From positions 1-64,000 of the forward strand of contig VEPA01000254.1 of assembly GCA_012026675.1 (NCBI GenBank): a stretch of 64,000 bases of DNA. Reading direction: 5' to 3'. A program made the position numbers and the translations under genes. Shown here one piece after another: positions 1 to 64,000 of this stretch. The number at the start of each line of letters is the position of its first letter. Position 1 is the stretch's first letter. The notes below the pieces were generated by a model. That model searched no databases. It saw only the letters and a program-made list of their open reading frames with translations, and was not told the origin of the DNA. The DNA is from Betaproteobacteria bacterium (lineage in GTDB: Bacteria; Pseudomonadota; Gammaproteobacteria; Burkholderiales; Rhodocyclaceae).

Positions 1-1220
1 GTACTGGTCATCGCCTGTCCCTGCGCTTCCTCGACCAGGCGGATGATGCCGGCCAGCAGCGTGTGGCTGCCGACGCCCGTGGCGCGACAGCGCAGCAGGC
101 CGTCGCCGTTGATCGTCGCGGCGAAAACCTTGTCGCCCGCAGCCTTTGTCACCGGCAGGCTCTCGCCGGTCAGCATGGCTTCGTCGGCCGACGACGTGCC
201 TTCGATGACCTCGCCATCAACCGGCATCGCTTCGCCGGAACGGACCACGAAGACGTCGCCCGGAATCAGCGTCGCCACGGCGACATCGACCAGTTCGACA
301 GTCTCGCCACTGCGGCGCTCGATGCGCGCCGTCTGTGGCTGCAGTTTGGCCAGCGCCTCGATCGCGACCGATGTCTTGGCCTTGGCCCGCGCTTCGAGGA
401 TCTTGCCCAGCAGCACCAGCGTGATGACCGTCGCCGAGGCCTCGAAATACACATGCTGGTGATGCAGGTTCCAGAGCGTGACGACCAGGCTGTAGGCCCA
501 GGCCATGGTCGTGCCCAGGGCGACCAGCACGTCCATGTTGCCGGCGCCGCCGCGGATCGCGTTGAAGCCGCCGACATAGAAGCGCCAGCCGATCCAGAAC
601 TGCACGGGTGTCGCCAGTAGCAGCTGCAGCCAGCGCGGCAGCACATCGTCATGGGCGCCGGAACCGAACATGAAGGCCATCTGCGCCACCAGCGGCAGCG
701 TCAGTGCGGCGGAAATCCAGAAGCGGCGCAGTTCCTCGTGATACACGGCCAGCTTGCGCACCTTTTCCTCGGCGCGCGTGTCGCTGCTGGAAATGCTGGC
801 GGTATAGCCGGCCCTGACCACCGTCGCCACCAATTGCTCCGGGTCGGCCAGGCCGGGGATGTAGCGGATGTGGGCCTTCTCGGCGGCCAGATTCACCGCC
901 GCCTCGACGCCCTCCAGCTTGTTCAGTTGCTTCTCAATGCGCGTCGCGCAGGCGGCACAGGTCATGCCGCCGATGGCCAGATCGACTGTGGCCGGCGGCA
1001 CCTCGAAACCCGTCTTGCGGATGGTCTCGACCAGCTTCGCCGCCGTCGTGCCAGCCGTCGCATAGCGTATCGTCGCGCGCTCGGTGGCGAAATTCACCGC
1101 CGCTTCGACACCGGGCAACTTGTTAAGCTGCTTCTCGATCCTTGCCGCGCAGGCGGCACAGGTCATGCCTGCCAGGGGCAGTTCGAGAGCCAGCTTTTCT
1201 TGGTTCGTGTTTCCGTTCAT
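1..1220 (-). CDS. copA: Copper/heavy-metal translocating P-type ATPase, N-terminal part (runs off the window edge)
   Basis: Reverse-strand reading from ATG at 1220: [32 protein letters not shown]...; two GMTCAAC HMA domains, then TM segments and the TGES motif ([18 protein letters not shown]). Not in the ORF track because it is open at the edge. Confidence 0.92.
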
Positions 1221-1272
1221 GTGGGTCGCTCCGTTCAGGCCGCCAACGCGGCTGGAAGTTTCATGAAACGAA

Positions 1273-1303
1273 GTCTAAACTCCGTACCTTGGTACAGAGT
1301 CAA
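1273..1303 (-). promoter_or_regulatory. MerR-family operator/promoter driving copA: -35 TTGACT, 19-bp spacer, -10 TTAGAC, with palindrome CTCCGTACC-TT-GGTACAGAG at 1280-1299
   Basis: Read directly; the 19-bp spacer and centred dyad are the hallmark of MerR-controlled promoters. Lies between divergent copA and merR-family gene. Confidence 0.8.
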
Positions 1304-1313
1304 GGGGTTTGCA

Positions 1314-1718
1314 ATGAAAATTCCAGAACAGACGTTCACCATCGGAAAACTGGCGAAAAGTGCCGGTGTCGGCGTCGAAACCGTGCGCTACTACCAGCGT
1401 CGCGGCCTGCTCGCCGAGCCGCCGGCGGTCGCCGGCTATCGCCGCTACGACACCCTGCACCTGGAGCGGCTGAACTTCATCAAGCGCGCCCAGGGCGTCG
1501 GCTTCACCTTGGACGAAATCGCCGAGTTGATGACGCTCAACGACACCCGCGACCATCGCCTGGCACGCAGCCTGGCTTCCGAAAAGATCCGCAGCATCGA
1601 AACGCGCATCGAGCAGTTGGGAAAGGTGGCCGACGCCCTGCGCCATCTGGTGCGCGAATGCGAATGCGGTGGCCAGGAGATGCCCTGCCCCATCATCCGC
1701 ATGGCGCTGACGCCTTGA
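1314..1718 (+). CDS. MerR-family transcriptional regulator (metal-responsive type)
   Basis: MKIPEQTFTIGKLAKSAGVGVETVRYYQRRGLLAEPPAVAGYRRYD; C-terminal CECGGQEMPCPI cysteines; divergent from copA. Confidence 0.93.
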   Translation: MKIPEQTFTIGKLAKSAGVGVETVRYYQRRGLLAEPPAVAGYRRYDTLHLERLNFIKRAQGVGFTLDEIAELMTLNDTRDHRLARSLASEKIRSIETRIEQLGKVADALRHLVRECECGGQEMPCPIIRMALTP

Positions 1719-1775
1719 GTTCTGGCCGCTGCATCGACCGGGACGCCCCATTCGCCGTAGTGCGGGCGCCAACTC

Positions 1776-2492
1776 TTAGACGTGGCAAACCACGCCTTGC
1801 CACAATTTGCCACCCAGCGTTGCAGCATTGACGAGGCCATACACGCCGAAACCCAGTACCAGCAAACCGGAAGCCAGACGTAGTGCCCGACCCTGAACGA
1901 CAGTGCGAAAGCGCGCCAGCAGCAATCCAGCCAGCATCAGGTTGGGTAGGGTGCCGAGGCCGAAAGCTAGCAGTGTAGCTGCGCCGCGCAGCGCACTGCC
2001 GGTCAGCAGGGCCATCGCCAGCACGCTATAAACCAGGCCGCAGGGCAGCCAGCCCCAGAGCAGGCCGAGCGGAAATGCCTGAGCCACGCCGCGCACGGGC
2101 AGGAAGCGCCTGGTCGCGGGTTGGATGCGCCGCCACAGCCATTGCCCGGCCCGCTCGGTGAAGGCCAGCATTCCGGTCAGGCCAGTGAGGTACAGACCCA
2201 ATGCAATCATCATCAGGTTGGCGGCGACATACAGGATCAGCTGCACCGGCAGCGCGTTGTTGAGCAGCAGCCCGAGGCTGCCCAGCGCGCCCATCAGCGC
2301 ACCGGCAAGGGCATAACTGGTGATGCGGCCGAGGTTGTAGGCGAGATGGATGGTCCAGGCCGGGCCGGCATCACCCGGCTTGCCGGGCATTTGCAAGGTT
2401 AGCGCAGAGACGATGCCGCCGCACATGCCGGCGCAATGCACGCCGCCGAGCAGGCCGATCAGGAATACCGCGAGGAAACCGCTGTCAGGCAT
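1776..2492 (-). CDS. Sulfite exporter TauE/SafE-family (DsbD-like) membrane protein
   Basis: MPDSGFLAVFLIGLLGGVHCAGMCGGIVSALTLQ; GGVHCAGMCGG motif and multiple TM segments; near cbb3 genes, typical of this family. Confidence 0.85.
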   Translation of the reverse strand: MPDSGFLAVFLIGLLGGVHCAGMCGGIVSALTLQMPGKPGDAGPAWTIHLAYNLGRITSYALAGALMGALGSLGLLLNNALPVQLILYVAANLMMIALGLYLTGLTGMLAFTERAGQWLWRRIQPATRRFLPVRGVAQAFPLGLLWGWLPCGLVYSVLAMALLTGSALRGAATLLAFGLGTLPNLMLAGLLLARFRTVVQGRALRLASGLLVLGFGVYGLVNAATLGGKLWQGVVCHV

Positions 2493-2586
2493 CGATGTGA
2501 AAGTCGCGTCAGCGACCCATAATTCCCATCCCCTTCAAGGGGAGAACCGGGAGAACCGGTGTGGGGATGGGGAAGCCCCCTCAAGG

Positions 2587-3975
2587 TCAAATGACCTTGG
2601 AATAGCGGACGCGTTCGCGGTCGGTGCGCAGGTAGCGGTCGAAGGCCATGGCGATGCCGCGCACCAGCAGGCGACCGCGCGGCTCGACCGTAATCCACTG
2701 GTCGTCGATGGTCAGCAGGCCGCCCTTTTCCATTTCGCGCAGGTCGTCGAGTTCCGACGCGAAGTACGATTTGAAATCGATCAGGTGAGCGATTTCGATG
2801 GATTCGATCGAAAGCTCGAAATGGCACATCAGCGCCTGGATGATGCTGCGCCGCAGGAGATCGTCGGCGTTGAGTTCAATGCCGCGGAAAATCGGCAGCA
2901 CGCCCTGGTCGAGACTGTCGTAGTACTCGTCGAGTGTGCGTACGTTCTGGCAGTAGCTGGGGCCGACCTTGCCGATGGCGGAGACGCCGAAGGCCATCAG
3001 GTCGGCCTCGGCGTGCGTCGAGTAGCCCTGGAAATTGCGATGCAGCCGACCCTGGCGCTGGGCCACGGCCAGCTCGTCGTCCGGCTTGGCGAAGTGGTCC
3101 ATGCCGATAAAGACATAGCCGGCATCGGTCAGGCGGCGAATGGCCAGTTGCAGGATCTGCAGGCGCGCGTCCGGCGAAGGCAGATCGGACTCGTTGATGC
3201 GTCGCTGCGGCTTGGCCAGACTTGGCAAATGCGCGTAGTTGTAGATCGACAGGCGATCGGGATCCAGCTTGAGAACCTCATCCAGGGTGTGGTTGAAGGT
3301 GATCACGTTCTGCTTGGGCAGGCCGTAGATCAAGTCGACCGAGATACCCTTGAATCCAAACTCGCGCGCCGCATCGATGACCAGTTTGGTTTCTTCGAGG
3401 CTTTGCACGCGATTCACGGCGACCTGCACTTCCGGCGAAAAATCCTGAACGCCGACGCTCATGCGGTTGAAGCCGAGTTCGCCCAGCAGCTTGACGGTGC
3501 TGCGATCGACTTTGCGCGGATCGACCTCGATCGAATATTCGCCACCGGGCAACAGGCGAAAGTGCTGGCGGATGATATCCATCAGGCGGCGCATTTCGTC
3601 GTTGCTGAGGAAGGTCGGGGTACCGCCGCCGAAGTGCAGCTGGACCACGTCGCGACTGCCATCCAGGGCGGCCTCTTGCATGGCGATTTCCTTGCCAAGG
3701 TACTTGATGTACTTGGCGGAACGGCCGTGGTCCTTGGTAATGATCTTGTTGCAGGCGCAGTAGTAGCAGATGGTATTGCAGAAGGGGATGTGGACGTATA
3801 ATGAAAGTGGGCGTCCGATTCCGCCCACCGTCCTCCTGCCCAGCCAGCGCATGTAATCGTCGGCGCCGAACGCCTCGACGAAACGGTCGGCGGTCGGATA
3901 CGAGGTGTACCGTGGGCCGTTGACGTCGAAACGCCGAATCACCTGCGGGTCGAAAATCAGTTCCTGATAATCCAT
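2587..3975 (-). CDS. hemN: Oxygen-independent coproporphyrinogen III oxidase
   Basis: Radical SAM motif PFCNTICYYCACNKI; full-length HemN-like protein. Confidence 0.97.
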   Translation of the reverse strand: MDYQELIFDPQVIRRFDVNGPRYTSYPTADRFVEAFGADDYMRWLGRRTVGGIGRPLSLYVHIPFCNTICYYCACNKIITKDHGRSAKYIKYLGKEIAMQEAALDGSRDVVQLHFGGGTPTFLSNDEMRRLMDIIRQHFRLLPGGEYSIEVDPRKVDRSTVKLLGELGFNRMSVGVQDFSPEVQVAVNRVQSLEETKLVIDAAREFGFKGISVDLIYGLPKQNVITFNHTLDEVLKLDPDRLSIYNYAHLPSLAKPQRRINESDLPSPDARLQILQLAIRRLTDAGYVFIGMDHFAKPDDELAVAQRQGRLHRNFQGYSTHAEADLMAFGVSAIGKVGPSYCQNVRTLDEYYDSLDQGVLPIFRGIELNADDLLRRSIIQALMCHFELSIESIEIAHLIDFKSYFASELDDLREMEKGGLLTIDDQWITVEPRGRLLVRGIAMAFDRYLRTDRERVRYSKVI

Positions 3976-4063
3976 TGGCTAAAGGTAGGGAATGCGCTGC
4001 GCGCGCTGTGCGCGACAAATCTGCTTTAATTGTATACGATGCCGCAATCGAGAATTAGTTGCA

Positions 4064-4077
4064 TTGACAAATATCAA
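4064..4077. promoter_or_regulatory. FNR-type box TTGAC-AAAT-ATCAA between divergent hemN and fnr
   Basis: 9/10 match to TTGAT-N4-ATCAA; on the hemN side a TATACA element lies at a spacing compatible with class II activation. Confidence 0.7.
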
Positions 4078-4109
4078 AGGGGCGCCCGTTAACGGGTAAC
4101 GCATCCAGC

Positions 4110-4868
4110 GTGCATGCAAACGTCAAGCAGAATGTAGTTCCACTGATCACTTCGGGGCTCAAGGTTGCCTGTTCGCAGTGCAACTTGCGCGAACTCTGCC
4201 TGCCCCTCGGACTGTCGGAACAGGACATGGGGCGACTCGACAGTCTGATCGGCGGCGGCCGCAAGCTGAAACGCGGCCACCACCTATACCGCGCCGGCGA
4301 CCCTTTTGAATCGATCTTCGCCGTCAAGGCCGGGTTTTTCAAGACCGATGTGTTGACCGAAGACGGTCGCGACCAGGTCACGGGTTTTCAGATGGCCGGC
4401 GAGATTCTCGGCATGGATGGCATCAGCACCGAAACCCATACCTGCAATGCCGTTGCCCTGGAAGACAGCGAAGTCTGCCTGATCCCCTTCACCGAACTGG
4501 AAATGCTTTCCAGCGAGATTCGGTCCCTGCAGCACCACCTGCACAAGGTCATGAGCCGCGAAATCGTGCGCGACCACGGCGTCATGATGCTGCTCGGCAC
4601 CATGCGCGCGGAAGAGCGCCTGGCCGCCTTTCTGCTCAACCTTTCGCAACGCTTCAGCGCCCGCGGCTATTCCCCGGCCGAGTTTCACTTGCGCATGACG
4701 CGCGAGGAAATCGGTTCCTATCTCGGTCTCAAACTGGAAACCGTGAGTCGCGCATTCTCGCGCTTCCAGGATGAGGGACTGATTTCCGTGCAGCAGAAGC
4801 ACATCCGCATTCTGGATATTCCCCGGCTAAAAGTCCTGCTGACGCCGGCCGACGGGCGTATTGGCTAG
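4110..4868 (+). CDS. fnr: Fumarate/nitrate reduction (FNR/ANR) transcriptional regulator
   Basis: N-terminal ACSQCNLRELC cysteine cluster, cNMP-binding domain, and HTH EEIGSYLGLKLETVSRAFSRFQDEGLI. GTG start at 4110 per the track; exact start uncertain. Confidence 0.95.
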   Translation: MHANVKQNVVPLITSGLKVACSQCNLRELCLPLGLSEQDMGRLDSLIGGGRKLKRGHHLYRAGDPFESIFAVKAGFFKTDVLTEDGRDQVTGFQMAGEILGMDGISTETHTCNAVALEDSEVCLIPFTELEMLSSEIRSLQHHLHKVMSREIVRDHGVMMLLGTMRAEERLAAFLLNLSQRFSARGYSPAEFHLRMTREEIGSYLGLKLETVSRAFSRFQDEGLISVQQKHIRILDIPRLKVLLTPADGRIG

Positions 4869-5254
4869 GTCAGTACGGCGAGGAAACCCAGCGGTTGGCG
4901 GCTCAAGGCCACCGACACGATCCAGCCGAATACCGCAAGGGACGCAAACCAGCAGATGACCTGCATCGTGCGCGTACTCGCGGCGCGCAGGGCCAGGGCG
5001 CCGAGGATGATGTAGGCGATTACGCCCAGCACCTTTGCCGTAACCCAATCGACCACGAAAGGATACTGGCCGGACATCGCCGCCAGCGACAAGGCCGCAA
5101 TCAGGAGCACGGTGTCGTTGATGTGCGGCGCCACCCTGATCCAGTGCGCTCCAAGCAAGGGCGAATCGCGCATCATCAGGATACCGCGCAGGAAAAAACC
5201 GGTCAGGCTCAAGACCACGGTCGCCACATGCACGTATTTGACGGCTAGATACAT
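4865..5254 (-). CDS. SirB2-family membrane protein
   Basis: MYLAVKYVHVATVVLSLTGFFLRGILMM...APHINDTVLLIAALSLA; about 4 TM segments. Confidence 0.8.
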   Translation of the reverse strand: MYLAVKYVHVATVVLSLTGFFLRGILMMRDSPLLGAHWIRVAPHINDTVLLIAALSLAAMSGQYPFVVDWVTAKVLGVIAYIILGALALRAASTRTMQVICWFASLAVFGWIVSVALSRQPLGFLAVLT

Positions 5255-5258
5255 GCGG

Positions 5259-6473
5259 CTAGCCCGGCTTGCCATCGGCGCGCGCTCGCCAGAAGAAGGG
5301 CGCGTAGCGCCAGGCCCACAGACCAAAGGCGCCCAGCCAGAGCAGCGAAGATAACCACATCAACGCATAGGCGCCCGGCAGCGCGGGCAACTCGCTTGCC
5401 GCCCTCACGATTGCCGCCGCCTGCATCATGCAGAACGCCCCCCACATCACCGCATCGGCGGCAAGCGGCCGGCCGGAATGCCCCATGGTTACGCGCGACG
5501 CCATGCCGACCAGCATGGACGCAAAGAAGCCGAGCGTCAGCGCATGCAACGGTGCCTGCCCGAGGAAACCTGGAACTGCATTGCGCAGCAGGCTTTGCAT
5601 GGCAAACAAGGCAAATGCAACGCTGAGCCAGGCGAATGCAACATGCAGCACGGAAAGCATTCGGTTCGCGAGAGCGGCGCGGCTCCACCATAGCCATGTC
5701 AGGCGCACTGCGACAAGCATGGCCGGCAGGTCTGCCAGCCACAACCATTCAAACAGTTCAAGAAACGCCAAGCCGCCGTGTGCGAAGCTCAGGCCGATCA
5801 GGCTGCGCAAGGCCCATTGCGGACGGCGAACCACATAGTTCCGCACCGCGGAAGATGTGAAAAACGGCAACATGCGATGCGCAACAGCAAGAAACACTGG
5901 CAACAGGAAACCCCAGACAGCCAGCGCTATGCCGAGCCGCGCCCAAGGCAACACCCCACCGGCGGCGAAGACCGCAAAAGCGCCCATTCCCGCCACTCCA
6001 AGCCAGGCCGCCAAGGCAACAAAGCTGATGTGCTCACGATCCGTCGTCCGGTGCCGGGCAAGGCCGGTAAGCCGCAGTGCAACGCCGACCCAGCCTGCCA
6101 GCGCCAAGGCCAGACCGGCAACCAGCAAGGAAGGCAGCAAAAACGCGATCCAGACCAGAAGCCAGCCGCACGCCAGCAACGCGAAGGCGGGAACAAAATC
6201 CCGCTGCGCCAATTCGCCGGCACCCTGCCAGCGGGGCCCAGCGGTCAGAATGAAGCCGAACATGAAAAAGGGAAACACCCCGCAGGAAAGCAGCAAGGCA
6301 TGCAGCACCGGCGGCGGAAACACGGTGAGCACCGGCCACGCCGGAACTGGCCAGAGCCCGAGATAGCGACCGCCGAGTTCCAGCGACCAGAACATCATGA
6401 CTGCCAGGGCCTGAACAGTACCGGCGAGGAACATCGGGCGATGCGGTGCGGCGAACAATACCGGCAACCGCAT
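5259..6473 (-). CDS. nnrS: NnrS-family protein (heme/copper membrane protein of NO response)
   Basis: MRLPVLFAAPHRPMFLAGTVQALAVMMFWSLELGGRYLGL...HALTLGFFASMLVGMASRVTMGHSGRPL; NnrS hallmark region. Confidence 0.88.
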   Translation of the reverse strand: MRLPVLFAAPHRPMFLAGTVQALAVMMFWSLELGGRYLGLWPVPAWPVLTVFPPPVLHALLLSCGVFPFFMFGFILTAGPRWQGAGELAQRDFVPAFALLACGWLLVWIAFLLPSLLVAGLALALAGWVGVALRLTGLARHRTTDREHISFVALAAWLGVAGMGAFAVFAAGGVLPWARLGIALAVWGFLLPVFLAVAHRMLPFFTSSAVRNYVVRRPQWALRSLIGLSFAHGGLAFLELFEWLWLADLPAMLVAVRLTWLWWSRAALANRMLSVLHVAFAWLSVAFALFAMQSLLRNAVPGFLGQAPLHALTLGFFASMLVGMASRVTMGHSGRPLAADAVMWGAFCMMQAAAIVRAASELPALPGAYALMWLSSLLWLGAFGLWAWRYAPFFWRARADGKPG

Positions 6474-6535
6474 TACGGCTTTCGCTCCCCAAGGGATGCA
6501 TGGTAAGGTTCTGCCCTCAAACACATAGCATCCAC

Positions 6536-7240
6536 ATGCACGAAACCATGCACGAAACCAGGCTCGACATTCCGCAAATTCTTTCCCGCCTTCCGCTGTT
6601 CCAGGAACTTAGTCCGGACCAAATTGCAATACTTGAAACGGCGTGTCGCGAGCGCCGACTTTCCAAGGGCGAAATGCTGTTCCAGAAGGGTGACCTGCTC
6701 AAGGGTTTTTACGTCGTAGTCTTTGGTCAGATCAAGTTGGCCTTCCCGTCCTCGCAAGGCAACGAAAAAGTGATGCAGATCATCGGGCCGCGCCAAAGCT
6801 TCGGCGAAGCGATCATGTTCCTCGGTCGCCCCTGTCCCGTCTTCGCCGAAGGCCTGGTCGACAGCCTCCTGCTGCACATTAACAGCGGCCCTGTATTCGA
6901 TCTCCTCGAGACCGACCCCCTGTTCGCGCGGCGCATGCTGGCCGGACTCTCGATGCGGCTGCATTCCCTGGTGCAGGACGTCGAGACCTACTCCCTGCGC
7001 TCCTCGGCACAGCGCGTGGGCGGCTACCTGTTGCAGCATTGCCCGCAGGAAGGCGAATGTACGGGTTCGTTCGACATATCGCTGCCCACGTCGAAGCAGG
7101 TGATCGCCTCGCGCCTGAACCTGACGCCGGAAACACTGTCGCGAATTTTTCACGATCTCACGGTCAACGGCTTGATTGGCGTCAGCGGCAAACAGATCAC
7201 CATCAACGATGTAAAGCGACTACGCGAATTTGATCTCTGA
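6536..7240 (+). CDS. Crp/Fnr-family regulator without N-terminal Cys cluster (Dnr-like)
   Basis: MHETMHETRLDIPQILSRLPLFQELSPDQIAILETACRERRLSKGEMLFQKGD...; HTH SKQVIASRLNLTPETLSRIFHDL; divergent from nnrS. Confidence 0.88.
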   Translation: MHETMHETRLDIPQILSRLPLFQELSPDQIAILETACRERRLSKGEMLFQKGDLLKGFYVVVFGQIKLAFPSSQGNEKVMQIIGPRQSFGEAIMFLGRPCPVFAEGLVDSLLLHINSGPVFDLLETDPLFARRMLAGLSMRLHSLVQDVETYSLRSSAQRVGGYLLQHCPQEGECTGSFDISLPTSKQVIASRLNLTPETLSRIFHDLTVNGLIGVSGKQITINDVKRLREFDL

Positions 7241-8498
7241 AGGCCTGATAACGCCGCACCGCACTGATCAGGTTCCAGGCCAGCCACGCACTCGAGCACG
7301 CGAAGGCGACCCCGGCAAGACTTGCCAGGCCCGGTAGCCAGACCGCAGCAAGCAGCAGCAGTACGGCCAGCACGTGCAAACGCAGTTGCCCGGTCATCGC
7401 CTCGGCGGCAAGCATTTTTTTCATGTTGGGCACGGCCGACATGGGGGCGCCCAGGCGCTGCAAATGCAGCCAGTTGAGGAAAGGCGTGATCTTGTACATC
7501 ATCCCCGTGATGGCAGAAACGAAAACGCCGGCGAAGGCCAGCACGCCCAGCCAGACCACCGACCGTGGATCGGCGCCGATTACCGGAATCAGAAAAAAGG
7601 CCGCGCCGGAAATGGCGAAGACCAGCAGCGACAGCATGGCCACCCGGAAGTACAGGGATGTCGGATCATGTATCTTTCTGCGGCGCGTGTATTGAAGCCA
7701 CAGGGTCATTCCGGCATACGCAGAAAAAACAGCCACCAGGGGCAGCCCAATAGCGACCGGCCAGCGCACGTCATCAAGAAAATACTGTCCTGACCAGGCG
7801 AGCAGCAAGAGCAGCAGCAGAGGCCCGAAGCCGCGCGCAAACCAAGGCGGATAAGGCCGCGTCAGCTGAAACATCGGCACCACGTGGTAGGACACGCCGG
7901 CCAGCAGCATTAGCGCCCAGCCGCCCAGGCCCCATGCCAGATGTATGTTGGTCAGTTCGACAATGGGTAACGACAATCCACGCGCCAGCGATTCGGCCAG
8001 GAGCGAGCCGAGCAGCACGGTGACCGCGAGGCCGCCGATCGCCAGCCGCATCGCCCACAAAGTCACGCCGGTCGCCGGTGTCTGCCACAGCGCAATTGCC
8101 ACCACGGTGACAAAGCCTCCGACCGCCAGCAGAAACAGCGGAACCGCAGCGGACAGAAGGTCGGTACGGACGAACAAAAAGCCCGCAACGAGCAGCAGCG
8201 TGCCCAGCAATAACAAGGGTTGGACGGTGTTGGCAACCAGCCTGGGGCGCCAGACATTGCCCCCCACCGCAACCGGAATGAACTGAAACAAGGCTCCGCT
8301 CATGGCCTGGAGCATGAAGCCCAGAGCGATCAGATGAGTCAGCGCCAATGCCTCGGGCGTCCAACGCGAAGCAAATGCAGCGGGGCCCGACCATGCCAGG
8401 AGAATTCCGGCCATCACGCCGAACCATGGCGCCGCCAGAAAAAAACGGTAGGGCACGGATATCGGTGGCGCCTGGTCGAAGGAAAGACTGGGGTGCAT
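7203..8498 (-). CDS. Polytopic membrane protein resembling heme-copper oxidase subunit I/NnrS-type proteins, function unknown
   Basis: 431 aa, about 12 hydrophobic segments with His at TM edges (LTHLIALGFMLQAMSGALFQFIPVAVGG; NIHLAWGLGGWALMLLAGVSYHVVPMFQL). Assignment from pattern only. Confidence 0.6.
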   Translation of the reverse strand: MHPSLSFDQAPPISVPYRFFLAAPWFGVMAGILLAWSGPAAFASRWTPEALALTHLIALGFMLQAMSGALFQFIPVAVGGNVWRPRLVANTVQPLLLLGTLLLVAGFLFVRTDLLSAAVPLFLLAVGGFVTVVAIALWQTPATGVTLWAMRLAIGGLAVTVLLGSLLAESLARGLSLPIVELTNIHLAWGLGGWALMLLAGVSYHVVPMFQLTRPYPPWFARGFGPLLLLLLLAWSGQYFLDDVRWPVAIGLPLVAVFSAYAGMTLWLQYTRRRKIHDPTSLYFRVAMLSLLVFAISGAAFFLIPVIGADPRSVVWLGVLAFAGVFVSAITGMMYKITPFLNWLHLQRLGAPMSAVPNMKKMLAAEAMTGQLRLHVLAVLLLLAAVWLPGLASLAGVAFACSSAWLAWNLISAVRRYQAFRDQIRVVALHR

Positions 8499-8504
8499 CC
8501 GCCT

Positions 8505-8726
8505 TCAGCCTGGTTGCTTGCGAATCCGGATCTCGCGCGTTCCCTCGGGCAGAACTTCCTCGGTCCAGACGTAACCGTTGTTCCTCAGGATATTGAACAG
8601 GGGATGCGGCTGGCAATACAGCAGGAGCAACACGTCGTCGCCGTCGGCCAAGCCGTCCAGTGCCTCGAGGGTCCGCTCCATCGGTTCGGGCGGCTGCAAC
8701 TCGCGCCCATCGATGACGACGGTCAT
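8505..8726 (-). CDS. DUF2249 domain-containing protein
   Basis: MTVVIDGRELQPPEPMERTLEALDGLADGDDVLLLLYCQPHPLFNIL; 73 aa DUF2249-like, next to hemerythrin. Confidence 0.82.
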   Translation of the reverse strand: MTVVIDGRELQPPEPMERTLEALDGLADGDDVLLLLYCQPHPLFNILRNNGYVWTEEVLPEGTREIRIRKQPG

Positions 8727-9160
8727 GCCTGTTTCAGCCTCTCGGCAAGAGCGGCACCGATATCTGACGACCGCAGGTGGTCGTCACACATCGGATACAG
8801 GATGTTCTCTTCCTTCATGTTGTGCTGCTGCATGAGGATCAACAGGGTCTCTGCGGCACCACCGAAAGCGTCACTGTCGCGGGAGCTTATCGCGCCCTGC
8901 ATCTGTGCCAACAGATCGCGCATCTGGCGATGCTCGCCGCGCATGACTTCGGTCGGACCGGAGGTCATGCCGCTCGCCGCCTCGAAGGCCGGGAACAGAA
9001 GTTCTTCCTCGCTGCTGAAATGAGTTTCAAGCTGGCCGCGCAACAACTGGAATGCCGCTGCGCCGGCCTCCCAATCAGCATTTGCGCAGGCTTCTTCCGC
9101 GTCGGCAAATATTTCATCGCAATACTTGTGATGCTGGAACAGCGCGGTCGTGATCGACAT
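8723..9160 (-). CDS. Hemerythrin domain-containing protein
   Basis: HHKYCDEIF, HFSSEEELLFPAFE, GEHRQMRDLL, HNMKEENILYPMCDDHL: hemerythrin His/Glu pattern. Confidence 0.92.
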   Translation of the reverse strand: MSITTALFQHHKYCDEIFADAEEACANADWEAGAAAFQLLRGQLETHFSSEEELLFPAFEAASGMTSGPTEVMRGEHRQMRDLLAQMQGAISSRDSDAFGGAAETLLILMQQHNMKEENILYPMCDDHLRSSDIGAALAERLKQA

Positions 9161-9217
9161 AAGGATAATCTCCGTTTGGCCTATGTCTAATTCTGGAGGC
9201 TGTCCAATCCCCTAACA

Positions 9218-9231
9218 TTGACCGCCGTCAA
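9218..9231. promoter_or_regulatory. FNR/DNR-like palindrome TTGAC-CGCC-GTCAA upstream of hemerythrin-DUF2249 genes
   Basis: Perfect 14-bp dyad, 8/10 to FNR consensus, about 58 bp upstream of the 9160 start. Confidence 0.4.
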
Positions 9232-9320
9232 GCACCCGGCGAGTTCGGTACTCGCTTCGATTTGCGGGAACCAGGACGACAGTCCCGGTACGACCGCAGG
9301 CTGCGACCAATTCCAACAGC

Positions 9321-11054
9321 TCACGGCTCAAGCACATAAGTGCCTGGAGCATCACCCAGCGCAGGAAAACTCTTGGTCTCGACCGAGGGTGCGGGGACCA
9401 GATTGCCTGACTGCGGCTTGAGCCAGGCCATCCAGTCTTCCCACCAGCTACCGTGATGCAGCTCCGCCCGTTCGCGCCAATCGTCCGGCGTATCGTGCCT
9501 TTCGGCCATGCCCACGCGATAATCGCGCTTGGGCGGACTCACCACCGGGTTCACGATGCCCAGAATATGCCCCGAAGAAGACAATACATAGCGGCGCGAA
9601 CCGGCGACGAAGTTGTTGATCCGGAAGGTCTGCCGCCAAGGCGCAATGTGATCATCCTCGGCCGATACCGTATACAGCGGCTGGGTAATCCGCCCGAGAT
9701 CGATAGCCTCGCCAGCCAGGTTCAGCGCGTCCTTCTTGATCAGCCGGTTCTCAAGATAAAGATTGCGCAAGTACCAGCTGTGCATTGCGGCCGGCATTCG
9801 CGTCGAATCCATGTTCCAGAACATTACATCGAAAGGCGGCGGCGGCTCGCCGAACAGATAGCCGCGCACCACGTAGTGCCAAACCAGGCTATTGGAACGC
9901 AGGAGGCGGAATGCCGATGCCATTTCCTTGCCGTCAAGGTAGCCTTTTTCGGCCATCGATTTTTCCAGCCACTTGATGCTGTTCTCGTCGAGAAACACCT
10001 CGATGTCGCCCGGTTTATGGTAGTCCACCAGCGTTGTCAGCAGCGTGACAGCCTCAACCGGTACATCCACCTTCTCATAATGTGCATTGGCCCACGCCAT
10101 CCAGGCCGCCAGCGCCGCACCGCCGATGCAGTAACCGACCGCGTGTACCTTGGCCGAACCCGAGATGCCGCGCGCGGTTTCGATGATCCGGCCGATACCT
10201 TCAGTCAGGTAGTCATCGAAAGTGACATCACGCATGTCCGCCGTCGGGTTTTTCCAACTGGTGATGTAGACGTCGAAACCCTGATCAACCAGGAACTTGA
10301 CCATGCTCTTCTTGGCGGTTAAATCGAGGATGTAGAACTTGTTGATCCACGGCGTGATGATGACGATGGGCGTTTCGAAAACCTTTTCGCGGGTCGGTCT
10401 GTAGTGCAGGACCTCCAGCAGGGGATTGCGAAACACCACTTTGCCAGGGGTTGTACCCAGGTCCTTGCCGACGACAAAGTCTGACGGGCGCGCCATCTGC
10501 ACGTCGCCCGCCTGAAAATCGATCACGAAATTGTTGAAGCCTCTGAGCAAACTCTCGCCACGGGTCTCCATGGCCCTCTGCATGGCCGCCGGGTTGGTCA
10601 GCAGAAAGTTGGTCGGTGCGACGGCATTGAGCCACTTGCGCCACCAGAATGCGGCGCGACGCCGGTCGCGATTCGACAGGCCCGGTGTGTCATAGAGCAT
10701 GTCCTGCACCTGATGGGTAATCATCAGATACCATTCCTTGACGATGTCCCAACTTGCGGAATCGCTCCAGACTGGATCCGTAAAGCGCGTATCGTCTGGA
10801 TTCGGCGACACGAAATCCTTGCTCCACACGCCCAGGGCGCGGCGCCAGGAATGGATCTGCAGTTCCCACAATTTCGTCGAAAACGCGGTAAGTGCCTCGG
10901 ACATCTCCTGCGGGTGAGACAACCAGGCCAATTGCGCATGCATCAACGGGGTGGTCATCCCTATCGGATCGATCTTGGCCTCGACCGCCTGATTTACGGC
11001 GCGCCAAGCGGCCTGCGGAGTTCCCGGTGGCTTGGTAGATTTTGTGCTACTCAT
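9321..11054 (-). CDS. phaC: Class I poly(3-hydroxyalkanoate) synthase
   Basis: MSSTKSTKPPGTPQAAW...; lipase-box-like GYCIGGAALAAW, PWINKFYILDL, HILGIVNPV. Confidence 0.94.
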   Translation of the reverse strand: MSSTKSTKPPGTPQAAWRAVNQAVEAKIDPIGMTTPLMHAQLAWLSHPQEMSEALTAFSTKLWELQIHSWRRALGVWSKDFVSPNPDDTRFTDPVWSDSASWDIVKEWYLMITHQVQDMLYDTPGLSNRDRRRAAFWWRKWLNAVAPTNFLLTNPAAMQRAMETRGESLLRGFNNFVIDFQAGDVQMARPSDFVVGKDLGTTPGKVVFRNPLLEVLHYRPTREKVFETPIVIITPWINKFYILDLTAKKSMVKFLVDQGFDVYITSWKNPTADMRDVTFDDYLTEGIGRIIETARGISGSAKVHAVGYCIGGAALAAWMAWANAHYEKVDVPVEAVTLLTTLVDYHKPGDIEVFLDENSIKWLEKSMAEKGYLDGKEMASAFRLLRSNSLVWHYVVRGYLFGEPPPPFDVMFWNMDSTRMPAAMHSWYLRNLYLENRLIKKDALNLAGEAIDLGRITQPLYTVSAEDDHIAPWRQTFRINNFVAGSRRYVLSSSGHILGIVNPVVSPPKRDYRVGMAERHDTPDDWRERAELHHGSWWEDWMAWLKPQSGNLVPAPSVETKSFPALGDAPGTYVLEP

Positions 11055-11147
11055 GATGGCTCTCCACTTCAAGGGCGGTGAGACGTTGCCTACCACCGCC
11101 ACACGTCTATTGTGCCCGATGCTGCTCGGGTATAGTTCAGTCTGCTA

Positions 11148-11161
11148 TTGACCTTGATCAA
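11148..11161 (+). promoter_or_regulatory. FNR-type box TTGAC-CTTG-ATCAA upstream of the universal stress protein gene
   Basis: 9/10 match; a TACGCT element at 11183-11188 places a start site near 11195, about -41 from the box centre. Confidence 0.6.
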
Positions 11162-11216
11162 CGCTGCTGTTCTTTAGTAGGCTACGCTAGGCTATCCAGT
11201 TAAAGGACCCAATCCC

Positions 11217-11660
11217 ATGTTCAAGCACATTCTTGTTCCCACCGATGGATCGCCGCTTTCGTCCGATACGGCAAAACGCGCGATTGCGTTCGCCAAGGAA
11301 GCCGGGGCGAAGGTCACCTTCTTTTTCGCGAAACCGGATTATCCGGTAGCCTTTTATGGCGAAGGCGCATTGATCGACCCGACTACGCCGGACAAATTCG
11401 CCGAAATGGCCGAGCAGCAGGCAAGGGAGATTCTTGCCGCCCATGAAGCCGTGGCGAAAGCCGAGGGCGTCGTCAGCGCATCCCTCAGTTTTGTCAGCGA
11501 CATCCCCTATGAGGCGATCATCGCTGCCGCCGAATCGGCCGGGGCCGACCTGATCTTCATGGCATCGCACGGTCGACGCGGCTTTAGCGGGCTGTTGCTC
11601 GGCTCGGAAACACAAAAAGTGCTCACCCACTCCAAGATTCCTGTGCTGGTCTATCGCTGA
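11217..11660 (+). CDS. Universal stress protein UspA-family
   Basis: MFKHILVPTDGSPLSSDTAKRAIAFAKEAGAKVTF...LIFMASHGRRGFSGLLLGSETQKVLTHSKIPVLVYR. Confidence 0.95.
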   Translation: MFKHILVPTDGSPLSSDTAKRAIAFAKEAGAKVTFFFAKPDYPVAFYGEGALIDPTTPDKFAEMAEQQAREILAAHEAVAKAEGVVSASLSFVSDIPYEAIIAAAESAGADLIFMASHGRRGFSGLLLGSETQKVLTHSKIPVLVYR

Positions 11661-11683
11661 GCAATGCGGGACGCCCAGGAGCC

Positions 11684-12292
11684 ATGCTTAACTCGGCGCT
11701 GAGCATCATCCACGACGAGCATCGCTCGCTCGCGGCGGTGGTGCATGGACTGCGCTATCTGGTTCGCGAAAGCCGGACAAGAAATACGCGGCCGGACTTC
11801 AAGGTCCTTTGGGCGATGATTTCGTATCTCGACGAGTTTCCCGAGAAGTTGCACCATCCGAAAGAGAGCGCCTACCTGTTCGCCCGACTACGCCAGCGCA
11901 CACATGACGCCGACACGGTGCTCGCCGAACTGGAGCGGCAGCACATTACGGGGGCACAACGAGTACGCGACCTGGAACTCGCACTTGGCCACTATGAAGC
12001 CGATTCCCCAGATGGACTGGAAAAGTTTTCGGAATCCGTCGAGAAATTTGCCGCTGAAATCCTGAAACATATGGCTTTCGAGGAAAGCATCCTGATCCCC
12101 ATGGCACGGAAACACCTCACTGCCGATGACTGGGTCGAGATCGGCGCCGCCTTCGGTGAAAACGGAGACCCGCGTTTCGATGCCGAGGCCGATCACGAGT
12201 GTCGGGACCTGTTCAGTCGTATTGTCAATCTTGCCCCGCCACCCATCGGCGTTGGACCCGCGCGAAACAAGGATCTCGACGCAAGGAGCTGA
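11684..12292 (+). CDS. Hemerythrin domain-containing protein
   Basis: IIHDEHRSLAAVVHGL, EKLHHPKESAYLF, HMAFEESILIPMARKHL. Confidence 0.88.
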   Translation: MLNSALSIIHDEHRSLAAVVHGLRYLVRESRTRNTRPDFKVLWAMISYLDEFPEKLHHPKESAYLFARLRQRTHDADTVLAELERQHITGAQRVRDLELALGHYEADSPDGLEKFSESVEKFAAEILKHMAFEESILIPMARKHLTADDWVEIGAAFGENGDPRFDAEADHECRDLFSRIVNLAPPPIGVGPARNKDLDARS

Positions 12293-12312
12293 GTCGCGCG
12301 AATGCGGGCCGT

Positions 12313-12585
12313 CTACTTCGCGGCGTCGTTACCTGTATCAGGATGGGTACCCACTCCCTTGTTGACCTCCGCAGCGCTGCGCTGCAGAAAGCACGTCATG
12401 AGACTGGACGTGGCACAAACTACCCAGAAACCGAAAAAGCCTATCGAATAGGTCGCGATTTTTGAAAAATGCACGGCCTCGCCAAACAAATAAAGTTCCT
12501 GCGGGTCAATGACGGTAAAAAAAACCCCTTCCGCAATTCCGGCGACCACAAATGAAGGCCACAGCACCCACATTATTCTCAGCAT
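12313..12585 (-). CDS. Small (90 aa) membrane protein of unknown function next to the cbb3 cluster
   Basis: MLRIMWVLWPSFVVAGIAEGVFFTVIDPQELYLFGEAVHFSKIATYSIGFFGFWVVCATSSLMTCFLQRS; two hydrophobic segments. Confidence 0.7.
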   Translation of the reverse strand: MLRIMWVLWPSFVVAGIAEGVFFTVIDPQELYLFGEAVHFSKIATYSIGFFGFWVVCATSSLMTCFLQRSAAEVNKGVGTHPDTGNDAAK

Positions 12586-12617
12586 TTATCTCTCCTTTGC
12601 AATCTGCAAGGAAGCGA

Positions 12618-12758
12618 CTACTTCGCCTTGCGCGCGTCTTCTTCGGCCATTTTCTTGTAAAACCTGGCCATGCCAAAACCGATTACGATAACCAGTGCGA
12701 TGGTCGCCAAACTCATCAAACCAATGTCACTACCCACCAGAAGTTTCCAGGCGTCCAT
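12618..12758 (-). CDS. DUF3149 domain-containing single-TM microprotein (46 aa), absent from the ORF track
   Basis: Translated by hand: MDAWKLLVGSDIGLMSLATIALVIVIGFGMARFYKKMAEEDARKAK*. Follows ccoH on the same strand. Confidence 0.8.
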   Translation of the reverse strand: MDAWKLLVGSDIGLMSLATIALVIVIGFGMARFYKKMAEEDARKAK

Positions 12759-12785
12759 GATGTCATGTCCTTGCGGTCGATCGAT

Positions 12786-13340
12786 TCAGTTGCGGATATC
12801 GGCGGGTATGGGCGATGCTGCAGCGTTTGCGGGACTGCCGATCAGAGTTTCGCCATTGGCAGGCAGAATCACGTTCCCCATCAAGCGCCAGGTCTTGCGT
12901 TCGTCTTCCAGCAGCACCAGCCAGTGCCCGGCGGCGGGCAAGCGAAATTCGCCAGCATAAGAATCACCGCTACGCGTCAGGACCCGTGACTGGTCCAAGC
13001 CGGCGCGGGTCGGATGGGTAATGGTCGCCATCAGGGTCGGTGGCATCACGAACTTGCCGTCGCTGGCGTGCAGGCGTACCGACAGGACATCCGTGCCGAC
13101 ACGGATCCGCGCGACCAGGCCCATCTTGGCAGCCTCCTCGCTGCGCGCGATGGTCTGGTTGGCCGAAAGGCCCTTGCGGTAATAGTCGTCAGTAACCAGC
13201 CCGTCGTTGCTTTTCACGGCGAGCCAGGCCGTGTAGATCGCGGCAATCACGACGATGATGGGTCCTGCCGCCAGAATCCACGGCCAAGGCTCGCGATACC
13301 AGGGTCGAACAATGGTGGAGTACATGTTCTCTTCCTTCAT
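12786..13340 (-). CDS. ccoH: FixH/CcoH-family cbb3 assembly protein
   Basis: PWYREPWPWILAAGPIIVVIAAIYTAWLAVKSNDGLVTDDYYRKGLSANQ: FixH signature; overlaps the ccoG stop. Confidence 0.88.
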   Translation of the reverse strand: MKEENMYSTIVRPWYREPWPWILAAGPIIVVIAAIYTAWLAVKSNDGLVTDDYYRKGLSANQTIARSEEAAKMGLVARIRVGTDVLSVRLHASDGKFVMPPTLMATITHPTRAGLDQSRVLTRSGDSYAGEFRLPAAGHWLVLLEDERKTWRLMGNVILPANGETLIGSPANAAASPIPADIRN

Positions 13341-14758
13341 GGCTGCAGAAAGGTGGCTTTTTCATGCACCGCCACCTTGTCGTCAGCGAGGGACGTCACG
13401 TCAAAAAAGATCGGATTGGAACCTTTCTTGCCAGACTCGGGCGGTACCCTCACCTGCACACTGAAGCTTCTGGATCCCGCGGCCGGAACCTCGATGATGC
13501 GCTCGCCGACCATGTCGATGCCCGGCAACCCGGACACGCTGACTGTGTAGCGATGCGACGCTTCCGACACGTTGATGACATGCAGCCGGTAGACGTTTTC
13601 TATGAGACCGCCTTCAACTTCACGCGCCAGCGTTGCGCGGTCGCGAATCACATCCACGCGCAAATTCGCCTTCGTGACGATGCCCCAGACAAAGCCCAGA
13701 CAAATCGCTGCAAGAATCGTCGAGTAGATAATCACGCGCGGCCGTACCACATGGCCGATGATTTCCTTCCAGCCCCAGTGCGACTCGATTGCATGTTCGG
13801 TGGAATAACGGATCAAGCCCTTCGGATAAGACATCTTCTCCATGACCTGATCGCAGGCGTCGATGCACGCGGCACAACCTATGCATTCGTATTGAAGGCC
13901 GTCGCGAATATCGATCCCGGTCGGACACACCTGAACGCAGATCCCGCAGTCGACGCAATCGCCCTTGGCAATCGACTGCGGATCGACGCCCTTTTTCCGC
14001 GCGCCGCGCGGTTCGCCGCGACCAGTATCGTAGGTGATGGTCAATGTATCGGGATCGAACATCACACCCTGAAAGCGGGCATAAGGACACATGTGCTTGC
14101 AGACCTGCTCGCGCATGTGGCCGGCGAACAAATAAGTAAATGCGCCGTAGAAAAGCATCCAGAAGGTTTCCCACGGCCCCAGTGAAAAACTCCATAGCGA
14201 TGACCAGACGGTCTTGATCGGCGTGAAGTAGCCGACAAAGGTGAAGCCTGTCCAGAAAGCCAGCAATGTCCATGCGCCATACTTCGCGCTGCGCAGCCAG
14301 AACTTGCGGGCGCTCATGGGCGCCGCGTCGAGCTTGATTCGAGCGTTGCGCTCACCCTCGATCTTCTGTTCGATCCATGTGAATATTTCCGTATAGACCG
14401 TCTGCGGACAGGCATAGCCGCACCACAAGCGGCCTCCCACAGCGGTAAACAGGAACAGCGAATAGGCTGAAATGATCAACAGGATCGCCAGAAAAATTAC
14501 GTCCTGCGGCCAGAAGACCAATCCGAAAATGTAGAACTTTCGCTCGACCAGATCGAACAGCACGGCTTGCCGCCCGTTCCACGGCAACCAGCACAGTCCG
14601 TAATAAATCAGCTGGGTAAACCAGACCATGGTCCAGCGCCAAGTGGCGAAGGTGCCACTGACCGCGCGCGGATGAACCTTCTGATGAACTTCGTAAAGGC
14701 TCTCTTCGACGAAGCTGGGCTTGACCTCCTGCACGGGGATGATGGTGCGTGATGCCAT
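13337..14758 (-). CDS. ccoG: Cytochrome c oxidase accessory protein CcoG (FixG/RdxA)
   Basis: WCGYACPQTVYTEIFTWIE; 4Fe-4S motifs CVDCGICVQVCPTGIDIRDGLQYECIGCAACIDACD. Confidence 0.95.
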   Translation of the reverse strand: MASRTIIPVQEVKPSFVEESLYEVHQKVHPRAVSGTFATWRWTMVWFTQLIYYGLCWLPWNGRQAVLFDLVERKFYIFGLVFWPQDVIFLAILLIISAYSLFLFTAVGGRLWCGYACPQTVYTEIFTWIEQKIEGERNARIKLDAAPMSARKFWLRSAKYGAWTLLAFWTGFTFVGYFTPIKTVWSSLWSFSLGPWETFWMLFYGAFTYLFAGHMREQVCKHMCPYARFQGVMFDPDTLTITYDTGRGEPRGARKKGVDPQSIAKGDCVDCGICVQVCPTGIDIRDGLQYECIGCAACIDACDQVMEKMSYPKGLIRYSTEHAIESHWGWKEIIGHVVRPRVIIYSTILAAICLGFVWGIVTKANLRVDVIRDRATLAREVEGGLIENVYRLHVINVSEASHRYTVSVSGLPGIDMVGERIIEVPAAGSRSFSVQVRVPPESGKKGSNPIFFDVTSLADDKVAVHEKATFLQP

Positions 14759-14835
14759 GATTATCGTATTACGATATTCTGATAGACCTTAGCGAAAATT
14801 CCCCGGCACGAATGCCGGGGAAGCCCGCGTACAGT

Positions 14836-15771
14836 CTACTTCTTTTCTGCAGGTGCCGCAGCAGGAGTCTCTTTTGCACCGCCACCCAGTCCGTAGACGT
14901 AGGCGGTCAGCAGGTGCACCTTGGCGTCACCGAGGAATTCACCAAACGCCGGCATGCGATTGACGCGACCCTTGGTGATCGTCTCAATGATGGAGTCCTC
15001 GGAGCTGCTGTATAGCCAGACCTTGTCAGACAGGTTCGGTGCCACACCGGGCATGCCCTTGCCGTCCGGGCCATGACAGGCGCTGCATGCCTGGCCGAAG
15101 AGTTCCTTGCCGCGCTGGACGCGTATCGAATCGGCCGCAAGGCCGGACAGGGAACGCACATAGCCGGCGAGATCCTTGATCTGGTCACCATTCAGATCCG
15201 GCTTGACGCCCTTGGCCGGCATCATTGCATCGCGGCCCTTCTGGATGGATTCCTTGATCTGCTCCGGCGCGCCGCCAAACAGCCAGTCGTTGTCGGTCAG
15301 ATTGGGGAAGCCGCGGGCTCCCTTGGCATCCGAACCGTGGCACTGCGAACAGTAGGTCAGGAACAGGCGCTGGCCCATTTCCTTCGCCTCGCTGTTGGCC
15401 GCCACGGCCATGATGTCCTGGCTCTGGAACTTCTTGAAAATCGGCCCGTACTGATCATCAGCTTTTTTCATCTCGCCGTCGTACTGCCCGGCGGACGACC
15501 AGCCGAACTGGCCTTGATAGGTGCCAAGTCCCGGATAAATCGCCAGGTAGAACAGCGCAAATACGATGGTGATGTAATACAGCCAGCGCCACCAGCTCGG
15601 CAACGGATTGCTGAATTCCTGCAGATCCTCGTCCCAGACGTGGCCGGTGGTCTCGCCTTCCACATGTTTTGCGGAATCTTGCATCTTGAGCAGCACGCCG
15701 CAACCAATGACGCTGAGCAGCACAATGCTTATTACGTAAAAATTCCAGAAGCCGCTGACAAAATCACTCAT
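14836..15771 (-). CDS. ccoP: cbb3-type cytochrome c oxidase subunit III (diheme)
   Basis: Two CxxCH motifs (CSQCHGSD, CSACHGPDGKG) after an N-terminal TM domain. Confidence 0.95.
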   Translation of the reverse strand: MSDFVSGFWNFYVISIVLLSVIGCGVLLKMQDSAKHVEGETTGHVWDEDLQEFSNPLPSWWRWLYYITIVFALFYLAIYPGLGTYQGQFGWSSAGQYDGEMKKADDQYGPIFKKFQSQDIMAVAANSEAKEMGQRLFLTYCSQCHGSDAKGARGFPNLTDNDWLFGGAPEQIKESIQKGRDAMMPAKGVKPDLNGDQIKDLAGYVRSLSGLAADSIRVQRGKELFGQACSACHGPDGKGMPGVAPNLSDKVWLYSSSEDSIIETITKGRVNRMPAFGEFLGDAKVHLLTAYVYGLGGGAKETPAAAPAEKK

Positions 15772-15962
15772 GATGATTTCCTTTCCTGATTCTTCGTAAC
15801 CTGCGGCGCGGACGGCACAAAGGGACTGTCATCGTCGAGCGGCAGCATCGCCGCTTCGTCGTAGGTCTTCTTGCGCCGATCCGAATACGCCCACCACACG
15901 ATGCCGATGAAGGCGATGAACGCCAGCACCGTAAAGAGGGAACGCAGGTCGTTGATATCCAC
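15768..15962 (-). CDS. ccoQ: cbb3-type cytochrome oxidase subunit CcoQ/FixQ
   Basis: MDINDLRSLFTVLAFIAFIGIVWWAYSDRRKKTYDEAAMLPLDDD; between ccoO and ccoP. Confidence 0.9.
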   Translation of the reverse strand: MDINDLRSLFTVLAFIAFIGIVWWAYSDRRKKTYDEAAMLPLDDDSPFVPSAPQVTKNQERKSS

Positions 15963-15966
15963 GTGC

Positions 15967-16578
15967 TTACCTTGTCTGCTTGAGCGCGGTGCCCATGCCT
16001 TGCAGGTAAGCGATCAATGCGTCGAGTTCGGTCACGCCTTCGATGGCCTTCTTTGCACCGGCGATTTCGGCATCGGTGTAGGGCACGCCGACCACCCGCA
16101 GCGCCCTCATCTTGGCATCGATGGCATCGTCCTTGAGCGGACGGTCCAGCCACGAATAAGCCGGCATGTTCGACTCGGGCACCACGTCGCGAGGATTCAG
16201 CAGGTGCGTCCTGTGCCACTGATCCGAGTAGCGACCGCCAACCCTGGCCAGATCCGGGCCGGTGCGCTTGGAGCCCCACTGGAACGGATGGTCATAGACG
16301 AATTCGCCCGCAACCGAGTAGTGACCGTAGCGCTCGGTTTCGGCGCGGAAGGGGCGAATCATCTGCGAGTGGCAGTTATAGCAGCCTTCGCGAATGTAGA
16401 TGTCGCGTCCAGCCAAGCGTACCGGACTGTAAGGCTTGACCAGCTCATTGGTTGGCGTGGTGGTGGATTTCTGGAAGAACAGCGGGACGATTTCAAGCAG
16501 ACCACCCACGCTGATGGTGAGGATGGTCAGGACTATCATCAGTCCCACGTTTCTTTCGATCTGGTCATGCGTCAACAT
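15967..16578 (-). CDS. ccoO: cbb3-type cytochrome c oxidase subunit II
   Basis: [63 protein letters not shown]. Confidence 0.96.
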
Positions 16579-16610
16579 GATTTATGGCTCCTTAATCTGT
16601 GCATTCGGGC

Positions 16611-18047
16611 TCAATGAGCCGCTGCGGGGGCGAGTACCGGCGCATTGACTGCCTTGCCACCCGCCATGGTCAGGAACATGTTCCAGGCCATGATGATCAT
16701 CCCGGAGAGGAACAGCAGGCCACCCAGCAAGCGGATGGTCCAGAACGGATAGGTCGCCTTGACTGACTCGACAAAGGAGTAGGTCAGCGTGCCATCCACG
16801 TTCGTCGCACGCCACATCAGCCCCTGCATTACACCGGCAATCCACATCGAGGCGATATAGAGCACGACGCCGATGGTAGCCACCCAGAAGTGCACTTCGA
16901 TCAGTTTCTTTGAATGCATCTCAGGCTTGCCGAACAGGCGCGGCAGCAGGTAGTAGATCGAGCCGATGGAAATCATCGCCACCCAGCCCAGTGCCCCGGA
17001 ATGAACGTGGCCGACGGTCCAGTCGGTGTAATGCGACAGCGCATTGACTGTCTTGATCGACATCATCGGGCCTTCGAAGGTAGACATGCCGTAGAAGGAC
17101 AAGGAGGTGATCATGAATTTCAGGATCGGGTCATCGCGCAGTTTGTGCCAGGCGCCCGACAGCGTCATGATGCCGTTGATCATGCCGCCCCAGGAAGGTG
17201 CCAGCAGGATCAGCGAAAAGATCATGCCGACCGACTGGGTCCAGTCCGGCAGAGCCGTGTAATGCAGGTGGTGAGGACCCGCCCACATGTAGGTGAAGAT
17301 CAGGGCCCAGAAGTGCACTACCGACAGACGATAGGAATACACGGGGCGTCCGGCCTGCTTGGGCACAAAGTAATACATCATGCCGAGAAAGCCGGCGGTG
17401 AGGAAAAAGCCCACCGCGTTGTGGCCGTACCACCACTGGATCATCGCGTCCTGTACCCCGGCGTAGGCCGAATATGACTTCGGCGTCAGGATGCCGGCGG
17501 CAAACACCGGCACAGCTGCGCTATTGACCAGATGGAGTACCGCGACAGTGAGGATGAAGCCGCCGAAAAACCAGTTCGCCACATAGATATGCGACACGGT
17601 GCGTTTGACGATCGTGCCGAAGAACACTACAGCATAGGACACCCAAACCAGCGTGATCAGGATATCGATCGGCCATTCGAGTTCCGCGTATTCCTTGCCG
17701 GAGGTGAATCCGAGCGGCAGCGACAAGGCGGCAAGCACGATGACCAGTTGCCAGCCCCAGAAAGTGAAGGCCGCCAGACCCGGTGCGAACAGGACCGCAT
17801 GACTGGTGCGCTGCACCGCATAGTAGGAGGTGGCAAACAAAGCGCAGCCGCCAAAGGCAAAGATCACTGCGTTGGTGTGCAAGGGGCGCAAGCGCCCGTA
17901 GCTCAGGAACTCGTGCACGTTCAACTCCGGCCAGACCAGTTGGGCCGCGATGATGACGCCGACCAGCATGCCGACGATGCCCCAGATTACGGTCATCACA
18001 GCGAACTGGCGCACGACTTTATAGTTGTAAGTCGCTTGCGATTGCAT
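16611..18047 (-). CDS. ccoN: cbb3-type cytochrome c oxidase subunit I
   Basis: 478 aa; [66 protein letters not shown]. Confidence 0.97.
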
Positions 18048-18152
18048 GACGGATACACCTCACTTTGACAAAAAGAAACCGTGCGCTGCGCCGCAATTGA
18101 TGCGGTGCAGTATGAAATTTTCGGGAGATTACACCTGAAACATCAGATGAGT

Positions 18153-18166
18153 TTGATACAGATCAA
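18153..18166 (-). promoter_or_regulatory. Perfect FNR box TTGAT-ACAG-ATCAA upstream of ccoN
   Basis: 10/10 consensus; TGTAAT/TAATCT -10-like elements at class II spacing on the minus strand. Confidence 0.85.
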
Positions 18167-18271
18167 AATATATCCGACTTCAAGGAAAATAACAACAATA
18201 TCAATATGGTTTATGGCTGGCTGGGTCAGTTTTCTTGCCGGTGGTTCCTAGTCCGAAGCTTGCGCTGGACG

Positions 18272-18298
18272 AAAAAAAAGGGTGCGCAACGCGCACCC
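18272..18298 (-). terminator. Rho-independent terminator, 8-bp perfect GC-rich stem, 3-nt loop, U8
   Basis: Plus strand AAAAAAAA-GGGTGCGC-AAC-GCGCACCC. Confidence 0.9.
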
Positions 18299-18354
18299 CT
18301 AACCCCAACAGAGAGCCTTGCGGCAACGGCGCGAAGCCATCACCATAAAACCCG
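18272..18354 (-). ncRNA. Candidate FNR-activated small RNA between ccoS and ccoN (about 80 nt)
   Basis: Minus strand: FNR box TTGACtcagATCAA, GATAAT -10 at class II spacing, 9-bp hairpin (18322-18344), then terminator GGGTGCGC-GTT-GCGCACCC-T8. Inference, no expression data. Confidence 0.5.
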
Positions 18355-18388
18355 ACACGATTATCATAATTCCTCACCGGACGCACCT

Positions 18389-18402
18389 TGATCTGAGTCA
18401 AC
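18389..18402 (-). promoter_or_regulatory. FNR-type box TTGAC-TCAG-ATCAA (minus reading), upstream of candidate sRNA
   Basis: 9/10 consensus; centre about 42 nt upstream of the start site predicted from GATAAT (18360-18365). Confidence 0.65.
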
Positions 18403-18413
18403 AGTCCCGGAGT

Positions 18414-18632
18414 TTAGCTACGGCCACTACGCCTACTGGCGACAGAGCCGGCGTTAGGCTTCTCTGAGGCCTTGCGCTCCTCGCCGCCTCCATCATCGTC
18501 GTCCATCAGAATGCGATGCCCGGGGCCCTCCAGATCCTCGTATTGGCCCGTCTTCAACGACCACCAAAACAAGGCGGCGATGACGAAAACCAGTACCAAG
18601 GATAACGGTATCAGCAGATACAGGATGTCCAT
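18414..18632 (-). CDS. ccoS: cbb3-type cytochrome oxidase assembly protein CcoS
   Basis: MDILYLLIPLSLVLVFVIAALFWWSLKTGQYEDLEGPGHRILMDDD. Confidence 0.93.
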   Translation of the reverse strand: MDILYLLIPLSLVLVFVIAALFWWSLKTGQYEDLEGPGHRILMDDDDGGGEERKASEKPNAGSVASRRSGRS

Positions 18633-18640
18633 ACAGGCCT

Positions 18641-21103
18641 TTACTCTCGTTGCAGGCGCAAGGCATTGAGTACCACCAGAAGCGAACTGGCCGACATGCC
18701 GATACCGGCCATCCACGGGGTCACCCAGCCGGCCATGGCCAGCGGGATCGCGAGGAAATTGTAGGCGAATGCCCAAACTAGGTTCTGCTTCACGATACGT
18801 ACGGTATGCCGAGCCAGCGCCAGCCCCCCGGGCAGTGCTTGCAGATCATTGCCAAGCAGCACCACATCAGCATTGGCCCGCGCCAGATCGGCGCCGCCGC
18901 CCATGGCGATCGACACCTGCGCCTGTGCCAGCACCGGAGCGTCATTGCCGCCGTCGCCGCCCATCGCCACCGTCTCGCCGGCGGCCTGCAGGGCCTTGAT
19001 TGCGGCATGCTTGCCCTCCGGCGAAAGCCCGCCGCGGGCATCCGCGATTCCCAGCGCCGCACCCACCCGAGTGGCGGCAGCCGGCGCATCGCCACTGAAA
19101 ATCGACAGCTTGATGCCCGCTGCACAGAGTCCGACAGTCATGGCGACAGCCTCGGGACGCAAGCTGTCGCTCAAGCGGAAAAATGCCTGCCAACCGTCGG
19201 CACTGCCCAGCGCGATCACCGTATCGCCAGCGCCGACTATTGACGGAAGTTCAGGCGGAACAGCCAGGCCATGCAATGCGGCGACGAACTCCGGGCGGCC
19301 CAGTCGCCAGGCATGGCCGTCGATCATGCCCTCGACTCCCTCGCCGGTGATGGCACGCACTGCGGAAACCTCGATACCCGCGTCAGCGCCTCCCGCAGCC
19401 AGGGCACGCGCGATGGGATGCTCCGAGCCGCGTTCGAGCGCTGTCGCGATCGACAGTGCAAAGGCGGCCTCGCCGCGGACCGGAATGGCGGCGACCAGTT
19501 CCATGTGACCCACGGTCAGCGTGCCGGTCTTGTCGAAAATGAAACGATCGGCCCGTGCCATGGCCTCGATTGCATGGCCGCGCGTCACCAGCACGCCGCG
19601 GGCAGCCAGTGCGCCGGTCGCCACGGTCAACGCCGCCGGTGTCGCCAGCGACAGCGCACAGGGACAACTGACCACCAGCACGGCGACAAAAATCCACAGG
19701 GCACGCGAGGCATCGATCCACCACCAGGCCAATGCTGTCGCTACTGCCAGCACCAGCAGGGCAATGATGAAATGCGCGGCGACACGGTCCGCCAATTCCA
19801 CCAGGTGCGGCTTTTCTGCCGCGGCGCGCTCCATCAGGCGCTGGATGGCCGCCACGCGCGTGGCCTCGCCGACACGTTCGACGCGCATCACCAGCGGGCT
19901 CGCGGTATTCACGCTGCCGCCGATCAGCGTATCCCCGGCCCGCTTGGGCACCGGCCGGCTCTCGCCGGTCAGCAGGGATTCATCGGCGGCGCTCTCGCCA
20001 TCGAGCACTGTGCCATCGGCCGGCACCGTCTCGCCCGGCTTGACCTGCACCGCGTCACCGGCGCGCAATTCGGCCACGGCCACACGCTCGCCCGCGATAT
20101 CCGTAATGCTCAGCGGCCAACCGGGCAAGCGCGTGGCGAAGGCCGGAATGGCACGTGCCAGCGTCTCCACACTGCGCGCCGCCTTCTGCCGCGCCATCAT
20201 TTCCAGATAGCGCCCCGAAAGAAGGAAGAAGACGAACATGGTGACCGAATCGAAATACACCGCGCCCGCCGCGGTCAGCGTGGCCCACACACTGGCAGCG
20301 AAGGCGGCGCCGACGCCCAGCGCCACAGGTACGTCCATGCCGACGCGATGCAGCTTCAGGTCGCGCCAGGCGCTGACAAAGAAAGGTGCGGCCGAGTAGC
20401 CGATCACGGGCACGGTCAGGATCAGGCTGGCCCAGCGCATCAGTTGCTCGATGTCCGGCGTCATGTCGCCCTCAGTTCCCACCTGCGCGAGATACACGGG
20501 CACTGCGTACATCATCACCTGCATCATGCCGAAGCCGGCGACGAACAGGCGCCACAGCGCTGTCTTGCGTTCCTTCTGCGCCAGTTCCTCGGAGCGACCT
20601 ATGTCATAGGGATGGGCGCGGTAACCGATGGCGGCAATGGCTTCGAGAATCGCCGAAAGCTTCGTCACGCGCTCGTCCCAGCGCACCCGGGCGCGGCGCG
20701 TGGTGTAGTTGATGTCAATGGAAGTCACGCCGGGCTGGCGGCGCACATGCGACTCGTTGAGCCAGACGCAGGCCGCGCAGGTGATGCCTTCGAGGATCAG
20801 TGCCGCTTCCTGCTCGTGCTCGCCCGCCGCGCCCTCGGCCCGGCGCACGAAGTTTTTCTGTACATCAGGATGGTCGAACAGGACGAAATCGGCGACGATT
20901 TGCGGCAAGGCTTCGCGCGGGCTTTCCGGCATCGCGTCGCGGTGGCGGTAGTAGTCGGCCAGGCCATTGGCGACGATCGCCTGCGCCACCGCCTGGCAGC
21001 CGGCGCAGCACATCTCGCGCCGCTGCCCGCCGATCTCGATGGCGAAATCGACGCCCGCCGGAATCGGCAGGCCGCAGTGATAACAGGGCTCCTTATCGGC
21101 CAT
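18641..21103 (-). CDS. ccoI: Copper-translocating P-type ATPase for cbb3 assembly (CcoI/FixI)
   Basis: Cys-rich N-terminus PCYHCGLPIP, HMA (GITCAACVWLNE), TGES, SCPCALSLATP, FDKTGTLT; next to ccoS. Confidence 0.94.
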   Translation of the reverse strand: MADKEPCYHCGLPIPAGVDFAIEIGGQRREMCCAGCQAVAQAIVANGLADYYRHRDAMPESPREALPQIVADFVLFDHPDVQKNFVRRAEGAAGEHEQEAALILEGITCAACVWLNESHVRRQPGVTSIDINYTTRRARVRWDERVTKLSAILEAIAAIGYRAHPYDIGRSEELAQKERKTALWRLFVAGFGMMQVMMYAVPVYLAQVGTEGDMTPDIEQLMRWASLILTVPVIGYSAAPFFVSAWRDLKLHRVGMDVPVALGVGAAFAASVWATLTAAGAVYFDSVTMFVFFLLSGRYLEMMARQKAARSVETLARAIPAFATRLPGWPLSITDIAGERVAVAELRAGDAVQVKPGETVPADGTVLDGESAADESLLTGESRPVPKRAGDTLIGGSVNTASPLVMRVERVGEATRVAAIQRLMERAAAEKPHLVELADRVAAHFIIALLVLAVATALAWWWIDASRALWIFVAVLVVSCPCALSLATPAALTVATGALAARGVLVTRGHAIEAMARADRFIFDKTGTLTVGHMELVAAIPVRGEAAFALSIATALERGSEHPIARALAAGGADAGIEVSAVRAITGEGVEGMIDGHAWRLGRPEFVAALHGLAVPPELPSIVGAGDTVIALGSADGWQAFFRLSDSLRPEAVAMTVGLCAAGIKLSIFSGDAPAAATRVGAALGIADARGGLSPEGKHAAIKALQAAGETVAMGGDGGNDAPVLAQAQVSIAMGGGADLARANADVVLLGNDLQALPGGLALARHTVRIVKQNLVWAFAYNFLAIPLAMAGWVTPWMAGIGMSASSLLVVLNALRLQRE

Positions 21104-21129
21104 GATCAGGCCGGATCGTCAGAACGAAC

Positions 21130-21897
21130 TTACTTGGGCGCCATGCGGATGGCGCCATCGAGGCGGATCACCTCGCCGTTGAGCATCTCGTTCTCGACGA
21201 TATGCCGCACCAGTGCCGCGTATTCGGCCGGCTTGCCCAGCCGTGAAGGGAAGGGAACCATCTTGCCCAAGGCGTCCTGCACTTCCTGCGGCATGCCCAG
21301 CAGCATCGGCGTCTCGAAAATACCCGGCGCGATGGCCATCACGCGAATGCCGAAGCGCGCCAGTTCGCGCGCGACGGGCAGGGTCATGGCGACCACGCCG
21401 CCCTTCGACGCCGCGTAGGCCGCCTGACCGATCTGGCCGTCGTAGGCCGCCACCGAAGCGGTGCTGACGATCACGCCACGCTCGCCCGCCGCATTCGGCG
21501 CTCCCTGGCTCATGACTTCGGATGCAAGGCGGATCATGTTGAAGGATCCCACCAGATTCACGGTAACCGTCTTGGCAAAAGTATCCAGCGAATGCGGGCC
21601 AGTCTTGCCCAGCACCTTCTCCGCAGTGGCGATTCCGGCGCAATTCACCAGCCCCTGCAGTCCGCCAAATGCCGCCACCGCCGCGTCGACGCAGGCCTTG
21701 GCGCTTGCCTCTTCGGCGACATTGGTGGTGACAAAGTGCGCATTGGGCCCCAGTTCCGCCGCCAGTGCCTTGCCGGCGGCCTCGTTGAGGTCGGCCAGCA
21801 CCACTTTCGCTCCCTGTTCCACCAGCATCCGCCCGGTACCGGCGCCGAGACCCGAAGCACCGCCGGTGATGATGAAAACACTATCCTTGATCTGCAT
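21130..21897 (-). CDS. SDR-family oxidoreductase, 3-hydroxyacyl-CoA dehydrogenase type-2-like
   Basis: [69 protein letters not shown]. Confidence 0.9.
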
Positions 21898-21955
21898 GAC
21901 GACCCCTTGAAAGGATCAAGGCCTGCCGACCAAAATGGAGGCAGGCCCTGAAAAT

Positions 21956-22031
<76 letters not shown>

Positions 22032-22115
22032 GTCCTGAAAGGGTAGGAATTATAACTGCTGGTTCAGACCCATGGCAACGCGGCCCGCGCCTGCCGCCTC
22101 GCCGCGGATGCCCGT

Positions 22116-23048
22116 TCAGGCAAGCAATTCCTTCGGTAGTGGAAAATTGACGTTCTCGGCCACGCCGTCGAGCGTCTCGACGCTGCCGGCACCGAGTGCC
22201 CTTATCCGCTCGACCACGCCATTCACCAGTACCTCGGGCGCCGACGCGCCGGCCGTGACGCCGACCCGCGCATTGGGCCCGAGCCACGCGGCGTCGATCT
22301 GCTCCGCGCCATCGACCAGGTAGGCGGGAATGCCGCTGATTGCTGCCACCTCGCGCAAGCGGTTCGAATTCGAACTGTTCTTCGAGCCGACCACGATGAC
22401 CACATCGACCTTGCCGGCCATGGCCTTGACCGCATCCTGCCGGTTCTGCGTGGCGTAGCAGATGTCGTCCTTGCGCGGGCCGATGATGTTCGGAAAGCGG
22501 GCCATCAGCGCGTGCACGATCACCCGTGCATCGTCGACCGACAAGGTGGTCTGCGTAACATAGGCCAGCGGCGCCGTTCCGCCGGCGCCGACTTCCAGCC
22601 GTGCCACATCGTCGACATTTTCCACCAGGTACATCTGGCCGGTCGCCTGACCCATGGTGCCTTCGCCCTCCGGGTGGCCTTTATGGCCGATCATCACGAC
22701 TTCGTAACCCTGCTTGTGCAGGCGCGCAACTTCCAGATGCACCTTGGTCACCAGCGGACAGGTGGCATCGAACACCTTGAGGCCGCGCTGATCCGCCTCG
22801 ATGCGCACCGACTGCGGCACGCCATGGGCGCTGAATATCACCGTGGCACCGTCCGGCACCTCGGCCAGTTCCTCGACGAACACCGCGCCCTTGGCCTTGA
22901 GGCCATCGACCACGTAGCGGTTGTGCACCACTTCGTGGCGTACGTAGATCGGCGCGCCGAACTTTTCCAGCGCACGCTCGACAATGGCAATCGCGCGCTC
23001 GACGCCGGCACAAAACCCACGGGGGTTGGCAAGAAGTATCTGCATCAC
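22116..23048 (-). CDS. ispH: 4-hydroxy-3-methylbut-2-enyl diphosphate reductase
   Basis: [27 protein letters not shown]...[27 protein letters not shown]. Confidence 0.97.
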
Positions 23049-23476
23049 ATGATCCCCAGGATCTCGACTTCAAAACGGATGGCTTTTCCCGCCAGCGGAT
23101 GGTTGAAGTCCACCAGCACTGCCTCGGCATCCAGTTCGCGGACCATGCCGGTGAACTTGTCTCCCGCCGGCGAGGAGAACTCGATCAAACCATGAAGTTC
23201 AGGTGTCGAACCCGTTGGCAGGTCGGCGACGCCGATGCGCTGGACAAGCTGCGGATTGTGCGCACCGAAGGCCTGGTCGGGATCGAGCAGGAAGACGTGG
23301 CGCTCGCCCGGGGCGATGCCGATAATGCAGCGTTCGAGCATCGGTGCCAGTTCCCCGGTACCGAGCTGCAGGGTGGCCGGGCCGGTGTCGAAGGTGCTTA
23401 CCAGTTCGATGTCGTCGCTGTTGGCAACGCGGTAGTGCAAGGCAATGTAGCTGTCGGGCTGAACGGTTTCGCTCAC
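23045..23476 (-). CDS. fkpB: FKBP-type peptidyl-prolyl cis-trans isomerase (SlpA/FkpB)
   Basis: GTG start; [59 protein letters not shown]; between lspA and ispH. Confidence 0.92.
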
Positions 23477-23970
23477 GGATCTTCCTTGGGCTGGCGCCAT
23501 TGATGCAGGAGCATCAGGGCGACGCCGACGGTGATGGCCGAATCGGCCACGTTGAAAGCAGGCCAATGATAGCCCGCCACGTGAAAATCGAGAAAATCGA
23601 CCACCGCGTCAAAACGCAGGCGGTCGATCACATTGCCGATCGCGCCGCCCAGGATCAGGGACAGGGCAACCGGCAGCAGCCGTTCCTGGGCGTGGCGACG
23701 CAGCAGGCTCAGGAGCCAGGCCGAAATGCCCAGCGCGAGGATGACAAAGAACCACTTTTGCCAGCCGCCGGCACCAGCCAGAAAGCTGAAGGCCGCCCCG
23801 GAGTTGTGAACCAGGACGAGGTTGAAGAATGGCGTCACGCTCTGGCTTTCCATCAGGCGAAAGCTCCCCAGCACCCAGGCCTTGCTGGCCTGGTCGAGCA
23901 ACACCACGAATGCCGCCAGAACCAGCCAGAACGTCAGCCTAGGCAATCCCGCGCGCCTCGCCGTTGCCAA
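23473..23970 (-). CDS. lspA: Lipoprotein signal peptidase (signal peptidase II)
   Basis: [64 protein letters not shown]. Likely TTG start overlapping ileS 3' end; start uncertain. Confidence 0.92.
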
Positions 23971-26749
23971 ACAGGTTGGACGTGCAGCGTCCGCACAGTT
24001 CGGGGTGCTCGGCATCCTGGCCGACATCCTCGCGCCAGTGCCAGCAGCGTGCGCACTTGGCATGGGCACTGGCGACGGCCTCGACGCCGACACCGCTCGC
24101 CGTCTCGCCGGCGCCGACTTTCTCCAGCGTCACCTTCGAGCAGATAAGAACGAACTTCAGGTCGTCGCCCAGCGAGGCGAGCAAATCGTAGCTTGCGGCG
24201 TCGGCGCGCAAATTCACTTCAGCCTGCAGCGAGGACCCGATCTTGCCGGCCGAGCGCAGTTCTTCGAGGGTTCTGGCGACGTCGCCGCGCACCGCGCGTA
24301 TCGCCTGCCACCGTGCCACCAGCGCCGACTCTTCGGCCTGTTCCGGCAGCGAGTGCCAGGTGGCGAGCATCACGCTGTCGCCCTGTTTCAGCGTGGCCCA
24401 GATTTCCTCGGCGGTGAAGGACATCACCGGCGCCATCAGCCGCGTCACGCTCTGCAGTATGTGCCACAGCGCGCTTTGTGCCGAGCGGCGGGCACGTGAA
24501 TTTTCCGCGGCCGTGTAGAGACGGTCCTTGAGAATGTCGAGGTAAAAGGCGCCAAGGTCTTCCGAACAGAAGTTCATCAGCGCCTGCACCACCTTGTGGA
24601 ATTCGAAGCGTTCGTAGTCCGCGGTGCATTGCGTCTGCAGCCTTCGCGCGAGCGCTAGGGCATAGCGGTCCACTTCCAGCCATTCGGCGGGCGGCAGCAT
24701 CTGTGTCGTTGCGTCGAAATCCGCCGTGTTGGCGAGCAGAAAGCGCAGCGTATTACGCAGGCGGCGATAGACCTCGACCACACGCGGCAGGATGGTCTTC
24801 TCGTCGATCGACAACTCGCCGGAATAGTCGGTGCTGGCCACCCAAAGGCGAAGGATCTCGGCGCCCAGGGTATCGGAGATCTTCTGCGGCGCGACAACGT
24901 TGCCCTTCGACTTGGACATCTTCATGCCCTTGCCGTCGACCACGAAGCCGTGGGTCAGCAGGGCCTTGTAGGGCGCGCGGCCGTCGATCGCGGCACCGGG
25001 CAGCAAGGACGAATGGAACCAGCCGCGATGCTGGTCCGAACCCTCGAGGTAGAGGTCGGCCGGGTAGGGCGACTCCGCCGCGTGCGAGCCGCGCAGCACC
25101 GTGCGATGCGTGGTGCCCGAATCGAACCAGACATCGAGCGTGTCGCGCATCTTGTCGTAGTTCGCCGCATCGGCGCCGAGCAGTTCGGCCGCGTCGAGTT
25201 TGAACCAGGCGTCGATGCCCTCCTGCTCGATGCGCTGCGCCACGGCTTCGAGCAGTTCCAGCGTGCGCGGATGCGGCTCGCCGCTTTCCTTGTGAAGGAA
25301 GAAGGGGATCGGCACGCCCCAGTTGCGCTGGCGCGAGACGCACCAATCGGGCCGGTTGGCGATCATCGCATGCAGCCGCGCCTTGCCCCAGTCGGGATAG
25401 AAGGTGGTTGCTTCGACGGCAGCCAGCGCCTTGTCACGCAGGCTGCCGCCCCCGTCGACCGGCATCCGGTTCATTCCCACGAACCACTGGGTAGTGGCGC
25501 GATAGATGATCGGCGTCTTGTGGCGCCAGCAGTGCATGTAGCTATGCACGATCTCGCTGCTGGCGAATAGGCTGCCGACCTCGGCCAGCTTCTCGATGAT
25601 GGCCGCATTGGCCTTCCAGACGAACATGCCGCCGAAGAAGGGCAGGCTCGCGGCAAACACGCCATCGCCCTGTACCGGAGTCAGGATCTCGTCGTTGTGC
25701 ATGCCGTGCTTGCGACACGACTCGAAGTCTTCCAGACCATAGGCCGGCGCGCTGTGCACGATGCCGGTACCGGTGTCGAGCGTGACGTAGTCGCCCAGAT
25801 AGACGGGCGAGGCACGGTCGTAGAATGGATGGCGGAACTTCACCATGGAGAGCGCAGCGCCATGACAGGCGCCTAACACCTCGCCATCGAGGCCGAAGCG
25901 CTGCAGCGCTGCGCCGCGCAGTTCGGCGGCGAGGATGATGAAGCCACGCGTGGTCTTCACCAGTTCGTAGGTGAAATCGGGGTGCATGTTGAGCGCCTGG
26001 TTCGAGGGAATGGTCCAGGGCGTGGTGGTCCAGATCACCGTCCAGCAGTCGCCCTCTGGCAGCGCAGCGATGCCGAAGGCATGGGCGACGCGATCGCGAT
26101 CGGCGGCATCGAGACGGAAACCGACATCAATCGCCGGCGACTTCTTGTCGGCGTACTCGACCTCGGCCTCGGCCAGTGCCGAACCGCAATCGAAGCACCA
26201 ATTGACGGGCTTGAGGCCCTTGAACAGGTAGCCGGTTTTATACAAGTCGCCGACCGCACGAATCTCGTCGGCCTCGTTCCTGAAGGCCATGGTGAGATAG
26301 GGATTGCCCCAGTCGCCGAGCACGCCGAGGCGGATGAAATCCTTCTTCTGCCGTTCCACCTGCTCGGCGGCGAAGCTGCGGCAAAGTTCGCGCGCCTGGT
26401 CGGCCGGCAGATGCTTGCCGTGGGTCTTTTCGATCTGGTGTTCGATCGGCAGGCCATGGCAGTCCCAGCCCGGCACATAGGGTGCGTCGAAGCCGGCCAA
26501 AGGCTTGGCGCGGACGATGATGTCCTTGAGGATCTTGTTCACCGCATGGCCGATATGGATGTCGCCATTGGCATAGGGTGGGCCGTCATGCAGGACGAAG
26601 CGCGGACGCCCTTTGGCTGCGGCGCGGATCTTCTGGTAGAGCTTCTGCTCCTGCCACTGGGCGAGCCAGCCCGGCGCGCGCTTGGCGAGATCGCCGCGCA
26701 TCGGGAAGGGCGTATCGGGCATGTTGAGGGTCTTGCGGTAATCAGCCAT
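23939..26749 (-). CDS. ileS: Isoleucyl-tRNA synthetase
   Basis: [30 protein letters not shown]-type [25 protein letters not shown]-terminal zinc site. Confidence 0.97.
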
Positions 26750-27689
26750 GGGTCTTGCTGCCATTTTTGAGCTCGAAATAAGCGCGCACGTCAGCAACGT
26801 CGCGGGCGATCTGCGCCTTGAGGGCGTCGAGGGACTCGAACTTCGCCTCGTTGCGCAGCTTGTGCAGGAATTTGACATCGACGTGGGCACCGTAGATGTC
26901 GCGGTCGAAATCCAGCAGATGGACTTCCAGCACCGGCTTCATTCCTTCTGCCACGGTGGGCCGCACGCCGATGTTGGCGGCGCCGGGCAGGGGCTGTGCA
27001 TCAATGCCCGAGACCGTGACGGCAAACACGCCCGCGAGCGGCAGGCGCTTGCGCCGAACCTGGATGTTGGCCGTGGGAAAGCCGATGCTGCGGCCGAGCT
27101 TCTTGCCGTCCATGACGCGCCCGGCGATGACGAAGGCGCGCCCCAGCAGTTCCTCGGCGTGCTCGATGTTGCCGCTTGCCAGTGCCTCGCGCACGGCGGA
27201 ACTGGAAACCCGGACGCCGCCGAAGTCGACCGTGCGCATGGCCTCGACCACGAAACGGTGCTCCTGCCCGGCACGTTGCAGCAGGGCGAAATCGCCGCCG
27301 CGCGCCTTGCCGAAGCGGAAGTCGTCGCCGATGATCAGGTGCCGCACCGAACGCCCGCGCACCAGGATTTTCTCGATGAACTGCTCCCCCGTCAGCGCCG
27401 CCAACTTGCGGACGAAGCGGCAGCCATGTACGCGATCGACGCCTGCCTCAGCCTGCAGTGCTTTTTTGTCGCGCTGGCGGGCCAGCCGCGCCGGCGCCTG
27501 CTCGGGAGCGAACAGCTCGCGCGGATGCGGCTCGAAGGTGAGCACCGTCGCCGGCAACGCGAGTTCGCGCGCCTTGGCCGTCAACTCGGCAAGTAGCGCG
27601 CGATGGCCGCGATGCACGCCATCGAAATTGCCGATGGTGAGTACCGTCGACGTCGTCGCCCGCTCGGGAACACCGCGAAAAACCAGCAT
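26742..27689 (-). CDS. ribF: Bifunctional riboflavin kinase/FAD synthetase
   Basis: [51 protein letters not shown]. Confidence 0.95.
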
Positions 27690-27940
27690 GGGATTTAACG
27701 TGAATTGACTCGTTCGGAGCGACGGGTGATAGCCGAGCGAAGCGAGCAAATCGGTAGCCTCCCCGTGAGGGGAGGATGGGAGGGGAGGGCCTTCAATTCG
27801 CTTTTCGCGTGTTCCATCATCAGGTGTGCCGTGTCACTTCTGCGTAAAAGTGAGACTGCAAGGAAAGCAGGCGATTATATCAAGCTAAGCGCTCGCGACC
27901 GGAACCCGCAAACCATTGCTGCAGAGATTTCGGGCCGTGA

Positions 27941-29209
27941 TCAATCCAGCCGAGCCAGCTTCGACTTGGCCAGCGGCGGGTTCTTGGCGAAGTAGCGGCG
28001 GATCCCTTTCAGTATGGCCTCGGCCATACGCTCCTGATAGGCCTCGTCGTTCAGCCGCGCCTCTTCCTCGGGATTGGAGATGAAGGCCGTTTCGATCAGG
28101 ATCGAGGGAATGTCCGGCGCCTTGAGCACGGCGAAGCCGGCCTGCTCCACCTGGGCCTTGTGCAGGGTGTTGATGCGGCCGAGTTCACCCAGCACGTCCT
28201 TGCCCAGCTTGAGGCTGTCGTTGATGGTCGCTGTCTGTGACAGGTCGAGCAGGGTCCGCGCCAGATACGGGTCCTTGACCCCGAGGTTCACGCCGCCGAC
28301 CAGGTCGGCCGCATTTTCCTTGTTCGCTAGCCAGCGCGCGGCCGAACTCGAGGCGCCGGTTTCGGACAGGGCGAAAACGCTGGACCCTCGCGCCGTGCTC
28401 TTGACGAAGGCATCGGCGTGCACCGAGACGAAGAGATCGGCCTGCACCCGGCGCGCCTTCTGCACGCGGCTCTGCAGCGGAATGAAATAGTCGCCGTCGC
28501 GCGTCAGCACCGAGCGCATGTTGGGCGTGGCGTCGATCTTCTCCTTCAGCCGCCGCGCCACCGACAGCGTCACGTTCTTCTCGTAGCTGCCGCCGCGCCC
28601 GATAGCGCCGGGATCTTCGCCGCCATGGCCGGGGTCGAGGACGATGGTCACCAGGCGCGCCACCTCGGGTTTTTGCGCCGGCTTCTCGGCTTCCTGCACG
28701 GCCGGCGGACTGCCCGACTTCTGATCCGACTTCAAGGGCGGTTCGCCGGATTTTTCCAGCAGCGCCATCAGGGGATCGACCGGTTCCAGCGGATACAGGT
28801 CGAGCACCAGGCGATGGCCATACTCGCCGACCGGTTGCAGCGAAAACACCTGGGGCTTGACCTCGCCCTTGAGTTCGATGACCAGGCGCACCACGCCTGG
28901 CTTGTTGCGTCCGGCACGGATCAGCTTGATGTAGGGGTCGGAGTCGAGAATCTTCGAGGGCAGCATCTGCAGCACCGAATTGAACTCGACGCCTTCGAGA
29001 TCGACCACCAGCCGCTCCGGGTCTTTGACCAGCAAGTGGGAATAGCGGATCGGCTGATCGTGTTCCAGCGTCACCCGCGTGTAGTCGCGCGCCGGCCAGA
29101 CCCGCACGGCGAGAATGCTGCTGATTGCCGTGGCACCGGCGCCGACTCTTGAGACCAGCAGCGTCAGGCTGGCGGCGGCAAACTTGAGGACTTCACGCCG
29201 GCGAGGCAT
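27941..29209 (-). CDS. amiC: N-acetylmuramoyl-L-alanine amidase with AMIN domain
   Basis: TAT-like MPRRREVLKFAAASL; VLDPGHGGEDPGAIGRGGSYEKNVTLSVARRL; VSVHADAF; PSILIETAFISNPEEE. Confidence 0.92.
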   Translation of the reverse strand: MPRRREVLKFAAASLTLLVSRVGAGATAISSILAVRVWPARDYTRVTLEHDQPIRYSHLLVKDPERLVVDLEGVEFNSVLQMLPSKILDSDPYIKLIRAGRNKPGVVRLVIELKGEVKPQVFSLQPVGEYGHRLVLDLYPLEPVDPLMALLEKSGEPPLKSDQKSGSPPAVQEAEKPAQKPEVARLVTIVLDPGHGGEDPGAIGRGGSYEKNVTLSVARRLKEKIDATPNMRSVLTRDGDYFIPLQSRVQKARRVQADLFVSVHADAFVKSTARGSSVFALSETGASSSAARWLANKENAADLVGGVNLGVKDPYLARTLLDLSQTATINDSLKLGKDVLGELGRINTLHKAQVEQAGFAVLKAPDIPSILIETAFISNPEEEARLNDEAYQERMAEAILKGIRRYFAKNPPLAKSKLARLD

Positions 29210-29664
29210 GTCCGTCCCCTCGCGCTGGCCGCACTGAGGCAAGCGCTGCGGCCTTCGCCCGACACTCCGGCGATGACGCGCAACTCGATCTGCATATCGA
29301 CGGGCGGCAGGTAAGGCGCGGCCTTGTCGGGCCATTCGACCAGACAAATCCCGTTTCCTGAAAAATATTCGTCGAGCCCCGCATCGAGATATTCTTCCGC
29401 CTGATTGAATCTATAAAAATCAAAGTGATAGAAGTGTAATCCAGAAATGGCATGAACTTCAAGCAGCGTGTAAGTCGGACTTTTCACCGGGCCCGTTTCG
29501 CCGGCGGCGCGCAACAGTCCGCGCACCAGCGTGGTCTTGCCCGCGCCAAGGTCGCCTTCGAGCCCGATCACCATGCCCGGCGCCAGATGGGCTGCCAGTG
29601 CTGCGCCCAGCGCGAGGGTGGCGGCCTCGTCGGGCAGGGCTAACGTAAGATGGTCGGCATGCAT
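29164..29664 (-). CDS. tsaE: tRNA threonylcarbamoyladenosine biosynthesis ATPase TsaE
   Basis: MHADHLTLALPDEAATLALGAALA...LEGDLGAGKTTLVRGLLRAAGETGPVKSPTYTLLE...FYHFDFYR. Confidence 0.93.
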   Translation of the reverse strand: MHADHLTLALPDEAATLALGAALAAHLAPGMVIGLEGDLGAGKTTLVRGLLRAAGETGPVKSPTYTLLEVHAISGLHFYHFDFYRFNQAEEYLDAGLDEYFSGNGICLVEWPDKAAPYLPPVDMQIELRVIAGVSGEGRSACLSAASARGRTCLAGVKSSSLPPPA

Positions 29665-30759
29665 GAGATCGATAAGAATCCGGGGCTGAAGGACAACATA
29701 CGACGCTGGGGCACAGACCTCGGCTTCGACGCCATCGGCTTTTCCGGGGTCGACGTCGCCGATGCCGAACAGAACCTCAACGCATGGCTCGCCGCCGGTT
29801 GCCATGGCGAAATGGATTATATGGCCGCGCATGTGACCGACAAGGGAAACAAGCGCGCGCTGCCGGCCGAACTGGTGCCCGGCACGCGCAGCATCATCAC
29901 CGCCCGCATGAACTACCGTCCCGCCGCCGCCGACTCTGTCGAGATACTGGGCAACGGCGAACGCGCCTTCATTTCGCGCTACGCCGTCGGCCGCGATTAT
30001 CACAAGTTGTTGCGCAGCCGCCTGCAGAAACTCGCCGAGCGCATCACCCGCGAGGTCGGCTGCTTCGCCTATCGCGTGTTCACCGACTCGGCGCCGGTCA
30101 TGGAGGTCGGCCTGGCGCGGAACAGCGGACTTGGCTGGCGCGGCAAGCACACGCTGCTGCTCGATCGCAAGGCGGGTTCCTGGTTTTTCCTCGGCGAAAT
30201 CCATACCGACCTGAAGCTCACAACGGACACGCCGGTCACCGATCACTGCGGCACCTGTACCGCCTGCCTCGCCGCCTGCCCGACCCAAGCCATCGTCGCA
30301 CCCTACCGGCTCGATGCGCGCCTGTGCATTTCCTACCTCACGATCGAGCACAAGAGCAGCATCCCCGAGGCGCTGCGACCACTGCTGGGTAACCGCATCT
30401 ACGGCTGCGACGATTGCCAGCTGGCCTGTCCGTGGAACCGTTTTGCACCGCTGACACGCGAGAGCGATTTCGCGCCGCGCCACGGGCTCGATCAGGCCAC
30501 GCTGGTCGAGCTGTTCGCCTGGGACGAAACGGAGTTCGACCAGCGTCTGGCCGGTTCGCCGATCCGCCGCATCGGCCATGAACGTTGGCTACGCAATATC
30601 GCGCTGGCGCTGGGCAATGCCCCCACCAGCGATGAAGTCCTTGGCGCGCTCCGCTCGCGCGCCCAGCATCCGTCAAAGCTGGTGCGCGAACACGTGGCCT
30701 GGGCGCTGGAACGGCACGCCGCGGCTACGCCCCGCACAAGCGACGCCGCGTCGTCCTAG
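29650..30759 (+). CDS. queG: Epoxyqueuosine reductase
   Basis: HCGTCTACLAACPTQAIVAPYRLDARLCISYLTIEHKSSIP...YGCDDCQLACPWNRFA. Confidence 0.95.
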   Translation: MVGMHEIDKNPGLKDNIRRWGTDLGFDAIGFSGVDVADAEQNLNAWLAAGCHGEMDYMAAHVTDKGNKRALPAELVPGTRSIITARMNYRPAAADSVEILGNGERAFISRYAVGRDYHKLLRSRLQKLAERITREVGCFAYRVFTDSAPVMEVGLARNSGLGWRGKHTLLLDRKAGSWFFLGEIHTDLKLTTDTPVTDHCGTCTACLAACPTQAIVAPYRLDARLCISYLTIEHKSSIPEALRPLLGNRIYGCDDCQLACPWNRFAPLTRESDFAPRHGLDQATLVELFAWDETEFDQRLAGSPIRRIGHERWLRNIALALGNAPTSDEVLGALRSRAQHPSKLVREHVAWALERHAAATPRTSDAASS

Positions 30760-31601
30760 CCGCGCGCCACCGGACGGGCCGGATCGGCGCACCATTCGCT
30801 CCACGAGCCGGGATACAGCTTCGAACCGGATAGGCCGGCCAGTTCCATCGCCAGCAGATTGTGGCAGGCAGTCACGCCGGAACCGCACTGCTGCACCACC
30901 TGCGCCGCGGGCCGGTGGCCGAGCAGTGCGCCAAATTCAGCGCGCAGTTCCGCCACCGGCTTGAAGAAACAGCCATCGTCATCGAGATTGTCGAAATAAA
31001 AGCGATTCACTGCGCCGGGAATGTGGCCGCCCACCGGGTCGAGCGTCTCGTTCTCGCCACGGATACGCTCCGGGCTGCGCGCATCGAGTAGAAGCATACG
31101 CTCCGACCCGAGATCTGCCAGCACCCGGCCGGCGTCGACCGCCAGCTCCTGGGGACGAGGAATGAATTGGCGAGGCACCACGACCGGAACTTGCTCTTCC
31201 AAGGGTCGCTTGCTGCGCTTCCAAGCCGCCAGCCCGCCGTCGAGCACCGCCACCCGCTCATGCCCCAGCCAGCGCAGCAGCCACCACAGGCGCGCGGCAA
31301 AAATGCCGCCTTCATTGTCATAGGCCACTACCTGCGTCGCTGCGTCAACGCCGCAATCCGACATGAGCCGGGCAAAGTCGGCGACACCGGGCAGCGGATG
31401 GCGGCCGTTGCTGCCATTCGTCGCGCCCGACAGATCTTCGTCGAGGTGGAGAAACAGCGCACCCGGAATATGGCCGCGGGCATAGGCCTGCCGGCCGTAT
31501 TCCGTGTTCTTCAGGTCATGCCGGCAATCGAACACCCGCCATTCGGGTTGCGCGGCAAGTTCCTCGACCGTGACCAGCAGACGGGCCGCCGCGCTGCTCA
31601 T
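30756..31601 (-). CDS. Thiosulfate/3-mercaptopyruvate sulfurtransferase (tandem rhodanese)
   Basis: VFDCRHDLKNTEYGRQAYARGHIPGALFLHLDEDLS...QQCGSGVTACHNLLAMELAG...LYPGSWSEW. Confidence 0.92.
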   Translation of the reverse strand: MSSAAARLLVTVEELAAQPEWRVFDCRHDLKNTEYGRQAYARGHIPGALFLHLDEDLSGATNGSNGRHPLPGVADFARLMSDCGVDAATQVVAYDNEGGIFAARLWWLLRWLGHERVAVLDGGLAAWKRSKRPLEEQVPVVVPRQFIPRPQELAVDAGRVLADLGSERMLLLDARSPERIRGENETLDPVGGHIPGAVNRFYFDNLDDDGCFFKPVAELRAEFGALLGHRPAAQVVQQCGSGVTACHNLLAMELAGLSGSKLYPGSWSEWCADPARPVARG

Positions 31602-31957
31602 GCGCCGACTTCAGCCAGCCAGCCGCGGGCCTCGGGCTCGTTGTCGAATACGGTCACATCGGCATTGACAAAGAGTTGCGACAACCATGCGCTCCAGGCC
31701 ACCCACTGGCTATCGGTGACCACCGCGATGCGCTTGAAGTCGCCGGCATGTAGTTTGGAAAAGCGGATCTCCTCCCAGGCCACATCAAGGGTGAAGTCGG
31801 CCATTTCGCGCAGATCCACGAGCAAATTCACCGGCCCGGAAAACTTGATCTCATAGAGAACAAGCTCCTCCAATTCCTTGAAATCGGCCAGCGTGAATTC
31901 GCCGAACACGGCGAACTCGACGAGATGGTCCTGATGTTGTGTCGTGATCATGATCAT
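31598..31957 (-). CDS. SpoIIAA-like/STAS-domain protein
   Basis: MIMITTQHQDHLVEFAVFGEFTLADFKELEELVLYEIKFSGPVNLLVDLREMADFTLDVAWEEIRFSKLHAGDFKRIAVV. Confidence 0.75.
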   Translation of the reverse strand: MIMITTQHQDHLVEFAVFGEFTLADFKELEELVLYEIKFSGPVNLLVDLREMADFTLDVAWEEIRFSKLHAGDFKRIAVVTDSQWVAWSAWLSQLFVNADVTVFDNEPEARGWLAEVGA

Positions 31958-32138
31958 GCGTCCTTCCTGAAGAGCCGCGCCGAGGGCGGCATGCACCGCC
32001 TCGAAGGGCAGCGAGCGAATGTGAGCCTGAGGCTCAACCTTACTCCTTGACTGGGAGAATAATCAGCGCGAACTGAAAAGACAATGGGAAGCCTGCGGCA
32101 TTCTCGCCGCGCACACAACAAGTGCAGCGAGCCGAAGC

Positions 32139-32218
32139 ATCCCGCCAGGGAATACCGTCTCCGCTTTGCGCGGGGACATATCCCACCAGGGGATACCGTC
32201 CGCACCTTCGGCGCGGAC
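32139..32218 (-). repeat. Two tandem copies of a dispersed intergenic repeat immediately after the hupB terminator
   Basis: 32175-32218 and 32139-32176 share ATCCC(G/A)CCAGGG(A/G)ATACCGTC(T/C)...GCGCGG(GG/AC); relatives at 41989-42035 and 63149-63189. Confidence 0.65.
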
Positions 32219-32251
32219 AAAAAAGCGAAGGGCCCGCAAGCGGGCCCCTTC
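32219..32251 (-). terminator. Rho-independent terminator of the HU gene
   Basis: Minus strand GAAGGGGCCCGCTTGCGGGCCCTTC followed by a T-rich run. Confidence 0.85.
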
Positions 32252-32280
32252 TGGTGAACAACAGCTGTATCGGCTAGTGT

Positions 32281-32571
32281 TTACTTCTTGGCCTTCTTGC
32301 CGGAAACAGCCAGCTTGAAACCGGCACCGGCGCTGAATTTCGGCACTGTCGTCGCGGGGATCTTGAGCGCCGCGCCGGTCTTCGGATTCTTGCCGGTGCG
32401 TGCCGCGCGCTTCGCCGACTTGAAGGTACCGAAACCAACCAGGGTCACGCTATCCCCCTTCGATACAGCCTTGACTATCGCAGCCATGGCCCCGTCAAGC
32501 GCCTTGCCGGCAGCCGCCTTGCTGATGTCAGCTCCCTTGGCGGCAATTTCAATCAGTTCTGCTTTATTCAT
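32281..32571 (-). CDS. HU-family DNA-binding protein
   Basis: MNKAELIEIAAKGADISKAAAGKALDGAMAAIVKAVSKGDSVTLVGFGTFKSAKRAARTGKNPKTGAALKIPA. Confidence 0.96.
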   Translation of the reverse strand: MNKAELIEIAAKGADISKAAAGKALDGAMAAIVKAVSKGDSVTLVGFGTFKSAKRAARTGKNPKTGAALKIPATTVPKFSAGAGFKLAVSGKKAKK

Positions 32572-32653
32572 GCTGAGAAATCCTCCAAATATTTGCGGGC
32601 ATCCCACCCGAAGAAATATTCTAAACCTGATACTGCGCGCTTATGCAAGCAAT

Positions 32654-33754
32654 TTATGCCGATTGCGCCTGGTGTGTTGCGATGATGCCGCCACCCAGAC
32701 ACACTCGTGATTCGTAGATCACCAGTGACTGCCCCGGCGTCACCGCCCATTGCGGCGCAGCAAAAACAACTTCGCATTCCTCAGCGGAGATGCGCTCGAT
32801 CTGGCAGGCCGCGTCCGGCTGGCGGTAGCGCGTCTTTGCCGCGTAAACCCAGTGTGTGTGCGGCGCATCACCGGCAACCCACGACAGATCCCTCGCCACC
32901 AGACTTGCCGAGAGCAGGGCAGGATGCTCATGGCCTTGCACCACCCACAGGATGTTGTTCTCCATGTCCTTGCCGGTAACAAACCAGGGCTCCTCCGGCG
33001 CGCCCCTGACGCCGCCTATTCCCAGTCCTTCCCTCTGGCCGAGCGTGTAGTACATCAGGCCCTGATGGCTGCCGACGACGCGATCCGTGCCCAGCACGCG
33101 TATTTCTCCGGGTTGCTTCGGCAGGTAGCGCGCCAGAAATTCGCGGAAGGGGCGCTCGCCGATGAAGCAGATGCCGGTCGAGTCCTTGCGCGCATGGTTC
33201 GGCAGCCCGGCTTCCGCGGCGATGCGCCGCACATCGCGCTTGTAGAGATGGCCGACAGGAAACAGCGTCTTCGACAATTGCACCTGGTTGAGCCGGTGCA
33301 GGAAATAGCTCTGGTCCTTCGTGCCGTCTTCGGCCTTGAGCAACTGCCATTTGCCGAGAAACTCGCGCACCTGGGCATAGTGCCCGGTCGCGATCCGGTC
33401 GGCGCCGAGCGCCATGGCATGATCGAGGAAGGCCTTGAACTTGATCTCGGAATTGCACAGCACGTCGGGATTCGGCGTACGGCCGGCCTGGTATTCGCGC
33501 AGGAAATCGGCAAACACCCGCTCCCGGTACTCGACAGAGAAATTGACGGCCTCGAAATCGATGCCGATTACATCGGCAGCCGCTGCGGCGGCGACCAGGT
33601 CCTGGTTCGCCGAACAGTATTCGTCGGTATCGTCGCCTTCCCAGTTCTTCATGAACAGGCCGACGACCTCATAACCTTCGCGCTTGAGCAGCAGCGCCGC
33701 TACCGAAGAATCGACGCCTCCGGACAGGCCGACAATGATTTTTCCCTTGGACAT
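32654..33754 (-). CDS. mnmA: tRNA-specific 2-thiouridylase
   Basis: [39 protein letters not shown]...[19 protein letters not shown]. Confidence 0.97.
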
Positions 33755-33757
33755 GGT

Positions 33758-34210
33758 TCAGCCGTAGTGCCTGATCAATTCGAGCGGATAGCGGCGGCCG
33801 GCAAGGCAGTCGGCGACGCACTGCCACACCAGCGGGCTGCGATGACGGTCCGCCGTGGCGCCAATCTCGTCGGGCGTCATCCAGACCGTACGCAGGATGC
33901 CGGCATCGAGTACACGTCCGGATTCATGCGTACCCAGATCGCCGGCAAAGGCAAAGCGCAAATAGGTGATGTCGGCCTTGGGCCGGGGCCATTGATAGAC
34001 GCCGACCAGGGCCGTCGGCGTGAAACTCCAGGCGGTCTCTTCGAGTGCCTCGCGGGCACAGGCCGCTACCAGCGACTCGCCTTCGTCGAGGTGGCCGGCC
34101 GGCTGGTTGAAGCGCCGACCGTCCTCGGTTTCCTCCTCGACCAGCAGGAAACGGCCCTCGCGCTCGATCAGCGCGGCGACGGTGACATTGGGCTTCCAGA
34201 CACGATTCAT
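33758..34210 (-). CDS. NUDIX hydrolase
   Basis: Nudix box GHLDEGESLVAACAREALEETAW; next to mnmA. Confidence 0.92.
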   Translation of the reverse strand: MNRVWKPNVTVAALIEREGRFLLVEEETEDGRRFNQPAGHLDEGESLVAACAREALEETAWSFTPTALVGVYQWPRPKADITYLRFAFAGDLGTHESGRVLDAGILRTVWMTPDEIGATADRHRSPLVWQCVADCLAGRRYPLELIRHYG

Positions 34211-34273
34211 CCGCGCATTTTAGCGCCCCTGTTAAAATCGCCGCTTCAATCAACGCAATGCTGGAGACCCCCC

Positions 34274-35194
34274 ATGTCCATGGCCGACCGTGACGGCTTC
34301 ATCTGGTACGACGGCAAGCTCGTGCCTTGGCGCGATGCCACCACCCACGTGCTGACGCATTCGCTGCACTACGGCCTCGCCGTGTTCGAAGGCGTGCGCG
34401 CCTACAAGACCGTTTCCGGCACCGCGATTTTCCGTCTCAAGGAACACACCGACCGCCTGTTCAATTCGGCGCACATCTACCGTATGCCGATGCCTTACGA
34501 CAAGACCACGCTGATGGAGGCACACAAGGAAGTCGTGCGCGCCAACAAGCTCGAGTCCTGCTACCTGCGGCCGATTGCCTTCTACGGTTCGGAAAAGATG
34601 GGCGTCAGCCCGCGCGGCGCGGCGACTCATGTCTCGATCGCAGCCTGGCCCTGGGGTGCCTACCTCGGCGAGGAAGGCATGGAAAAGGGTATCCGCGTCA
34701 AGACTTCCAGCTATTCGCGGCACCACGTCAACGTCAACATGGCGCGCGCCAAATTTGCCGGCACCTATGCCAACTCGATCTTGGCCAACATGGAAGCCAC
34801 CGAGGACGGTTATGACGAGGCCCTGCTGCTCGACGTGGACGGCTTCGTCGCCGAAGGCGCCGGCGAGAACCTGTTCGTGGTCAAGGATGGCGTCATCTAC
34901 GAACCCGAGATCGCTTCCGCCTTGATGGGCATCACGCGCAACACGGTCATCACGCTGGCAGCCGAACTCGGCTACAAGGTGATCGCCAAGCGTCTCACGC
35001 GCGACGACATCTACATCGCCGACGAGGCCTTTTTCACCGGCACGGCGGCGGAAGTCACGCCGATCCGCGAGCTCGACAATCGCAGCATCGGCGCCGGCAG
35101 CCGCGGCCCGATCACGCAGAAGATCCAGAGCCTGTTCTTCGATGTGGTGAACGGCAAAGTGCCGGCCCACGCCGACTGGCTCAGTTTTGTCTAA
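34274..35194 (+). CDS. ilvE: Branched-chain-amino-acid aminotransferase
   Basis: MSMADRDGFIWYDGKLVPWRDATTHVLTHSLHYGLAVFEGVRAYKT; EGAGENLFVVKDGVIYEP. Confidence 0.96.
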   Translation: MSMADRDGFIWYDGKLVPWRDATTHVLTHSLHYGLAVFEGVRAYKTVSGTAIFRLKEHTDRLFNSAHIYRMPMPYDKTTLMEAHKEVVRANKLESCYLRPIAFYGSEKMGVSPRGAATHVSIAAWPWGAYLGEEGMEKGIRVKTSSYSRHHVNVNMARAKFAGTYANSILANMEATEDGYDEALLLDVDGFVAEGAGENLFVVKDGVIYEPEIASALMGITRNTVITLAAELGYKVIAKRLTRDDIYIADEAFFTGTAAEVTPIRELDNRSIGAGSRGPITQKIQSLFFDVVNGKVPAHADWLSFV

Positions 35195-35212
35195 TCACGT
35201 TTGAGGCCCACC

Positions 35213-35419
35213 ATGTCCATTCTCGACGAATCCCAGCGCCAGGTTGCCGTTACCGCCCACGATCTGCCGCTGGCCTGTCCGCGTCCCGGCGCCCCCCTGT
35301 GGGCCCGCCATCCGCGCGTCTTCATCGACCTGCTGAAGAGCCCCGCTGGCGAAGCGGCTTGCCCCTATTGCGGCACGATGTATCGCTTCACCGGCGAGCG
35401 CCCCAAGGGTCATCACTAA
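35213..35419 (+). CDS. Small zinc-finger domain protein
   Basis: MSILDESQRQVAVTAHDLPLACPRPGAPLWARHPRVFIDLLKSPAGEAACPYCGTMYRFTG. Confidence 0.85.
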   Translation: MSILDESQRQVAVTAHDLPLACPRPGAPLWARHPRVFIDLLKSPAGEAACPYCGTMYRFTGERPKGHH

Positions 35420-35451
35420 GTTTCTGCGCAAGATCTAGCATTTACCAGGCA

Positions 35452-36444
35452 ATGAAGATCCTTGTCGTCGCTCCGTCCTGGATCGGCGACACGATCCTTG
35501 CCCAGCCGCTGCTGGCACTGCTCAAGCGCAACAATCCGGCGACCCGCATCGAGGTGCTGGCCGCTGACTGGTCGGCGCCGCTCCTGGCGCGCATGGCCGA
35601 GGTCGATGCGGTCATAGTCAATCCTTTCCGCCACGGCGAATTCAGTTTCGGCGCCCGCCGCGCCCTGGGCCGCCGTCTCGCGCGCACCGACTATGCGGCC
35701 GCTTACGTGCTGCCGAACTCATGGAAGTCGGCCCTGGTCCCCTTCTTCGCCGGCATTCCCCGGCGCATCGGTTACCAGGGCGAGAGCCGTTATCTGCTGC
35801 TGAACGAGCGCCACCGGCTCGACACCGCCCGCCATCCGCAACTGATGCAGCGTTACGCTGCGCTGGCCGGACCGTTACCCGCCGTCCTGCCAGCACCGCA
35901 TCTGAGTTCGACCATGGAACAGCAGCAGTCCGCGCGCCGCGCATTGAATCTGCCGCTCGATGCCGCACCGATGATTTTCTGTCCCGGCGCCGAATATGGT
36001 CCCGCCAAACGCTGGCCGGCACAGCACTTTGCCGCGCTGGCGCGGCTCGTCGCGACGCCCCGGAATCCGGTCTGGCTGATCGGTTCCGACAAGGACACCG
36101 CCGTCGGCGACGAAATCGCCGCGACGGCAGGCGGCGCTGCGCTCAATCTGTGCGGGCGCAGCACTCTGGAACAGGCCATCGACCTGATCGCCGGCGCGAG
36201 CCATGTGGTCAGCAACGACTCCGGCCTGATGCATGTCGCCGCGGCGCTGGAGCGCCCGCTGGTGGCGCTCTACGGTTCGTCTTCGCCGAACTACACGCCG
36301 CCGCTTTCGCCGCAGGCGAAGATCGTTTCACGAGACCTTTCCTGCAGTCCCTGTTTCAAGCGCGAATGTCCGCTCGGACATTTCGACTGCATGAACGGAA
36401 TATTGCCACCGCAGGTGGCGGAATTGATGCGAAAGCAATCCTGA
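35452..36444 (+). CDS. waaF: ADP-heptose:LPS heptosyltransferase II
   Basis: MKILVVAPSWIGDTILAQPLLALLKRNNP...CPGAEYGPAKRWPAQHFA...SNDSGLMHVAAALERPLVALYGSSSPNYTPPL. Confidence 0.94.
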   Translation: MKILVVAPSWIGDTILAQPLLALLKRNNPATRIEVLAADWSAPLLARMAEVDAVIVNPFRHGEFSFGARRALGRRLARTDYAAAYVLPNSWKSALVPFFAGIPRRIGYQGESRYLLLNERHRLDTARHPQLMQRYAALAGPLPAVLPAPHLSSTMEQQQSARRALNLPLDAAPMIFCPGAEYGPAKRWPAQHFAALARLVATPRNPVWLIGSDKDTAVGDEIAATAGGAALNLCGRSTLEQAIDLIAGASHVVSNDSGLMHVAAALERPLVALYGSSSPNYTPPLSPQAKIVSRDLSCSPCFKRECPLGHFDCMNGILPPQVAELMRKQS

Positions 36445-36446
36445 CC

Positions 36447-36872
36447 GTGCCCAGCCAGAAAATATTCGCCAGCCCGCAGGACGTGGAAGCGGCCTTTTAC
36501 GAAGCGCTCGAACGCGGGGATATCGATTCCATGATGGCCGTCTGGGCCGAAGACGAGGAAGTCGTCTGCGTGCATCCGGGCGGGCCGCGACTGGTCGGTT
36601 ACGCGATGATCCGCGAAGCCTGGCAGCGCATCTTCGCCCACGGCAAAAAGCTGCAGGTGCGACTGTCGCAGCAGAATACGGTGACCACCCCCTTTGCCGT
36701 GGTCAGCACCCTGCTGGAGCACATCGCCAGCCTTGAAGACGGCAACCTCAGTGCGCCGGTAGCGGCCACCAACATCTATGTGCGCGGCCCCCTGGGCTGG
36801 CGCATGGTCGCGCATCACGCCTCGCCGGTGCCGCCCAACAGTGTTGGCGAGGAACCGCGAATCCTGCATTGA
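36447..36872 (+). CDS. SnoaL/NTF2-like (DUF4440-type) protein
   Basis: VPSQKIFASPQDVEAAFYEALERGDIDSMMAVWAEDEEVVCVHPGGPRLVGYAMIREAWQRIF; GTG start. Confidence 0.82.
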   Translation: MPSQKIFASPQDVEAAFYEALERGDIDSMMAVWAEDEEVVCVHPGGPRLVGYAMIREAWQRIFAHGKKLQVRLSQQNTVTTPFAVVSTLLEHIASLEDGNLSAPVAATNIYVRGPLGWRMVAHHASPVPPNSVGEEPRILH

Positions 36873-36878
36873 CCTAAG

Positions 36879-37880
36879 GTGAATAAGGCCCTGGCTGAGC
36901 CGGAATACCGTGCGCCAAACTGGCTGCCCGGCGGCCACGCGCAGACCATCTGGCCGCTGCTGATCAAGGGACCGCTACCGCCCTACCGGCGCGAACGCTG
37001 GACCACGCCCGATGACGATTTCATCGACCTCGACTGGATCGCCGGCGAAGCCGGTGCGCCTTGCGTGGTGCTGTTCCATGGACTCGAAGGCAGTTCAAGC
37101 AGCCATTACGCGCGACGCCTCATGCATGCGGTGAAGCAACGCGGCTGGCATGGCGTCGTAGTACATTTCCGCGGCTGCTCGGGCGAACCCAACCGCCTGC
37201 CGCGCGCCTACCATTCGGGCGACTCGGCGGAGATCGACTGGATCCTTCGCCGCCTGCATACACGCTGCTATCCGGCGCTGTTCGTTGCCGGGGTCTCGCT
37301 CGGCGGCAATGCCTTGCTCAAGTGGCTGGCCGAACAAGGCCATGCGTCATCCCGTGTCATCAACGCTGCAGCGGCCGTGAGTGCGCCGCTGGATCTGGCG
37401 GCGGCCAACGTCGCCTTGTCGTCCGGCTTCAATCTAATCTATGCGCGGCATTTCCTGCGCACGCTGATCCCGGCAGCCCGCGCCAAGGACCGCCTCTTCC
37501 CCGGTCGCATCGACCTGAGTCGTGCCCTGCTGGCGCGCAACTTGGGCGAATTCGACGATGCCGTCACAGCGCCCCTGCATGGCTTTCTCGGTGTCGATGA
37601 CTACTACGCAAGAAGCAGCGCCGGACCTCTGCTGGCAACGATAGAAACACCCACCTTGCTCCTGCATGCGGCCAACGACCCCTTTCTGCCGGCAGCGGTA
37701 TTGCCGCATCGCGGGCGCCTGCCCGCCTCTGTCACGCTGGAGGTCCATCGCCATGGCGGCCATGTCGGCTTCGTGCACGGCAGTTTCCCCGGCCGCGTCG
37801 ACTGGCTGCCGCAACGCCTGCTGGCGCACTTCGCCGCTCATCTGCCACCCTCGCTTTCGGACTTGGCCCGCGTGAGATAA
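36879..37880 (+). CDS. YheT-family alpha/beta hydrolase
   Basis: YRAPNWLPGGHAQTIWPLL; HGLEGSSSSHYARRLMHA; FVAGVSLGGNALLKWLAE. Confidence 0.92.
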   Translation: MNKALAEPEYRAPNWLPGGHAQTIWPLLIKGPLPPYRRERWTTPDDDFIDLDWIAGEAGAPCVVLFHGLEGSSSSHYARRLMHAVKQRGWHGVVVHFRGCSGEPNRLPRAYHSGDSAEIDWILRRLHTRCYPALFVAGVSLGGNALLKWLAEQGHASSRVINAAAAVSAPLDLAAANVALSSGFNLIYARHFLRTLIPAARAKDRLFPGRIDLSRALLARNLGEFDDAVTAPLHGFLGVDDYYARSSAGPLLATIETPTLLLHAANDPFLPAAVLPHRGRLPASVTLEVHRHGGHVGFVHGSFPGRVDWLPQRLLAHFAAHLPPSLSDLARVR

Positions 37881-39295
37881 TTCCTGCCCTCGCACAGCAG
37901 GCGCACGTCATGCAGATTCCGGCACCCGAAATATTCAAGGCTTATGACATTCGCGGCATCGTTCACACCAGCCTGACCGCGGACACGGTGCGCCAGATCG
38001 GCATGGCGCTCGGCAGCGAAGCCGTGGCGCGCGGCGTCAAGGCCATTGTCATCGGGCGCGACGGCCGTCTTTCCGGTCCGGCACTCGCCGGGGCCTTGGC
38101 TGAAGGCATCACGTCGACCGGTGTGGACGTCATCGACATCGGCCAGGTGCCGACACCAATGACATACTTCGCCGCCCACGAACTGGGCACCGGAAGCTGC
38201 GTCTCGGTCACCGGCAGCCACAATCCGCCCGGGTACAACGGGCTGAAAATGGTGCTGGCCGGGCAGACGCTCTACGGCGCGCTGATCCAGGACCTGCGGC
38301 GCCGTATAGCCAGCGCCGACTTTTGCGCGGGCCACGGCAAGGTGCGCCACGCCAGCGTGCACCAAGCCTACATCGACCGCATCGTCGGCGACGTCCAGCT
38401 GTCGCGGCCAATGAAAATCGTCATCGATTGCGGCAACGGCGTCGCCGGCAGCGTCGCGCCGGACCTGTTCCGTCGCATGGGCTGCGGCGTGACGGAACTT
38501 TTTTGCGAAGTCGATGGCAACTTCCCCAATCACCATCCCGATCCTTCCAAGCCGGAAAACCTCGTCGACCTGCAGCGCGCCTTGCGCGAAACGGGTGCCG
38601 AACTCGGGCTGGCCTTCGACGGCGACGGCGACCGCCTCGGCGTCGTCACCAGGGACGGCGAGATCATCTATCCCGACCGCCAGTTGTTGTTGTTCGCCGC
38701 CGACGTGCTGACGCGGTATCCCGGCGCCGAGATCATCTACGACGTGAAGTGCTCGCGCTGGGTCGCCGAATCGATCCGTTTTCAGGGCGGCAAGACCCTG
38801 ATGTGGAACACCGGCCACGCCCTGATCAAGACCTAGCTAAAGGAAACAGGCGCGCCGCTGGCCGGCGAGATGAGCGGCCATATGTTCTTCAAGGAACGCT
38901 GGTACGGTTTCGACGACGCGCTCTATACCGGTGCCCGGCTGCTGGAAATCGTCTCGCGCTGGACCGATTCCAACTGGCCGCTGCAGAACCTGCCCAAGGC
39001 CATTTCGACGCCGGAGCTCAACATCCAGATGCAGGAAGGCGAACCGCGTGCGCTGGTGTCCAAGCTGCGCCAAGGCGGCAAGAAACTGCTGCCCGGTGCG
39101 CGCGAGCTCATTACCATCGACGGCGTGCGTGCCGAGTATGCCGATGGCTTCGGCCTGGCACGCCCCTCGAATACGACCCCGGTGGTGGTGCTGCGCTTCG
39201 AGGCCGATACGCAGGCGGCATTGGCTCGCATCCAGGACGAGTTCCGCGCCGCATTGCGCGCGGTCTGGCCAGGCATCTCCATCGAATTCTGCTCG

Positions 39296-39316
39296 CGTCG
39301 GGCACTTCGCCCGACG
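39296..39316. terminator. Stem-loop between convergent phosphomutase and alaS genes
   Basis: CGTCGGGC-ACTTC-GCCCGACG, 8-bp perfect stem; weak T-tract. Confidence 0.4.
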
Positions 39317-39320
39317 GGTT

Positions 39321-41942
<2,622 letters not shown>

Positions 41943-41988
41943 GGCGGGGCGCAGCCTCTGATGCAAAGCGTGAATTTTACGCGATCAC

Positions 41989-42035
41989 GGACATATCCCG
42001 CCAGAGCATATCGCCCGCCGCGGAAGGGCGTGGAC
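41989..42035 (-). repeat. Third copy of the terminator-associated dispersed repeat
   Basis: GGACATATCCCGCCAGAGCATATCGCCCGCCGCGGAAGGGCGTGGAC next to the T-tract of terminator 42038-42062. Confidence 0.55.
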
Positions 42036-42037
42036 GT

Positions 42038-42062
42038 AAAAAAAGCCCGCAAAAGGCGGGCT
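42038..42062 (-). terminator. Rho-independent terminator downstream of 42082-42468
   Basis: Plus strand AAAAAAAGCCCGCAAAAGGCGGGCT. Confidence 0.85.
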
Positions 42063-42081
42063 TCCGCGTACCGGCATCAGG

Positions 42082-42468
42082 CTACTTTTTCCTGGCCGGT
42101 GCGTCCTTCTTGCCATCGTGATTGAGATCGTGCTGTTTGTCGTGCTTCTCGTGCATGATCTTTTCGCTCTGCTTGTTCTGCGCCTGCTTCAGCTTCTCGC
42201 GTTCCTTCGGTGTCACCTTGCCGTCGGCCTTGGCCTTGGCTTCCTTCTTTTCCACCTGCGCCTGGCCCTTGTCCAGTCTGGCCGCTTCCTTGCCGGTCAA
42301 CTGGCCCGATGCGACGCCCTGATCGATGCGCTGTTGCTGGTTGGCCTGACGCTGGTCGACACCGGGGGTTGCCGCCGGATTCTTCGCCGGCACTGGCGCT
42401 GTTTGCGCCAGAACGGGCAAGGCAAAAGCGGCAAGGACAGCGACCAGCAAACTGGATGTGCGTTTCAT
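42082..42468 (-). CDS. Secreted, highly charged protein of unknown function with one EF-hand-like loop
   Basis: Signal peptide MKRTSSLLVAVLAAFALPVLAQ; Lys/Gln-rich; C-terminal DLNHDGKKD. Confidence 0.7.
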   Translation of the reverse strand: MKRTSSLLVAVLAAFALPVLAQTAPVPAKNPAATPGVDQRQANQQQRIDQGVASGQLTGKEAARLDKGQAQVEKKEAKAKADGKVTPKEREKLKQAQNKQSEKIMHEKHDKQHDLNHDGKKDAPARKK

Positions 42469-42569
42469 GTGTTGCTCCTGTTAATTGATATGGGACAGCC
42501 CCATGCGCACAATAACGCGAGGGACCATCCAGCGCTGACATACGAAATGTAAGCAGCCGTAAGCAACAT

Positions 42570-43289
42570 TTACATTTCCGCTGAAGCCCAGAGATCCGGC
42601 CGGTCCGTAAATACGGCGCTGACACCCATGGCGAACAGCCGATCGGCGTCTTCACGGCGATTGACGGTATAACAGGCGAGCGGAAACCCTGAATCGCGCA
42701 CTGCCTGCAGCGCCTCGCCGGTCAGCGCGCGTGCCGACGAATGCAAGGCGCGCGCGCCCGTTTCCATGATGCGCTCGCGCCAATCGGCCGGGATCGCATC
42801 GAACAGCATGGCGCGCGGCAGTTGCACGGCTTCATCGGCGGCGGCGCGCAGGGCGATGGACGAAAACGACGACAGCAGCAGTTTGCCGGTCGCCGCCGCC
42901 GCGTGGCGGGCGACCGCCTGTCCGGTCTCTGTCTCCTGCCCGACCGCTGGCTTGATTTCGACGTTGGCCCACAAACCGAGCGCGGCGCACTCACGCAAGG
43001 CCTCATCAAGAGTCGGCACGGGCTCCACGGCAAAGGCAGGGTGGTGTCGGTAGCCGGCATCGAGCCGGGCGAGCAGGCCAGAGTTCATCTCGGCGACCCG
43101 GCCGCGGCCCGTCGTTGTGCGCTCCAGCGTTTCGTCGTGCATCAGGACCGGCACCCCATCGGCGGCGAGCATGACGTCGAACTCGACCCCGCAACAGCCG
43201 AGGCGCGCCGCAAGGCGCAGACCAGCAAGGGTATTTTCCGGCGCCAATGCGCCGCCGCAGCGATGCGCAATGATGCGCGGATAGATCAC
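42570..43289 (-). CDS. ugpQ: Glycerophosphodiester phosphodiesterase
   Basis: IAHRCGGALAPENTLAGLRLAARLGCCGVEFDVMLAADGVPVLMHDETLERTTTGRG. Confidence 0.93.
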   Translation of the reverse strand: MIYPRIIAHRCGGALAPENTLAGLRLAARLGCCGVEFDVMLAADGVPVLMHDETLERTTTGRGRVAEMNSGLLARLDAGYRHHPAFAVEPVPTLDEALRECAALGLWANVEIKPAVGQETETGQAVARHAAAATGKLLLSSFSSIALRAAADEAVQLPRAMLFDAIPADWRERIMETGARALHSSARALTGEALQAVRDSGFPLACYTVNRREDADRLFAMGVSAVFTDRPDLWASAEM

Positions 43290-44557
43290 GGCTTGCGAAC
43301 CGGCGCCGCCTGGGCCGGCGAAGCTGCGGGTGCAATGGCCGCATTGACCCGGCGCGCCGTGTTATCCAGCGCCTCCTTCGCGGGGCGATCAGTGGTCCAA
43401 ACAAAAGCGACTTCTTCACCCAGAAACTCATGAAGATGGTCGCGAACCGGCCCGTGCTTGGCCCGCGTGCCACCCTTGCGCGCCACCGAAAGGCGCTTTT
43501 CAGCGGCGTCAAGCAAGTTCTGCGGAAGCCCCGAGTCGCGCAGTCCCTTCAACGCCGCCGGAGTCATCGGCAGGTAACTGGTAGCCCGAACCCACTCGGC
43601 CTGTACCTCGGGACGCAACATGAAGGCGACGAAACGGGCCGCCAGTTTGTACTCCTCCTTCTTGTGCCCGGCCAGCACCCACAAGCCGGCGCCATCTGGC
43701 AAGACATCGGCCGGCTTGGCCTCATAGACATCGTCATAGTGCGGCAAGGCTGCAATGCCGACATCGATACCGGCGCGCTTGGCGTCGGCATACAACGATG
43801 ATTCACCGGTAAGCATGGCGCATTCGCCGCTGAGAAAGCGTCGATTACCTTCACGACCGGGCCCGGAATATTGAAAGTAGCGGCTCTTCTGCCAACTCGC
43901 CAGCAGCGCGAGATGCTTGACGTTGACCATGCCATTGACCTGCACCTGATCCGCCTTGCCCGCCTTGGCAACCACTGCCTCGCCTGCCTGCGACGACACG
44001 TTCTCGGAATGAATCCAGGCGAAGCGCGCCGTGGTCAGCGGACACTTGCCGCCGCTCTCGTAGATCTTGCCCGCCACCTTCTGCAATTCCCACCAGGTTT
44101 TTACCGGCAAGTCCGGGTCAAGCCCGGCCTTGCGCAAGGCGGCACGGTTGGTGAACAGGACCGGAAGGGAAAGGGCCATCGGCAATGCCTGGATACGCCC
44201 GCTGGCATCATCGACGGCATCGGCAATCTGAGGATAGAACCCAGCGGCATCCAACTTCTGTCCGGCATCGCGCATGACCTCGTGCAAGGCAAGAAAGCGC
44301 GGCCGGGTAGCGAAAAACTCCATGCTGTCGTCGGGATCGAGCAGGGCCAGCTGCGGCACTACGTGCTTGTTTTCCAGACCTCGCAAGTCCTGCAGGAGCA
44401 CCCTGCCCTTGCCCTTCTGCTCGTCGTTGAAGCGCAAGGCCAGCGTCGCCAGTGTGTCCAGCGCCTTGCCTTCAAGATCATGGCGCAGGCTGATGTCCTG
44501 GGCCAGGACCGGAATTCCCACACTGCATGCCAGCAAAGCCAACAAGATCTTCTTCAT
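43286..44557 (-). CDS. ABC transporter substrate-binding protein, glycerol-3-phosphate (UgpB)-like
   Basis: Signal peptide MKKILLALLACSVGIPVLAQ; family-1 SBP pattern (MFLTGESSLYADAKRAGIDVGIAALPHYDDV-type region); overlaps ugpQ. Confidence 0.8.
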   Translation of the reverse strand: MKKILLALLACSVGIPVLAQDISLRHDLEGKALDTLATLALRFNDEQKGKGRVLLQDLRGLENKHVVPQLALLDPDDSMEFFATRPRFLALHEVMRDAGQKLDAAGFYPQIADAVDDASGRIQALPMALSLPVLFTNRAALRKAGLDPDLPVKTWWELQKVAGKIYESGGKCPLTTARFAWIHSENVSSQAGEAVVAKAGKADQVQVNGMVNVKHLALLASWQKSRYFQYSGPGREGNRRFLSGECAMLTGESSLYADAKRAGIDVGIAALPHYDDVYEAKPADVLPDGAGLWVLAGHKKEEYKLAARFVAFMLRPEVQAEWVRATSYLPMTPAALKGLRDSGLPQNLLDAAEKRLSVARKGGTRAKHGPVRDHLHEFLGEEVAFVWTTDRPAKEALDNTARRVNAAIAPAASPAQAAPVRKP

Positions 44558-45046
44558 GCGTCCACCTCTCAACCATCCGAAGGGGGGAAGTTTATATGGG
44601 ATCGGCTTCGCTCTAGAAGCACAACCAGCAAGCAGCCATTTTGATAGAACCCAAACAATTGGCCATCCATCAGCCCGGACCGAAAACCCGGCAATTGACC
44701 GGATGATGAAATCCCCGGCACCTTCGTGGTCAATTTAACCAAATGAACAATGGCCGCCCCGGCCAAGCGATGGATGGCTGCGACCGGACAATCCTTTGTT
44801 TTGTCATTTTTGCTGCACACGCAACTATTGCCAACTCACCTGTTGATTGCCGTTTCGATCAAATTGTACGGTGCATGCAGATACCAAATATTGCACAGCA
44901 CAAACCCTGTGTGGCGCAGAGCTTGCTTTAAGTACCCGCAACCAGCATGCGCTCGGGGAGTTTAAAGAACACCTGCGATCGGTTGCTCGGGCAAGAGGTT
45001 CTTGTCGGCGTGAAAACAAATCATTCGGCAATCATCAAGTTTGGAA

Positions 45047-45060
45047 TTGATCTAAGTCAA
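45047..45060 (+). promoter_or_regulatory. FNR-type box TTGAT-CTAA-GTCAA upstream of the YCF48/RND/DUF1302/DUF1329 operon
   Basis: 9/10 consensus; TATACA at 45082-45087 gives a start site near 45094, about -41 from the box centre. Confidence 0.6.
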
Positions 45061-45185
45061 TAGGCTGAATGCAGTATCCAGTATACATTGTCGCGGCGTT
45101 CGTCAATAGCCGCTTCCAGGCAACGCACGGCAGAACCGGGGCCGAAAATTACAAGTGATATCCCGGAAGAGGAGATGTGGTTCAG

Positions 45186-46142
45186 ATGAAAGCTTTTCCG
45201 ACACTGGCTTTGTGCCTGGCGCTTGCCGGCTGCAACGTGGCGGCCAATCTCGATGCCGTTGCGACGGTGAAGAAGGCCACCATATTGCGTTCCGACCAGT
45301 TTCAATCCGTCGCCAGCAACGGCAAGCTCCTGGTCGGCGTCGGCAGCAACGGTGTCGTCGTAAGCTCGGACAACGAAGGCGCGACATGGAAGCGTACCGT
45401 GCTGCCGGGAGTCAGCTCCCTGATCGGCCTTGCCGTGTGCCCCGACGGCTCATGGGCGGCGCTGGACTTCTACCGCAAAGTCTGGATCGCCGATCCGGCG
45501 GCAACTAAATGGGATGTCAGGGAACTGACTACCAAGGCCAATCCGCTGGCCATCACCTGCGACTCCAAGGGGCAATACTGGGTGGTCGGCAGCCGAACGA
45601 CATTGATGTCCAGCGTCGACAAGGGGGCGAACTGGAAATCGCAGGACTTCGGCGAAGACGCCATCCTGATGTCGATCCAGTTCCTCAATGCCGAGAATGC
45701 CATCATTACCGGTGAATTCGGCATCCTGTTGACGACGAAGGATGGCGGTAGCAGCTGGCAGCAGGGCAAGAAGATCCCGAACGACTTTTTTCCGCATGCG
45801 GCCTTGTTTACGGATACCCGCACCGGATGGGTCTCGGGTCTGGCGGGAGTCATCCTGCACACCACTGACGGAGGCAACAACTGGGTCAAGCAGCCCGGTG
45901 GCGTGGGGGCGCCGATGTATTCCCTGGTGCAACACAAGGGCGAAATGTATGCCATGGGCATCAATGGCCTCGTGCTCAAACTGACGGCAGGGGAATGGAC
46001 TCTGATCGAGGCACGTAAGGCACCTTACCTGCGTTCTGCACTCTCGCTCGGCGACAAGGGAATGCTTATCGCCGGCGGCGCCGGAACGCTGCAGTTGTAT
46101 TCGCCCGGGGCACAGACTTCCGCCCCTGCAGCCAACAAATAA
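45186..46142 (+). CDS. YCF48-related beta-propeller lipoprotein
   Basis: Lipobox MKAFPTLALCLALAGCN; repeats such as VVSSDNEGATWKRT, LLTTKDGGSSWQQGK, ILHTTDGGNNWVKQ. Confidence 0.85.
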   Translation: MKAFPTLALCLALAGCNVAANLDAVATVKKATILRSDQFQSVASNGKLLVGVGSNGVVVSSDNEGATWKRTVLPGVSSLIGLAVCPDGSWAALDFYRKVWIADPAATKWDVRELTTKANPLAITCDSKGQYWVVGSRTTLMSSVDKGANWKSQDFGEDAILMSIQFLNAENAIITGEFGILLTTKDGGSSWQQGKKIPNDFFPHAALFTDTRTGWVSGLAGVILHTTDGGNNWVKQPGGVGAPMYSLVQHKGEMYAMGINGLVLKLTAGEWTLIEARKAPYLRSALSLGDKGMLIAGGAGTLQLYSPGAQTSAPAANK

Positions 46143-46154
46143 CAAGGGCCCGAG

Positions 46155-48554
46155 ATGAAACACAAGATTACCCACGCGCTGCACCAGGTCGAAAACCTGA
46201 TCTTCGCCGCGCCCAAGGCGATCCTCGGAGCCATTCTGCTGGTCACTGTTTTTTTTGCGCTGCAGATCCCGGGGCTGAAGATCTTCTCCGAGTTTGCCGA
46301 CCTGCTGCCGCAGAAACATCCCTACATCAAACTGCATAACGAAATCCGCGATACCTTCGGTGGGGCAAGCCAAATCGTCGTGTCGGTCGAGGTGGAAAAC
46401 GGGACGATCTTTACCAACAAGACTCTGGGGATCATCCACAAGCTGACCCAGGACGTCGACAGCCTGCCCGGCGTCAACCACAACCTGGTGTCGAGTCTCA
46501 CCCACCGCACGGCGCGCAAGGTCTGGCTGACCGAGACCGGGGAACTGAACTCCGTCGCCTATTACGAGGCATCGAAGACGAACCTCAGCGAAGAGGAGCT
46601 GGACCAGCTGAAGAAATCCGTGATGGCCAACCCGCGGGTATACGGGTTGTTGGTCTCGCCCGACCTGAAGGCGGCGCTGATCAAGGCGCAGTTGAATGAG
46701 GGCGACATCGATTACGACAAGACTTTCCAGGAACTGCAGAAGGTTCGCGCGCAGGCGGCAAGCCCTGGCGTCCGCATCTATGCCACCGGCCAGCCGGTGC
46801 TGATTGGCTGGGTCTACACCTATCTGCCGCAGATCCTCCAGATATTCCTCTACACGATTGCACTGATGGTGTTGCTGCTGGTGATCCACTTCCGCTGCTT
46901 CTATGGTGTATTCCTGCCGCTGCTTGGCATTGCGCTGTCATCGATCTGGGGCTTGGGCTTCATCTCGCTACTCAAGTGGAACCTCGATCCGCTGAATCTG
47001 GTGATTCCCTTCCTCATCGCGGCGCGCGCGATGTCCCACAGCATCCAGCTGGTGGAGCGCTATTACGGCGAACTTGCCATCACCCTCGATTCGAAGCAGG
47101 CGGCGCGAAATGCCTTCGATGACCTCTTTCGTCCCGGCTCCCTGGCCATCGTGGTCGATGCGGTCGGCATTCTGGTGATCGCTTTGGGAGCCGCGCCAAT
47201 CAACATCAAGCTTGGCTACTACGCAGGCTTCTGGGCCTTTTCCGTGATCTTTACGGTGTTGCTGGTGGTGCCCTTGCTGCTCCTGCTGCTTCCCCAGCCC
47301 AAGCAGACCACAAACAAATTCGGAATTCTTCGCGATCAGATCGTAAGCGCGATCAGCGTGGCCGGCCAACGTTCCGGAGCCATGGCGATACTCGGTGTCT
47401 TTGCCGTTCTCATGGCCGCCGGCAGCATCTTCGCCGTCAAGGTCAAGATTGGCGAAGCCGAACCGGGCTCGCCACTGCTCTATCCGAAGCACGACTATAA
47501 CGTCTCGTCCAAGGCCATCAACGAACGCTTCCCGGGTTCGGAGGAACTCTACATCGTCGCCCGTACGGCCGACAAGGGCGGACTGAAGCGCCCTGAAGTC
47601 CTGCACGCCATGGAAGCCTTCCAGAATCACATGCTCTACGACCCGGCACTGGGCGGCGTCAAATCCCTGCCGACCCTGATCAGCAATGTCAATGGCTTGA
47701 CCCACAACGTCGAGCCGCGCTGGTTTCAGATTCCCGACTCGGCGGCGGAAGTCGGTGGCCTGATGTTTGCCTACATGGCCGGCAGCCCGATTCCGGGAGC
47801 GCTCAACGAATTCCTCAATTCCGACGGCACCGACGCCAACATGGTGTTCTTCTACAAGGATCATCAGGCGGAGACCATCCAGCGTGCCGTTGCCCTGGCC
47901 AGGGAAGGCATTGCCAAGGTCCAGGAACGGGGCGTCAAGGACTTCCAGATTCTCCTCGGCGGGGGCGTCATCGGCGTGAACGCCGCCATCAACGATGCCG
48001 TTTTCGACGACAACCGGCTCGTCGTACCGCTGGTGCTGTTCCTCAGTTTCCTCTTCGTCATGGCCTTCTACGGCTCGCTGCATGCCGGCTGGCTGATGGT
48101 GCTGCCGATGATCTTCGCCACCATCCTGACCTATGCCTACATGGGCATCAACAACATCAGCGTGAACATCAATACCGTACCGGTGATCGCCGTCGGCATC
48201 GGCGTCGGCATCGACTATGCGATCTACATCATGAACCGCATCCGCGAGGAGATGGCAGCCCTGCGCGACTTGTCCGCGGCAGTAATCAAGGCACTCGCCA
48301 CCACCGGATTCGCGGTTACCTTCACGGCGGCGACGCTGGTCGCCGGGATCATCATGTGGGTGTTTCTTTCCGACCTCCGCTTCCAGTCCGATTCGGCCCT
48401 GCTGCTAAGCATCATGCTGGTCCTGAACGCGGTTGCAGCGCTGCTGCTGATGCCAGCGTGGGTGATGATTTTCAAGCCGCGCTTCATCACGAATGCCTAT
48501 CTGGATGAAGACGGGGTGCTGCAAGTGGGGCAGCCAGCAGCCGCTGTCGCATAA
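46155..48554 (+). CDS. RND/MMPL-family transporter
   Basis: 799 aa; large periplasmic loops between TM blocks; GIGVGIDYAIYIMNRIREEM near C-terminal TM block. Confidence 0.92.
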   Translation: MKHKITHALHQVENLIFAAPKAILGAILLVTVFFALQIPGLKIFSEFADLLPQKHPYIKLHNEIRDTFGGASQIVVSVEVENGTIFTNKTLGIIHKLTQDVDSLPGVNHNLVSSLTHRTARKVWLTETGELNSVAYYEASKTNLSEEELDQLKKSVMANPRVYGLLVSPDLKAALIKAQLNEGDIDYDKTFQELQKVRAQAASPGVRIYATGQPVLIGWVYTYLPQILQIFLYTIALMVLLLVIHFRCFYGVFLPLLGIALSSIWGLGFISLLKWNLDPLNLVIPFLIAARAMSHSIQLVERYYGELAITLDSKQAARNAFDDLFRPGSLAIVVDAVGILVIALGAAPINIKLGYYAGFWAFSVIFTVLLVVPLLLLLLPQPKQTTNKFGILRDQIVSAISVAGQRSGAMAILGVFAVLMAAGSIFAVKVKIGEAEPGSPLLYPKHDYNVSSKAINERFPGSEELYIVARTADKGGLKRPEVLHAMEAFQNHMLYDPALGGVKSLPTLISNVNGLTHNVEPRWFQIPDSAAEVGGLMFAYMAGSPIPGALNEFLNSDGTDANMVFFYKDHQAETIQRAVALAREGIAKVQERGVKDFQILLGGGVIGVNAAINDAVFDDNRLVVPLVLFLSFLFVMAFYGSLHAGWLMVLPMIFATILTYAYMGINNISVNINTVPVIAVGIGVGIDYAIYIMNRIREEMAALRDLSAAVIKALATTGFAVTFTAATLVAGIIMWVFLSDLRFQSDSALLLSIMLVLNAVAALLLMPAWVMIFKPRFITNAYLDEDGVLQVGQPAAAVA

Positions 48555-48794
48555 ACGCAACGACTGATTTGATTGATTGCAATCTACCGTTGGCCGGGTA
48601 GGTAATTGGCAGTTACTGGAGTATGGTCTTTTGAGATTTATCGGGGTGTTCCGCCCGAGTTTCAACCGGAATGCAAATTAGCAAAGCGTAGCGAGTGGAG
48701 GGTATCGGACGGAAGGTCTTGTCCGCCGATTACCAAGTGGCAGGCAACGAGGCGAAGGGTGTTGCCCAAGTCCAATAAAACGAGGAGCGAGACG

Positions 48795-50912
48795 ATGCAG
48801 AAGCACCATACATTCAAGTTGAAGCCGCTAGCCGCCGCGACAGGCGCGGCGCTGATGGTCGGTTTTGGCGCAGGCGCGGTGCGCGCCGCGGACAACCTGC
48901 CCGACCTGGGCAGCTCGGGCGGGCAACCGTGGCGGGTCGACACCTTCTACGAAAACGACACCCACTACCGGGATGACACAGGGCTGTCGAAATTCCGCAA
49001 CACCGTCCAGATCGAGGCCGACAAGGATTTGGGGGGCAACAGCACCTTCTCCAGCATCAAGTTCCGCTCCAAACTGCGCGGCACCTACGATGGCGTGTAT
49101 TCAATGAACTCGGACAAGTACGGCAAGGATGCCGGCGGACCGATCAGGCTGGAGAATGGCCGCCCGGGTGTCGATTACGGGCCTAACATCGGGGCGCCTC
49201 CAGGAGTGCCCTTCCTGCAGGGTACCGCACCTGTTGCCCATGGCAGCGGCCCCATCAACTATACCAATGCAACTGGCTTGCTGACCGGTGCATATATGGC
49301 GGCTGGCGTGCCCGCCGGACCGGCGGCAGGGCTGGCGGCAACCAACAACTTTGCTGACGCCTATCCCACCAATCCGAACAACGGCATGATCGTTCTCGGC
49401 AAGTACCTGCACAACACGAACGGCGGCGTCGCCTTCGGCGTGCCGCAGGCGCCTTGCGATTACGACAAGCGAGGCTGCATCAAGGATTACATGGATGCCA
49501 ACTCGCACGAACTCGCATCGCCGGAATTCAATGATCGCCTCGACTTCATCCGCGAGGCCTTTTTCGTCGCCAAGATGCCGGCGGGCGAGGGGCGCAGCTG
49601 GAACTTCCAGCTGGGCAAGCAACAGGTGGTCTGGGGTCGTACCGACCTGTTCCGCGTGCTCGACGTAATCAACCCGGTCGATTATTCGCGCAACAACATC
49701 TACGACGAATTGCAGGACATCCGCATTCCGATGTGGATTTTCACCGCCGAATACCGCATGGGCGCGACGAACACCTTCGACGACACCAACATCCAGCTGG
49801 TCTGGAATTTCGACAAATTCCGCCCCAACAACCTCGGCCAGGGCGGCACGCCGAACCAGATTCTCGGCGCCGGCGACTTCTTCCGCGGCATGAAGAATCT
49901 ATGGGACAACGGCGGCACGGTGGCGAACTTTGCCGGCGCGGACCCGACTGGCGGCATTGCCACCAACTTCGGCGCCCATCAGATCGGCATCCGCAAGGCG
50001 CACATGCCCGAGTGGTCGCTTGAAAATACCCAGGTCGGCATCAAATGGGAAGGCGTCTACCAAGGCACCGGATTTTCTCTGAATGCGCTGACCTATCGCT
50101 CCCAACTACCGTCCCTGCGCAATCTGTACTCCAAGGGCGTCACCAACGTCAACCCGTTTACGTCGGGAGGTCCATTCGTCCTGGCGCCGGGCCAGACCAC
50201 GGCCACCTATCCCTACAACATCGCCTTTGACATCTACTTCCCCCGGATCAACCTGGTCGGTGGCTCGATGGACATGCAGCTCGATTCGATCAAGTCCAGC
50301 CTTCGTGTCGAAACCGCGTTGACGAAGGGCGAGGAGTTTGCCAACACCGCGAAACCCGAGTTGTATTCGGAGTCGAAGGTCTGGCGCTACGTCATCGGCC
50401 TCGATCGACCGACCTTCATTCCCTTCCTCAACGAGAACCGGGCCTTCCTGCTCTCGGCCCAGTTGTTCGGTCAGCACCTGCTCGATCACGAGGAACATCG
50501 CGGACCCTGGGGCAAGTACGGCATGCCTGACTGGGAGCACAACCACATCGGTACCTTCCTGATCAAGGGCTGGTACATGAATGATCGCGTCAGCCCGCAG
50601 ATAATCATGGCGCGCGACTTCCAGGCTCACTCTTATGTTGTCGCACCGTCGGTGGAATGGCTGTATTCCGACAACCTGAAACTCACCTTTGGCGCCAACG
50701 TCAAGGGCGGCGACGGCGCCCGGAGCTGGAACGACGCCCGTGACGGCAATCCGTTCCCGCCCTACTCCGGGGCTCAAGGAGGACGCAACCCCATGGAGCA
50801 AGGCATGGTTGGCCTGACCGGCTACGAGCCCCTCGGTCGCTTCCGCGCCGGCCCGATCGGCATGGCGAACAAGGAGGACGAAGTTTCCATCACCGTCCGC
50901 TACAAGTTCTGA
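48795..50912 (+). CDS. DUF1302 domain-containing outer-membrane protein
   Basis: Signal peptide; LGKQQVVWGRTDLFRVLDVINPVDYSRNNIYDELQDIRIPMWIFTAEYRMG; C-terminal ...DEVSITVRYKF. Confidence 0.9.
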   Translation: MQKHHTFKLKPLAAATGAALMVGFGAGAVRAADNLPDLGSSGGQPWRVDTFYENDTHYRDDTGLSKFRNTVQIEADKDLGGNSTFSSIKFRSKLRGTYDGVYSMNSDKYGKDAGGPIRLENGRPGVDYGPNIGAPPGVPFLQGTAPVAHGSGPINYTNATGLLTGAYMAAGVPAGPAAGLAATNNFADAYPTNPNNGMIVLGKYLHNTNGGVAFGVPQAPCDYDKRGCIKDYMDANSHELASPEFNDRLDFIREAFFVAKMPAGEGRSWNFQLGKQQVVWGRTDLFRVLDVINPVDYSRNNIYDELQDIRIPMWIFTAEYRMGATNTFDDTNIQLVWNFDKFRPNNLGQGGTPNQILGAGDFFRGMKNLWDNGGTVANFAGADPTGGIATNFGAHQIGIRKAHMPEWSLENTQVGIKWEGVYQGTGFSLNALTYRSQLPSLRNLYSKGVTNVNPFTSGGPFVLAPGQTTATYPYNIAFDIYFPRINLVGGSMDMQLDSIKSSLRVETALTKGEEFANTAKPELYSESKVWRYVIGLDRPTFIPFLNENRAFLLSAQLFGQHLLDHEEHRGPWGKYGMPDWEHNHIGTFLIKGWYMNDRVSPQIIMARDFQAHSYVVAPSVEWLYSDNLKLTFGANVKGGDGARSWNDARDGNPFPPYSGAQGGRNPMEQGMVGLTGYEPLGRFRAGPIGMANKEDEVSITVRYKF

Positions 50913-50989
50913 GTTCCATAGAAACAGACGCGCATCCCGGTCCCGTGCCGGGACGTGCTTCCCGATGATTGACCAAAGGATCTGCCAAC

Positions 50990-52306
50990 ATGAAAAAAAC
51001 CGTCTTCAAACTATCTATCCTCGCAGCAGCCGTACTCTCCGCCGGTTTGGCCGCCGCCGCCACGCCGGACGAGATCATCGACAACTCCTTCTATCCCTAC
51101 AAGAAGGGCTTCCCCAGCCATGCCTTCGTCAAGCCGGGCGTGGTGATCAACAAGAGTAACGTCGACCAAGCGAAGGATGTGCTCGACCCGGCGATGTACC
51201 AGGTCATCAAGAACGGCGACTATGAAATCACCGTCGGTGCCACGACCTCGTTCGATCTGCACAAGAACTACGTCGACCAGACCCGCGCCGGCCTCGGCAA
51301 GGTCAAGCTCGGCGAGAAGAATGGCGAGATCGTCGGTTATGTCGCCGGGCGCGCCTTCCCCGAGGAGCCGGACTTGAAGGACCCGCGCGCCGGCGAGAAA
51401 CTCGCGTGGAACTACAAGTACGGCATCAACTGGGGCGATTCGGCGATGATCTCCCCCTTCTACTGGAAGTACCGCAAGGTGGAGACCGGCAAGATCGAAA
51501 CGGTCAACAAGTTCGGCTTCCACTTCCTCAACTACAAGCACCGCGTGGTCATTCCGCCCGTTCCGGACATTACTCCGAACCCGTCGAATCTCTTCCGCGG
51601 CATCTACATGAAGGTCTATGAGCCGCTGGACATCAAGGACACCCAGTTGCTGATCCACCGCTACGATGACGACCTGAAGCAGGACGATGCCAACCTCTAT
51701 CTCGGCTTCCAGCGCCGCGTGCGCCGCCTCGCCACCGGCCAGGTCACCGACTCCTTCCTCGGCAGCGACCTGATGATCGAGGACTTCGAGGGCTACAACG
51801 GCCGCGTCAGCGACATGAAGTGGACCTTCAAGGGCACGGGGACCATCCTCATGGCCTACTACAACCACAACGACCAGAAGCAGCTCTCTACCGAATTCAA
51901 GGAAAAGGACGGCTACCAGTACGTCGAATTCGGTGGCAAGGGCGGCTGCTACCCGCTGGTCACTTGGCAGTTGCGGCAGGTCTATATCCTCGAATCGACC
52001 CCGACCGATCCGAACCACCCGATCAGCAAACGCATCCAGTACATGGACAAGCAGGCGGCGACGCTGAGCCGGACGCTGATATACGACCGCAAGGGCGAAC
52101 TGTGGAAGAACTTCATCATCGGCAAGTCGCATCCGGATCATCACCTGCCGGTCAACAAGGGCAGCGGCATCTCCATTGACGACGCCTTCAGCATGGTCGA
52201 CCAGCAGTCCAAGCACTGCACCACCGGCCAGTTCCGCGGCGAAGTCAGCAAGGAAGCCAGCCCGCCCAGCATGTTTACCGTGCAACACATGCGTGGCGCC
52301 AACTAG
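50990..52306 (+). CDS. DUF1329 domain-containing periplasmic protein
   Basis: Signal peptide MKKTVFKLSILAAAVLSAGLAAAA; YLGFQRRVRRLATGQVTDSFLGSDLMIEDFEGYNGRVSDMKWTFKG. Confidence 0.9.
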   Translation: MKKTVFKLSILAAAVLSAGLAAAATPDEIIDNSFYPYKKGFPSHAFVKPGVVINKSNVDQAKDVLDPAMYQVIKNGDYEITVGATTSFDLHKNYVDQTRAGLGKVKLGEKNGEIVGYVAGRAFPEEPDLKDPRAGEKLAWNYKYGINWGDSAMISPFYWKYRKVETGKIETVNKFGFHFLNYKHRVVIPPVPDITPNPSNLFRGIYMKVYEPLDIKDTQLLIHRYDDDLKQDDANLYLGFQRRVRRLATGQVTDSFLGSDLMIEDFEGYNGRVSDMKWTFKGTGTILMAYYNHNDQKQLSTEFKEKDGYQYVEFGGKGGCYPLVTWQLRQVYILESTPTDPNHPISKRIQYMDKQAATLSRTLIYDRKGELWKNFIIGKSHPDHHLPVNKGSGISIDDAFSMVDQQSKHCTTGQFRGEVSKEASPPSMFTVQHMRGAN

Positions 52307-52423
52307 GCGAACGCGTCTTGTTGGGAAGTTAAAGGAGAAGGGGCGCATGCCCCTTCTCCTTTTTCAAGCGGCCGAGGCCTGGAACCCGCCATGCCCGAAC
52401 CGCTCAGGACGGAAAGCAGCGCC

Positions 52424-53344
52424 TTATCGAAAACGGTTTGGCCGTTGCGGTTCCACGAAACGGTTTGCCCGCGGCGGCTCCCCGAAGAATTCCTTCAGCA
52501 TGAACGCCTCGAGGCCTTCGTTGTCTTCGACGCGCGCCGACAGGACCACCGTACGGTCAAGTCGCTGCGACTCCCAGTTGAAATTGCCTTTGTAATATTT
52601 GCGAATCAGCTCGATCATCCTGCGCACGATGGCAATTTCGATACTGCTGTTGGTTCCGATTTCGACCTGAATGTATTCGCGCCGGGAATTGCTCGAATCC
52701 GTGGTCCAGCCGCGGAAGGTGAAGGCCGCACTGCGCGATTCGATGCTTACGATCTGGAAGATTCCGCTGGTGCCGACCATCAGATTGCGTTTGACGTTGG
52801 CCATCCGAATTTCATCCTCGGACGGCTCGCGCTCGGAAGCCGGTGCCGGAGCTGCAGCCTGATCCCCGCCGGAAAGCCCCTCGGCCGCCCGGCGGCGCGC
52901 TCTTTGTGCGTCGACGAAGGACTGCATGTCCGTCGGTGCGGCGGGTACCGGCGACGGTGGAACCGCCGGCATCACCGGCTCCACCGGTCTGGCAAGTTTG
53001 GTCTCCTGCGGCTTGTTCAGCGCAATGACAGGAGCCGCCGGAGCCTTGGGGCGGCGGGCCGCAGCAGGTTCCTGCGGAGCCGACAAAATGGTAGCCGGAG
53101 GCCTTTGCGCAGCCTCTGGCGATGCAGGCGGGCGCAAATTCACGACCAGTGAATTGCGTGTGGTTTCGGATGGCTCGCCGCTGCCCACGCGCTGCTGGGG
53201 AACGACGAACAACACCAGTGCATGCACGACAAGCGATCCGATAAAGGCATACAGCGTACTGCGGCGCACGCGCCAATGCAGGTAAGGATCATGCGGAGGC
53301 GGTTCTTCCCAGGCGAATTTCTTCTGGCTGATTTTCGAGTCCAT
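52424..53344 (-). CDS. Membrane-anchored Pro/Ala-rich TonB-like protein of unknown function
   Basis: N-terminal WRVRRSTLYAFIGSLVVHALVLFVV anchor, Pro/Ala-rich linker, folded C-terminal domain. Confidence 0.7.
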   Translation of the reverse strand: MDSKISQKKFAWEEPPPHDPYLHWRVRRSTLYAFIGSLVVHALVLFVVPQQRVGSGEPSETTRNSLVVNLRPPASPEAAQRPPATILSAPQEPAAARRPKAPAAPVIALNKPQETKLARPVEPVMPAVPPSPVPAAPTDMQSFVDAQRARRRAAEGLSGGDQAAAPAPASEREPSEDEIRMANVKRNLMVGTSGIFQIVSIESRSAAFTFRGWTTDSSNSRREYIQVEIGTNSSIEIAIVRRMIELIRKYYKGNFNWESQRLDRTVVLSARVEDNEGLEAFMLKEFFGEPPRANRFVEPQRPNRFR

Positions 53345-53530
53345 CGTCACGACGTCACGTCGTCAGTCGGCGCCGACGGCACGGCAAGTGCGGGCGATTC
53401 GGTATGTGCGGGAACACAAAACGAGAGTCCGGATTCGGCACTGGAGGGAAATTTGTGGAAAGGAATGCACCGCCAAGCCAGAATGCAAAAAGCAGTTAGT
53501 GATCAATTCACTAACTGCCCTGTCGTTTTA

Positions 53531-53607
53531 TGGCGCGCCCGGAGAGATTCGAACTCCCTACCCCTTGGTTCGTAGCCAAGTACTCTATCCAGATGAGCTA
53601 CGGGCGC
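53531..53607 (-). tRNA. tRNA-Arg (anticodon ACG)
   Basis: Minus strand GCGCCCGTAGCTCATCTGGATAGAGTACTTGGCTACGAACCAAGGGGTAGGGAGTTCGAATCTCTCCGGGCGCGCCA. Confidence 0.95.
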
Positions 53608-53636
53608 TTGCGAGGGCGGAATTATACCCAAGAAAC

Positions 53637-53712
53637 TGGTGGAGGTGAGCGGGATCGAACCGCTGGCCTCGACGTTGCGAACGTCGCGCTCTCCCAACTG
53701 AGCTACACCCCC
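53637..53712 (-). tRNA. tRNA-Ala (anticodon CGC)
   Basis: Minus strand GGGGGTGTAGCTCAGTTGGGAGAGCGCGACGTTCGCAACGTCGAGGCCAGCGGTTCGATCCCGCTCACCTCCACCA; has the G3:U70 alanine identity pair. Confidence 0.95.
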
Positions 53713-53762
53713 ATCGAGCGCTGCGGATTATAGCAACCACTATGGACCAGGGGAAGTTGCCC

Positions 53763-54032
53763 TCAGGCAAGTCTCACTTCATCAATCGCACATTTGGTCA
53801 CGCCCAGGACGGTGCGTACCACCAGTGGATAGGCACTACCGATGAATGGGCCGAAGCTGGCGATGTTGTAGCCAACCACGAGGCCAGGTACGTTGCCGAC
53901 CAGCACCTCGCGCCCGACGACGAAACCCAGGTTGATGGCGGCATTCACAGCGGCTCCGATGCTGCGGCCTGGCGGCTCAGATTTCTGCCGTACCTTCCCC
54001 CGGCGCGAGCCCTTGCGCACTTTGGCAACCAT
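53763..54032 (-). CDS. Small conserved-looking protein of unknown function (89 aa)
   Basis: MVAKVRKGSRRGKVRQKSEPPGRSIGAAVNAAINLGFVVGREVLVGNVPGLVVGYNIASFGPFIGSAYPLVVRTVLG; basic N-terminus, Gly/Val-rich hydrophobic body. Confidence 0.6.
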   Translation of the reverse strand: MVAKVRKGSRRGKVRQKSEPPGRSIGAAVNAAINLGFVVGREVLVGNVPGLVVGYNIASFGPFIGSAYPLVVRTVLGVTKCAIDEVRLA

Positions 54033-54124
54033 GGCTTCCTCCTCTTGGCGGGAAACCCGCCTCGCAGGAAATTATGGGCCGCCGCGGAAATACTTTAGAC
54101 TTTGATGACATTAATGTTTCGCCC

Positions 54125-55096
54125 CTATTTCGAACCGGCCGCAGCGCGGCGCAGGCGGTCATTCACCGCCCGCCAGGCTTCCGTATCGGGCGGCGCGGCA
54201 ACAATAATCAGGTCGCGACCCGCCGCATCCAGTTCACGCAAGCTTGCGTAGAGGTCATGGGCGAACCGGGCAGGGTCGGCACTGGCCGCACACCAGGTAA
54301 TATCCGGGTGATCAGGAGTGTACGGTGGACGGGCCAGCACGGCGATGCGCCGCCCGGCGGCCAAGGCGAGCCGCGCCGTCGCGGCGAGATCGGCCGCCGC
54401 CACCAGTTGCAGTCGGGTACGCGGCGCATAGTGGGCCTCCAGGCTGCCCGAAACCCGCGGCGCATTTTGCGTGCCGCCGAATTCCGGCGAGTAGCCAAGA
54501 ACCTTTGCGATGGCCTCGGCATCCAGCATACCGGGACGCAGAATTCGCACCTCGGCGCCGGACAGATCAAGTATCGTGGATTCGATGCCAACCGTGCACG
54601 GACCGCCGTCGAGGATCATTGAAACGGCATCGCCGAGTTCCTCGCGCACATGCACCGCCGTGGTCGGACTGACACGACCGAAGCGGTTGGCCGAGGGCCC
54701 GGCCACACCGCCATCGAATTCACGCAGCAGTTGTAGCGCCAGCGGGTGATTGGGCACGCGCAGACCCACCGTGTCCTGGCCTCCGGCGATCGCATCGGGT
54801 ACCGCGGGATGACGTTTGAGAATAAGCGTCAATGGCCCCGGCCAGAAGGCGACGGCGAGTTTGCCGGCCACCTCCGGTATGTCGATGGCCCAACGTTCAA
54901 GGTGTGAGACCCCGGGCAGGTGCACGATCAGCGGGTGATCCGCGGGCCGGCCCTTGGCCGCAAAAATTCTGGCAATGGCAAGCGGATTGCTTGCATCGGC
55001 ACCGAGGCCATAGACCGTCTCAGTGGGAAAGGCAACCAGTTCGCCGGCACGCAGCAATGCCGCCGCGCGCAAGACCTCAGTTGCCGGCACTGTCAT
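54125..55096 (-). CDS. L-threonylcarbamoyladenylate synthase (Sua5/YrdC/YwlC)
   Basis: LVAFPTETVYGLGADASNPLAIARIFAAKGRPADHPLIVHL; Sua5-type C-terminal extension. Confidence 0.94.
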   Translation of the reverse strand: MTVPATEVLRAAALLRAGELVAFPTETVYGLGADASNPLAIARIFAAKGRPADHPLIVHLPGVSHLERWAIDIPEVAGKLAVAFWPGPLTLILKRHPAVPDAIAGGQDTVGLRVPNHPLALQLLREFDGGVAGPSANRFGRVSPTTAVHVREELGDAVSMILDGGPCTVGIESTILDLSGAEVRILRPGMLDAEAIAKVLGYSPEFGGTQNAPRVSGSLEAHYAPRTRLQLVAAADLAATARLALAAGRRIAVLARPPYTPDHPDITWCAASADPARFAHDLYASLRELDAAGRDLIIVAAPPDTEAWRAVNDRLRRAAAGSK

Positions 55097-56249
55097 CCTC
55101 GATGCCGATCAGCCGCCGTGCCGCCAGCGCCGACTCTTGCACCTGCTGCGCATCGTCGCCGATCACCGTGAAATGCCCCATCTTGCGCCCCGGGCGGGCG
55201 TGATGCTTGCCATACAGATGCAGTTTGAGGTTGGGTACGGCGAGCAATTGCGCCCAGTCGGGTTCGTGGGCGTGATGGGGATCGCGCAGATACCAAAGGT
55301 CGCCGAGCAGGTTCACCATGACGGCGGCCGAATGCGCGCGCGCCTCGCCCAGCGGCAGCCCGGTCAGCGCCCTCACCTGCTGCTCGAACTGGTTGGTGAT
55401 GCAGGCATCGATGCTGTAGTGCCCCGAGTTGTGCGGACGCGGCGCCATTTCGTTGACCACCAGCTGCCCGCGTACCACGAAGAACTCGACAGCCAGCGTG
55501 CCGACATAGCCCATTTCCCGGGCGATGCCTTCGGCGAGTTCCTGCGCCGCGTTTGGCAGCTGCGCGGCCGTGCACCCGCTTGTGCGCGCTGGCACGATGG
55601 AAACATCGAGAATGCCGTGGCGATGGCTGTTCTCGGCGACGGGAAAACACTTCACCTGGCCCGTTTCATCGCGCGCCAGGACCACCGAGATTTCGTAATC
55701 GAGGGGCAACATCTGCTCCAGCTCGCAAGGCTCGTTCTTGAGCTGGCGGAATGCCAGCAGCGCCGCGTCGCGACTCGCTACTCTCACCTGCCCCTTGCCG
55801 TCGTAGCCGAAACGGGCCACCTTGAGGATGCCCGGAAACAGCTCCTCATTGGCCTCGGCGATGTCCGCATCGCTGCGTACATCGGCATATGGTGCATGGG
55901 GAAAACCGTGCTGATTGAGAAAACCCTTTTCGGCACTGCGATTCTGGCTGATGGCGACCGCTTCCGCGCAGGGGCGCACGGGCAGGAATTTTGACAGGTA
56001 GGCGAGGCTGCCCGCCGGAACATTCTCGAACTCGGTGGTCACCGCGGCGCAGGACTCGGCCATGCGGTTCAACGCATCCGGATCATCATAGGCGGCCACC
56101 AGATGCTGGTCGGCAATCCGCCCTGCGGGGCTCTGCGCATCGGGATCGAGCACAATCACGCGGTATCCCAGTTCATGGGCGGCAACAACAAAGAAGCGGC
56201 CCAACTGGCCGCCACCGAGCATGCCCAGCGTGGCGGGAGGAAGGATCAT
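55077..56249 (-). CDS. purK: 5-(carboxyamino)imidazole ribonucleotide synthase
   Basis: MILPPATLGMLGGGQLGRFFVVAAHELGYRVIVLDPDAQSPAGRIADQHL. Confidence 0.96.
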   Translation of the reverse strand: MILPPATLGMLGGGQLGRFFVVAAHELGYRVIVLDPDAQSPAGRIADQHLVAAYDDPDALNRMAESCAAVTTEFENVPAGSLAYLSKFLPVRPCAEAVAISQNRSAEKGFLNQHGFPHAPYADVRSDADIAEANEELFPGILKVARFGYDGKGQVRVASRDAALLAFRQLKNEPCELEQMLPLDYEISVVLARDETGQVKCFPVAENSHRHGILDVSIVPARTSGCTAAQLPNAAQELAEGIAREMGYVGTLAVEFFVVRGQLVVNEMAPRPHNSGHYSIDACITNQFEQQVRALTGLPLGEARAHSAAVMVNLLGDLWYLRDPHHAHEPDWAQLLAVPNLKLHLYGKHHARPGRKMGHFTVIGDDAQQVQESALAARRLIGIEDDSAGN

Positions 56250-56253
56250 TATC

Positions 56254-57522
56254 TCAGCGCTTGATGGCGCGAAAACCGATGTCGCGACGGCACTGCATGC
56301 CGTCGAAATTGACCAGATCAAGGACTTCGTAGGCGCGCTTCTGCGCCGCCTTGACGTTGTCACCCAAGGCCGTGACGCAGAGCACGCGCCCACCCGCCGT
56401 CACCACCTCGCCATGCTTCTCCGCCGTGCCGGCATGAAATACGTGACTGTCGGAGCTGGGCGCCGGCAGGCCGTGGATGACATCGCCCTGGCGCGGACTC
56501 TCCGGATAATTGGCGGCAGCCATGACGACACCGAGCGCAACGCGACGATCCCATTCGGCCTCGACTTCGTTGAGCCGGCCATCAATGGCCGCATCGACCA
56601 GTTCGACGAAGTTGCTCTTCAGCCGCATCATGATCGGTTGCGTTTCCGGATCGCCCATGCGGCAGTTGAATTCCAGCACTCGCAGGCTGCCGTCGGGCTT
56701 GATCATCAAACCCGCATAGAGGAATCCGGTATAGACAATGCCGTCCGCCGCCATGCCGTTGATGGTCGGCATGATCACCTCGCGCATGACACGCGCGTGG
56801 ATTGCCGGCGTCACCACCGGCGCCGGCGAATAGGCGCCCATGCCACCGGTGTTCGGCCCCCGGTCGGCGTCCTTGAGCCGCTTGTGATCCTGGCTGGTGG
56901 CCAGCGCCAGCGCGTGGCGGCCGTCGGCCATGACGATGAAACTGGCTTCCTCGCCATCAAGGAATTCCTCGATGACGACGCGCGCGCCTGCGTCGCCCAG
57001 CTTGTTGTCGGCCAGCATCATGTCCACCGCGGCGTGCGCCTCGGCCATGTCCATCGCCACCACCACGCCCTTGCCGGCGGCCAGCCCGTCGGCCTTGATG
57101 ACGATGGGTGCACCCTCGGCATCGATGTAGGCGTGCGCCGCCTTGATGTCGGAGAAAGTGCTGAATTTCGCCGTCGGGATGTTGTGACGGGTCATGAAAC
57201 GCTTGGCGAAATCCTTCGAGCTTTCCAGCTGCGCAGCGGCCTTGGTCGGCCCGAAGATGCGCAGGTTGCGGGCGCGGAACACATCGACGATACCCGCGGC
57301 CAGCGGCGCCTCGGGGCCAACGACGGTGGCATGCACCCTTTCGCGCTGGGCGTAATCGGCCAGCACGTGGATATCGGTGATCGGCAGGTTCTCCAGTTCC
57401 TGCTCGCGCGCCGTCCCGGCATTGCCCGGCGCGACATAGACCTTCTGCAGGCCAGGAGCCTGAGCCAGGCGCCAGGCCAGTGCATGCTCACGCCCGCCGG
57501 AACCGACAACGAGTATTTTCAT
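56254..57522 (-). CDS. purD: Phosphoribosylamine-glycine ligase
   Basis: MKILVVGSGGREHALAWRLAQAPGLQKVYVAPGNAGTA. Confidence 0.97.
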   Translation of the reverse strand: MKILVVGSGGREHALAWRLAQAPGLQKVYVAPGNAGTAREQELENLPITDIHVLADYAQRERVHATVVGPEAPLAAGIVDVFRARNLRIFGPTKAAAQLESSKDFAKRFMTRHNIPTAKFSTFSDIKAAHAYIDAEGAPIVIKADGLAAGKGVVVAMDMAEAHAAVDMMLADNKLGDAGARVVIEEFLDGEEASFIVMADGRHALALATSQDHKRLKDADRGPNTGGMGAYSPAPVVTPAIHARVMREVIMPTINGMAADGIVYTGFLYAGLMIKPDGSLRVLEFNCRMGDPETQPIMMRLKSNFVELVDAAIDGRLNEVEAEWDRRVALGVVMAAANYPESPRQGDVIHGLPAPSSDSHVFHAGTAEKHGEVVTAGGRVLCVTALGDNVKAAQKRAYEVLDLVNFDGMQCRRDIGFRAIKR

Positions 57523-57615
57523 GGAAATCTCACCAGAGAGGCACAGAGACCCGCAGAGCTACAGAGCATGGCCGTGAATCTTCTCTGCGCATCTTTGTCG
57601 CCGTGGTCGATCGTT

Positions 57616-59220
57616 TCAATGCCTGAAGTGCCGGAAACCGGTGAACACCATCGCCAGGCCCTGCTCGTCGGCCGCGGCGATGACTTCGGCATCGCGCACC
57701 GAGCCGCCGGGCTGGATCACCGCCGTGGCGCCGGCCTTGGCCAGCACGTCGAGGCCGTCGCGGAAGGGGAAGAAGGCATCCGATGCCGCCACGCAGCCGA
57801 CTACGGTGAGGCCGTTGTTCTCGGCCTTGATCGCGGCGATACGCGCGGAATCGACGCGGCTCATCTGGCCGGCGCCAACGCCGACCGTCATTGCATCCTT
57901 GCAATAGACGATGGCATTCGACTTGACGTATTTGGCAACGCGCCAGGCGAACAGCAGATCCGCCATTTCCCGAGCGGTGGGCGCACGCTTGGTCACCAGC
58001 TTGACATCGGACTGGGCGATACGCGCCTCGTCGGCGCTCTGTACCAGCAGCCCCCCACCGACACGCTTGTAGTCGAGGGTGCCGGCGACCTTGACCGAAT
58101 TTGCCGCCATGGGTACCACCAGCACGCGCAGGTTCTGCTTGGCGGCGAACACGGCGCGCGCTTCGGCGCTGATTTCAGGAGCGATGATGACTTCGGCAAA
58201 CTGACCGGCAATGGCTTCCGCGGCGACTTTGTCGATCACCACGTTGAAGGCGATGATGCCGCCGAAAGCCGACGTCGGATCGGTCTTGAAGGCCTTGCGA
58301 TAGGTTTCCTCGGCATTGGCGCCTACGGCGACGCCGCAGGGATTGGCGTGCTTGACAATGACGCAGGCGGCCGGCGCGATGGAGGCGTCGAAAGCCTTGA
58401 CGCACTCCCATGCCGCATCGGCGTCGGCGATGTTGTTGTAGGACAGCTCCTTGCCCTGGATCTGCTGGTAGCTGGATATGGTGCCCACTGCGCTGCCGGG
58501 AACCCCTGTCGCTTCGCGATAAAAGGCTGCCTGCTGGTGAGGATTCTCGCCGTAGCGCAGGGTTTCCACCTTGTCGAAAGCCAGTTGCAGTTTTTCCGGG
58601 AACGGGCCGGGCCTGTCCTCCGCGTCGAGCGAGGTCAGCCAGTTGGCGATCGCCGAGTCGTAACGGGCGGTGTGCGTGAAGGCCTTTTTGGCCAGGGCGA
58701 AACGCGTCTTGTAAGACAGCGCGCCGCCTGACTTGAGCTCATCGAGTATCGCTGCGTAATCCTCGGGGTCGGTCACTACGCCGACGCCACCTTGTTCGTT
58801 GCCATGATTCTTGGCCGCGGCGCGGACCATGGTCGGTCCGCCAATGTCGATATTCTCGATTGCGTCGTCGAGCGTGCACCCGGGCTTGGCTACCGTCTCG
58901 CGGAAAGGATAGAGATTCACCACTACCAGATCGATCGCCGGAATGCCGTGCTGCGCCATGACGGCCAGGTGCTCCGGCAGGTCGCGCCTGCCGAGGATGC
59001 CGCCATGCACCTTGGGATGCAGGGTCTTGACGCGACCGTCGAGCATCTCGGGAAAACCGGTGTAATCCGAGACATCGGTGACGTCGAGGCCGGCGTCGCG
59101 CAGCAGTTTGGCTGTGCCCCCGGTGGAAAGCAGCTTGACGCCGAGTTGCGCCAGCCCGCGCGCAAGGTCCACTGCGCCGCGCTTGTCGGAAACGCTGATC
59201 AGCGCCTGTGTGACTGTCAT
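57616..59220 (-). CDS. purH: Bifunctional AICAR transformylase/IMP cyclohydrolase
   Basis: [44 protein letters not shown]. Confidence 0.97.
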
Positions 59221-59236
59221 GGAAACCTCAAAAAGT

Positions 59237-59467
59237 TTAAAGAAGGTCGTGTTCGACCAGCATGCGGCGCAAGGTGCCGCGGCTGATGCCCAGCATTTCG
59301 GCGGCGACGGTCTGATTTCCATCCGCCTGCTTCATCACGACCTCCAGCATCGGCCGTTCGACGGATTTCAGGACCATGCCGTAAATGGCATGCGGCGCTT
59401 GCCCGTCAAGATCGCGGAAGTAACGATTCAGTGTGCGGCGCACGCAGTCGTTGATTTCGCTGCTCAT
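59237..59467 (-). CDS. fis: Fis-family DNA-binding protein
   Basis: [42 protein letters not shown]; directly after dusB. Confidence 0.94.
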
Positions 59468-60486
59468 GCCGCCTTCATCTCCTCACTACCGGCCCCGAAC
59501 GGCAGGCACTCGTTTGCCGCCGCGTGGCCAAGGAAGAACTCGTCGGCAGCATCCAGTTGATCGCGCACCGTCTGCAACTGGTTCATGGCATGGCGAAACT
59601 GGGCGGATCCGATCAGGCCTCTGGTGTACCAGCTGATGTGCTTGCGCGCGATGCGCACCCCGGTCTCTTCGCCATAAAAGCCGTAGAGCTCTGTCAGGTG
59701 TCCGCGCAGGATGCCGTGTATCTCCTCCGCGCGCGGCGATGCCAGTTCCTTGCCCGTTGCCAGGTAGTGCTCGATCTCGCGAAACAGCCACGGCCGCCCC
59801 TGCGCCGCACGACCGATCATTACGCCGTCGGCGCCTGTGTAGTCGAGGACGAAGCGGGCTTTTTGCGGCGTATCGATATCGCCGTTGGCGATCACCGGAA
59901 TCTTCACCTGCGATTTGACCAGGGCAATCGTGTCGTATTCGGCGCAACCCTGGTATTGGTCGGCACGGGTACGGCCGTGGATGGCGATGGCGCGTATGCC
60001 GGATTCCTCGGCGATACGGGCAATGCTCGGTGCATTGCGGTTGTCGCGATTCCAGCCGGTGCGAAACTTGAGTGTCACCGGCGTATCCGGCACGGCAGCC
60101 ACCACCGCTTCGAGGATCTTCATCACCAGCGGTTCGTTCTGCATCAGCGCGGAACCGGCCATGACATTGCAGATCTTTTTCGCCGGGCAGCCCATGTTGA
60201 TGTCGATGATCTGCGCGCCGTTGTCGGCGTTGTACCTTGCCGCCTGCGCCATCATCGCCGGATCGGCGCCGGCAATCTGCACCGAAATCGGATCGACCTC
60301 GCCTTCATGGTCGGCGCGGCGCTTTGTCTTGGCGCTGCCATAGAGCAGGGAATTGGAGGTCACCATTTCCGACACCGCGAGTCCCGCACCGAGCTTCTTG
60401 CACAGTTGCCGGAAGGGACGATCCGTAACTCCGGCCATGGGCGCGACAAACAGGTTGTTGCGCAACTGAAAGCCGAGGAAGTCCAT
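59464..60486 (-). CDS. dusB: tRNA-dihydrouridine synthase B
   Basis: LFVAPMAGVTDRPFRQLCKKLGAGLAVSEMV...DINMGCPAKKICNVMAGSALMQ. Confidence 0.95.
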   Translation of the reverse strand: MDFLGFQLRNNLFVAPMAGVTDRPFRQLCKKLGAGLAVSEMVTSNSLLYGSAKTKRRADHEGEVDPISVQIAGADPAMMAQAARYNADNGAQIIDINMGCPAKKICNVMAGSALMQNEPLVMKILEAVVAAVPDTPVTLKFRTGWNRDNRNAPSIARIAEESGIRAIAIHGRTRADQYQGCAEYDTIALVKSQVKIPVIANGDIDTPQKARFVLDYTGADGVMIGRAAQGRPWLFREIEHYLATGKELASPRAEEIHGILRGHLTELYGFYGEETGVRIARKHISWYTRGLIGSAQFRHAMNQLQTVRDQLDAADEFFLGHAAANECLPFGAGSEEMKAA

Positions 60487-60577
60487 GACGGGATAAAAGT
60501 GCGGGTGAGGGAGGGCGCGATTTTAGCGCAAAGCGCGTTGGCCGCAATCGAGCCTGTTTATCGCGTGCCCTCAAATA

Positions 60578-61666
60578 TCACGGCCAGGCACGGGCACCGA
60601 AGATCATTCGCTGGGCGATAAAGCTGCGCAAAGCCGGAAGCAAGTCGAGGGCCAGCAGGCCGGCGCCGCGCATGTGCCGCAGTGGCGCAAAATCCGAGGC
60701 AAAGCCATCGATCAGCAAATCGGTGAAACCAATCGCGCCGCGCCGGTCTGCCCGGCGGCTGCGGGCATAGGCAGCAAGCACTTCGGGCGCGCCCGGATCG
60801 GCCGCGGCACCCAGTTGCTGGGCCAGTTCCCAGATGTCACGCAAAGCCAAATTGAAGCCCTGACCGGCGACCGGATGCAAAGTCTGCGCCGCATTGCCCA
60901 GCCAGACCTGGCGCTCGCCTGTGGTCTCCAGGCGGTAGCGCAGGCCGAGCGGATAGGCTAGGCGTGGCGTCGTCGCAGTAAAGCGGTGGCGCATGCCGAA
61001 GCGTCGCTGCAGCAGCGCGAGGAACGCCTGGTCATCGAGCGACTTGACCTCGTCAAGAACTGCGTCGGCGCAAGTGAGCACCACCGAATAGCCTGCGCCA
61101 AGCGGCAACAGCGCCAGCGGGCCTTCATCCGTGAAGCGCTCCCAGGCGACATTGTGATGCGGTTCTGCCACGCTCACATTGCACAGCACGGCGTGCTGGC
61201 CGTAGTCACGCGCCTTGCCGGCACCGGGATCGACCCGGCCCTCGGCAAAGGCAGTCAGGGGAAAACTCGCCGTATCGCCAGCGCCGACTTTTGCGTGCTC
61301 GTGATAGGCAATTCCCGCCGCGCTCACCGCGGTATCAAGCGCCGCAATCAAATCGCTTGCCGGCAGCACCCAGCCCAAGGCCTTGCCCTCCAGTTCTGCG
61401 GCGCGCAAGACCGTGCGCCCGAAACCGCCGCGCTGCGAGATATGGATGGTTTCAATGGCTGTAGCAGGCAGGCCGCACCAGACGCCGAGCCAGTCGAGAA
61501 TTTGCCGCGCGCCGTCAGACAGCGCAAGTACACGGGCGTCATGGCGGACTGCGCCACGCTCACGGGCCTCGAAGATTTCGGCAGTCACGCCGTGGAGTTT
61601 CAGGGCCAAAGCCAGTGCCATTCCCGCTGGCCCACCGCCCACAATTGCGACCTGACCCCGTCCCAC
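60578..61666 (-). CDS. UbiH/UbiF/COQ6-family FAD-dependent monooxygenase
   Basis: VAIVGGGPAGMALALALKLHGVTAEIFEARE; LGNAAQTLHPVAGQGFNLALRDIWELAQ. Confidence 0.9.
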   Translation of the reverse strand: MGRGQVAIVGGGPAGMALALALKLHGVTAEIFEARERGAVRHDARVLALSDGARQILDWLGVWCGLPATAIETIHISQRGGFGRTVLRAAELEGKALGWVLPASDLIAALDTAVSAAGIAYHEHAKVGAGDTASFPLTAFAEGRVDPGAGKARDYGQHAVLCNVSVAEPHHNVAWERFTDEGPLALLPLGAGYSVVLTCADAVLDEVKSLDDQAFLALLQRRFGMRHRFTATTPRLAYPLGLRYRLETTGERQVWLGNAAQTLHPVAGQGFNLALRDIWELAQQLGAAADPGAPEVLAAYARSRRADRRGAIGFTDLLIDGFASDFAPLRHMRGAGLLALDLLPALRSFIAQRMIFGARAWP

Positions 61667-61778
61667 GGTCGGCTATGCAGAGCCGACCGGGTGCGGCGGC
61701 GCGGAGCATGCTCCGCGGAACCCCGCCTCGCCCCGAGAAAGGGAATTACTGGTTTGGCTCGCTTCGCTCGCGAGGCTG

Positions 61779-63134
61779 TCAGGCGGTATGGGCACCGCGC
61801 ATCAGGGCTGCGATGTCGGCGATCTTCTTCGGCGCGGCGGCGGTAATGATCTCGCAGCCGCCGGCCGTCACCACCGCGTCATCCTCGATGCGCACGCCGA
61901 TATTCCAGAATGCCTGGGGCACATCGTCGGCCTGGCGGATGTAGCAGCCGGGTTCGATGGTCAGCACCATGCCGGGCGCGAGCGGCGTCCAGCGCTCGCC
62001 CTCCTTGTATTCTCCCGCATCATGCACATCCTTGCCCAGCCAGTGACTGGTCCGGTGCATGAAGTAACGCTTGTAGCTTTCCGACTCGATCACGGCATCC
62101 AGCGACCCGGACAACAGTTTCAAGTCGAGCATGCCCTGGGCCAGAACTTTCAGCGCCGCCTCATGCGGTTCGATGAAGCTGGCGCCGGGACGCACCGCCT
62201 CGATCGCAGCGGCCTGCGCGTCGAGCACCAGATCGTAGACATCGGCCTGCGCTCCGCTGAAACGCCCGTTCACCGGAAAGCAGCGCGTGATGTCGGAGGC
62301 ATAGCCGCCGAGTTCGCCGCCGGCATCGATCAGCAGCAGGTCGCCGTCGCGCAACACCTGATCGTTGCCGACGTAATGCAACACGCAGGCATTCGCCCCG
62401 CCGGCCACGATCGAGGTATAGGCCGGGTATTCGCATCCGTGGCGGCGAAATTCATGCAGCAGTTCGGCTTCGACTTCATACTCGAAACACCCCGGCGCAA
62501 CAAAGCGCATGGCGCGCACATGGGCGCCGGTCGAGATCTCCGCGGCACGACGCATGATGGCCAGCTCGGTGTCATCCTTGACCAGGCGCATGTTATCCAG
62601 TTCGGCACGCACATCGCGAATGGCCGCCGGCGCGCGCTTGCCGGTGCGGCTCTCGGCGCGAACCTTGTTCAGCGCGGCAGCGATGCGGCCGTCCCAGCCG
62701 GCGTCGTGGCCGATGGAAAACCACAGCGCCGGCTGATCGGCGAGCAGCTCGGCCAGCTTGCCATCGAGTTCGCCGATGGCATGTGCCGCGTCAAAGCCGA
62801 AAACTTCGCGGGCGCCATCCGGCCCGTGACGGAAGCCGTCCCAGATTTCCCGCTCCAGGTTTTTCTCGCGGCAGAACAGGATCGATTGCGCCGCGGCATC
62901 GCCACTCCCGACGACGATCACCAGCGCCGCCTCGGGTTCTGTAAAGCCGGTCAGGTACTGAAAATAACTGTCGGCGCGGTAGGGATAATGCGTGTCGCGA
63001 TTGCGCGGCTGCTCCGAGGCCGTGGGAACCAAGGCAACACCGCCGCCGCCACGAATCATGCGCTCGATCAGGGAAAGTCGGCGCTGGCGATACGCCGCGA
63101 AAGGGTTGTCGGCTGTAGGCGATGAGGGTTCCAT
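61779..63134 (-). CDS. pepP: Xaa-Pro aminopeptidase (aminopeptidase P)
   Basis: LIDAGGELGGYASDITRCFPVNGRF; HRTSHWLGKDVHDAGEYKEG; GMVLTIEPGCYI. Confidence 0.95.
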   Translation of the reverse strand: MEPSSPTADNPFAAYRQRRLSLIERMIRGGGGVALVPTASEQPRNRDTHYPYRADSYFQYLTGFTEPEAALVIVVGSGDAAAQSILFCREKNLEREIWDGFRHGPDGAREVFGFDAAHAIGELDGKLAELLADQPALWFSIGHDAGWDGRIAAALNKVRAESRTGKRAPAAIRDVRAELDNMRLVKDDTELAIMRRAAEISTGAHVRAMRFVAPGCFEYEVEAELLHEFRRHGCEYPAYTSIVAGGANACVLHYVGNDQVLRDGDLLLIDAGGELGGYASDITRCFPVNGRFSGAQADVYDLVLDAQAAAIEAVRPGASFIEPHEAALKVLAQGMLDLKLLSGSLDAVIESESYKRYFMHRTSHWLGKDVHDAGEYKEGERWTPLAPGMVLTIEPGCYIRQADDVPQAFWNIGVRIEDDAVVTAGGCEIITAAAPKKIADIAALMRGAHTA

Positions 63135-63141
63135 CGGTCGA

Positions 63142-63969
<828 letters not shown>

Positions 63970-64000
63970 CTAGATTGGAGTCCGCGCTGCACGCGGACTG

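Follow-up and report, generated by a model that had tools for sequence, protein, structure and literature searches.

A predicted FNR-activated small RNA gene between ccoS and ccoN, conserved in the Rhodocyclaceae

The ccoS-ccoN locus

The window, by which we mean the whole 64,000-nt stretch of Rhodocyclaceae DNA that was analysed, carries on its minus strand a candidate gene for a small RNA (sRNA) between ccoS and ccoN, among the genes of the high-affinity oxidase (Table 1). Read along that strand, the ccoS stop codon is followed, after a gap of 12 nt, by an FNR box, a -10 element, a predicted start site (+1), a stem-loop, a core sequence, an intrinsic terminator, the FNR box of ccoN and finally ccoN itself. 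For the predicted RNA the folding energy is -38.4 kcal/mol and z is -4.3; none of 200 shuffled sequences reached this value.

A first-pass annotation, made from the DNA letters alone, had sketched this arrangement. The transcript of about 80 nt that it proposed is predicted here at 82 nt (18353-18272, to the last T), the single-stranded stretch and the strong U8 terminator are both found in the sequence, GATAAT lies where it had been placed (18365-18360), and ccoN does possess a perfect FNR box of its own downstream of the terminator. Two details needed revision: the first FNR box is present with coordinates shifted by one base (18388-18401, not 18389-18402), and the 9-bp hairpin belongs to a longer stem, in which the 5'-end GGGUUUU pairs with AAGGCUC below the 9-bp helix.

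Table 1. Features of the candidate sRNA gene, its neighbours and its likely activator in the window
Feature	Position	Strand	Remarks
Predicted sRNA transcript	18272..18353	-	82 nt, +1 at G18353; class II geometry
5' stem-loop with compensatory changes	18313..18353	-	
Invariant core GGCUCUCUGUUGGGGUU, proposed mRNA-pairing region	18301..18317	-	Alignments A1 and A2; RBS complementarity
Intrinsic terminator	18272..18300	-	10-bp stem, GUU loop, U8
FNR box TTGACtcagATCAA	18388..18401	-	Centre 18394.5, which is -41.5 of the sRNA promoter
-10 element GATAAT	18360..18365	-	CATACT in most relatives
ccoS (context)	18414..18632	-	Immediately upstream; stop at 18414; ccoI further upstream
ccoN (context)	16611..18047	-	Start at 18047
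Perfect FNR box of ccoN TTGATctgtATCAA	18153..18166	-	Neighbour, outside the sRNA gene
fnr (FNR orthologue, likely activator)	4110..4868	+	C-x2-C-x5-C plus distal Cys

Promoter and likely activator

The centre of the upstream FNR box puts the predicted +1 at G18353 with exact class II spacing, which bears out the promoter geometry that had been proposed. Sequences of the form TTGAY-N4-RTCAA are expected 0.11 times by chance in 64 kb, and six were found. The FNR orthologue encoded in the window scores 246 bits against a cut-off of 228. Further FNR-like boxes were observed upstream of fnr itself (4064-4077), near hemerythrin-like and phaC-like genes (9218-9231), before a universal stress protein gene (box at 11148-11161, gene at 11217-11660) and ahead of a gene whose start is at 45177 (box at 45047-45060).

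Conservation is the decisive evidence against a chance origin of the box and promoter. The comparison took in 156 distinct copies of the sRNA whose core is intact and whose upstream sequence is long enough. TTGA-N6-TCAA occurs in the 150 nt upstream of 153 of them; a -10-like hexamer could be recognised in 132 copies, and in every one of these it starts 28 or 29 nt past the centre of the box. In addition, the bases between the -10 element and +1 vary freely across the 29 copies of the genus, and conservation restarts at the predicted +1.

Distribution across the family

A DNA search with a 151-nt region recovered the locus in 29 of 31 genus members; the two genomes that gave no match are assemblies about 80% complete. 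A search with the transcript alone recovered it in 116 of 151 family genomes, representing 55 of 68 genera. The box, the -10 element and the terminator, whose conservation in close relatives the first-pass annotation had named as a check, are all kept across the genus and in most of the family, where the order ccoI-ccoS-sRNA-ccoN is nearly universal. Among the matches listed in a named scan are Azoarcus, Aromatoleum, Thauera, Zoogloea, Denitromonas, Uliginosibacterium, Sulfuritalea, Sulfurisoma, Propionivibrio and Hydrogenophilus. Built from the core together with the terminator, a covariance model gave two strong matches (G348 and G367, about 54-56 bits) in two further families of the order, each match adjoining ccoIS and ccoN. 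A class-level search under strict filters yielded no match beyond the order at E <= 1e-5.

Weak order-level covariance matches (L196 and L197) lack the core or the box and were treated as chance, and in genomes with a second weak match, no sibling copy has box, core and terminator together. One contig labelled Thermoflexus (Chloroflexota; L141) carries a Rhodocyclaceae-like cco cluster with the sRNA, and is probably misbinned. Insertions of about 12-20 kb lie between ccoIS-sRNA and ccoNOQP in G004, G009 and G021.

Independence from ccoN and ccoIS

Because it nearly always sits between ccoS and ccoN, the locus might be taken for a cis element of ccoN, namely an FNR-driven leader whose attenuator or terminator tunes ccoNOQP. 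However, the FNR box of ccoN stands downstream of the terminator, and at roughly half the loci of the genus the sRNA does not adjoin ccoN: the ccoN orthologue lies about 2 kb from the sRNA in G018 and G017, 12 kb away in G009 and G021, 20 kb away in G004 and on another contig in G002, and box, -10 element and RNA are kept in every one of these genomes. Moreover, in one genome (G026, locus L024) the sRNA follows an SDR gene and retains box and core with neither ccoIS nor a close ccoN orthologue beside it. Since the gene and its box survive in genomes in which ccoN sits 2-20 kb off, the sRNA is not a ccoN leader, and we regard the leader reading as highly improbable.

A second possibility is that the RNA is the 3' untranslated region of ccoIS, with a terminator that ends ccoIS, a short RNA that is a processed fragment and an FNR box that serves another purpose. 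The ccoS stop codon lies 12 nt from the box, and the terminator can end ccoIS as well, but a class II promoter with fixed spacing precedes nearly every copy, conservation begins at the predicted start rather than at the ccoS stop, and some copies are more than 1 kb from ccoS or have no ccoS (L115, L176, L024). Read-through from ccoIS, which had been named at the outset as an outcome that would refute an independent sRNA, is weakened by this promoter geometry and by the L024 copy, and as a full account of the RNA it is very unlikely. Both sources, the independent promoter and ccoIS read-through, may coexist. The independent, FNR-type sRNA gene with its own promoter that was originally suggested is, in our judgment, very probably real: gene and promoter are conserved, and expression is predicted.

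Structure conservation and coding potential

Conservation extends to the fold. In an alignment of 30 sequences, the drawn structure is 98.2% paired, and five of the 16 pairs of the 5' hairpin have changed on both sides; this compensatory pairing was matched by none of 500 shuffles and by no slid version. The core CTCTCTGTTGGGGTT does not vary, and alignments A1 and A2 show GGCUCUCUGUUGGGGUU without any change.

The locus also contains a 15-residue frame, MVMASRRCRKALCWG, which is open in the window and in several relatives and could be read as a peptide gene. In the alignment of 30, this short ORF was rejected: its ATG is missing in three sequences and its stop in about half, one lineage is frameshifted, variation in the region tracks base pairing, and there is no conserved ORF. 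A peptide-coding function is accordingly given almost no weight here.

Predicted targets

Target candidates came from pattern searches with the complement of the core, AACCCCAACAGAGAG, allowing at most two mismatches in ten genomes of the genus. Twelve of the 20 non-self matches examined lie in sense directly before a start codon, a count that is inflated by the invariant, purine-pairing CUCUCU half of the core, which fits any strong Shine-Dalgarno sequence. The genes behind these 12 matches at ribosome-binding sites (RBSs) are a DsrC/TusE-like gene (PF04358; five genomes), a Lipoprotein_15 gene (PF03640; four genomes), pobA (two genomes) and an acyltransferase gene (one case). The names pobA (FAD-binding monooxygenase), boxB and boxC were assigned from sequence. 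The RBS stretches complementary to the core measure 13-20 nt; many genomes have them at the dsrC/tusE-like and Lipoprotein_15 genes, and some at pobA. The window's own genome carries both main sites, ACCCCCGACAGAGAG at dsrC (C248) and AACCCGAACGGAGA at the Lipoprotein_15 gene (C235).

For 26 dsrC leaders of the genus the median duplex is -32 kcal/mol, in energies that ignore accessibility and partly use the G's of the terminator stem, and 18 of them fall past the 1% tail of 588 background genes, whose starts were crudely predicted. Of the Lipoprotein_15 leaders, some from other genera, 16 of 30 lie past the 0.2% tail; orthologous leaders are non-independent samples, which applies to both counts. 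The median z against shuffled cores is about -3.5 for both gene groups, and the ccoN control has a median of -11. Furthermore, AACC is kept in 22 of the 26 dsrC leaders, with a varying distance to the purine half, and in the strongest duplexes among background genes the complement is not at the RBS. A second DsrC paralogue (L389, G010:C212), 72% identical to the query, has a full RBS complement and a duplex of -37.5 kcal/mol.

With a relaxed, genus-wide RBS pattern, iscR and two aerobic benzoyl-CoA genes, boxB and boxC, came up several times, and we propose these as targets tentatively; pobA is likely to be a target in some species. The reversed pattern gave 4 matches against 67, a poor control that was not used as proof because reversal destroys the Shine-Dalgarno order. 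dsbA and a thiamine-pyrophosphate enzyme also matched the relaxed pattern with weak duplexes (about -20 to -21) and are not claimed.

A dsrC orthologue is absent from about half of the family genomes tested, and therefore the target set must differ between genera. In another reading, the sRNA is real and FNR-activated and its main partners are others than those named, for example as a sponge or by protein titration. Many family genomes that bear the sRNA and lack dsrC or pobA orthologues keep the same core, and no target common to all genera was found. Against this stand two unrelated genes that carry long RBS complements across many genomes, some of them in other genera, and we find such a role improbable. 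Blocking of the RBS, with dsrC and the Lipoprotein_15 gene as targets, is the likely mode of action in our assessment of the complementarity.

The dsrC leaders (L260-L285) also contain a conserved TATAATCCGACAAAAATAGTCAAGTAT about 30-60 nt upstream of the ATG, which we take to resemble a type 1 IscR site that overlaps the -10 element. dsrC, a proposed sRNA target, may thus also be under Fe-S control.

Comparison with known sRNAs

At the locus, no Rfam family reaches its cut-off. A functional parallel is FnrS of Escherichia coli and other enterobacteria, which represses aerobic genes in an Hfq-dependent manner through RBS pairing. The first-pass annotation had likened the architecture to that of FnrS and recognised no sequence homology, and both remarks hold: the two share a class II FNR site, a short RNA and an own terminator, but the FnrS covariance model gives no match even at E <= 10, and the genomic place and the predicted targets (dsrC-like, Lipoprotein_15, pobA) differ. 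Activation of E. coli FnrS by FNR takes place from a class II site at -41.5, in the account that PMC3032703 gives with reference to Durand and Storz 2010. Another parallel is the betaproteobacterial FnrS/AniS of Neisseria, which is anaerobically induced and has a class II FNR box, a 5' stem-loop, an unstructured region and a terminator (PMC3032703). The sRNA has the same layout, and its induction is predicted, but its scores with the AniS model (RF02274) stay below the cut-off of 50, at 18.2 bits in the window and 22.0 in locus L046, and fall mostly on the terminator.

In seven of eight sampled copies, SorY (RF02651) gives the top Rfam match, always on the sRNA and with up to 35.5 bits; in the window it scores 23.6 bits against a cut-off of 111, and the SorX (RF02784) cut-off of 46.6 is also far above. 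In L046 (1444-1545) and other copies, the consistent sub-threshold likeness to SorY/SorX runs via CUCYCUGUUGG plus the terminator. The Rhodobacter RNAs resemble the sRNA in 5' stem-loop, CUCYCUGUUGG motif and terminator, and CUCCCUGUUGG is common to SorX and SorY. They differ in being alphaproteobacterial members of the RpoE/RpoH stress network (PMC8307010), with matches far below their cut-offs. The core motif is short, and the likeness may stem either from a remote common ancestor or from convergent evolution of similar motifs for RBS pairing.

S17 of Bordetella pertussis, also reported from Aromatoleum, is a betaproteobacterial sRNA with a frozen, RBS-blocking pairing region; it lies beside coq7, its level is higher in the Bvg+ mode, and RNase E processes it (PMC11722255). 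The sRNA described here sits at ccoS-ccoN instead, and RF02278, the bdhR1 'toxic sRNA' family to which S17 is related, has no match at it. By location and by this non-match, S17 appears to be a different RNA. The open-access papers searched contain no earlier description of the sRNA and no Rhodocyclales sRNA besides S17 from Aromatoleum; the terms 'small RNA' and 'noncoding' are absent from the main text of an Accumulibacter FNR study.

Proposed function and implications

We have good confidence, on the strength of its anatomy, conservation, covariation and complementarity, that the sRNA is a stand-alone, FNR-activated, trans-acting regulatory RNA that blocks RBSs. When oxygen falls, [4Fe-4S]-FNR would bind the box at -41.5 and turn on the class II promoter, giving an RNA of about 82 nt that ends at its own terminator and is protected by that terminator and the 5' stem-loop. 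The core CUCUCUGUUGGGGUU, presumably aided by Hfq, would then pair with C-rich/purine-rich RBSs of the consensus CCCC-AACCCC-AACRGAGA immediately ahead of the start codon and block translation. The dsrC/tusE-like sulfur-carrier gene and the Lipoprotein_15 (PF03640) gene are the best-supported candidates, and sulfur-relay and other genes are probably shut down in this way at low oxygen.

In its predicted function the sRNA is FnrS/AniS-like, yet in sequence it forms a separate family, new but of a functional kind already known. This is a further hint that different lineages acquired FNR-activated sRNAs independently, as distinct sequence families. A bolder reading, which we consider doubtful, would make it a clade-defining Rhodocyclales sRNA that links FNR to sulfur relay of the DsrC/TusE type and to those steps of aromatic catabolism that depend on oxygen (PobA, Box), acts on dsrC alongside an IscR-like promoter site, and shares its pairing motif by descent with the alphaproteobacterial SorX/SorY.

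The Rhodocyclales (Azoarcus, Aromatoleum, Thauera, Zoogloea, Denitromonas, Propionivibrio and relatives) include major wastewater denitrifiers and aromatics degraders, which move between oxic and anoxic surroundings all the time. If pobA and the box genes are real targets, the sRNA would follow an FnrS-like logic, in which oxygen-dependent metabolism is turned off once oxygen is gone. If the proposal is true, a family-wide, frozen, FNR-controlled sRNA would give these bacteria an FnrS-like post-transcriptional layer with named mRNA partners.
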